From assembly GCA_018711685.1 (NCBI GenBank), contig DVHZ01000161.1, positions 1 through 32,068 on the forward strand: a stretch of 32,068 bases of DNA, read 5' to 3'. Within the stretch, counting starts at the first letter, position 1. Each line of letters opens with the position of its first letter. The notes under the pieces are model-generated. The model did not search any database, had not been told where the DNA came from, and worked only from the letters and a program-made list of their open reading frames with translations. The translations under genes were made by a program, and so were the position numbers. Of the stretch, positions 1 to 32,068 are shown piece after piece. The stretch comes from Candidatus Excrementavichristensenella intestinipullorum (GTDB lineage Bacteria; Bacillota; Clostridia; Christensenellales; Aristaeellaceae).

Positions 1-27
1 CGGCCCGCCCGCTTCGCGGGCGGGCCG
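1..27 (-). terminator. GC-rich hairpin downstream of xylB
   Basis: A perfect 12-bp inverted repeat (1-12 with 16-27) encloses a 3-nt TTC loop. It lies about 60 nt beyond the xylB stop codon, so it probably ends the minus-strand operon. Any U-tract would fall outside the window, so termination is an inference. Confidence 0.45.
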
Positions 28-86
28 GGTGGCCGGGCGGCCGGGCCCCGTGGCTGTCTGAAAGCCCTACGCCTCGGTTGAACGCC

Positions 87-1616
87 TTATGCCTTGGCGC
101 CCTGGTCGAACACCGGCTTCAGCGCCGGGTACAGGGACTCGTACAGCCCGAAGGCGTCCTGATAGGCGCTCTGGTTGGCCCGGTTGGGCAAGGTTTCCGT
201 CTCCACCCGCAGCACCGAAATGGCCTCCTTCAGGTCGCTCCATACCCCCGCGCCCACGCCGGCCACCAGCACCGCGCCGTAGGCGCCGCCCTCGCTGGCC
301 GCGGACATGGTGTACACCGGCAGGTCGAACACGTCGGCCTGGATCTGCCGCCACAGGGGCGAGGCCGCGCCGCCGCCGGAGGTATACACCTTCTGGGCGG
401 GGGAAATCTGGGTGACCAGGTCCACCACCTGCTTCAGGGAATAGGTGACGCCCTCCATCACCGCCCGGGTCATATCCCCCCGGGAGGTGACCAGGCTGAG
501 GCCGTAGAACACGCCCCGGCAGTTGGGGTCGGGATAGGGGCAGCGCTCCCCGGCCAGATAGGGCAAAAACACCACGCCGCCGGCGCCGGGCCGGGAGGCG
601 GCGGCCTCCTCGCCCATCAGGTCGTATACGTTCTTGCCCTGGGCCTTGGCCTGGGCCACGTCGTGCTCACACAGGGTATCCCGGTACCAACGGTAGGCGC
701 TGCCCGCCGCCAGGGTGCAGCCCAAGGCATGGTACAGGCCGCCCTGGTTGTTGCAGAACATCTGCAGTTTGCCCTGGGGGTTGTCGTGGAAGCCGTCAAA
801 GCCCATGGCCACGTTGCCCGCGGTGCCGATAACCACGCCCAGGATGCCCGGCTTCACCAGGCCGGAGCCGGTGGTCTGGATCACCGCGTCGCCGCCGCCG
901 GCGTACACGGGCAAGCCCTGGGGCAGGCCGGTCTGCCGGGCGGCCTGGGCGGTCACATGGCCGGCCAGGTCCACCGACTCGATGGCCTGGGGGAACAGCG
1001 CCTTATCCAGGCCCGCCAGGGCGATGAGCTCATCGCTCCAGCGCCGCTCCCGGGTATTGAAAAATCCGGTGCCCGAAGCGTCGGACATGTCGGTGCCCAC
1101 CTGGCCGGTGAGCTGCAGGCGGATATAATCCTTGGGGCAGCAGAACACGTCCATCTTCTGGTAGTTTTCCGGCTCCATTTCCTTGAGCCACAGCAGCTTG
1201 CCGCCGGTATAGCCGGTGAGCATCTGGTTGTTGGTATAGCCGAGCAGCCCTTCCGGTCCGCCGGCCTTGGCGGTGATCTGGTCGCACTGCTTCTGGGTGC
1301 GCTGGTCGCACCACAGGATGGCCGGGCGGATCACCTGCCGGGCCTTATCCAGGGCCACCAGGCCGTGCATCTGTCCGGACAGGCTCACGCCCTTGATGGC
1401 CTCCGCCGGCACTCCCGCCTTGGCCATGATGGCGGCGCAGCCCTGGCAGACGGCGTTCCACCAATCCTGGGGATTTTGCTCGGCCCAGCCGGGCTTGGGG
1501 GTGTACAGGGGATACTCCACCGTCTTGGAGGCCACTACCTTGCCTTCCTGGTCCGCGATGATGCACTTAGCTCCCGACGTGCCGATGTCCAGGCCCACCA
1601 AATATGCGCTGTTCAT
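87..1616 (-). CDS. xylB: xylulokinase (FGGY-family carbohydrate kinase)
   Basis: This 509-aa FGGY kinase most likely phosphorylates D-xylulose to xylulose 5-phosphate for the pentose phosphate pathway in the cytoplasm. The N-terminal phosphate-binding loop reads DIGTSG from residue 10. The xylulokinase-type motif SGQMHG is near residues 80-85 and WCDQRT near 102-107. The catalytic-base segment GGGD ends at Asp243, and the C-terminal ATP-binding motifs (TSGGGAASPLWRQ, GGAYGAVLVAG) are intact. Length matches the family (about 490-510 aa). The ATG is preceded by an SD-like GGAAAGGGGCAGGA. It starts 18 nt after the plsY stop and appears to be the last gene of the DUF512-der-plsY operon, an unusual position for a sugar kinase. 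Another FGGY sugar specificity cannot be excluded, but the MHG motif favours xylulose. Confidence 0.9.
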   Translation of the reverse strand: MNSAYLVGLDIGTSGAKCIIADQEGKVVASKTVEYPLYTPKPGWAEQNPQDWWNAVCQGCAAIMAKAGVPAEAIKGVSLSGQMHGLVALDKARQVIRPAILWCDQRTQKQCDQITAKAGGPEGLLGYTNNQMLTGYTGGKLLWLKEMEPENYQKMDVFCCPKDYIRLQLTGQVGTDMSDASGTGFFNTRERRWSDELIALAGLDKALFPQAIESVDLAGHVTAQAARQTGLPQGLPVYAGGGDAVIQTTGSGLVKPGILGVVIGTAGNVAMGFDGFHDNPQGKLQMFCNNQGGLYHALGCTLAAGSAYRWYRDTLCEHDVAQAKAQGKNVYDLMGEEAAASRPGAGGVVFLPYLAGERCPYPDPNCRGVFYGLSLVTSRGDMTRAVMEGVTYSLKQVVDLVTQISPAQKVYTSGGGAASPLWRQIQADVFDLPVYTMSAASEGGAYGAVLVAGVGAGVWSDLKEAISVLRVETETLPNRANQSAYQDAFGLYESLYPALKPVFDQGAKA

Positions 1617-1634
1617 AGGTCCTGCCCCTTTCCG

Positions 1635-2285
1635 TCATGTATTTTTGCGCCGCCTCGATATGCGGTCGATCTCCTCAAAATCCAGCTTGTTCTCCCGGTT
1701 GCGCTTGAGCCTGTCGATATTGCCCCGATGGGACCAATAGGCCAGCGCGGTGACCAGCAGGGCGTAGAGCACCAGCGGCCAATCGCCCCAGTGAAAGATG
1801 GCCGACAGCAGGGCGTACAAGGCGGCAGAGGCCAGGGAGGCCAGGGACATGGTGTGTGTAATGGCCAGTACCACCGCCTGACAGGGCACCAGGAACAGGG
1901 CGATCCACGGGTCGGTGACCAGGATCATGCCCAGGGACGCGGCGATGCCCTTGCCGCCCCGGAACCCGAACAGCGCCGGCCAGTTGTGCCCCAGGATGGC
2001 GCACAGTCCCCCCAGGCGGGCGCCCCAATCGCCCCATCCCCCTGAGCCGCCCAGCCACAGCCCCAGCAGGGAGGCCAGGGCGGCCTTGGCCACGTCCCCC
2101 AGCAGGGTGAGGACGCTGGGGGCCCAGCCCATAGTGCGCAGCACGTTGGTGGTGCCTGCGTTCTTGCTCCCCCGGTGGCGTATGTCGAAGTGACCCATGG
2201 CCCTGCTCACCAACACTCCGGTCTGGATATTGCCCAGCAGGTAGCCCGCGATGGCGATCACCGGCAGCTTCCATAACAATTCCAT
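1635..2285 (-). CDS. plsY: glycerol-3-phosphate acyltransferase PlsY
   Basis: This 216-aa integral membrane enzyme transfers the acyl group of acyl-phosphate to glycerol 3-phosphate, the first step of phosphatidic acid synthesis in the PlsX/PlsY pathway. All three PlsY motifs are visible: GSKNAGTTNVLRTMG near residues 39-53, GHNWPALFGFRGGKGIA in the middle, and HRGNIDRL near the C-terminus. Several hydrophobic helices separate them. I chose the ATG at 2285 (MELLWKLPVI) over an upstream in-frame start at 2348 because it begins with the first membrane helix, matches family length, and lies 1 nt after the der stop, which suggests translational coupling. The xylB gene follows 18 nt downstream. 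Confidence 0.93.
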   Translation of the reverse strand: MELLWKLPVIAIAGYLLGNIQTGVLVSRAMGHFDIRHRGSKNAGTTNVLRTMGWAPSVLTLLGDVAKAALASLLGLWLGGSGGWGDWGARLGGLCAILGHNWPALFGFRGGKGIAASLGMILVTDPWIALFLVPCQAVVLAITHTMSLASLASAALYALLSAIFHWGDWPLVLYALLVTALAYWSHRGNIDRLKRNRENKLDFEEIDRISRRRKNT

Positions 2286-2286
2286 G

Positions 2287-3621
2287 TCAATCGTCCTCTT
2301 TTTTGCGCTCTCGGAAGATAAACCGCAGGGGCGTGCCCTCAAAGCCAAAGGCCTTGCGCAGCTGATTGTGCAGGTACCGCTCGTAGGAGAAGTGGACCAG
2401 GGTCTGGTCGTTGACGAAGAACACGAAGGTGGGCGGCTGCACGGCCTGCTGGGTGGCGTAGTAGATCTTGAGCCTGCGCCCGTTGGTGGAGGGCGGGCTC
2501 AGGGCGGCCTGGGCGTCGGCCAGCACGTCGTTGAGCAGCCCCGTGGTAATCCGCCTGCGGGCCTGGGCGCAGGCGGCGCGCACCGCGTCCAGCACCTTGC
2601 CGGTGCGCTGGCCGGTGAGGGCGGAGATATATAAGATGGGGGCGTATTCCATGAACTTGAGCTGCTGGCGCACCTGGCGGGAATAGGCCTCCAGGGTGCC
2701 GGTGTCCTTGTCCACCGCGTCCCACTTGTTCACCAGGATCACCGCCGCCTTGCCCTGCTGGTCGATGTACCCGGCAATCTTGCTGTCCTGCTCGGACACC
2801 CCCTGCTGGGCGTCGATCACCAGCAGCGCCACGTCGCACCGGTCGATGGCCGCCAGCGCCCGCACCACCGAATACCGCTCCAGGGACTGGTACTGGATGG
2901 CCCGCTTGCGGCGTATGCCAGCCGTGTCGATGATGACGAACTGGTCCTCCCCGTCGGTGAGCCGGGTGTCGATGGCGTCCCGGGTGGTGCCCGCGATGTC
3001 CGACACCATCACCCGCTCCTGGCCCAGCAGCCGGTTCACCAAGGAGCTCTTGCCCACGTTGGGCTTGCCCACCACCGCCACCTGGATGGCCTGGTCCTCC
3101 TCCTGCTCCGCCTCCTGGTCGGGGAAATGGGCGCAGATGGCGTCCAGCAGGTCGCCGAAGTTCATCATGTTGGTGGAGGATATGCCGATGGGGTCGCCCA
3201 TGCCCAGCTGGTAAAAGTCGTAGATGTCGTTCATCTGGCTCACGCTGTCGATCTTGTTCACCACCAGCAGCACCGGCTTGCCCGCCCGGCGCAGCAGGTC
3301 CGCCACGGTTTGATCGTCCGCGGTCATGCCCTGGCGCCCGTCCACGAAGAACAGGATCACGTCGCAGGTCTCTATGGCGATTTCCGCCTGCATCCGCATC
3401 TGCTTGAGCAGGGCGTCCTGGGAATTGGGGTCGATGCCGCCGGTGTCGATGAGGGTGAACCGGTGGTTCTGCCACTGGCAGTCGGCGTACACCCGGTCCC
3501 GGGTCACCCCCGGCGTGTCCTCCACGATGGCGATGCGCCGCCCGGCGATCTTGTTGAAAAAGGTGGATTTGCCCACGTTGGGCCGCCCTACCACGGCGAC
3601 CAGGGGCCTGGTATTTGCCAT
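2287..3621 (-). CDS. der: ribosome-assembly GTPase Der (EngA)
   Basis: This 444-aa double GTPase is required for maturation of the 50S ribosomal subunit. The first G domain has GRPNVGKST at residues 12-20, DTPG, DTGG and NKID. The second G domain begins near residue 180 with GKPNVGKSS and has DTAG and NKWD. A KH-like domain forms the last 100 or so residues. The basic C-terminal tail (RERKKEDD) is typical. It lies between the DUF512 radical-SAM gene, whose stop is about 10 nt upstream of this start, and plsY 1 nt downstream. This order is commonly seen in Clostridia. All motifs are intact, with no sign of decay. Confidence 0.96.
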   Translation of the reverse strand: MANTRPLVAVVGRPNVGKSTFFNKIAGRRIAIVEDTPGVTRDRVYADCQWQNHRFTLIDTGGIDPNSQDALLKQMRMQAEIAIETCDVILFFVDGRQGMTADDQTVADLLRRAGKPVLLVVNKIDSVSQMNDIYDFYQLGMGDPIGISSTNMMNFGDLLDAICAHFPDQEAEQEEDQAIQVAVVGKPNVGKSSLVNRLLGQERVMVSDIAGTTRDAIDTRLTDGEDQFVIIDTAGIRRKRAIQYQSLERYSVVRALAAIDRCDVALLVIDAQQGVSEQDSKIAGYIDQQGKAAVILVNKWDAVDKDTGTLEAYSRQVRQQLKFMEYAPILYISALTGQRTGKVLDAVRAACAQARRRITTGLLNDVLADAQAALSPPSTNGRRLKIYYATQQAVQPPTFVFFVNDQTLVHFSYERYLHNQLRKAFGFEGTPLRFIFRERKKEDD

Positions 3622-3631
3622 ATCGCCTCTC

Positions 3632-4930
3632 CTATCCTATCCCGGCCAAGGCCTCCAGCAGCCCCTGGCCGTCGGTTACCGCTATCAATTCTACCCCCAG
3701 GGCGTCCCGCACCTGCTCCAATGTGGCGCCGTCCAGGAACACGTGCTCCCCCTCCCGGAGCATAGCCTGGGAGATCAGCAGCCGGTCGCAGCGCACCCCG
3801 GCCATGGCCCGCATCAAATCGCTGCCCGTCAGCAGCCCGGACACGGTGACGCTGGGCCCGAAAAACCGGTTTTCCACCGGGTATACCTGCACCTGCACCC
3901 CGGGCACCGGCATGGCCGCCAGCATCTGCCGCAAAAAGGGCGCCACCGCTACCCCGCAGGCCACCGCCGCCGAACCCGGCCGCGCCCGGTCCAGGCCGCC
4001 CTCCTGCCAGGCCCGGCTGTACTGGGCCTGGAGCAGCCGGCACAGGCCCACCCCGTTCTCGATCTGGGGATACTCCCCATAGGCCTCGTCCGGGGGGAAA
4101 TCCTGCCCCGCCAGCAGGTAAAACTCGTCCGCCGGGTAGACGAAGGGGTCGCCCCGGCGCTTCAGGCACCCCTGCGCCATGGCTTGGGCCTGCTCCAGCA
4201 CCTGCCGGGCCTCCTCCCGGGCAAATCCCCTCAGGGGATACAGCCCCTCCCGGTGCCCGGTGAGCCCCACCGGCACCAGGGCCAGGGACAGCGCCTGGGG
4301 CCCCAGGGCCGCCAGCTCCTCCATGGTGCGCTGCAGCTGGGCCCCGTCGTTGATGCCGGGGCACAGCACCGCCTGGGTGTGAAAGCTGAGCCCCGCCTGG
4401 GCCAGCGCCCGCAATTGCTCCATGATCCGCGCCCCCCGGGGCTGCCCCAGCATCCGGGCCCGCAGCTGGGGGTCGGTGGCGTGAACCGATATGTACAGCG
4501 GCGCGCACCGGCGGCGGATGATCCGCTCCAGTTCCCGGTCCGACACGTTGGTCAGGGTGACGAAATTGCCCATCATCAGGGACATGCGCCAGTCGTCGTC
4601 CTTCACCCGCAGGGACGCCCGGGCCTGGGCGGGCAGCTGGTCCACGAAGCAGAACAGGCAGTGGTTCACGCAGTTGCGCTGGGGGGACATGAGCATCTGC
4701 TCAAACCCCAGCCCCAAGGGGGCGTAGGGGTCCTTGGCGCACGCCACCCGGTAGGGCTGGCCCTGGCGCTCCAGGTCCAGCGTCAAATGCCGGTGACAGG
4801 TAAAGGTTTGATAGTCGATCAGGTCCACCACCGGCTTTCCATTGATGGCGGTGAGCACATCTCCGGGCCGCACCCCCAGCCCCTGGGCGATGCCGCCCGC
4901 CTCCACCTGTACGATACGCTGCCTGGCCAT
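3632..4930 (-). CDS. DUF512 radical-SAM/PDZ protein
   Basis: This 432-aa protein belongs to the uncharacterised DUF512 family often found upstream of der. An N-terminal PDZ-like segment covers about residues 8-60 (GLGVRPGDVLTAINGKPV). It is followed by a radical-SAM Fe-S motif CxxxCxxC with Cys87, Cys91 and Cys94, then the family block FCFVDQLP...GNFVTLTN. The C-terminal DUF512 domain contains NRFFGPSVTVSGLLTG. The ATG at 4930 follows a GGGGGAGGA ribosome site. A TTGACG-17-GATAAT promoter lies just upstream, so this gene probably heads the operon DUF512-der-plsY-xylB. The reaction and substrate are unknown. The link to ribosome or tRNA work is only by association with der. Confidence 0.9.
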   Translation of the reverse strand: MARQRIVQVEAGGIAQGLGVRPGDVLTAINGKPVVDLIDYQTFTCHRHLTLDLERQGQPYRVACAKDPYAPLGLGFEQMLMSPQRNCVNHCLFCFVDQLPAQARASLRVKDDDWRMSLMMGNFVTLTNVSDRELERIIRRRCAPLYISVHATDPQLRARMLGQPRGARIMEQLRALAQAGLSFHTQAVLCPGINDGAQLQRTMEELAALGPQALSLALVPVGLTGHREGLYPLRGFAREEARQVLEQAQAMAQGCLKRRGDPFVYPADEFYLLAGQDFPPDEAYGEYPQIENGVGLCRLLQAQYSRAWQEGGLDRARPGSAAVACGVAVAPFLRQMLAAMPVPGVQVQVYPVENRFFGPSVTVSGLLTGSDLMRAMAGVRCDRLLISQAMLREGEHVFLDGATLEQVRDALGVELIAVTDGQGLLEALAGIG

Positions 4931-4971
4931 GCCGTCCTCCCCCGCGAAAGCGCCGCTCTTTTCATCATATT

Positions 4972-5000
4972 ATTATCCCAATTTTTCCCCCTTTCGTCAA
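4972..5000 (-). promoter_or_regulatory. sigma-A-type promoter of the DUF512-der-plsY-xylB operon
   Basis: Read on the minus strand, a TTGACG -35 box (4995-5000) and a GATAAT -10 box (4972-4977) are separated by 17 nt. The initiation point would be about 40 nt before the DUF512 start codon. Confidence 0.75.
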
Positions 5001-5058
5001 GGGCCTGGGCGAGAAATCCGTCAAAAGAACGCGCCCCAACAAAATAACAAAAAAACCC

Positions 5059-5087
5059 TTGACCTGCTTCCCCAGCCGCGCTATAAT
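5059..5087 (+). promoter_or_regulatory. promoter of tRNA-Arg
   Basis: TTGACC (5059-5064) and a perfect TATAAT (5082-5087) are spaced by 17 nt. The predicted start falls about 12 nt before the mature tRNA 5' end, as expected for a stable RNA gene. Confidence 0.85.
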
Positions 5088-5106
5088 AATAAAGCTTTCA
5101 CGGCGA

Positions 5107-5182
5107 GCGCCTGTAGCTCAGAGGATAGAGTGTTCGACTCCGACTCGAAAGACCGTGGGTTCGAATCCCGCCAGGCGCACCA
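5107..5182 (+). tRNA. tRNA-Arg (anticodon CCG)
   Basis: The cloverleaf can be folded by eye. The acceptor stem GCGCCTG pairs with CAGGCGC. The D-arm is GCTC/GAGT. The anticodon stem TTCGA/TCGAA holds the 7-nt loop CTCCGAC, so the anticodon is CCG (reads CGG arginine codons). The T-arm is GTGGG-TTCGAAT-CCCGC. The discriminator A at 5179 and an encoded CCA (5180-5182) complete it. It stands alone with its own promoter and terminator. Confidence 0.96.
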
Positions 5183-5183
5183 A

Positions 5184-5222
5184 AACCTACCGAGGCTCAT
5201 GTTGCCTCGGTAGGTTTTTTTG
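5184..5222 (+). terminator. intrinsic terminator of tRNA-Arg
   Basis: A perfect 12-bp stem (5184-5195 with 5205-5216) with a 9-nt loop is followed by a T7 run (5215-5221). It starts two bases after the encoded CCA. Confidence 0.93.
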
Positions 5223-5383
5223 TCCGCGTCCCTTTGTCTCCATTCCTCGCGTCAAGGGCCGTGCGCTGGTTCGGTGGATCGAGCCCCTTTTCCAAAGCCC
5301 CGGTTATGGCTTCCTGCATCCCCTGGGATGGCCCCCGGCGGGATCCAGGAAGCAACGCCGGGCGGCCCGTGAAATCCGCAGGG

Positions 5384-5419
5384 CCTGACCCCTGAGGGCG
5401 GGCGGCCTCAGGGGTCAGG
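5384..5419 (-). terminator. 14-bp hairpin across the 3' end of the ABC ATPase gene
   Basis: A perfect 14-bp inverted repeat (5384-5397 with 5406-5419) and an 8-nt GC loop include the TGA stop codon (5408-5410) and the last codons of the gene at 5408-6064. No U-tract follows on the minus strand, so it may be a transcript 3'-end stabiliser or a Rho-type end rather than a classic intrinsic terminator. Confidence 0.55.
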
Positions 5420-6064
5420 CGCAAATCCGCTCTGGGCGGTAAAGACGCCCCCGTCCATTTCGGAAACCGTGTCGCACAGCTCCTCGATGTCCCTGGGGTT
5501 GTGGCTGGCCAGCAGGATGGTTTTCCCCTGGCCGCGCAGGTCCTTGAACAGCTGCCGCATGTCCTTGACCCCCGCGTTGTCCAATCCGTTCATGGGCTCG
5601 TCCAGTACCAGCATATCCGGGTTTTCCATGATGGCCTGGGCAATGCCCAGGCGCTGGCGCATGCCCAGCGAATACTTTTCCACGTGTTTTTTGCACTTGG
5701 GGTCCAGCCCCACCATTTCCATCGCCTGGACAATCTCCTGCCGTCCCGCCTGATGGCGGATATCGGCCAAAAACTTTAGGTTGGTCAAGCCGCTGTAGCC
5801 CGCTACAAATCCGGGGGCTTCAATGATGATGCCCATGGACGCCCCCAGGGCTTTCCGGTTCCGGCGGTCCACCCCGTTGATGGTGATTTGGCCGGAATAG
5901 GCGTCCAGCAACCCGCAGATGCACTTGAGCAGGACGGTCTTTCCCGAGCCGTTCCGGCCCACGATGCCGTGGATTCGTCCGGCGTCGAAGGTGGCGTTGA
6001 CCTCTCTCAGCGCCTGGAACTCCCCGAACTTCAGGCCCACGTCGACCAGCTGAACCTGGGTCAT
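5408..6064 (-). CDS. ABC transporter ATP-binding protein, module 1 (peptide export/immunity type)
   Basis: This 218-aa single-domain ABC ATPase shows Walker A GRNGSGKT at residues 36-43, the signature YSLGMRQRLGIAQ, Walker B MLVLDEPMNGLD and a switch His in LASHNPRD. The GIIIEAPGF segment is typical of the lantibiotic-immunity/BcrA-like branch. It follows two ABC-2 permease genes and is last in its operon. The ATG has the ribosome site GAGGAGGGAT. The protein closely resembles the ATPase at 9079-9711 (shared VGRNGSGK-VLLK, KYS-GMRQRLGIAQA and LDEPMN-LDNA), so the two are tandem paralogues. The exported substrate is unknown; export of or protection against an antimicrobial peptide is an inference from the subfamily. 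Confidence 0.9.
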   Translation of the reverse strand: MTQVQLVDVGLKFGEFQALREVNATFDAGRIHGIVGRNGSGKTVLLKCICGLLDAYSGQITINGVDRRNRKALGASMGIIIEAPGFVAGYSGLTNLKFLADIRHQAGRQEIVQAMEMVGLDPKCKKHVEKYSLGMRQRLGIAQAIMENPDMLVLDEPMNGLDNAGVKDMRQLFKDLRGQGKTILLASHNPRDIEELCDTVSEMDGGVFTAQSGFAPDP

Positions 6065-6077
6065 GCGGTATCCCTCC

Positions 6078-6926
6078 TCACGAAGCGGAATAGATGGCTA
6101 TCTTTTTGCGCGTGGCGCACAGCAGGGCGATGGCGGCGGCAAGGCAGCTTGTCGTGGCCGTGACGGCGAAGGCCAGGGTGGGGCGGAAGGTGATCGTCCC
6201 GTCGCCGATCACCTGGAGGGAGCCCCAGGAGCAGGGCGACAGCTTCAAAAACGCCAGGGAGATCACCATGCCCCCGATTTCATTGGACAGAATCGCCAAA
6301 GCCACCACCAGCAGATTGCCCACGGCCCCCCGGCTCCAGGCGTTCAGCGCCAGGGTCCACATGGCCAGCATGGCGCAGGTCAGGGCGTTGAGCAGGACGG
6401 TATAGTGCGCCGCCTGCCCCGCCGTATACAGGCCGATGATTTTCGCGGATATGGGGAGGCGCACCTGGAAGATTGCCGCCGCGTCGGTCTTGGTCAGCGT
6501 CTTGATCACCTTTCCCCATTCCAGGCTCAGGGAGGCGTACCGGTTCAGCACGATGGCGCAGCCCAGCGCCGCCACCACCACGAACAGGCAGCCCCAGAGG
6601 GCGGCGGCGATCATCTTCCCGGCCAGCCACCGGCCGCCGCCGCAGCGCTGGTAGACGTAGGGCTCCGCGCCGTCCCGCCCGGGCAGGTCGCACAGGAACA
6701 GGGCGAACAGGATAAACAGGATGCAGCGGCTGTCCTGGCCATTGAAGATCAGGACCAGGGCCTCCCACACCGATACCTTGTACCCCACCGCGGCGCACAT
6801 GTCCCTGAGGCCGGCCAGATAGTAATCCAGGATGATGACCAGCAGCATCAGGGCGAACAGGGTCCGCGGGGAGCGCAAATTCTTCAGGATATGAATTTTA
6901 GCCACTTGAACGGCGGAAAAAACCAC
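6078..6926 (-). CDS. ABC-2-type permease B, module 1
   Basis: This 282-aa polytopic membrane protein has about six hydrophobic helices and probably forms the export channel with the neighbouring permease and ATPase. After an N-terminal helix comes a soluble segment with PYVYQRCGGGRWLAGK. The paralogue at 9727-10560 has the similar PYLVARCGRCTVVLG at the same place. Translation most likely begins at GTG 6926, which overlaps the end of the upstream permease by 29 nt and has the ribosome site AAGGGGG about 8 nt before it. The ATPase follows 13 nt downstream. No named Pfam family could be assigned by eye. Confidence 0.78.
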   Translation of the reverse strand: MVFSAVQVAKIHILKNLRSPRTLFALMLLVIILDYYLAGLRDMCAAVGYKVSVWEALVLIFNGQDSRCILFILFALFLCDLPGRDGAEPYVYQRCGGGRWLAGKMIAAALWGCLFVVVAALGCAIVLNRYASLSLEWGKVIKTLTKTDAAAIFQVRLPISAKIIGLYTAGQAAHYTVLLNALTCAMLAMWTLALNAWSRGAVGNLLVVALAILSNEIGGMVISLAFLKLSPCSWGSLQVIGDGTITFRPTLAFAVTATTSCLAAAIALLCATRKKIAIYSAS

Positions 6927-7701
6927 GCTCTTTCCCCCTTATCACCACGGTCATCCCCGCGGCAAGGGCCAGGCTGATGCCGGCGAACAGCCCAAACACC
7001 ATAGCGGCAGGCAGCAATATCCCCGGGACGCGGGTTACATAGCCCAGCTGATAATCCCGAAGGATTTGCAGAAAGGGCACATGGAGCCACGCGCAGATGT
7101 AGTCCTTCACGTACAGGATGACCCCCGGGGCGATAAAGGCCATATAGACGTTTGGCCATATGCAGCTCAGCGCCAGGCCCACCACCGCCCACATGCCCGC
7201 CGCCAGGCTCTCGCACAAAATGTGCATGAACATGTACAGCACGTACCGCCCCTCCACCACCAGCGCGTCGAAGCTGTTGATCACGCTCTCGTAGGCGGGC
7301 AGATTGCCCTGGTAGAACAGGGCGGAGAAGCGGGTGCTGATTCCCAGGGTATACAGGGTAATCCCCACCATGGTGGCCAGGCAGGCCGACAGGAAGCAGG
7401 CCGCCGTTTTGGAAAGCACGTAGGCGGACGGCCCCATCCTGTACATTTGATAGGAAAGGCTCCCCGTCTGGGCGTCCTTCACGTAGGCGTCGGCATAGCA
7501 CAGCGCGCCGAAGGCGGGAAACGCCCAGCTCATGGGGCCCATGCCCAGCATCGTTTCCAGGTGAGCCAGCAGATCGGTGGCCCTCTCGCTGTGTACTTCC
7601 TCATAGCCGCCAAAGTACATCAGGGCCGCCAACGCCAGCGCCGCCCACAAAAAGCCCCTGTGGGCCACCGCCCTTCTCAGGTCGTTTTTCAGGATTCGCA
7701 T
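6898..7701 (-). CDS. ABC-2-type permease A, module 1
   Basis: This 267-aa membrane protein starts with a basic N-terminus (MRILKNDLRRAVAHR) and a first helix near residues 17-30. A large outer segment and about five further helices follow. It ends with a basic cytoplasmic tail (RGKERGFFRRSSG). The central sequence ALCYADAYV...YVLSKTAA corresponds to ALPYAGAFW...YFLSKMFA in the protein at 10553-11326, which marks the two as paralogues. It begins 10 nt after the stop of the secreted-protein gene and overlaps permease B. It is probably one half of a heterodimeric exporter. Confidence 0.78.
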   Translation of the reverse strand: MRILKNDLRRAVAHRGFLWAALALAALMYFGGYEEVHSERATDLLAHLETMLGMGPMSWAFPAFGALCYADAYVKDAQTGSLSYQMYRMGPSAYVLSKTAACFLSACLATMVGITLYTLGISTRFSALFYQGNLPAYESVINSFDALVVEGRYVLYMFMHILCESLAAGMWAVVGLALSCIWPNVYMAFIAPGVILYVKDYICAWLHVPFLQILRDYQLGYVTRVPGILLPAAMVFGLFAGISLALAAGMTVVIRGKERGFFRRSSG

Positions 7702-7711
7702 GGCTATTCCC

Positions 7712-8860
7712 TCACCACATGACTTCGTTGGCGACCGCGTCCACCACGATGGGGTCGCTTCCGTCGCTGAAGTAGAAGGTCCACATGGGCGAGAGCTTGG
7801 CGTCCACCCCCAGCTTGCCGTCCGGATAGGGCAGCGCGTAGTATTCCAGGCGAATCCTGGAGCACTCCAGCGCCTCGCTCAGGATGATGCCGTCCAGATA
7901 CCCGGCCGCCGTTTGGGCCGCCTCTTCCACCCCCACAATCCGCTTGACATCGTCGGTCCCCACCAGGGTAAATAGGTTCACGGCCCGAAAATAGATGAGC
8001 CCCCCCTGGTTGTACATGAGCTGAATGTCCGGCACTTGGGAAAAATAGTCCGCCGTGTCAAAATATCTCGCGCTCACGCTGGTGGGAATGCCCTCCAGAA
8101 TTTGGCCAAAGTACAGGATGTACAGGTCTGCGCCGTAGTCGTAAACCTGCTCCCGGTAGGGGGCCATCCGGTCCACGCCGTCGTCCAGGACGAATTCCCG
8201 GTAGGGCAGCGCCTCCCCCGCGCTGATCAACGCCTGGTCGCCGGAATAGACGATCGTCAGCGCAGGCGTTTCCTCGGTGCGTATGCCCACCGCCTTCAGC
8301 AGGGAAGCGCCCGTCTCGCCTATTTCCGCCTTGCTGGCAAAGGGCAGATCCCCCATGACGCGGGTGAAGAGCTGCGGATCTATGGCCGCCGTAGAGGCCA
8401 TGGTAACCGCCTCGTAGGGCGGGAACTGCTGGTTTTTCGCGTAGATCGTCCCGTCGCTGAACGTTATATACGCCGGGTCCTCTACCTGCCAATCCGCCTT
8501 GGCGTAAAGGCGTTCCACCGTCCAGGTGGCATTGTCGTACACCGTTCCGTCCCGCTGCGAAATCATCACCAGCTCGTCCCGGGCCATGTCGGGATAGAGC
8601 AGCGGACAGAGAATATCCAGGATGCCCTCCTCCTCCTCCACGGTGAAGGGGGCCAAAGTGCCGTGCAGCACCCCGATCTCCGCGCCGCCTTCGCATCCGG
8701 AAACCTCCGCGTCGATGTTCAGCCATTCAAAGTCCTCCTGGTACCGCCAGCAGCTGTAGGCGGGTTCTTCCGCCCGTACCGCCCCGGCCAGCAGCAGCCC
8801 CAGGCCCAGGATGACGGCCGCCGCTCTTTTCGCCCCGCTCCATTTCCTGCGCATCTTCAT
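7712..8860 (-). CDS. secreted protein of ABC module 1, unknown function
   Basis: This 382-aa protein has an N-terminal signal peptide: a basic start, a hydrophobic core near residues 15-28, and a likely cleavage after VRA. The mature part is soluble and beta-rich, with no catalytic motif I recognise. The last 120 residues align by eye with those of the secreted protein at 11943-13016. Shared features are a helix with regularly placed Ala, then EYYALPYPDG versus EYLPVPNQG, then P-W-F and a terminal D-V-A-G-V pattern. I chose ATG 8860 (or 8854) because GGAGGGAGGA precedes it; the reading frame stays open upstream to 8995 but carries no signal there. It may belong to a clostridial DUF of secreted ABC-linked proteins (DUF6034 comes to mind, unverified). 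It heads module 1. Confidence 0.75.
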   Translation of the reverse strand: MKMRRKWSGAKRAAAVILGLGLLLAGAVRAEEPAYSCWRYQEDFEWLNIDAEVSGCEGGAEIGVLHGTLAPFTVEEEEGILDILCPLLYPDMARDELVMISQRDGTVYDNATWTVERLYAKADWQVEDPAYITFSDGTIYAKNQQFPPYEAVTMASTAAIDPQLFTRVMGDLPFASKAEIGETGASLLKAVGIRTEETPALTIVYSGDQALISAGEALPYREFVLDDGVDRMAPYREQVYDYGADLYILYFGQILEGIPTSVSARYFDTADYFSQVPDIQLMYNQGGLIYFRAVNLFTLVGTDDVKRIVGVEEAAQTAAGYLDGIILSEALECSRIRLEYYALPYPDGKLGVDAKLSPMWTFYFSDGSDPIVVDAVANEVMW

Positions 8861-8918
8861 TCCTCCCTCCATTTCTGTCCTCGTAAACCGGTATCCCATA
8901 CATCGCAGCCTCATTGGC

Positions 8919-8949
8919 GGAGGATACCGCAAGAAGCGCGGTATCCTCC
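8919..8949 (-). other. 12-bp inverted repeat between the two ABC modules
   Basis: A perfect 12-bp stem (8919-8930 with 8938-8949) encloses a 7-nt loop, about 60 nt before the module 1 secreted-protein gene. No T-run follows on either strand. It could be a processing or attenuation hairpin in a read-through transcript. Confidence 0.5.
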
Positions 8950-9053
8950 TGCTTCGCTTAGCCGTGCCAAGTACCGCTGATTTCCCATTGTCCAATAGAA
9001 GGGGCCTTCATCGCTTTCAGGTTGAATATTTTCCTTGCCCGCCGGGCAACCAT

Positions 9054-9071
9054 CTCCCGGCGTCCCGGGAG
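9054..9071 (-). terminator. hairpin just after the module 2 ATPase
   Basis: CTCCCGG (9054-9060) pairs with CCGGGAG (9065-9071) around a 4-nt loop, 8 nt past the stop codon at 9079. A second small GC hairpin with an A/T-rich tail follows on the minus strand. It may be a weak terminator or a partial transcription block between modules 2 and 1. Confidence 0.4.
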
Positions 9072-9078
9072 GATTAGG

Positions 9079-9711
9079 TCAGCGGGTCTGGGTCAGGACA
9101 CCTGCATCCATGGCAAAGACATGGTCGCAGAGGGTTTCGATGTCCCGCTCGTCGTGGCTGGTGATCACCAACGTCTTGCCCGCCGCTTTGAGCTCGCTGA
9201 ACACGCCTCGCATTTGTTCTACCGTAGCGTTGTCTAGGGCGTTCATGGGTTCGTCCAGGATGATCAGTTGGGGATCTTCCATCAGCGCTTGGGCGATGCC
9301 CAAACGCTGGCGCATCCCTTGGGAGTACTTGCCCACGGGCTTGCGGTCCTGGGGGTTCAGCCCTACCTGCTGGATGGCCTGAAAAATCTGCTCCTTGCCG
9401 ATTTTGCCCCGGACGGCCGCCAGATAACGCAGGTTAGCGTAGCCGGAGCGGTCGCCCAGGAAACCGGGCCGGTCGATGATAAAGCCGGTATTGGGGGCGA
9501 AATCCACTTCCTTGCCGATGCGCCGCCCGTCCACGGCCACATAGCCTTGGTCCGGGGACATCAGCCCCACCACGATTTTGAGCAGCACCGATTTGCCCGA
9601 GCCGTTGCGCCCCACCAAGCCGGTGATCTGCCCGCGTCCAAAGTGGGCGCTCACGTTGGTCAACACCTGTTGGGCGCCGAAACGCTTGCTGACTTGCTGG
9701 ATATCGATCAT
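9079..9711 (-). CDS. ABC transporter ATP-binding protein, module 2 (peptide export/immunity type)
   Basis: This 210-aa ABC ATPase has Walker A GRNGSGKS near residues 35-42, FIIDRPGF in the Q-loop region, signature KYSQGMRQRLGIAQ, Walker B LIILDEPMNALD and switch ITSHDERD. It is the tandem paralogue of the ATPase at 5408-6064 and falls in the same bacitracin/lantibiotic-protection-like branch. It is the last gene of module 2 and starts 15 nt after permease B. The ATG is preceded by GGAGGAAATC. The substrate is unknown. Confidence 0.9.
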   Translation of the reverse strand: MIDIQQVSKRFGAQQVLTNVSAHFGRGQITGLVGRNGSGKSVLLKIVVGLMSPDQGYVAVDGRRIGKEVDFAPNTGFIIDRPGFLGDRSGYANLRYLAAVRGKIGKEQIFQAIQQVGLNPQDRKPVGKYSQGMRQRLGIAQALMEDPQLIILDEPMNALDNATVEQMRGVFSELKAAGKTLVITSHDERDIETLCDHVFAMDAGVLTQTR

Positions 9712-9726
9712 GATTTCCTTCCTCCG

Positions 9727-10560
9727 TCAAACCAGATCTTTTTTGAGCCGTTCCTGGATCAGCAGCACCGCGCTCAGCGCCAGTGCCATCCCCACCAGGA
9801 AGCACCCCCCGTAGCCGTAGGAAAACGTGATGAGGCGATTTTTATAGACGGACAGCCGTGCCAAGGACAGGGGGGAGTATCTTTGTAGGCTCGCGGGAAG
9901 TATGTTATATATCGTGGTGTCCAGCATCACGAAACCCGCCGCGATCCATAGCCCCAAGGGCTTGCCGCTTAGCCGGTTGCCCCAGTATACCACTAGGCCC
10001 AGCCCCCCGGCGCATCCCCATTCCAGCAGCAGCCCGATGAGTAGGGCGCGCCGAGGGGTGAGGCTGGAGCGGATGGCATCGCTGACGGCGATCATACTGC
10101 CCTCCACATGGGGATGGCTCAAGGCCAAGGTATTCCACACCTTGCCCCAGCGGTGATCCCACGCCAAGGTATCCGCCATAGGGGCTACCGAGGCCAGGTA
10201 CAAAAAGGCCACGTACAGGCCAGTCAGCCCCAGAATGGCCAGGATATTGCCCAGCACAACCGTACACCGGCCGCACCGGGCAACCAGATAGGGGTACTGT
10301 TCGTCCAGAAAGGGCGCCCCCGCGCATAGCGCCACAGCGCCCAGCATCAAAAAGAGTTGGGCGATGATGTCGTCCATGATGAATACCGCGGCGTAGGGGG
10401 TGATCTCCAGTCCCCGCTCCCGGGCAAAGTCGCTAAAGGGCTGGGCATAGCTGAACATAAAGATGCCCATCAGGATGAAAACGGCGGCGCTGCGCCAGCA
10501 AAGCAACTGCTGCCGGGCGCGCATTACCGCTACCCAGCCCACTTTGCGCAATCTATTCAC
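9727..10560 (-). CDS. ABC-2-type permease B, module 2
   Basis: This 277-aa membrane protein has about six transmembrane helices. The first, near residues 22-38, follows a basic start. The conserved segment DEQYPYLVARCG matches the equivalent place in the protein at 6078-6926. Translation probably starts at GTG 10560 (GTGAATAG), overlapping the TAG stop of the upstream permease by 8 nt, which indicates translational coupling. With the permease at 10553-11326 it probably forms the membrane part of an exporter energised by the ATPase at 9079-9711. Confidence 0.78.
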   Translation of the reverse strand: MNRLRKVGWVAVMRARQQLLCWRSAAVFILMGIFMFSYAQPFSDFARERGLEITPYAAVFIMDDIIAQLFLMLGAVALCAGAPFLDEQYPYLVARCGRCTVVLGNILAILGLTGLYVAFLYLASVAPMADTLAWDHRWGKVWNTLALSHPHVEGSMIAVSDAIRSSLTPRRALLIGLLLEWGCAGGLGLVVYWGNRLSGKPLGLWIAAGFVMLDTTIYNILPASLQRYSPLSLARLSVYKNRLITFSYGYGGCFLVGMALALSAVLLIQERLKKDLV

Positions 10561-11326
10561 AGCCCATCACCTTCTTCCCGCCTCGGATAAACAGCCAGCT
10601 GGCCAGCGCTACCACCGCCGCCACCGCTCCCAGGCTCATGAGCATGGTGGCAGGTATATTCAGGAACAGGGACCTCATGCGCATCCACTGTATAGGCTGC
10701 CATTCTATGGGGATACGGAGCAACCGGTGAACTTGAATGGAGCAAAATTGAAATATCGCCGGAGCCACCAGTACCCCGTAGTGGTTCCTCACGTAGGGAG
10801 ACGCCCCCACGGCCACGCAGGCGCTCAGCACGCCATCCCCAAAGGCGTAGTACAGGGCTAAGGGAAAGTACCCCAGGGTGAGCGGCCTAAGTACGGCGCA
10901 TTGGTCCCAATCCCCCGGGCTAATCCAATCCAGCCCCGCGCCCCACCGCAGCAGGGCCAGCGTCAAGGCGTGGCCCAGTAGCGCCACCATCCCCCCCAGC
11001 AGGCACGCGGCGAACATTTTTGACAGGAAATAGGTCCGCTTTCCGCACCGGGCCATCACGCTGCCCGCCATGTTGCCGCTGTATTCCGCCCAAAATGCCC
11101 CTGCGTAGGGCAAGGCGCACAACATGTACACCAAATAGGTGCCGTATAGTCCGCCAGAGGCAAAGGAACCATAGTGCATGTAAAACACGCTGGGACTATA
11201 CATGCCCATCATATCCACAAAATTGTCGGCGACAATCAGAAAGGGAACCAGGGCCACCGCCAGCCAAAAGCGCAAACCCAGCCCGCAGCTCAGATCCGCC
11301 CTCATCATGGGCATCAGTTCTTTCAT
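10553..11326 (-). CDS. ABC-2-type permease A, module 2
   Basis: This 257-aa polytopic membrane protein begins MKELMPMMRADL and has a first helix near residues 18-33. A segment ALPYAGAFWAEYSGNMAGSVMARCG follows, then four or five further helices and a basic tail (RGGKKVMGCE). ATG 11326 was chosen because GGGAAGGGAT lies directly upstream, whereas an extended frame start at 11374 has none and would add a charged, non-conserved stretch. It is paralogous to permease A of module 1. It lies 114 nt downstream of the small secreted-protein gene, separated from it by a strong hairpin. Confidence 0.78.
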   Translation of the reverse strand: MKELMPMMRADLSCGLGLRFWLAVALVPFLIVADNFVDMMGMYSPSVFYMHYGSFASGGLYGTYLVYMLCALPYAGAFWAEYSGNMAGSVMARCGKRTYFLSKMFAACLLGGMVALLGHALTLALLRWGAGLDWISPGDWDQCAVLRPLTLGYFPLALYYAFGDGVLSACVAVGASPYVRNHYGVLVAPAIFQFCSIQVHRLLRIPIEWQPIQWMRMRSLFLNIPATMLMSLGAVAAVVALASWLFIRGGKKVMGCE

Positions 11327-11398
11327 TTCTATCCCTTCCCTTCGCTCCCTGCTCCTAGGGCAGGCCTTTGCCACACGGCGGGTCGTATGAATCCCCGA

Positions 11399-11428
11399 GC
11401 CGCCCCATGGACCAAACCATGGGGCGGC
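11399..11428 (-). terminator. 12-bp hairpin between the small secreted-protein gene and the exporter genes
   Basis: A perfect stem (11399-11410 with 11417-11428) has a 6-nt loop ACCAAA and sits about 13 nt past the stop of the gene at 11441-11860. No U-tract follows on the minus strand. It fits a partial terminator or a 3'-end stabiliser that would raise expression of the small secreted protein relative to the exporter. Confidence 0.6.
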
Positions 11429-11440
11429 CGTCCGGCAAAA

Positions 11441-11860
11441 TTACGGCGTAAAGTACCCGTGGGCCGTCAGTTGGCCGGTAGATGTTGATGCGCTATCCTT
11501 TTTCCCGCGAAGGACTACCTTCCAGTTTGTTTTCACAGTGACCGAATATTGGCGTCCCCATGTGCCAGTCTGTTTGTATGTCTTATACGCTCCGATCGAA
11601 GCATCCGTTGTGTACCGGCGTGGCCGGATACCCAAGATATTGGTAGAACTCAGGCTGCCAGAGGTTATGGTTATGTCCCAGTCGGTTCCGTTGGCCTTCG
11701 TTCGCGTCCCAATATTCGAGTCCTGTGTCCCTACCTCGCTGTTAAACGAGTAGTGAAACTCCGCTGCGGAAGCGACGGCGGACACGGACAACATGAGGCA
11801 TAGTGCCAACACCAAGCTGATGCAAACCTTCCGCTTCACAAGAAAGACCCTCTTCTTCAT
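11441..11860 (-). CDS. small secreted protein of module 2, possible bacteriocin-like product
   Basis: This protein has 139 aa from ATG 11860. A GTG at 11839, preceded by AAGAGGG at 8-nt spacing, gives a 132-aa form and may be the true start. The signal peptide has a basic MKRK-type n-region, a core ISLVLALCLMLSV and the probable cleavage site ASA-AEF. The mature part, about 105 aa, is rich in Ser/Thr/Gly with evenly spaced aromatics (HYSF, TYKQTGTW, TVKTNWKVV, HGYF). That suggests a small beta-sandwich without cysteines. Size, export signal, position ahead of ABC-2 immunity-type genes and a hairpin directly after it resemble loci for lactococcin-972-like or other small secreted proteins, but no diagnostic motif was recognised. 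Confidence 0.72.
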   Translation of the reverse strand: MKKRVFLVKRKVCISLVLALCLMLSVSAVASAAEFHYSFNSEVGTQDSNIGTRTKANGTDWDITITSGSLSSTNILGIRPRRYTTDASIGAYKTYKQTGTWGRQYSVTVKTNWKVVLRGKKDSASTSTGQLTAHGYFTP

Positions 11861-11942
11861 ATCGGTCAGAATCAGTTTATCAAAACCTGTGCGCCGCCGC
11901 CCAATGGAACCTCCCCCCCTGATTCGGACAAGGGCTGCCAGG

Positions 11943-13016
11943 CTATGTGCGCACCTTGCCGGTAAAGGCGTTCACCAGGTAGGTTCTGTCGCTGAACCAA
12001 TCTCCCTGGCCTGTTCCGTCATCCAGGTACACGCTGGTGGAAAAGCACCAGAAGGGCCTCAGTTCGCCCTCGTAGAAGCTGCCCTGGTTGGGCACCGGCA
12101 GATATTCCACCCAGCCCCCGGTAATCTGGATGGGAAATTGCAGGATTTGGTTGCCCAGGAAAGCGCCCAGGGCGTCCAGGGCCTGATCGGCGGTGAGAAT
12201 GGTCCGGGGCTCTCCGGCCTGCCCAAGTTCCGGATGGTCCACGTAGAGGGCATAGACGCCCTCCCGATTTACGTACACCTGTCCTTTATAGGCGGACATC
12301 ACCGGATTGGCCAAGGTATTGCGCCAGATGACATTGTCCTCCTCTTTGCTTTCGCTGAAAACCGGCAGGCCGTCCAGGACATAGACGAACTGAAACACGT
12401 ATTGATCGTCGGCGGGGCCGAAGGGAGGATCGGGTTGGGGCGTCTGAGCGGCGTCGTACCCCGCCCGCAGCATGTCGCCGGTTATCCCGTAGGCCCTGTA
12501 TAGGCTGATGTCAAAGTCCCCTCTATAGGGGTTCAGGGCGCTGAGCGCCGCATCCAGCGCGGATTGAGCGGAAAAATCCTCAATGTTGCCGTCGGAAGCC
12601 CCCTTTTCCCAAAGCATGGCCTCTACGGCGCTGTTTCCGTACCGCTGGATCAAAAAGTCTTTTTGATACCTCAGGCGCCCATCCTGTCCGGAATATACGC
12701 TTTCCCCGGCTTGGCTGGAAACGACCACGCCGCCTTCCCGGTATTCGTCCAATTGCTGCTGGGTGGTCCTGGGGGAAGCGGCATCCGAAAACAGGGCGTC
12801 GGCCAGCGCCTGGGCGCTGCGGGCCGGATCCTGGGTCAGGTCGGCGTAGGCCACCTTATAGGTGCTGTAGGTGTCTTTTTCCGGCAATGTAATGGATGCC
12901 TCCACCGTAACGCCAGGAGCCAGCTCCCGGCTGATGTTCACCGTTTCCCCGGCTGCGCCCAGGGAAAAACACAGCGTCAGCAATAGGAGCAGCGTTATGG
13001 ACAGCCATCGCTTCAT
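11943..13016 (-). CDS. secreted protein of ABC module 2, unknown function
   Basis: This 357-aa exported protein has a signal peptide (MKRWLS, core ITLLLLLTLCFSL, likely cleavage GAAG-E). A mature domain of beta-strands follows (TVNISRELAPGVTVEASITLP). Mid-sequence YVFQFVYVLDGLPVFSES and a C-terminal segment ending FWCFST...TYLVNAFTGKV align by eye with the module 1 protein at 7712-8860. The ATG at 13016 has AAGGAGG 9 nt upstream; the TTG three codons earlier was rejected. It is the first gene of the minus-strand cluster and is divergent from the sigma gene. It could be an extracellular sensor or accessory protein of the exporter; this is inference. Confidence 0.78.
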   Translation of the reverse strand: MKRWLSITLLLLLTLCFSLGAAGETVNISRELAPGVTVEASITLPEKDTYSTYKVAYADLTQDPARSAQALADALFSDAASPRTTQQQLDEYREGGVVVSSQAGESVYSGQDGRLRYQKDFLIQRYGNSAVEAMLWEKGASDGNIEDFSAQSALDAALSALNPYRGDFDISLYRAYGITGDMLRAGYDAAQTPQPDPPFGPADDQYVFQFVYVLDGLPVFSESKEEDNVIWRNTLANPVMSAYKGQVYVNREGVYALYVDHPELGQAGEPRTILTADQALDALGAFLGNQILQFPIQITGGWVEYLPVPNQGSFYEGELRPFWCFSTSVYLDDGTGQGDWFSDRTYLVNAFTGKVRT

Positions 13017-13248
13017 GGGATACAACCTCCTTCTTCATGGTTCTTTCAGTTCTCTCATCACATTTAGAAGGCTATAGAAAGCCTCTATGAAAGACGCCCT
13101 TCCGTAGGCCAGCCCTGGGGCGCGATGCGCGCGATCAGGTTCCCCGGAAAACTGGCTGAGCGTCCGCGGTTTGCCTCGCCTACTCCCTGGCAGCCGCGTG
13201 GTATGATAATACCCCTTCACCTATAAGTGTAATAACCGGACCATTTTG

Positions 13249-13280
13249 TGACATATATTTACTGATAAATTATTTGTCAT
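13249..13280. promoter_or_regulatory. divergent promoter region with TGACA/TGTCA dyad
   Basis: TGACA (13249-13253) and TGTCA (13275-13279) form an interrupted dyad that extends over several A/T bases. On the minus strand ATGACA (13275-13280) and TATATG (13252-13257), spaced by 17 nt, could be the -35 and -10 for the secreted/ABC cluster. Its -35 would then overlap the -35 of the plus-strand sigma promoter. This would leave a leader of about 230 nt before the start codon at 13016. Confidence 0.4.
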
Positions 13281-13302
13281 TTTTTAAGTACTATGCTATA
13301 AT
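13274..13302 (+). promoter_or_regulatory. promoter of the sigma/anti-sigma gene
   Basis: TTGTCA (13274-13279) and TATAAT (13297-13302) are 17 nt apart, and TG one base before the -10 makes it an extended -10. It looks like a housekeeping promoter rather than an ECF self-promoter. Confidence 0.75.
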
Positions 13303-13341
13303 CCTAACGCAAGCAGTAAAAAGGACGGGAGGGATTGATGG

Positions 13342-14823
13342 ATGTCGCGAGAAGAAATCATTGGCCAGCTCATGGAGGGCAAATATGGCGAAATTTACCA
13401 ATGCCTCATGAACGACGCCCGCGCATTTGCACCGGATGCCCCCCTGGATGAAGTGGAAGACTGCCTTCAGGAGGCGTTTCTGCTGCTGTACAGCCAGTGG
13501 CCCAAGTATCAGAATATAAAAAATCTGCCGGGTTGGCTGTATGTCACCGCGCTGAATGCCCTGAGAAACCGGGAGCGGCTCTATCGGGCCCGGAGCAAAA
13601 CGGTGACGGCCAGCTTGGACGATGACAGCGGCGCCCTGCAAAGGGCCGCCCAACGCCTGGACCAATGGGAATGGGCCCAGGCCGCCGAACAAGAATGGAT
13701 ACAGGACGGGCTGCAGAGCATTCGCCAGTGCGTCAGCCAGCAGGAATACGCCTTCCTCTTGGAATGTTTTCGTGGAAAAAACGCCATGAAGCAGATGGCC
13801 CAGGACCAAAACCTCAGCGAGGCCGGCATCCGCAAGCGGAAGCAGCGGGTAATCGATAAGATTAAGCGCCAATTATTTAACATGATATTAACTATTATCC
13901 TGTCACAATTGGGCTTCTCCGTTACACTTTTAAGTGAGGGGAGTATAATGGAGAAAAAAACGCAAGTCCAGGGGGAAGGCCATCCCGATGATGAAGCCCC
14001 GAACCAAGCAGCGCCCTTAAGCAAGGAAAGCGCCGCAGTGGTGGCGGAATTTTTGCGCAGCTTGCCCGCCGATGTATTCGACGAAAGGTGCCTGCGCCTG
14101 CTGTGCCTTTGCAACCGGATTACCGACGCCCAGTTCGGCAAGGACCCGGTGGACGTAGAGGCGGCGATCCGGGAACACAAACGGCGGGTAGCCCAGTATG
14201 AGGCCCAAAAGAGAAGGGAGGCGGCAAAAAACCGGCGCATTGGGCCCAAGGCGGCGGCGGCGCTCATCGCGGCGGCCTGCCTGGTGCTGGCCGGGGCGGT
14301 GTGCTATGGCCTGGGCTGGACCCCCTGGCGCATCTTCACCTGGCAGGATGATGAGCACTACAATTACACCATTTACTCTGGTTTGGACAGCGCCACGGAC
14401 CCCTATACCGCCTTCCAGCCCACCGGATTGGACCAGGAACTGGACCGGCTGCTCCAGCAGTACGAGATCTACCTGCCCCTGCCCACCTGGATTCCCCAGG
14501 GCTACGGCAAGCCCGAGTTCGAGATCGACGTGGTGGATATGATGATCTCGTTTGGGGCATATTTCCCGAAAGATGATCACTATTTGTCCATGGTTATTCA
14601 CAAGGACCTGCCTGGATTTGAAGGCGTCGAGGATGGGTACATGGAAAAAGATAATGACTATTACGAGGAATATACGGTAGCTGGAAACACGTTTATTATT
14701 GTTAGCAATGTAGGAAGATTACAAGCCAAATGGTTTGAACAGCCCTATCAGCTCTTGATTACCGGCCGGGTAACGCCGGATGAAATGCATAGCATTTTGG
14801 ACTCTATATTTGAAAGGGGCTAG
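13342..14823 (+). CDS. ECF-type sigma factor fused in frame to DUF4367-like membrane anti-sigma protein
   Basis: One 493-aa open frame contains two normally separate proteins. Residues 1-175 are an ECF sigma: region 2 has DEVEDCLQEAFLLLYSQW and LPGWLYVTALNALRNR; region 4 spans about 125-175 and ends in SEAGIRKRKQRVIDKIKR. A hydrophobic stretch (181-200) follows. From Met203 an anti-sigma-like protein runs: a soluble segment, a basic stretch (RRVAQYEAQKRREAAKNRR), a membrane helix at about 303-325, and an outer DUF4367-like domain (YLPLPTWIPQGYG to a terminal PDEMHSILDSIFERG). An internal GAGGGGAG followed by ATG at 13948 would allow separate translation of the second part. The ATG at 13342 follows GGGAGGG. 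It is divergent from the ABC modules, whose regulation it may control. Confidence 0.82.
   Translation: MSREEIIGQLMEGKYGEIYQCLMNDARAFAPDAPLDEVEDCLQEAFLLLYSQWPKYQNIKNLPGWLYVTALNALRNRERLYRARSKTVTASLDDDSGALQRAAQRLDQWEWAQAAEQEWIQDGLQSIRQCVSQQEYAFLLECFRGKNAMKQMAQDQNLSEAGIRKRKQRVIDKIKRQLFNMILTIILSQLGFSVTLLSEGSIMEKKTQVQGEGHPDDEAPNQAAPLSKESAAVVAEFLRSLPADVFDERCLRLLCLCNRITDAQFGKDPVDVEAAIREHKRRVAQYEAQKRREAAKNRRIGPKAAAALIAAACLVLAGAVCYGLGWTPWRIFTWQDDEHYNYTIYSGLDSATDPYTAFQPTGLDQELDRLLQQYEIYLPLPTWIPQGYGKPEFEIDVVDMMISFGAYFPKDDHYLSMVIHKDLPGFEGVEDGYMEKDNDYYEEYTVAGNTFIIVSNVGRLQAKWFEQPYQLLITGRVTPDEMHSILDSIFERG
13935..13950 (+). promoter_or_regulatory. internal ribosome site and start codon for the anti-sigma half
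   Basis: GAGGGGAG is followed 4 nt later by ATG (13948-13950), in frame with the upstream sigma part. The two other frames stop just before it (TAA 13931, TGA 13935). It looks like the start site of an originally separate anti-sigma gene. Confidence 0.6.
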
Positions 14824-14826
14824 TCT

Positions 14827-15240
14827 ATGGGAAAGAAATATTACCTAATCATTGTATTGATTTTGATTCTTACTATTCCTTCTATAGGTTTAGCGAATAG
14901 TATTATGCCTATGTCAAATCCCACAATAACAGAAGCAACTCTAACCATTCGAAAAGCATCTGGGAATTTGATTACGGCGAAAGCAGTAGTCGAGGCGGAT
15001 ACGGTCATGGATTCCATCGGCGTCAAATCGCTGGTAATCCAGGAGAACGACGGCAGCGGCTGGCAACCGGTGAAAGGGCCGGTCACGGACTTGAAAGTAT
15101 CTGTAAGGAAGAACACGGTAACGTTAAGCTTCACCGGCACGCCCGGCTACCGGTATCGCGCCAAGGGGACCCTTTACGCGGCCAAGTCGGGCTATCCCAC
15201 CTACAGCGTGGCGAAAACCTCTGGTACGGTTACCCGGTAG
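14827..15240 (+). CDS. small secreted protein downstream of the anti-sigma protein
   Basis: This 137-aa exported protein has a basic start (MGKKYY), the core LIIVLILILTIPSIGL and a likely cleavage after LA or ANS. The mature region of about 110 aa alternates beta-type strands (ATLTIRKASGNLITAKAVVEA, NTVTLSFTGTPGYRYRAKGTLYAA). It resembles the many small secreted beta-sandwich proteins of Clostridia, whose function is unknown to me. It starts 3 nt after the anti-sigma stop, with AAAGGGG upstream, so it is almost certainly cotranscribed and possibly coupled. The first 170 nt are notably A/T-rich compared with the rest. It could be the ligand, a toxin or a cell-surface target of the system; none of these is shown. 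Confidence 0.75.
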   Translation: MGKKYYLIIVLILILTIPSIGLANSIMPMSNPTITEATLTIRKASGNLITAKAVVEADTVMDSIGVKSLVIQENDGSGWQPVKGPVTDLKVSVRKNTVTLSFTGTPGYRYRAKGTLYAAKSGYPTYSVAKTSGTVTR

Positions 15241-15323
15241 TCTCCCCCAGTCCATGGTTCCCCGCCGCCTGGAGCGGCGTCCAGGCTGTTTTCCATTGGC
15301 CGAAAGCGCCCCTGTGCAAACTC

Positions 15324-15356
15324 AGGGGCGGGAAGCTCAGCTTCCCGCCCCTTTGG
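15324..15356. terminator. bidirectional terminator between convergent genes
   Basis: A 12-bp perfect stem (15324-15335 with 15341-15352) with a 5-nt loop is followed on the plus strand by a short T-run. It separates the plus-strand sigma operon (ending 15240) from the minus-strand flavoprotein gene (ending 15399), so it may serve both. Confidence 0.65.
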
Positions 15357-15398
15357 CATATCCCGCCCGCGTTGCGCGTCAGGGCCGGCCCGCCCGCC

Positions 15399-17147
15399 TT
15401 ACTTGCTCAGGGCGTAGGCCGCCGCGCCGGAACCGGCGATGCGGCCCCAGGTGAAGGCGTTGGAGATGGTGAAGCCCATGTAGGCGCTGTTGGCGCTGGC
15501 TTCGCCGGCGGTGTACAGGCCGGGGATCACCGTGCCGTCCGCCCGGATGACTTGTCCCTCCTGGTTGCGGGCAATGCCGCCGTAGGTGATGATTTCGCAG
15601 GGGGTCACCCGCACCGCGCAGTAGGGCGCTTCCAGCTTGGCCAGGCTCAGCCGGCCGAACTCGGGATCGTGCCCCGCGTCGCAGTAGGCGTTGTAGTCGG
15701 TGAGGGTCTGGGACAGTGCCGCCGGGTCCACGCCCATCAGCTCCGCCAACGCCTCAAAGGTATCGGCGGTGATGAACTCCATATCCAGCCCCCGCTTGAC
15801 GCCCTGGGCCTCCAGGGAGGCCTGGTCGCTGATGGCCCACACGTAGCCCACCCCGTCCTTGTGCATCTGGTCGAAGATGGGGCTGTTCAGCTTCTGGGTC
15901 ATGTAGCCGATGTCCTTTTCATCCACAAAGCGCTTGCCGTCGATGCCCACCAGCACCGTGTTGGGGCGGCTGATGAAGCTGGACACGTTGGCGGTGGCCG
16001 AAGTGCCCTGGTGCTCCGCCATGATCTCGTAGTCCTTGAGCACGCACATCATGTCCCCCGTATGGGTGAGGGCGGCGCCCGCGTTGCTGGCCATGATCAG
16101 CCCGTCGCCGGTGGCGCCGGGGAAGCCGATGGCCATGACCCCCGCCTTCTCCGGGTCCAGGCGCACGGTGAGCTCCGGATTATAGGAATAACCGCCGGTG
16201 GCGATGACCACGCTGCCGGCGTAGATCAGCAGCGTGTCCGCCCCTTGGCTGGCCTGTACGCCCTTCACCGAGCCGTCTTCGTTCATCAGCAGCGCCTCGC
16301 CCCGGGTCTCCAGCATGAGTTCCACGCTGGTGGTCTCCAGGGCCGCCTCCATGGCGGTGCGGATGGCCGCTCCGGCCCCCTCCACCTGGTGCATCATCTG
16401 CAGGGGCCCGTAGCCCACCGCCACCTCGTCGGAGAAGGGCATATTCAGCCGGTTGGCCATCCAGTCGATGGTCTCCCCCGAGCGCTCCACGGTGATGGTG
16501 GTCAGCTCCGGGTCCAGCCGGTAGGAGGCGTTGCTCATCAGGTTTTCGTACATTTCATCAAAGGTATAGTGTACGTCCAGCGCCTTGGTGAATTGGCTCT
16601 CGTAGCCGCCCACCAGGCCCTGACTGGTGGCCGTGGTGCCGCCGATCTGGGACAGCTTCTCCAGCAGGATGACCTGAGCGCCGCTGTCCGCCGCTTCCAC
16701 CGCCGCGGCTACGCCCGCGCCGCCTGCGCCGACCACCACCACGTCGGCGGTCATCTCAATGGTCTCCCCCGCTTCCTGAACGGCGGGCGCCGCCTCTTTC
16801 AGCGCTTCCACGTCGGCCCCCGCCGCCGCCAGCGCCTGCTCCGCCGCCGATAGGATGGCGTTTGAGGTCATGGTCGCGCCGGTCACCGCTTCCACCGCCA
16901 GGGTCTGCCCCTCCACGATGGCCGCCGGAATGCGCTCCAGCGCCGGGTCGCTGATGCCCGCCGTCTCGCTGTGGGACAGCACTTCCACCGCCTGGATGGC
17001 GTCCTCCGTCACGGTGACCGCCACCGTCACCGGCCCGCCGTTGCCGTTGGCCTGGGCCTCATAGGTGCCCGGGGTCATGGCCTGGGCGCCGGCGGTAACC
17101 AGCAAAAACAGCAGGGCCAGCATCAAAGTCGCTGCGCGTTTGTTCAT
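15399..17147 (-). CDS. exported FMN/FAD fumarate-reductase-like flavoprotein
   Basis: This 582-aa protein has a signal peptide (MNKRAATLMLALLFLLVTAGAQA). An FMN-binding domain follows (about 24-110) with the flavinylation-type segment TGAT at residues 89-92, where ApbE-like enzymes attach FMN to Thr. Then comes an FAD-binding domain of the fumarate reductase/succinate dehydrogenase flavoprotein family: Rossmann motif VVVVGAGGAGVAAAVEAA near 120, and a C-terminal GLYTAGEASANSAYMGFTISNAF. Such proteins reduce fumarate, urocanate or related enoates outside the membrane using electrons from extracellular flavin transfer; the acceptor here is unknown. ATG 17147 is preceded by AGGAGGAGA; an extended start at 17198 was rejected. 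No cytochrome domain is present. It is a single-gene unit with its own promoter. Confidence 0.88.
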   Translation of the reverse strand: MNKRAATLMLALLFLLVTAGAQAMTPGTYEAQANGNGGPVTVAVTVTEDAIQAVEVLSHSETAGISDPALERIPAAIVEGQTLAVEAVTGATMTSNAILSAAEQALAAAGADVEALKEAAPAVQEAGETIEMTADVVVVGAGGAGVAAAVEAADSGAQVILLEKLSQIGGTTATSQGLVGGYESQFTKALDVHYTFDEMYENLMSNASYRLDPELTTITVERSGETIDWMANRLNMPFSDEVAVGYGPLQMMHQVEGAGAAIRTAMEAALETTSVELMLETRGEALLMNEDGSVKGVQASQGADTLLIYAGSVVIATGGYSYNPELTVRLDPEKAGVMAIGFPGATGDGLIMASNAGAALTHTGDMMCVLKDYEIMAEHQGTSATANVSSFISRPNTVLVGIDGKRFVDEKDIGYMTQKLNSPIFDQMHKDGVGYVWAISDQASLEAQGVKRGLDMEFITADTFEALAELMGVDPAALSQTLTDYNAYCDAGHDPEFGRLSLAKLEAPYCAVRVTPCEIITYGGIARNQEGQVIRADGTVIPGLYTAGEASANSAYMGFTISNAFTWGRIAGSGAAAYALSK

Positions 17148-17171
17148 TGGGTCTCCTCCTTTCGTTTCCCC

Positions 17172-17188
17172 ACGCCGCAAAGCGGCGT
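17172..17188 (-). other. short hairpin in the flavoprotein leader
   Basis: ACGCCGC (17172-17178) pairs with GCGGCGT (17182-17188) around a 3-nt loop. It sits in the 5' leader, about 12 nt upstream of the ribosome site. It may affect mRNA stability or translation; no known riboswitch was recognised. Confidence 0.4.
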
Positions 17189-17241
17189 TGAGCATCATGA
17201 ATGGTTTTGCCGTCTCCCTCTTTGGGCTTTTGATGTTAATA

Positions 17242-17271
17242 ATTGTATCATACTTTTAACCTCTTTGGCAA
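17242..17271 (-). promoter_or_regulatory. promoter of the flavoprotein gene
   Basis: On the minus strand TTGCCA (17266-17271) and TACAAT (17242-17247) are spaced by 18 nt. TG one base upstream of the -10 gives an extended -10. The surrounding sequence is A/T-rich. Confidence 0.65.
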
Positions 17272-17334
17272 GGCCGAAATTCCGTTTATTTTCCCCCTCC
17301 TTTTTCAGGCCTTGCCTTGCCTGGGCCGGAGCAC

Positions 17335-17367
17335 AAAAAGCCCGCCCCGGCTGACCGGGACGGGCTT
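17335..17367 (-). terminator. intrinsic terminator of the PPi-phosphofructokinase gene
   Basis: A 13-bp stem (17338-17350 with 17355-17367) with one G-T wobble and a 4-nt loop is followed on the minus strand by a run of U residues (17339-17335). It lies 20 nt beyond the stop codon. Confidence 0.88.
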
Positions 17368-17386
17368 GGAATCTGGGCGAGGGGAA

Positions 17387-18628
17387 TCAGGCCTTGACCT
17401 TCTTCAGGTGGACGAACCGGGGCAGGCCGTCCTCCATGGGCAGCTTGGTCTGGCCCTGGATCAGGGGCAGCGCGTAATCGATGAAGGCGGGCTCGATGCC
17501 GTCCCCGGCGGCGTTGATCCACTCCCGGGGTACTTTCTTCTCGGTATTGGCCACGATGTCCAGGGGGAACAGCTTGATCTGGCAGGTGTACTTGCCGTCC
17601 TGCATCACCCGCTCGTAGCCCACCATCCGGTCGGTGATGCCCGCCACCGCGTTCTTCACCGCGGCTTCGCCGGCGGCGTAGGACTCGTCGATGTCGGTCT
17701 GGCTGGCGCAGTGGGCGGCGCAGCGCTGCAGCAGGCTGAGCTCGATGCCCCGCACCTTGGCGTTGATGGCCTTTTTCACTTCGCTGGCCAGGTAGGCCGC
17801 CAGGCCGCCCAGCTGGGCGTGGCCGAAGCTGTCCTTGGTCATGTTCTTGTTGGCGTACTCGGCGATGAAGGTGCCATCCTTGTCGTGGATGCCCTCGGAC
17901 ACGCACACGATGCACTTCTTTTCCTTCTCATAGATGGCCTTCACCTTGGCCAGGAACTGGTCCATGTCGAAGTCCACCTCGGGCAGGTAGATCAGGTCCG
18001 GGCCACAGCCCTTGTAGGAGGCCAGGGCGCTGGCGGCGGTGAGCCAGCCCGCGTGGCGGCCCATGCACTCGATGATGGTCACCATGCCGGTATCGTACAC
18101 CCGGGCGTCGTGGTACACCTCCATGCAGCTGGTGGCGATGTACTTGGCGGCGGAAGCGAAGCCGGGGCAATGGTCGGTGCCCGCCAGGTCGTTGTCGATG
18201 GTCTTGGGAATGCCCATCACCCGGCACTCATAGCCGTTCTTCAGCATGAACTTGCTGATCTTGTTGCAGGTGTCCATGGAGTCGTTGCCGCCATTATAGA
18301 AGAAGTAGCGCACGCCGTACTTCTTGAAGATCTCCAGAATGCGCTGGTAATCGGTGTCGTCCTCGTCGGGGTCCTTCAGCTTATAGCGGCAGGAGCCCAG
18401 GGCGGAAGAGGGCGTATACTGCATGTAGGCCAGCTCCTGGGGGTCCTCCTTCCCCATGTCGATCAGGTTGTCGTCCAGTACGCCCTTGATGCCGTTGCAA
18501 GCGCCCAGTACCCGGGTGATGCAATCCTCTCCCAGGGCGGTCTTGATCGCGCCGTAGGCCGAAGCGTTGATGACCGAGGTGGGGCCGCCGGACTGGCCGA
18601 TGATGCAGGCGCCTTTAAGCTGAGACAT
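17387..18628 (-). CDS. pfp: PPi-dependent 6-phosphofructokinase
   Basis: This 413-aa enzyme converts fructose 6-phosphate to fructose 1,6-bisphosphate. The nucleotide/PPi loop is GQSGGPTSVINAS near residue 12. The key position reads GGNDSMD, where Asp replaces the Gly of ATP-dependent enzymes, the accepted mark of PPi use. GIPKTIDNDLAGTD contains the catalytic Asp pair, and MGRHAGWLTAASAL is the substrate motif. Length (about 400-420 aa) fits the PPi group, larger than ATP-PfkA (320 aa). The ATG has GGGAGGACGAT upstream. The gene is monocistronic, with a clear promoter and terminator. Confidence 0.93.
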   Translation of the reverse strand: MSQLKGACIIGQSGGPTSVINASAYGAIKTALGEDCITRVLGACNGIKGVLDDNLIDMGKEDPQELAYMQYTPSSALGSCRYKLKDPDEDDTDYQRILEIFKKYGVRYFFYNGGNDSMDTCNKISKFMLKNGYECRVMGIPKTIDNDLAGTDHCPGFASAAKYIATSCMEVYHDARVYDTGMVTIIECMGRHAGWLTAASALASYKGCGPDLIYLPEVDFDMDQFLAKVKAIYEKEKKCIVCVSEGIHDKDGTFIAEYANKNMTKDSFGHAQLGGLAAYLASEVKKAINAKVRGIELSLLQRCAAHCASQTDIDESYAAGEAAVKNAVAGITDRMVGYERVMQDGKYTCQIKLFPLDIVANTEKKVPREWINAAGDGIEPAFIDYALPLIQGQTKLPMEDGLPRFVHLKKVKA

Positions 18629-18676
18629 AATCTATCGTCCTCCCATACAAAAGATGTCGATTCTTCAGGCGTATAC

Positions 18677-18705
18677 ACTTTAGCACATTGTTGGCAAAAA
18701 GTCAA
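18677..18705 (-). promoter_or_regulatory. promoter of the PPi-phosphofructokinase gene
   Basis: On the minus strand TTGACT (18700-18705) and TAAAGT (18677-18682) are 17 nt apart, about 50 nt before the start codon. The remaining sequence between this point and 18896 is GC-rich, and I see only a possible sporulation promoter in it. Confidence 0.72.
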
Positions 18706-18871
18706 TTTGATTCGGGGACAAGTTGCGTAAAAATCCTGGCGCGCCCTTCGCCCTTCGGGCGTCGTGGGGCCGCCGGTCCAAACCGGCCCGGATTCTCGCC
18801 CCGCCTCCGGCGGCCCGCCCGTGGGGCTTGAGAAAATCTACCCCCGCCGGAGATGCGCCGCGCATAACCCA

Positions 18872-18891
18872 TCTCCCGTTCCGGCAAAATA
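18872..18891 (+). promoter_or_regulatory. possible forespore (sigma-G-like) promoter of the DUF2953-GerW pair
   Basis: CAAAATA (18885-18891) resembles the sigma-G -10 element, and GCATA ends 18 nt upstream of it, beginning at about 18862. Sigma-G is known to drive gerW-type genes. The predicted start falls on the ATG at 18897, which would make the message leaderless, so the match may be chance. Confidence 0.3.
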
Positions 18892-18896
18892 AGGCC

Positions 18897-19403
18897 ATGG
18901 TGGTATATTTTGCAGCCGCCCTAACGGCGGGGTTTTATCTGTTCCATCTGCCGGTGCGGGGCGCGGCGGAAATCTGGCTGGGCCCGGGCAGCCGGCTGCG
19001 CCTGGGCGTGGGCGCTTTCGGCCGGGCGGGGATATGGACCCTGGAGCGCCCCCTGTCCCTGGCAAATTTATCCAAGGGCCGGGGCCTCAAGGGCAAGCTG
19101 CCGGTAAAGGCGCTGAAATATTTGGGGCGGCGCACCCGAATCGCCCGGCTACAGGTGGCCCTCAGCGCCGGCGACGCCTGCGCCACCGCCCTGGTTTGCG
19201 CCGTCCTGGCCGCCCTGCTGCCGCCCCTGGTCCCCCGGACGCGGATTGCCCCGGTGTTCGACGCGCCGGATTGGAACCTGCACGCCCTGTGCATAGCCGA
19301 CGCCCTGCTGGGACACATTATGGTGGCGGCGCTGTGGTGCGCCGCCAGTATGACGGCGGGGAGGCTATGGGCATGGATAAACGGCCGATTGAAAGCATCA
19401 TGA
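18897..19403 (+). CDS. DUF2953 (YtfI-like) protein
   Basis: This 168-aa protein has a hydrophobic N-terminus (VVYFAAALTAGFYLFHL). A basic central part follows (LANLSKGRGLKGKLPVKALKYLGRRTRIARLQVALSAGD split by short loops), then two more hydrophobic segments and a basic end. The layout matches the DUF2953 family, which in Bacillus (YtfI) lies directly before ytfJ/gerW. ATG 18897 was chosen over an upstream frame start at 18723 because the added residues are low-complexity and non-family-like; its ribosome site (TAAGG) is weak. It overlaps the gerW start by 31 nt. Function is unknown but linked to sporulation by the neighbour. Confidence 0.62.
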   Translation: MVVYFAAALTAGFYLFHLPVRGAAEIWLGPGSRLRLGVGAFGRAGIWTLERPLSLANLSKGRGLKGKLPVKALKYLGRRTRIARLQVALSAGDACATALVCAVLAALLPPLVPRTRIAPVFDAPDWNLHALCIADALLGHIMVAALWCAASMTAGRLWAWINGRLKAS

Positions 19404-19810
19404 CCACCACCATGGAATCCATACGGGACATGGTGGACGTGAATACGGTCATTGGCGATCCGGTGGCTGCGGGGGATGGCTCCACGGTCATCCCGGTATC
19501 CAGGGTCTGCTTCGGCTTTGTGGCCGGCGGCGGGGAATACCAATGCGCAAAGGGAGAATCGCGTCCGCCCTCCGGCGGGCCGGCCCCGCGGGAAGAACTC
19601 CCCTTCGCGGGGGGCGCCGGCGCAGGCGTCTCTGTACAGCCCATGGGGTTTCTGGTGGTGAAGGACGGCCACGTGCGCCTGATGCCGGCCCAGTACTACG
19701 CGCCCCTGGACCGGGTCATCGAAATGGCCCCCCAGGTGCTGGCGGAACTCAAAAACTGGCTCAGCGCCAAGGCCAACCCCCAACCGCCCGCCGCCCCGCC
19801 TCAGCCCTAG
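19373..19810 (+). CDS. gerW: GerW-family sporulation protein (YtfJ)
   Basis: This 145-aa protein has the family pattern IESIMTTTMESIRDMVDVNTVIGDPV, then GSTVIPVSRVCFGFVAGGGEY, a Gly-rich loop, and a C-terminal QPMGFLVVKDGHVRLMP. In Bacillus GerW (YtfJ) is made in the forespore and is needed for germination with some nutrients. ATG 19373 has GGGGAGG 8 nt upstream; ATG 19367 is too close to that site. The C-terminal tail is Pro/Ala-rich. It overlaps the end of the DUF2953 gene, so both are probably coupled. Its presence is the main evidence that the organism forms endospores. Confidence 0.85.
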   Translation: MDKRPIESIMTTTMESIRDMVDVNTVIGDPVAAGDGSTVIPVSRVCFGFVAGGGEYQCAKGESRPPSGGPAPREELPFAGGAGAGVSVQPMGFLVVKDGHVRLMPAQYYAPLDRVIEMAPQVLAELKNWLSAKANPQPPAAPPQP

Positions 19811-19827
19811 GGGCCCGTCCCCTGGCC

Positions 19828-19855
19828 GCCGCCCATCCCCTCCGGGATGGGCGGC
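19828..19855 (+). terminator. hairpin after gerW
   Basis: A 12-bp perfect stem (19828-19839 with 19844-19855) with a 4-nt loop lies about 18 nt after the stop. The following sequence (AATGTTAATTCTT) has only a weak T-run. Confidence 0.6.
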
Positions 19856-19878
19856 AATGTTAATTCTTGCAACGGCCC

Positions 19879-19907
19879 TTGACTTTTGGGGAGGGAAGAT
19901 TTATCAT
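19879..19907 (+). promoter_or_regulatory. promoter of the M14 carboxypeptidase gene
   Basis: TTGACT (19879-19884) and TATCAT (19902-19907) are spaced by 17 nt, about 48 nt before the start codon. Confidence 0.7.
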
Positions 19908-19912
19908 CGCTT

Positions 19913-19930
19913 TACCATATTAATACGGTA
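19913..19930. promoter_or_regulatory. near-palindromic operator candidate
   Basis: TACCATATTAATACGGTA is an 18-bp dyad with 16 of 18 positions symmetric. It covers the likely transcription start of the carboxypeptidase gene. It could bind a repressor, which is not identified. Confidence 0.4.
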
Positions 19931-19955
19931 AATCGACCGTAACGAGGGGGAACCA

Positions 19956-21350
19956 ATGATGAAAAAATGGATTGCTTTGCTTTGCGCCGCCCTGATGACC
20001 TGTATGCCCATTTTCGCACAGGCGGAACCCGTGGGCGATATCGACTGGGACGCCCGCTACCGCTATGCGGAGCTAGAGGCGCAGCTGGAGGAAATCGCCT
20101 CCGCCTATCCCCAGATCGCCCAGCTCTATCCCATCGGCGCCACCTATCAGGAGCGGACGCTGTGGTGCATGGAGCTCACCAACCAGCAGGTTCCGGCGGA
20201 GGACAAGACCGGCATCGCCGTTTTCGGCAATATCCACGGCGGCGAGCGGGAGTCGGCCACCTGCGCCATGTATTTCGCCTGGTGGATGGCCACCCAATCG
20301 GGCACCCAGCGGGTGCAGGACATCCTGGACAAGTACGTGGTCTACGTGGTGCCGGTGATCAATCCCGACGGCTACGAGCAGTCCTTCGTGTATAATACCC
20401 GTCCCAACCTGCGGCCCAAGGACGCCAACGGCGACGGCACCCCCTTCTCCGATCCCTACACCGACATCGACGGCGACGGCTACATCGCCACCCTGTACCG
20501 GGGCACCGCCGAGGCCCAGCCCGACCGCCGGGGCAGCCTGGCCTTCGGCATGGAGAGCCCGGACTGGGACGGCAACGGCATTCTGGGAGATGATCCCCGC
20601 ACCAGCGGCATCGACCTGAACCGCACCTTCGACTATCAGTGGAACCGCTACGACATCGAAACCGCCCAGGACGCCGTCATCGGCAGCAATTCCTGGGCCC
20701 AGGCCGGCAGCGCCCCCGCCAGCGAGCCGGAAATCAAGGCCGTGCAGAACTTCCTGCTGAGCCACGAAATCGACGCCCTGGCCACCCTGCACACCGGCAT
20801 CCAGTGCGTGCTGTATCCCTGGTGCTACCGGCCCTACGACGAGAACCTGGATTCCGACGACATCCTGTTCATGAAGGACGTGGCGGCGGACATGGCGGCG
20901 GCCTACCAGGAGACCACCGGCAGGGGCTTTTACACCAAGTCCTCCTACGAGGACTACCCCACCAGCGCCGAGATGATCGACTACGCCTACGGCCGGCTGA
21001 ACATCCACGCCTATACCATCGAGGTGTACAACGGCGGCAAATCCCAGAGCGGCGACATCGCCGAGTGCAAGTGGGAGAACACCTTGCCCGAGGAAAAGTG
21101 GGTGTTCTACGATCAGGAGCAGCTGGCGGAGATGGGCCTGGATGTGGCCAACCTGAAGGACAGCACCGGAGCAGGCCTGGCCGAGGGCGAAGGGCTTTGG
21201 TTCTACACCAGCGCCACCGCCCAGATGGTGGACAAAGCGCCGGAAAACCAGACCCTGATGGCCGAAGGCTGCCGTGACGCCCTGCTGGTGATGATCGACA
21301 GCGAGCCCTCCGGCGCCGGCTACACCAAGCCGGACTACCTGAACTGGTAA
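19956..21350 (+). CDS. secreted M14-family zinc carboxypeptidase
   Basis: This 464-aa exported metallopeptidase has a signal peptide (MMKKWIALLCAALMTCMPIFAQA) and a single catalytic M14 domain. The HxxE zinc pair is His94 and Glu97 in NIHGGERES. The third ligand is probably His279 in TLHTG, and the general-base Glu is Glu356 in IEVYNGG. NPDG and NTRPNLRP provide substrate-binding residues. Asp-rich inserts (DANGDGTPFSDPYTDIDGDG) resemble calcium-binding loops. It probably trims peptides or peptidoglycan stem peptides outside the cell; the exact substrate is unknown. GAGGGGG precedes the ATG (a second ATG is 3 nt on). It is monocistronic with its own promoter and terminator. Confidence 0.9.
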   Translation: MMKKWIALLCAALMTCMPIFAQAEPVGDIDWDARYRYAELEAQLEEIASAYPQIAQLYPIGATYQERTLWCMELTNQQVPAEDKTGIAVFGNIHGGERESATCAMYFAWWMATQSGTQRVQDILDKYVVYVVPVINPDGYEQSFVYNTRPNLRPKDANGDGTPFSDPYTDIDGDGYIATLYRGTAEAQPDRRGSLAFGMESPDWDGNGILGDDPRTSGIDLNRTFDYQWNRYDIETAQDAVIGSNSWAQAGSAPASEPEIKAVQNFLLSHEIDALATLHTGIQCVLYPWCYRPYDENLDSDDILFMKDVAADMAAAYQETTGRGFYTKSSYEDYPTSAEMIDYAYGRLNIHAYTIEVYNGGKSQSGDIAECKWENTLPEEKWVFYDQEQLAEMGLDVANLKDSTGAGLAEGEGLWFYTSATAQMVDKAPENQTLMAEGCRDALLVMIDSEPSGAGYTKPDYLNW

Positions 21351-21394
21351 ACCCTTTCGGGCCGAACCCTACGGCGGGTTTCGCCCTTTCGCAA

Positions 21395-21434
21395 AACGCC
21401 GCACCCAAGCCTTTCCTTGGATGCGGCGTTTTTT
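21395..21434. terminator. terminator between the carboxypeptidase and AraC-type genes
   Basis: The stem AACGCCGCA-CCAAG pairs with CTTGG-TGCGGCGTT (21395-21409 with 21416-21430, one mismatch). It is followed by a T6 run on the plus strand. It lies between convergent genes and may act in both directions. Confidence 0.88.
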
Positions 21435-21480
21435 GTGGCGGGGGATGGGGGCAGAGGCCTTCGCGTGGGGCTGGGGCGCG

Positions 21481-22173
21481 TTATGGTTCGGCGTCTTCTT
21501 CCAGGGGCGGGGGCGCGGAGGCGCTGGGGACGCCGATTTTGCCGCTGCGGATGCGGTAGGCCTGGGGCGTGGCGTTCATGTGGGCGCGAAAGACCTTGCA
21601 AAAGTAGGCGGAGGAGGCAAAGCCGCTGAGTTCGGCGATCTCCGCCACCGACAGGTCCGAGGTGTCCAGCAGGGTGCAGGCATTTTGCAGCCGGAAATCC
21701 AGGATGGCTTTGGCCGGGGTGGTGCCATACTGCTGTTTCAGGCAGCGGATGATATGGGTGGGATGGTAGTTGGTTACCGCGGCGATATCGCTCAGGGATA
21801 TCTTTTTGGCGTAGTTGGCCTGGATGTACTGCATCACCGTTTGGGCCAAGCTATTGACGCCGGCCCCCTCCCCCGCAGGCGTCAGCGCCGATAAAATCTG
21901 CAAAAATATGGCCTGCTGCTCCAGGGTGCTCAGGTTTCCCCCCACGTTTTTGACGCTCTGGGTGTATTTGTTGATGGAAATGCTTTCCAGGCGCTGCATC
22001 AGGGCCAATACGGCGGGCAAGCGCTGGGAGGGGATCATTTGAAAGATGGGCAGCAGAAAATCGTAGTACCGGTCGTGGTTGTTCACCGTTTGGGTGGCGG
22101 GAAAGGAGCGCCGGCGGGGCAGGGCGGAGGCCGTGGTACAGGTCACCTGAGTGGCCGTGTCCATGTGGAGCCA
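21481..22173 (-). pseudogene. AraC-family regulator, truncated at its N-terminus
   Basis: About 230 aa of an AraC/XylS-type transcription factor remain. The sequence begins at WLHMD, normally about residue 80 at the end of the cupin-like sensing domain. It continues through a linker (INKYTQSVKNVGGNLSTLEQQ) to two intact HTH motifs near the C-terminus (ISLSDIAAVTNYHPTHIIRCLKQQYGTTP and LSVAEIAELSGFASSAYFCKVFRAHMNATPQAYR). The frame continues upstream only as the antisense of the solute-binding protein gene, so the true N-terminus and promoter are missing. It presumably regulated the adjacent sugar transporter and GH127. The loss is either a real deletion or an assembly join. Confidence 0.75.
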
Positions 22174-22977
22174 AAGGATCACTTCGCCGAAGCCGGTCTG
22201 GACCCGGAAAAGGGCCCCGCCACCTGGGACGAGCTGATTGAGTACGCCCAGAAGCTGACCACCGAGGACCATTACGGCTACGTGTTCGGCGCCGGCGATT
22301 CCGGCACCATGATGTTCACCTTCGTGCCCTACATCTGGTGCAACGGCGGCGACGTGATGAGCGCCGACGGCACCCAGTCCATGCTGGATCAGCCCGAGGC
22401 CGTGGAGGCGTTGCAGCTGATGTGCGACCTGGCCAACGAGTACAAGGTATGCCCCGAGGGCATCACCGCCTACGGGTGGACCGAGTCTCAGGACGCCTTC
22501 CTCAGCGGCAAGGCCAGCATGATCGTGCTGGGCAGCGCGGCGGTGTGGAGTATGCTCACCGGCGAGTACGACATCAACGCGGGCAGCTGCCTGATTCCCT
22601 CCAAGGACGGGGTCACCTACTCCTCCTTCAGCGGCGGCGACAGCCTGGCCATGGTGTACGACTGCGCCAACCCGGACGTGGCTTGGGACTTCATCGAGTA
22701 CTGCCTCAGCGAGGACGTACAGGTGGAGGAGATGGCCCAGTACGGCCAGCTGCCCGCCCGTTCCGACCTGTTCGACAACCAATACTTTGAAGCCAACCCC
22801 GAGTTCCAAGTGATGCGGGAGGCGTTGGCGGTGGGCGAAGCGCCCTATAGCCTGAAGTACAACGAGATGTACGTGCCTTTCCTGGACGGGGTGCAGGCCG
22901 CCATCAACGGCGTCATGACCGCGGAAGAAGCCTTTGCCTCTGCCGCCCAGAACATCAACGCCCTGTTGGCCGAATAA
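22174..22977 (+). pseudogene. sugar ABC transporter solute-binding protein, 5' end missing
   Basis: About 267 aa of the family-1 extracellular solute-binding protein are left. The sequence begins KDHFAEAGLDPEKGPATWDELIEYA, which in the family follows LYYN about 150 residues in. The rest is intact (VWSMLTGEYDINAGSCLIPS, FSGGDSLAMV, AWDFIEYCLSEDVQ, TAEEAFASAAQNINALLAE). The signal peptide, lipobox and N-terminal lobe half are absent. The frame stays open upstream to a TTG at 22039, but this is only the antisense of the AraC-type gene. It heads a transporter operon with the permeases at 23.1 and 24.0 kb. Without the N-terminus the protein could not be exported or bind sugar. Confidence 0.8.
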
Positions 22978-23011
22978 CCTTGGCCGCCTGGTAAACCGCT
23001 CACGGATATCT

Positions 23012-23051
23012 GCCGGCTCCTTTTCCTCCCTTGGGGCGGGAAGGAGCCGGC
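23012..23051 (+). other. hairpin between the binding-protein and permease genes
   Basis: An 11-bp perfect stem (23012-23022 with 23041-23051) has an 18-nt loop. Such hairpins behind binding-protein genes often protect the upstream mRNA so that the binding protein is made in excess. There is no U-tract. Confidence 0.6.
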
Positions 23052-23052
23052 C

Positions 23053-23994
23053 TTGCGCATCGACCCTTTGTCGAAAGGAGAGGATTTCTCATGGGGGGGC
23101 ACCGCCGGCGGATCGCTGCGCCGCAGTCTGGTCAGGCGCAGGTTCCTGAACATGGGCTTCGTGGTTCCCGTGCTGGTCATCAACCTGGTCTTTTTCGTCT
23201 ATCCCCTCATCCGGGTCATCTACATGTCGCTGTTCAATTGGCAGCTGCTGGGCAACCAGAAGTTTATCGGCCTGACCAACTACCTGAACGCCTTTAAAGA
23301 CCAAACCTTTCTGAACTCCCTATGGTTTACCGCCCGGTATGCCCTGCTGGTCACCCCCATGCTGTTCCTGCTGGCCTTCGTGCTGGCGCTGCTGGTGAAC
23401 CACGCCATCAAGGGCATCGGCATTTTCCGCACCATATACTTCGCGCCGGTGGTCATTTCCATGACCAGCTGCAGCCTGATCTGGCTGTGGATCTACAACG
23501 ACCTGTACGGCGTGCTCAACTACATCCTTACCTCCTTGGGCCTGATTGAGAAGAACATCACCTGGATGAGCCAGGCCAGCACTTCCCTGCCCGCCGTGTG
23601 CTACATGATTACCTGGAAGATGGCCGGGTTCAACATGCTCATGCTGCTCTCCGCCATCCAGGGTATTGAGGACGACGTGTACGAGGCGGCGGCCATCGAC
23701 GGCGCCAGCGGTCCCGGCCGCTTCTTCCGCATCACCCTGCCCTTGATCCGCCAGAATATCGGCCTGGCCCTGGTGATCCCGGTGATTGGCTCGGTGCTGG
23801 CTTTTGAGCAGTTCCGCATTATGACCAAGGGCGGCCCCTCCTCCAGTACCTTGACGGCGGTGAACTACATGTACAACACCTCCTTCAAGTACTTCAAGTT
23901 CGGCTACGGCGCGGCGCTGTCCATGATTCTGCTGGTCATCCTGGGCCTGCTGAGCTACTTCCAGTTCAGAATTATGCGGGATCCCACGGAATGA
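23053..23994 (+). CDS. sugar ABC transporter permease, first subunit (start region possibly frameshifted)
   Basis: This is a carbohydrate-uptake permease of the MalF/UgpA type, up to 313 aa, with six hydrophobic helices from residue 34 on (MGFVVPVLVINLVFFVYPLI). The EAA loop is YEAAAIDGASGPGRFFRITLPLI. The best ribosome site and start, AAAGGAGAGG then ATG at 23091, is out of frame with the gene because seven Gs follow. With six Gs it would read MGGTAGGSLRRSLV in the correct frame. As it stands, translation would need TTG 23053 (AAGGAG 6 nt before) or ATG 23152 with a weak site. Downstream sequence is intact. The second permease starts 16 nt after the stop. Confidence 0.82.
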   Translation: MRIDPLSKGEDFSWGGTAGGSLRRSLVRRRFLNMGFVVPVLVINLVFFVYPLIRVIYMSLFNWQLLGNQKFIGLTNYLNAFKDQTFLNSLWFTARYALLVTPMLFLLAFVLALLVNHAIKGIGIFRTIYFAPVVISMTSCSLIWLWIYNDLYGVLNYILTSLGLIEKNITWMSQASTSLPAVCYMITWKMAGFNMLMLLSAIQGIEDDVYEAAAIDGASGPGRFFRITLPLIRQNIGLALVIPVIGSVLAFEQFRIMTKGGPSSSTLTAVNYMYNTSFKYFKFGYGAALSMILLVILGLLSYFQFRIMRDPTE

Positions 23995-24010
23995 GAAAGG
24001 AGGAACCACC

Positions 24011-24874
24011 GTGACCCAGACGCCGAAAATCAGCCGCCGCTCCCAGGTCACCCGGGGAAAAACCAGCATCATCATCGCCAACGTGCTCCTGGCGCTGATC
24101 TTCCTCATGCCCCTGTATTGGACCTTTATTTCCTCCTTGAAGGACAAAGTGGAGATCTACGCTGCGCCCCCCACCCTGGTGCCCCAGGCCGCCTCCTGGG
24201 ACAACTACGTCCGCCTGTTCACCACCCTGAACGGGGCTATGGTCGGGTATCTGAGAAATTCCCTGGTGGTGGACGGATGCACCATCGTCGCGGTAGCGGT
24301 AATCAGCACCCTGGCGGGCTTCGCCTTTTCCCGGCTGGAGCTCTTCGCCAAAAAGCTGTGGATGGCCCTGATCCTGTTCACCATGATGGTGCCCTTTCAG
24401 GCGCTGATGGTGCCCTTGTACAACACCATGTCCCAGCTCAAGCTGCTCAACAGCCTGGCTTGTATGGTGCTGATCTACACCACCTATCAGACCCCCTTCT
24501 GCGTGTACATGATGAAGAATTCCTTCGACATGATTCCCAAGGCCATGCAGGAGGCCGCCCACCTGGACGGTGCAGGCAGCTTCGACATCTTCCGGCGCAT
24601 CTACCTGCCCCTGGCCATGCCCGGGCTGGTCACCGCCATCGTCTATACCGCCTACACCACCTGGAACGACTACCTGATCGCCCTCACCTTCGGCGGCACC
24701 AATTGGAAGACCTTTAACGTGGGCATCGCCGACCTGGCGTTGCAGCCCGAAAGCGTGCTGGACTGGGGCGCCATGACGGCGGGCTCCATCGTGAGCCTGC
24801 TGCCCATCATGATCCTGTTCCTGTGCCTGCAAAAGTATTTTGTCAAGGGAATGATGAGCGGCGCGGTAAAGTAG
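24011..24874 (+). CDS. sugar ABC transporter permease, second subunit
   Basis: This 287-aa MalG/UgpE-type permease has six membrane helices (first near residues 22-40, NVLLALIFLMPLYWTFISSL). The EAA loop EAAHLDGAGSFDIFRRIYLPLAMPG contacts the shared ATPase. The GTG start at 24011 follows AAAGGAGGAACC. No ATPase gene is present in this locus, as is normal for such sugar transporters that borrow an MsmK-type ATPase encoded elsewhere. It probably imports an oligosaccharide containing L-arabinose, judged by the GH127 gene 20 nt downstream. Confidence 0.92.
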   Translation: MTQTPKISRRSQVTRGKTSIIIANVLLALIFLMPLYWTFISSLKDKVEIYAAPPTLVPQAASWDNYVRLFTTLNGAMVGYLRNSLVVDGCTIVAVAVISTLAGFAFSRLELFAKKLWMALILFTMMVPFQALMVPLYNTMSQLKLLNSLACMVLIYTTYQTPFCVYMMKNSFDMIPKAMQEAAHLDGAGSFDIFRRIYLPLAMPGLVTAIVYTAYTTWNDYLIALTFGGTNWKTFNVGIADLALQPESVLDWGAMTAGSIVSLLPIMILFLCLQKYFVKGMMSGAVK

Positions 24875-24894
24875 CGCCGAAAAGGAGGAAACGT

Positions 24895-26628
24895 ATGACC
24901 ATCCATCGCTTACTGCAGCGGCTGAGCCTGACCTGCGTCAAGCCGGAGGGCTGGCTGAAGGACCAGCTGCAAATCCAGATGAACGGCCTCAGCGGGCGGC
25001 TGTACAGCCTGTGGGACAGCGTGGGCAGCTATTCCGGCTGGCTGGGCGGCAGCGGTGAGAGTTGGGAGCGGGCCCCCTATTATCTGGACGGGCTCGTGCC
25101 TCTGGCCTACTATTTGGAGGATCGGGAAAAGATGGAGCTGTGCCGCCGCTTCATCGATTGGACGCTGGACAGCCAGGACCAAGATGGCAATTTCGGCCCC
25201 TATCCCACCAAGGCGGACTACTGGTCCCGCTACGTCATGCTCAAGGTGCTGGCCCAGTACCAGGAAATCACCGGGGATGAGCGGGTGCTGCCCTTCATGC
25301 TGCGCTATTTCGCCTACATCGCCCGGGCCATCGACCAGCGGCCCCTCACCGAATGGTCCAGCTTCCGTGTGCCGGACCTGCTGTGGTGCATGAAGTGGGC
25401 CTACGAGCTCACCGGCGATCCCCGCATTCCGGAGTGGGCCCGCAAGCTGGACGCCAACGCCTTTGACTGGGTGGACTACATGGCCTGCCTGCCCTTCCCC
25501 CGCCCGGCCAAGTTCTACATCAACTGGAAAAACCTGAGCCTGTTGGCCCATGCCCAGTTCGACCAAACCGTGCCCTTCCACGCCACCCATATCGTCAACG
25601 TCACCATGGGGGTAAAGCACCCGGCCATGCGCTACGCCTTTACCGGCGGCGAGGAAAACCGCGCCGCCATGTACCAGGGCCTGGAGGACCAAAAAAAATA
25701 CCACGGCGTGGTGTCCGGCTGCATCAACGGGGACGAGCACCTGGCGGGCAACGATCCCAATCAGGGCTCCGAGCTGTGCTCCGTAGTGGAGGGCATGTTC
25801 AGCCTGTCCTCTATGATGGAGGTTTTCGGCGACCCGGTGCTGGGCGACCACATGGAGCGGCTGGCCTTCAACGCCCTGCCCGCCACCATCAGCGAGGATT
25901 GGATGGGCCACCAGTACCTGCAGCAGGCCAACCAGGTGCGCTGCACCAACGAAAAGCGGCCCTGGTTCAACAACGGCCCCGACGCCAACACCTTCGGCCT
26001 GGAGCCCAACTTCGGCTGCTGCACCGCCAACATGCACCAGGGCTGGCCCAAGTTTGTGCAGGCGCTGTGGTACCGCCAGGAGGACGTGCTGGTCTGCATG
26101 GTGCTGGCCCCCAGCGCGGTGGATACCCCCCTGGCCGGGGGCAGGGCCCGGGTGCGGCTGCTCACCCAGTATCCCTTCCGGGATACCCTGACCTATCGGA
26201 TTGAGGAAGCGCCCGCCCAGGGGCTGTCCCTAAAAATCCGCGTGCCCGGCTGGTGCGCCTGCCCCCAGGTGAACGGGCGCCCGGTCCAGGCGGAGGGCAG
26301 CTTCATCCTGCTGAGCGGCCTGGCCGCCGGAACGGAAATCGCCCTTCAGCTGCCCATGGAGGTGCGCCAAAGCCACTGGTTCCGGGACAGCGTAGCGGTG
26401 GAGCGGGGCCCGCTGGTGTACGGCCTGGACATTCAGGAGCGCTGGGAGCCCTACCGCAGCGCCGCGGGGGTCCAGGACTATCAGGTATACGCCGATAGCC
26501 CCTGGAATTGGGCCTTGATCCAGGACGGCCAGGCCCAGGTGGAGGAGCGCCCGGTCACCGAAGTGCCCTTCTCCCATGCCGGAGCGCCGGTCGCCATCAC
26601 CCTGCCCGCCCGCCGCCTGGACAGCTGA
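24895..26628 (+). CDS. GH127 (DUF1680) beta-L-arabinofuranosidase-like glycosidase, interrupted by TGA
   Basis: This 577-aa cytoplasmic glycoside hydrolase has an (alpha/alpha)6 barrel followed by beta-domains. The zinc-cysteine active site of GH127 is visible: ExC in GSELCSVVEG near residue 293 and the Cys pair in NFGCCTANMHQGWPKF near 372. Such enzymes release L-arabinofuranose by a cysteine nucleophile. The ATG has AAAGGAGG 6 nt upstream. The TGA at 26626 is followed in frame by about 43 more codons that continue the family C-terminus (SPV...VRLIPFGCTRLRI). The expected residue at the stop is Trp (TGG). The protein made is therefore probably missing its last beta-strands. It belongs to the sugar-transport operon. 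Confidence 0.88.
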   Translation: MTIHRLLQRLSLTCVKPEGWLKDQLQIQMNGLSGRLYSLWDSVGSYSGWLGGSGESWERAPYYLDGLVPLAYYLEDREKMELCRRFIDWTLDSQDQDGNFGPYPTKADYWSRYVMLKVLAQYQEITGDERVLPFMLRYFAYIARAIDQRPLTEWSSFRVPDLLWCMKWAYELTGDPRIPEWARKLDANAFDWVDYMACLPFPRPAKFYINWKNLSLLAHAQFDQTVPFHATHIVNVTMGVKHPAMRYAFTGGEENRAAMYQGLEDQKKYHGVVSGCINGDEHLAGNDPNQGSELCSVVEGMFSLSSMMEVFGDPVLGDHMERLAFNALPATISEDWMGHQYLQQANQVRCTNEKRPWFNNGPDANTFGLEPNFGCCTANMHQGWPKFVQALWYRQEDVLVCMVLAPSAVDTPLAGGRARVRLLTQYPFRDTLTYRIEEAPAQGLSLKIRVPGWCACPQVNGRPVQAEGSFILLSGLAAGTEIALQLPMEVRQSHWFRDSVAVERGPLVYGLDIQERWEPYRSAAGVQDYQVYADSPWNWALIQDGQAQVEERPVTEVPFSHAGAPVAITLPARRLDS

Positions 26629-26760
26629 CAGATGGAGGGCGGCAACGCGGCCGTCCTGCCCCATAGCCCGGTATCCTGCGGCGCGCCCCAACAACCGGTG
26701 CGGCTGATCCCCTTCGGCTGCACCCGCCTGCGCATCGCCCAATTCCCCTGGTGCCTGTGA
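26629..26760 (+). pseudogene. detached C-terminal tail of the GH127 gene
   Basis: Directly after the TGA, the same frame reads QMEGGNAAVLPHSPV, then VRLIPFGCTRLRIAQFP, and stops at 26760. This is the usual ending of DUF1680 proteins. There is no ribosome site or separate start, so it is the remainder of the upstream gene, reached only by read-through or after reversion. Confidence 0.7.
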
Positions 26761-26772
26761 CCCCACCCCCCC

Positions 26773-26802
26773 AAGGGCCGCCCTATCTACCGGGCGGCCC
26801 TT
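26773..26802 (+). terminator. hairpin after the sugar operon
   Basis: An 11-bp perfect stem (26773-26783 with 26792-26802) has an 8-nt loop. It begins 12 nt after the end of the GH127 frame. The T-run is short. The rest of the gap to 26999 is A/T-richer and presumably holds the pyruvate kinase promoter; a TTGGAG at 26951 and GATAAA at 26972 are the only weak candidates. Confidence 0.6.
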
Positions 26803-26999
26803 GCCTTTGCCTTCCAGCCCGGCGGCAGGGTCTCCCCTCCCCCGCTTCCCCGAACCTCCAGGCCTTCCCCCATCCGCCATCGCCTCCGGGCCCTCGTTTC
26901 ACCGCTTCTGAATATCCTCTTTATGTCAAATTAACCCATATTCCCTCTATTTGGAGTCCCGTTTATTGTAGGATAAAAGATGGAAGGGAGTGACCCTCA

Positions 27000-28421
27000 A
27001 TGCGCAAGACCAAGATCATCTGCACCATAGGCCCCGCCTCCAGCTCCGCCGAGGTGATGCGGGCCATGATGCAGGCGGGCATGAACGCCGCCCGCTTCAA
27101 CTTCTCCCACGGCACCCACGAATCCCATCTGGCGGTGTACCGCACCCTGGTGGCGGTGCGCAACGAGCTGCACCTGCCCATGCCCGCCATTCTGGATACC
27201 CGGGGGCCGGAAATCAGGCTGTGCTGCTTTGAAAACGGCGGCGCGGACCTGGTGGACGGCCAGGAATTTACCCTGACCACCGAGGAGGTCCAGGGCACCA
27301 GCCGGCGCGCCAGCGTCACCTATAAAAACCTGCACAAGGACTTAAAGCCGGGGGCCCGGGTGCTGCTGGACGACGGGCTCATCGGGCTGCGGGTGCAGTC
27401 GGTGAAGGGGCGGGAGATCCACTGCCAGGTGGAGTGGGGCGGCCACGTGTCCGACCACAAGGGCATCAACCTGCCCGACACCCGCTTCTCCATGCCCTAC
27501 GTGAGCCAGGCGGACTACGAGGACATCCTCTTCGGCATCCGCACCGGGTTCGATGTCATCGCCGCCTCCTTCGTGCGCACCAAGGAGGATGTGCTGGAAA
27601 TCCGGCGCATTTTGAAGGAGAACGGCGGCGGCCATATCCGCATCATGGCCAAGATTGAAAACGCCGAGGGCGTGGAACATCTGGACGAGATCATCCAGGT
27701 GGCCGACGCGCTGATGGTGGCCCGGGGCGACATGGGCGTGGAGATCGCCCTGGAGGAGATTCCCATCATGCAAAAGCGCATGATCCGGGCTGGGTATACG
27801 GCGGGCCTCCCCGTGGTCACCGCCACCCAGATGCTGGACAGCATGATCTCCCATCCCCGCCCCACCCGGGCGGAAACCACCGACGTGGCCAACGCCATCT
27901 ACGACGGCACCAGCTGCATTATGCTCTCCGGCGAGACGGCCAACGGCAAGTACCCGGTGGAGGCGGTGCGCATCATGGCCACCATCGCCGAACGGGCCGA
28001 GCGGGACATCAACTACCGCAAGCGCTTTTTCGAGCGCTCCCAGCAGGAGCAGGCCCACGACGTCACCGACGCCATCTCCCTGGCCACCTGCCTCACCGCC
28101 TATAACCTGGGCGCTTCGGCCATCATCACCGTCACCAAGTACGGCACCACCGCCCGGATGATCAGCCGCTTCCGGGCCGATATCCCCATCATCGGCTGTA
28201 CCCCCGACGCCAGCACCATGCGCCAGCTGGCCCTGTCCTGGGGCGTCACCCCCCTGGCGGTGGGCGAGGAACACGTAACCGACGTGCTCATCGACCACGC
28301 CGTGAACGCGGCCAAACAGGCGGGCCTGGTCAAGGCTGGAGACCTGGTGGTGCTCACCGCCGGCGTGCCCTTGGGCCGCTCCGGCACCACCAACCTGATC
28401 AAGGTACACCGGGTGGAATGA
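27000..28421 (+). CDS. pyk: pyruvate kinase
   Basis: This 473-aa enzyme transfers phosphate from phosphoenolpyruvate to ADP, the last step of glycolysis. The N-terminal motif is KTKIICTIGPASSSAEV, with MNAARFNFSHGT and DTRGPEIRL after it. The catalytic segment is IMAKIENAEGVEHLDEII...ARGDMGVEI. The loop TATQMLDSMISHPRPTRAETTDVANAIYDG is complete. The C-terminal domain is the short form without a PEP-utiliser extension. The ATG is preceded by GGAAGGGAG. It is a single-gene unit ending in a 17-bp terminator stem. Together with the PPi-phosphofructokinase it marks active glycolysis. Confidence 0.96.
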   Translation: MRKTKIICTIGPASSSAEVMRAMMQAGMNAARFNFSHGTHESHLAVYRTLVAVRNELHLPMPAILDTRGPEIRLCCFENGGADLVDGQEFTLTTEEVQGTSRRASVTYKNLHKDLKPGARVLLDDGLIGLRVQSVKGREIHCQVEWGGHVSDHKGINLPDTRFSMPYVSQADYEDILFGIRTGFDVIAASFVRTKEDVLEIRRILKENGGGHIRIMAKIENAEGVEHLDEIIQVADALMVARGDMGVEIALEEIPIMQKRMIRAGYTAGLPVVTATQMLDSMISHPRPTRAETTDVANAIYDGTSCIMLSGETANGKYPVEAVRIMATIAERAERDINYRKRFFERSQQEQAHDVTDAISLATCLTAYNLGASAIITVTKYGTTARMISRFRADIPIIGCTPDASTMRQLALSWGVTPLAVGEEHVTDVLIDHAVNAAKQAGLVKAGDLVVLTAGVPLGRSGTTNLIKVHRVE

Positions 28422-28438
28422 CCCCCTTCCCCCCACCT

Positions 28439-28484
28439 CGCCGGGCCCCTTTCCCCCCATGGGAAAGGGGCCCGGCGGCTTTTC
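28439..28484 (+). terminator. strong terminator of pyruvate kinase
   Basis: A 17-bp perfect stem (28439-28455 with 28461-28477) with a 5-nt loop is followed by TTTT at 28480-28483. Confidence 0.9.
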
Positions 28485-28539
28485 GCCCTATGGCGGGCGG
28501 GTTGCCATCCCCGCTTCCGCAGTCCGGCGCTTTTGGGGC

Positions 28540-28568
28540 TTGACATGGCGCCCCGTCTCCATTATAAT
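28540..28568 (+). promoter_or_regulatory. consensus promoter of the TetR-ABC operon
   Basis: Perfect TTGACA (28540-28545) and perfect TATAAT (28563-28568) are spaced by 17 nt. This is the strongest promoter in the window and would need a repressor to be held down. Confidence 0.92.
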
Positions 28569-28569
28569 A

Positions 28570-28597
28570 AAAACAAACGTTTTAAAACATCCGTTTT
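28570..28597. promoter_or_regulatory. 28-bp dyad operator next to the TetR promoter
   Basis: The centre GTTTTAAAAC (28579-28588) is a perfect palindrome. AAAAC (28570-28574) and GTTTT (28593-28597) mirror each other at the outer ends. It begins 1 nt after the -10 box, so a dimeric repressor bound here would block initiation. The TetR-family gene just downstream is the obvious ligand-controlled binder. Confidence 0.75.
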
Positions 28598-28621
28598 AGT
28601 AATGCGCAGGGAGGGATGCCG

Positions 28622-29224
28622 ATGCCGCCGCGGGCGAAGTTTTCCCGGGAGGAGGTCATCCAGGGGGCTTTGGACCTGGTGCGCCGGGAGGGGATGGAGG
28701 GGCTCACCGCCAGGGGGCTGGCGGCGGCCCTGGGCAGCTCTCCCCGGCCCATCTTCACCCTCTTCGAGGGCATGGAGGAAGTGTGCCGGGAGGTCATCCG
28801 GGCGGCCCAAAAACTGTACCAGGGTTATTTGGACCGGGAGATGGGCAGCGGGGCATATCCCCCCTACAAGGCCAGCGGCATGGGGTATATCCGCTTCGCC
28901 CAGGAAGAAAAAAAGCTGTTCAAGCTGCTGTTCATGCGGGACCGCTCCGCAGAGGTGATCGAGGAGAACCGGGAGGAAATCCGGCCCCTGCTGGAGCTGA
29001 TCCAGGACAAGCTGGGGGTGGACGAGGACCAGGCTTTTTTGTTTCACCTGGAGATGTGGATATACGTCCACGGCATCGCCACCATGCTGGCCACCCATTA
29101 TCTTGCCCTGGAACCCGGGTTTATCAGCCAGGTGCTCACCGACGCCTTTGAGGGGCTGCGGATGCGCTGGCTGCAGCGGGGCAAGGCGCCTGGCGCCGCC
29201 GCCCCGGAAAAGGAGGAGGGATAG
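28622..29224 (+). CDS. TetR-family transcriptional regulator
   Basis: This 200-aa repressor has an N-terminal HTH of the TetR type (residues about 8-52: FSREEVIQGALDLVRREG, LTARGLAAALGSSPRPIFTLF). An alpha-helical ligand domain follows, similar to the WHG/TetR C-terminal type. ATG 28622 was chosen because GGGAGGG ends 6 nt upstream; the ATG at 28616 touches that site. It is first in an operon with an ABC ATPase and a permease, starting 4 nt and 0 nt later. It is probably autoregulated through the dyad at 28570-28597, and an exported or toxic compound would relieve repression. The ligand is unknown. Confidence 0.9.
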   Translation: MPPRAKFSREEVIQGALDLVRREGMEGLTARGLAAALGSSPRPIFTLFEGMEEVCREVIRAAQKLYQGYLDREMGSGAYPPYKASGMGYIRFAQEEKKLFKLLFMRDRSAEVIEENREEIRPLLELIQDKLGVDEDQAFLFHLEMWIYVHGIATMLATHYLALEPGFISQVLTDAFEGLRMRWLQRGKAPGAAAPEKEEG

Positions 29225-29227
29225 TCC

Positions 29228-29956
29228 ATGGATGCGGTGCGGATCGAGGGATTGACCAAGCGGTACAAGGGCATCACCGCAGTAGACCATCTGAGCCTGA
29301 CCATTGCCCAGGGAGAGCTGTTCTCCCTGCTGGGGGTCAACGGCGCGGGCAAGACCACCACCATCAAGATGCTCTGCTGTCTCACCGCCCCCAGCGGCGG
29401 CGACGCATTTCTGCTGGGTCATAGCGTAATGTCCGACGGGGCGGGGGTAAAGGGGGTCATCGGGGTATCCCCTCAGGAGACGGCGGTAGCCCCCGGCCTG
29501 ACCGCCCGGGAAAACCTGGACCTGATGTGCGGGGTCCACGCCCTGCCCAAGGCGGTCCGGGCGGCGCGCCGTGCGGAGCTGGCCCAGCTCCTGGGGCTGG
29601 AAAGCGTTCTGGACCGGCGGGCGGGCAAGCTGTCGGGGGGATGGCAGCGCAGGCTGAGCATCGCCATGGCCCTGGTCAGTCATCCCCAAATCTTGTTCCT
29701 GGACGAGCCCACCCTGGGCCTGGACGTGCTGGCCCGGGGCGACTTGTGGGCGGTGATTCGCGCCCTAAAGGGCAGGGTCACCGTGATCCTCACCACCCAC
29801 TACATGGAAGAGGCCCAGGCCCTGTCCGACCGGGTGGGCATCCTCCAGGAGGGCCGGCTGGCGGCGGTGGGCTCCCCGGAGGCGCTGAAAAGGCAGGCCG
29901 GTACCGACAACTTTGAGGAGGCCTTCGTGGCGCTGGTAAGGGGGGCGAAAAGATGA
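29228..29956 (+). CDS. ABC transporter ATP-binding protein (drug-export type)
   Basis: This 242-aa ATPase has Walker A GVNGAGKTTT near residues 37-46, a Q-loop with GVSPQET, the signature LSGGWQRRLSIAMA, Walker B ILFLDEPTLGLD and the switch TTHYMEEA. The arrangement is of the DrrA/CcmA-like multidrug exporter group. GGAGGAGGG before the ATG (29228) overlaps the end of the TetR gene. Its stop overlaps the permease start as ATGA (29953-29956). Together they form a two-component efflux pump under TetR control. The substrate cannot be read from sequence. Confidence 0.93.
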   Translation: MDAVRIEGLTKRYKGITAVDHLSLTIAQGELFSLLGVNGAGKTTTIKMLCCLTAPSGGDAFLLGHSVMSDGAGVKGVIGVSPQETAVAPGLTARENLDLMCGVHALPKAVRAARRAELAQLLGLESVLDRRAGKLSGGWQRRLSIAMALVSHPQILFLDEPTLGLDVLARGDLWAVIRALKGRVTVILTTHYMEEAQALSDRVGILQEGRLAAVGSPEALKRQAGTDNFEEAFVALVRGAKR

Positions 29957-30684
29957 AGATGGCGGCTTTCGGCCTCCGCAACGCCAAGGAAATCCTCCGG
30001 GACCCCCTGACCCTGGCCTTCAGCCTGGGCTTTCCCCTGGCGCTTCTGCTGCTGTTCAGCGCCATTGCGGCCAATGCCCCGGCGGCGCCGTTTGAGCTGT
30101 CCCGGCTGACCCCCGGCATCGCCGTGTTCGGCCTTTCCTTCATGACCCTGTTTTCGGCCACCCTGATCGCCAAGGACCGGGAAAGCGCCCTGCTCCAGCG
30201 GCTGTATACCACGCCCCTGACCGGCATGGATTTTATCCTGGGCTACGCCCTGCCCATCCTGCCCATGGCGGTGGGGCAAAGCCTGGTCTGCTATCTGGCG
30301 GCCCTGGCCTTGGGGCTTCCCTTTACGGCGGGTATGCTGTGGGCGGCAGCCTTCATCCTGCCCATCTCCCTGCTGTACGTGGCCCTGGGCCTGCTCTGTG
30401 GCAGCGTCCTCAACGTAAAGCAGGTGGGCGGGGTGTGCGGCGCACTGTTCACCAACCTGTCGGCCTGGCTGTCAGGCGCTTGGTTCGACCTGGACTTGGT
30501 GGGCGGCACCTTTCAGCGGGCAGCCTATGCCCTGCCCTTCGTCCACGCGGTGGAGCTGGAGCGGGCCCTGCTGGAGGGGCGCTGGGCCCTTGTCCCCGCC
30601 CATTTAGCCTGGGTAGCCGGCTACGCCCTGGCCGCCGCCGCAGCAGCTGTGCTGCTGTTTTTGCGGCAGATGCGCCGGCAGTAG
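29953..30684 (+). CDS. ABC-2-type transporter permease (drug-export type)
   Basis: This 243-aa membrane protein has about six helices: LAFSLGFPLALLLLFSAI near residue 25, then IAVFGLSFMTLFSATLI, GYALPILPMAVGQSLVC, LWAAAFILPISLLYVALGL and a final AGYALAAAAAAVLLFL. It has the ABC-2 pattern with an amphipathic start (MKMAAFGLRNAKEILRDPLT). Its ATG overlaps the ATPase stop by 4 nt. It is the last gene of the TetR operon. No terminator with a T-run is evident before the next promoter at 30735. Confidence 0.9.
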   Translation: MKMAAFGLRNAKEILRDPLTLAFSLGFPLALLLLFSAIAANAPAAPFELSRLTPGIAVFGLSFMTLFSATLIAKDRESALLQRLYTTPLTGMDFILGYALPILPMAVGQSLVCYLAALALGLPFTAGMLWAAAFILPISLLYVALGLLCGSVLNVKQVGGVCGALFTNLSAWLSGAWFDLDLVGGTFQRAAYALPFVHAVELERALLEGRWALVPAHLAWVAGYALAAAAAAVLLFLRQMRRQ

Positions 30685-30734
30685 GCCCGGCGTACATCTT
30701 GCCCCCTTCCAGGCGCCGCTTGGGGGGAAAGGCG

Positions 30735-30764
30735 TTGCGCCGCGACCCCGCGATTTGCTATGAT
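30735..30764 (+). promoter_or_regulatory. promoter of the LytTR-DUF3021 pair
   Basis: TTGCGC (30735-30740) and TATGAT (30759-30764) are spaced by 18 nt, with TG before the -10 (extended type). The start would lie about 16 nt before the LytTR gene. Confidence 0.6.
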
Positions 30765-30786
30765 AACCGTGAAGGGAGGCGCCGCC

Positions 30787-31227
30787 ATGGAGATCCTGGT
30801 AGAGCACCGGCCCGGCAGTGTGCGGGTCATCGTCCAGGGGCCGAAGGACAGCGCCCAGCTCATGCGGGTGCTGGCCCTGCTGCGGGCGGACGGGCAAAAG
30901 CTGTGGGTCTGGGACGAGGAACGCGCCTGCGTCGCCCTCTCCCCCAGGGAGGTGGTGTGGGCCGAAATGGTGGAGGGCAAGGTGTTCGCCTATACCGCCG
31001 CCGCCATCTACCAGACAGCTCTGACCCTGGGAGAATTGGGCAGCCGGTGGGAGGACCCGGGGCTGTTCCGGTGCGCCAAGTCTGCGGTGATCAACCTAAA
31101 CGCAGTCCGTTCCCTGCGCGCCTGCCGGGGCGGACGCATCGAGGCGCTGCTCACCACCGGCGAAAAGGTGCTGATCTCCAGAAGATACGCGCCCCTTCTG
31201 CGGGAACGCATTCAAGAGGGAGGTTGA
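30787..31227 (+). CDS. LytTR-domain DNA-binding regulator
   Basis: This 146-aa protein has a short N-terminal beta-alpha segment (MEILVEHRPGSVRVIVQGPK) and a C-terminal LytTR domain: LSPREVVWAEMVEGKVFAYT, then FRCAKSAVINLNAVRSLRACRGGRIEALLTTGEKVLISRRYAPLLRERI. The conserved INLNxV and SRRYxxxL pieces are DNA-binding-domain marks. ATG 30787 has GGGAGG 7 nt upstream; an earlier ATG at 30760 lies inside the promoter. It is followed 4 nt later by a DUF3021 membrane protein. Such LytTR regulatory pairs are known in which the membrane partner restrains the activator. Its targets are unknown, but the ABC genes beside it are candidates. Confidence 0.9.
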   Translation: MEILVEHRPGSVRVIVQGPKDSAQLMRVLALLRADGQKLWVWDEERACVALSPREVVWAEMVEGKVFAYTAAAIYQTALTLGELGSRWEDPGLFRCAKSAVINLNAVRSLRACRGGRIEALLTTGEKVLISRRYAPLLRERIQEGG

Positions 31228-31231
31228 ACCG

Positions 31232-31687
31232 ATGAATACCTATCTGAAGGTGTACCGATGGGCCCTGGGCATGAAGCTGCACATGGGCATCTATACCCTG
31301 TCGCTGTTGGTGTGCAAGATGATTTGGAACTGGACCCAGGGCGTGCTCTCGGTGCAGTCCCTGGATATCCTGACCATATGGGGCGCTTGCCTCCTGTTCG
31401 CCGTGCTGGAAACCCTCATTCTGCCCGCCGGTAAGGATGCGTCCCTCCCCCGCACGGCGGCGTGGGCCGCGGCGGGCAACCTGATCTTTTGCTCCGGAGC
31501 CCTGATCGCCGGATGGTTCCGGGGTATCCCCGGCTGGGGCGCGGCCCTGTTGGTGTTCTTCCTGGAATTCGGCCTGGCGGCCATGTGGTTTGGGGATAAT
31601 GTGGCCATGCGGGCGGACACCGCCCAGCTGAACCAACAACTGCGGGCCTTCCAGCGCCGCCCCAAAGAGCGTCCCTCCCGCCCCTGA
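31232..31687 (+). CDS. DUF3021 membrane protein, partner of LytTR regulator
   Basis: This 151-aa protein has four membrane helices (YTLSLLVCKMIW, ILTIWGACLLFAVLETLIL, AAAGNLIFCSGALIAGWF, WGAALLVFFLEFGLAAMWF) and a basic cytoplasmic tail (LRAFQRRPKERPSRP). Size and layout match DUF3021 proteins that are usually encoded directly after a LytTR gene. The ATG at 31232 follows GAGGGAGG. In related streptococcal pairs (such as HdrRM and BrsRM) the membrane protein inhibits the regulator; here that role is inferred. Confidence 0.85.
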   Translation: MNTYLKVYRWALGMKLHMGIYTLSLLVCKMIWNWTQGVLSVQSLDILTIWGACLLFAVLETLILPAGKDASLPRTAAWAAAGNLIFCSGALIAGWFRGIPGWGAALLVFFLEFGLAAMWFGDNVAMRADTAQLNQQLRAFQRRPKERPSRP

Positions 31688-31807
31688 TTTTCCCCGCCCG
31701 GTGAAAGCACCGCCATGGTCCGCGCCCTGGCCAAGCTGCCGTCTAGAATCTTTCAACGCCGGCACAAAGCGCCGAGCAGCGCCCCCCTGGGTTTGTTTTC
31801 CTTCCCC

Positions 31808-31836
31808 CGCCCGGAAAAAACCGGGCGTTTTCTCTT
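31808..31836 (+). terminator. intrinsic terminator of the LytTR-DUF3021 pair
   Basis: CGCCCGG (31808-31814) pairs with CCGGGCG (31821-31827) around an A6 loop, followed by TTTTCTCTT. It lies 120 nt past the stop. The region 31837-31960 is A/T-rich and I see no gene in it. Confidence 0.85.
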
Positions 31837-31966
31837 GAATTGCCTTTCTTTCCCTAATCCTGCATTGAATCCGTCATGTCCTTTTTGATTTTTATGCATT
31901 TTATTCAAAATATCCCGCAGAACTTAGACTTAAAGGTTAAAATTTATAGATACAGTAAAATGTGCT

Positions 31967-31995
31967 TTGCAATGTGACGCTGGAGTGGCTATAAT
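31967..31995 (+). promoter_or_regulatory. promoter of the gene starting at the window edge
   Basis: TTGCAA (31967-31972) and a perfect TATAAT (31990-31995) are spaced by 17 nt, preceded by an A/T-rich stretch. A 7-bp hairpin (32005-32011 with 32030-32036) lies in the leader. Confidence 0.8.
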
Positions 31996-32062
31996 GCTCT
32001 CCATAAACAGGCGCAGCGCGGAGCGCCGGCCTGTTTTCAAGAAGGAACGGAGATATGAAACG

Positions 32063-32068
32063 ATGAAA
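32063..32068 (+). CDS. start of an unidentified gene, cut by the window end
   Basis: AAGGAACGGAG (32042-32052) precedes ATG at 32055 and 32063. The first ATG meets TGA after three codons (ATGAAACGATGA), so the second ATG, which overlaps that TGA, is the likely start. Only two codons are visible, so no product can be named. Confidence 0.35.

Follow-up and report, generated by a model that had tools for sequence, protein, structure and literature searches.

One open reading frame joins an ECF sigma factor to a DUF4367 anti-sigma factor in Candidatus Excrementavichristensenella intestinipullorum

When a sigma factor and an anti-sigma factor are found in one reading frame, does the frame specify a single working chain, two products, or the remains of two ordinary genes? 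We considered this question for a gene on the forward strand of a 32,068-nucleotide stretch of DNA from Candidatus Excrementavichristensenella intestinipullorum (the whole of this stretch is called the window below), using family models, profile comparisons, a second copy of the gene in the same genome and surveys of related genomes.

Domain content of the fused frame

The frame at 13342-14823 (copy 1) is uninterrupted for 493 aa and ends with TAG; TIGR02937, Sigma70_r2 and DUF4367 all match this one chain, which bears out the first-pass annotation of a sigma factor and an anti-sigma factor joined without a stop. Its start codon at 13342 has a strong Shine-Dalgarno (SD) sequence (-10.8 kcal/mol), and the candidate promoter upstream matches 11 of 12 consensus positions, with a TG ahead of the second hexamer (Table 1). 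The sigma part is matched by TIGR02937 with 48.5 bits (residues 8-178, above the cut-off) and by Sigma70_r2 with an E-value of 1.2e-5 (residues 36-77, above the Pfam gathering score); region 4 gave no separate Pfam match, and the profile of the domain matches solved ECF sigma chains, for example 6dv9_F. On these family models copy 1 can be assigned to the ECF sigma factors of the sigma-70 family.

The anti-sigma-like domain aligns with a profile of 13 stand-alone anti-sigma N-termini from relatives (hhalign probability 96%, E 3.4e-9) from the conserved Cys region through the transmembrane (TM) helix, its first helix being less certain, and DUF4367 (PF14285) matches the chain with an E-value of 1.3e-4. 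With a C-terminal DUF4367 after a single strong TM helix and a related N-terminal domain, this half has the make-up of a DUF4367 anti-sigma factor and is predicted to inhibit the sigma factor. An AlphaFold2 model of the full chain, made with five sequences, had a pLDDT of 51.6 and was too poor for a fold search or for judging a contact between sigma and anti-sigma parts.

The 137-aa protein encoded downstream has no Pfam family; it shares 24% identity (E 5e-10) with the protein that follows separate sigma and anti-sigma genes in another genome (G1032, locus L102). As the third gene of that operon is related to the downstream gene of the window, the single fused gene occupies the position held elsewhere by two.

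Table 1. Features of the fused locus in the window, and split pairs in related genomes
Feature	Position or locus	Strand	Basis or remark
Housekeeping-type promoter TTGTCA-17-TATAAT	13274..13302	+	5' of fused gene; consensus match only
Fused gene, copy 1	13342..14823	+	ECF sigma, anti-sigma domain, TM and DUF4367 in one ORF
ECF sigma domain, regions 2 and 4, residues 1-176	13342..13869	+	TIGR02937, Sigma70_r2, profile against structures
Hydrophobic stretch 1, residues 177-199	13870..13938	+	marginal; probably inherited sigma C-terminal tail
Linker from sigma to anti-sigma domain	13870..14016	+	49 codons
Internal SD GAGGGGAG and ATG 13948, in frame	13936..13950	+	possible second start, unproven
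Anti-sigma-like domain, residues 226-302	14017..14247	+	profile match to stand-alone anti-sigmas; 60% identity to paralogue
TM helix (stretch 2), residues 303-325	14248..14316	+	hydrophobicity; basic residues N-terminal of helix
DUF4367 sensor domain, residues 380-489	14479..14808	+	PF14285 above gathering score
137-aa protein, signal-like N-terminus	14827..15240	+	probable operon partner; starts 4 nt past fusion stop
Split sigma/anti-sigma pair	UBA5327: L050 (same locus as L021)		adjacent genes
Split sigma/anti-sigma pair	Candidatus Faecaligallichristensenella: L051 (same locus as L022)		adjacent genes
Split sigma/anti-sigma pair	G026: L012, L135		adjacent genes
Split sigma/anti-sigma pair	G1032: L102		adjacent genes
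Split sigma/anti-sigma pair	G948: L103		adjacent genes

A second fused copy, and separate genes in relatives

The same genome carries a fused paralogue of 498 aa (copy 2; L002:1471-2967, on contig C144) with the same domain order and no stop, 62% identical to copy 1 along the whole chain, the sigma domain of which scores under the TIGR02937 cut-off. The sigma-DUF4367 fusion is thus real and occurs at least twice in this genome. A third DUF4367 copy (L003, G000:C144:75165-75671) lies 54 bp upstream of copy 2 and is cut inside its TM helix by the contig end; only these three DUF4367 genes were found in the genome. When the surroundings of the two fused loci were compared, the gene upstream of copy 1 (360 aa) proved unrelated to the one beyond copy 2 (398 aa).

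Between copies 1 and 2, dS is 1.24 in the sigma part and 0.92 in DUF4367 and, judged from these values of about 1, the fusion is not recent, which removes one of the options offered by the first-pass annotation. Both copies are under selection, with dN/dS of about 0.35 in the sigma and anti-sigma domains and 0.10 in DUF4367; the far stronger constraint on the sensor suggests one signal with diverging outputs. The sensors of the three copies are 82-84% identical to one another, whereas in their sigma and anti-sigma parts copies 1 and 2 differ by half. The linkers differ in length by 21 nt, a multiple of three (42 codons in copy 2), and share 31% identity, so that their sequence is not conserved; both are nevertheless open, for which, together with a length difference in whole codons, a rough shuffle estimate gives a chance of 1.6%.

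In the nearest relatives, sigma factor and DUF4367 anti-sigma factor are encoded by two neighbouring genes, separated by stops (Table 1). Five of these split pairs (L050, L051, L102, L103 and L135) have the domains and order of the fusion, and L102 shares the third gene as well; unlike the fusion, they consist of two genes with a stop and a start between them, and their identity to it is 22-26%. A profile search covering the family (308 genomes), the order (396) and the class (391), in all about 1,040 different genomes, showed no second sigma-DUF4367 fusion among the matches listed above the stated E-values. Surveys with the DUF4367 model in 396 order and 398 phylum genomes gave, among the matches listed above the stated E-values, frames typically of about 200-430 aa and only one other long one, a 684-aa protein of G017 (L174); with a signal-like N-terminus, DUF4367 at its C-terminal end and no sigma domain, it was rejected as a further fusion. 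The fused gene had no sequence relatives in viral contigs, nor in a single-sequence scan of genome contigs. No paper joining DUF4367 with a sigma factor was found in the literature searched, a limited library, so that this says little.

Internal start, topology, decay and assembly error

ATG 13948, codon 203 of copy 1, is preceded in frame by GAGGGGAG with a spacing of 4-5 nt (SD -7.7 kcal/mol), as had been pointed out. This SD is equalled or bettered at 25 of the 182 in-frame internal ATGs of genes in the window, and taken alone it is therefore not beyond chance. With it the frame could yield two products, the full chain plus a free DUF4367 anti-sigma factor adding inhibition in trans, a reading that we regard as possible but unlikely. 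SD and ATG sit at the exact domain boundary, this boundary is AT-rich and looks intergenic (GC down to 0.34 around 13875-13964), and the product from 13948 would have 291 aa, like the stand-alone anti-sigmas of relatives (285-303 aa). Yet the start is not conserved in the paralogue: after Met177, copy 2 has no ATG, GTG or TTG until GTG codon 225, and that codon falls within the anti-sigma domain; a product begun at Met177 itself would carry the hydrophobic stretch N-terminally. A good SD occurs there only before codon 218, a CTG where the anti-sigma domain begins (CGGGAGGA, -10.3 kcal/mol), which might be a rare start. Because copy 2 lacks a matching start and SDs of this quality are common, a second product, as favoured by the first-pass annotation, is possible for copy 1 but finds no support as a conserved feature. 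It is doubtful that one gene yields both a tethered, self-inhibited sigma factor and a free anti-sigma factor, with translation setting the ratio of inhibitor to sigma above one. At 13921-13949 there is also a promoter-like GTTACA-17-TATAAT; its -10 overlaps ATG 13948, which excludes it as the promoter of a transcript beginning upstream of that ATG.

The two hydrophobic stretches noted earlier are near the places given for them (residues 178-197 and 303-325 on the hydrophobicity scale), but they are not equivalent. Stretch 2 of copy 1 (Kyte-Doolittle 2.31, approximate insertion energy -1.2) is a strong TM helix flanked by charges of +5 before and -2 after, whereas stretch 1 (1.78 and an approximate apparent insertion energy of +1.8) is marginal; in copy 2 the approximate energies are -1.7 (strong) and +1.1 (marginal), all of them taken from a simplified scale rather than from a trained predictor. 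When 19 stand-alone sigma factors of relatives were inspected by eye, eight had a hydrophobic C-terminal tail (L012, L022, L024, L030, L038, L075, L134 and L135, three of the eight from one genome), two were borderline and nine had none. These tails, of 9-19 residues, stand at the same position as stretch 1 (for example HPEIFYILILLLSGF in L038 and KELFFCLVSLVALGMGMK in L134). They commonly follow a motif like HPEIF or KELF, and a contact with the membrane or with the anti-sigma factor is possible.

Stretch 1 is thus probably an inherited sigma tail. Being marginal and like the tails of unfused sigma factors, it does not have to span the membrane in the fused chain; DUF4367 would then stay outside, and the paradox of an inward-facing sensor, which had been argued from two membrane spans, would vanish. 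That both stretches do span the membrane, leaving the anti-sigma domain outside and DUF4367 inside, or that copy 2 has a cleaved signal-like sequence in its stretch 1, is very unlikely: each stretch is hydrophobic with basic residues N-terminal of it, and stretch 1 of copy 2 resembles a signal sequence and ends in PAAALAG, but the insertion energies set stretch 1 well apart from stretch 2, a two-span topology would separate inhibitor and sigma across the membrane, and the DUF4367 at the end of the L174 protein, behind a signal-like N-terminus, fits a location outside.

It is highly improbable that the locus is decaying, its sigma/anti-sigma pair merged into one chain and its regulation lost. 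Pfam does not detect sigma region 4, the sigma score of copy 2 is low and evolution is faster in the sigma domain than in the sensor; against this stand the dN/dS values in both parts, the lack of stops across about 490 codons in two copies, and the strong SD and promoter-like sequence of copy 1. Scarcely credible, finally, is an assembly or sequencing error that erased the stop between two ordinary genes, for although relatives do have two genes with stops and the copy 1 linker contains four stops in each of its two remaining frames, the coding frame is open throughout with no indel scar, and the diverged paralogue on another contig, likewise one open frame, largely refutes a loss of the stop by error alone.

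A membrane-held sigma factor and its known counterparts

We consider it likely that 13342-14823 encodes one functional chain, a sigma factor held at the membrane, self-inhibited and freed by proteolysis. Its order would be sigma factor, hydrophobic tail with flexible linker, anti-sigma domain, one TM helix, and DUF4367 outside the cell. The anti-sigma domain would inhibit the attached sigma factor in cis at the membrane's inner face. A signal acting on DUF4367 would lead to cleavage outside and, by a site-2 protease, within the membrane, the anti-sigma part would be trimmed further, and the sigma domain would become free for RNA polymerase. Inhibition in cis, topology and release by proteolysis are inferred; what the data show are the domains, the open frame, the second fused copy under selection and the split genes of relatives.

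Several findings count for this single chain: the linkers of two strongly diverged copies are both open, with a length difference divisible by three, copy 2 offers no ATG, GTG or TTG for a coherent free anti-sigma factor, the anti-sigma domain and TM helix match those of stand-alone anti-sigmas, stretch 2 is strong with positive charges inside whereas stretch 1 is marginal, and precedents exist in IutY and ECF52 (PMC5411451, PMC5826349, PMC8999054). Counted against it are the SD and ATG at the domain boundary of copy 1 with its intergenic-looking linker, and the poor conservation of linker sequence between the copies. The genome has a site-2 protease gene (PF02163, E 1.9e-57), but so do 14 of 14 control genomes, and being near-universal it argues only weakly for proteolytic release. 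On cytosolic release the sigma factor would stay joined to the anti-sigma domain, so that one more cleavage has to be assumed.

As the sensors are near-identical and the sigma and anti-sigma parts have diverged, one may speculate that fusion benefits the cell by forcing cognate pairing among three paralogues, which may prevent cross-talk; the two fused copies would allow this idea to be tested. The hydrophobic tails of unfused sigma factors in the clade raise the testable question of whether sigma factors contacted the membrane before any fusion. If the single-chain reading is true, sigma/anti-sigma modules of the DUF4367 type can become one-component membrane receptors, in parallel with separate events in Pseudomonas (IutY) and Actinobacteria (ECF52).

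Tethering as a way to keep a sigma factor inactive is less unusual than first supposed. Fusions of sigma and anti-sigma factors are known in ECF243, ECF48, ECF52, ECF53 and part of ECF36 (PMC8999054), and chains of sigma factor, TM helix and ectodomain recur among class-level relatives; they come from several genera, one of which has four of these chains. We rejected these chains as further fusions, since L117, L120, L121, L109, L089, L093 and L131 have other domains, L133 has a weak DUF4179 match and L132 other sequence. Their ectodomains include BspA repeats, DUF5640/lipocalin-like domains and the weak DUF4179. Five of them (L109, L117, L120, L121 and L133) resemble copy 1 in an ECF sigma factor anchored via a C-terminal TM helix to an outside domain; they differ in that no anti-sigma domain is recognised, the outside domains are others and the sigma parts are distant.

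IutY of Pseudomonas putida (ECF243), a natural sigma/anti-sigma hybrid for which release by two proteases has been shown, is like copy 1 a single chain in which a membrane helix links an N-terminal cytosolic ECF sigma factor to a regulatory part outside (PMC5411451). It has one TM helix right after the sigma factor, and its FecR-like periplasmic domain takes its signal from a TonB-dependent receptor, whereas copy 1 has an anti-sigma domain between sigma factor and main TM helix, a DUF4367 sensor and proteolysis that is only predicted; Pfam finds no FecR-type domain in copy 1 but DUF4367 instead, which places it outside ECF243. ECF52 (SCO4117 of Streptomyces coelicolor), ECF48 and ECF53 proteins, like copy 1, run from sigma factor through an anti-sigma-type domain and a TM helix to an outside domain (PMC5826349, PMC8999054), release by proteolysis having been proposed for ECF52 (PMC8999054). 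In ECF52, which is confined to Actinobacteria, the anti-sigma domain is a zinc finger and a carbohydrate-binding module is present; by contrast, no zinc finger is detected in the anti-sigma domain of copy 1, the sensor of copy 1 is DUF4367 and its host clade is related to Christensenella. As Pfam finds only Sigma70_r2 and DUF4367 in copy 1 and its relatives are Christensenella-like MAGs, it does not belong to ECF52 either. This kind of fusion has precedent, and the version with DUF4367 is what is new.

Follow-up and report, generated by a model that had tools for sequence, protein, structure and literature searches.

Probable recent inactivation of a locus for sugar uptake and cleavage in Candidatus Excrementavichristensenella intestinipullorum, with regulator and binding-protein genes truncated at one shared junction

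The closest parallels to the gene cluster described here are two loci of the same bacterial family (L097 and L098) in which an AraC-type regulator gene lies divergent from an operon encoding permeases, a family 1 solute-binding protein (SBP) and a GH127 glycosidase, and whose gene content matches that of our cluster. A third locus of the family (L038) has a regulator, a binding protein and two permeases as in the window, by which we mean the whole 32,068-nucleotide stretch of DNA analysed, itself an entire contig; its divergent regulator is LacI-like, judging by reading its sequence. In all three the genes are complete and the divergent genes stand apart by 26, 171 or 242 bases, whereas the two genes in the window abut directly and are both truncated. 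L097 and L098 also differ from the window in gene order and regulator length, the divergent neighbor of their regulator being a permease. A divergent AraC-type gene with a transporter-GH127 operon was found in 2 of 19 GH127 regions of relatives, namely these two, and was not seen by the same test in the other 17, in several of which a contig end is nearby. Their arrangement makes plausible an original layout of the window locus in which a regulator was divergent from a binding protein, two permeases and a GH127 glycosidase. The features of the cluster are as follows.

21481..22173, minus strand: C-terminal 230 residues of an AraC-family regulator, N-terminal part missing (PF12833/PF00165, codon log-odds, full-length relatives).
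22173..22174, no strand: junction, with an abrupt switch of coding strand and no intergenic sequence (codon log-odds).
22174..22977, plus strand: C-terminal 267 residues of a family 1 SBP, signal peptide and N-terminal part missing (PF01547; relatives L016, L017 and L008).
23091..23994, plus strand: first permease (PF00528), with a probable frame break at its start, where the ATG at 23091 is out of frame.
24011..24874, plus strand: second permease, apparently intact (PF00528, profile positions 8-182 of 184).
24895..26757, plus strand: GH127-type glycosidase with an in-frame TGA at 26626-26628 and a homologous tail of 43 residues (PF07944, PF20736, alignments).

We consider it probable that 21481-26757 once served sugar uptake and cleavage and has recently been inactivated, with a promoter-spanning deletion as its main lesion. 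At 22173/22174 the regulator on the minus strand meets the SBP on the plus strand with zero intergenic bases. The initial annotation had the regulator homology ending in WLHMD, which would match a strand motif of AraC-type proteins, at 22162-22173; the motif is there, and its codons span 22159-22173, one codon more than had been given. The binding-protein homology does begin, as had been proposed, with KDHFAEAG on the plus strand, its K being encoded by 22174-22176, and the letters of 22120-22240 agree with the earlier description. The AraC reading beside the junction is taken from codon statistics and not from the WLHMD motif. A codon log-odds score trained on 17 window genes and applied in 60-base windows is positive in the AraC frame for the windows starting at 22030-22150 (+15.1, +5.0, +6.3, +2.5 and +4.1), and in the SBP frame reaches +10.3 at 22180 and +20.7 at 22210. 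In the 120 bases to the AraC side of the junction the scores are +10.6 (AraC frame) and -34.4 (SBP frame); in the 120 bases to the SBP side they are -4.7 and +30.1, respectively. The AraC codon signal is the weaker of the two, as a window within its gene (21850) scores below zero (-4.2).

Open frames do run across the junction on both strands, with 442 aa on the minus and 312 aa on the plus strand, each from a TTG, and might be taken to mean that the genes work in their shortened form and belong to a class of short homologs with conserved starts. Since the codon statistics change strand at the junction, these frames are not whole genes. The extensions are the antisense of the neighboring gene, and the one on the plus strand has non-coding codon statistics (the -34.4 over 120 bases given above) and by eye no signal peptide. 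No equally short homologs sharing a conserved start were seen, and 8/8 of the aligned SBP relatives are full length; we regard functional short genes as highly improbable.

Domain coverage points the same way on both sides. The regulator retains its C-terminal double HTH domain (PF12833, E 1.7e-19, profile positions 1-78 of 80, residues 130-207 of the 230-aa reading 22173->21481), and its N-terminal sensor or partner domain is incomplete. In the best alignments its first residue falls at about position 67 (L020), 89 (L030) and 98 (L032) of full-length relatives, so that 66-97 residues are missing ahead of the same point; stand-alone full-length relatives measure 272-315 aa, and the missing part would be larger if measured against the two-component relatives of ~500 aa in L097 and L098. 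MAFFT set the first AraC residues far upstream, a placement that we disregarded as an end-gap artefact. The SBP matches PF01547 from 22174 on (E 5.7e-24, profile positions 118-306 of 307), retaining the C-terminal part of the SBP_bac_1 fold, to which several PDB relatives align from residue 1-3 on; Pfam coverage, alignment with relatives and codon statistics all indicate that the signal peptide and the N-terminal lobe are absent. Intact relatives read YYN followed by KDAFKEVGLDPE, align from the K at 22174, and carry ~154-157 residues ahead of it, the count starting at the signal peptide's first M/V. The nearest of them, 33-36% identical and full length, come from two genomes of the same family, and one SBP relative in the sister genome of the genus is likewise full length and aligns from this K. 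In the organism's own genome 20/22 SBP_bac_1 matches begin at profile position 16 or earlier, the only late starters being the window gene (118) and one sub-threshold match on contig C176 (112). Pfam, the alignments of relatives and codon statistics thus bear out the earlier claim that both genes lack their 5' parts at one common junction.

Adding the ~155 missing SBP residues, the 66-97 regulator residues and an intergenic gap of the size seen in the related loci gives a loss of ~0.7-1 kb, provided that the two genes were immediate neighbors, and the size originally estimated is in keeping with this. The initial annotation had further described a divergent pair joined by the loss; the truncation at one junction holds, and the immediate neighborhood of the two genes is suggested by analogy with the 2/19 GH127 regions. 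As the regulator's divergent neighbor in L097 and L098 is a permease rather than the SBP, the loss may have been larger, and 0.7-1 kb would be a lower bound if regulator and SBP genes were not adjacent. A deletion of at least ~0.7-1 kb would have taken both 5' ends and, with them, the divergent promoter region. No promoter-like sites are found in 21300-23100. The hexamer AAGGAT can be assigned to either side of the junction, which makes a few bases of microhomology possible.

The comparison with relatives called for by the earlier reading yielded full-length, distant relatives of the SBP and the regulator. No close intact ortholog of the locus was found, either through the permease (E 1e-70, 396 genomes of the order, own included) or through the AraC fragment (E 1e-24, 396 genomes), and the other of the two genomes in the genus holds no close copy. 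An SBP search at E 1e-40 proved too strict and returned the window only; at E 1e-20 relatives (33-36% identical) appeared in 2 of 395 other genomes of the order. A search for related loci gave two only, both distant, and we accordingly infer the original layout from distant relatives.

The initial annotation left the choice between deletion and assembly collapse open, and the junction could also be an assembly artefact, a chimeric join or collapse that dropped at least 0.7 kb from an intact locus. This is a possible reading, albeit an unlikely one. The assembly is a draft of 2.68 Mb in 206 contigs, with estimated completeness of 89.8% and contamination of 1.5%, so the missing pieces may merely be unassembled, and the fragments on either side of the junction are otherwise undecayed. 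Against a collapse, the 1.7 kb searched around 22173/22174 (21400-23100) contains no repeat of at least 12 bases that touches the junction, and a common repeat as its cause was rejected on this ground; moreover, the 15 bases encoding WLHMD give no binding-protein reading on the opposite strand, which argues against a shared repeat of k-mer length. DNA searches revealed no second copy of 21300-23100 in the own genome, nor are there orphan N-terminal pieces of the SBP or the regulator in the assembled genome. The N-terminus of a relative's SBP found seven places, all in other genes; six of the frames have 414-473 codons, and the seventh, of 291, also matches the whole profile. The four AraC_binding matches are likewise all in other genes, the three short ones being by eye ordinary small cupin genes. 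There is thus no sign of a simple rearrangement within the assembled genome. A mixture of strains, some cells bearing the deletion and others an intact locus, of which the assembler kept the shorter path, would explain why the bin contains no orphan piece and why the fragments are undecayed; nothing indicates a second allele, and we hold this to be very unlikely.

Two features downstream of the SBP, both outside the coordinates of the initial annotation, help in choosing between real decay and an artefact. In the first permease a ribosome-binding-site-like AAAGGAGAGG and the ATG at 23091, which is followed by seven Gs (the whole stretch being 23074-23100), are shifted by one frame relative to the permease, and the switch lies at this G run. 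Because alternative starts exist in the permease frame (TTG 23053, TTG 23068 and an internal ATG), a disruption of this frame at its start is probable and not certain. A frame shift at a run of seven Gs is also a classic sequencing error. Between the SBP and permease genes there is a G+C-rich hairpin (23012-23051), and the fold of 22975-23095 is no stronger than that of shuffled sequence (z -1.0).

The glycosidase retains its catalytic and middle domains (PF07944, positions 62-374 of 376; PF20736, 8-95 of 95), and its C-terminal tail is interrupted by a premature TGA followed by 43 in-frame homologous codons. Relatives are common in the family (53/150 genomes at E 1e-60, own included). Among the best-scoring 19 foreign relatives of the family-wide search, which formed our alignment set, 19/19 have Trp in the TGA column, and 18/19 pairwise alignments reach query residue 618 or beyond of 621; the nineteenth reaches 608, and its frame meets no stop before the retrieved stretch ends. 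Pfam finds no match on the tail alone, and its homology is therefore drawn from the alignments with these 19 relatives. One of them (L042) is 45% identical over 622 aligned residues, including the tail behind the TGA. What sets the window gene apart from these PF07944-family glycosidases is its early TGA, after which 43 homologous codons follow. That TGA might encode Trp in this organism was considered and is not supported, as 0/22 SBP_bac_1 matches have an inner stop and the first permease itself ends at a TGA just ahead of the ribosome-binding site of the next gene.

The cluster thus has more than one separate disabling lesion, namely the junction, the TGA in the GH127 gene and the probable permease frame break, and the presence of the latter two in the same cluster favors real decay over an assembly artefact. 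These two could in part be consensus errors, as an artefact would have it, but the GH127 lesion is of the substitution type. By Pfam coverage, no evident truncation is seen in any of the window's 14 further genes that match a Pfam family (14/14), a contrast that is no fair statistical test, as the cluster was inspected more closely than the other genes and its lesion count is biased; seven further scanned genes have no Pfam match and lie outside this count. Elsewhere in the window a single 493-aa frame (13342-14823) combines matches to sigma-70 region 2 and DUF4367, which may represent the fusion of a sigma factor with a usually separate neighbor, and 5408-11374 contains two sets, each an ABC ATPase gene with adjoining membrane-protein-like genes, the latter without Pfam match.

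On the preferred reading of decay, the system would have imported and cleaved an L-arabinofuranoside-like glycan fragment, a substrate suggested by the GH127 gene. Bereft of the signal peptide and the N-terminal lobe of the binding protein, of the N-terminus of the regulator and of the promoter, uptake is presumably dead, and the premature TGA in the glycosidase, read directly in the sequence, and the probable permease disruption would be further lesions. The decay is likely to be recent, given that the frames that remain contain no stops. It is conceivable that the cluster is instead switchable or leaky, with the length of the seven-G run varying between cells, the UGA of the GH127 gene (followed by C) being read through, and the shortened regulator acting as a sensor-free HTH protein, such that some of the cells would still express part of the locus, although we give this very little credence. 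Nothing hints at a new kind of system, and ordinary gene decay is the likeliest explanation.

If real, the lesions would make this organism another bacterium that is losing a glycan-uptake locus, through a promoter-spanning deletion together with point lesions. Annotated automatically, the region would show two permeases and a glycosidase, and the organism would be credited with a pathway that it has probably lost.
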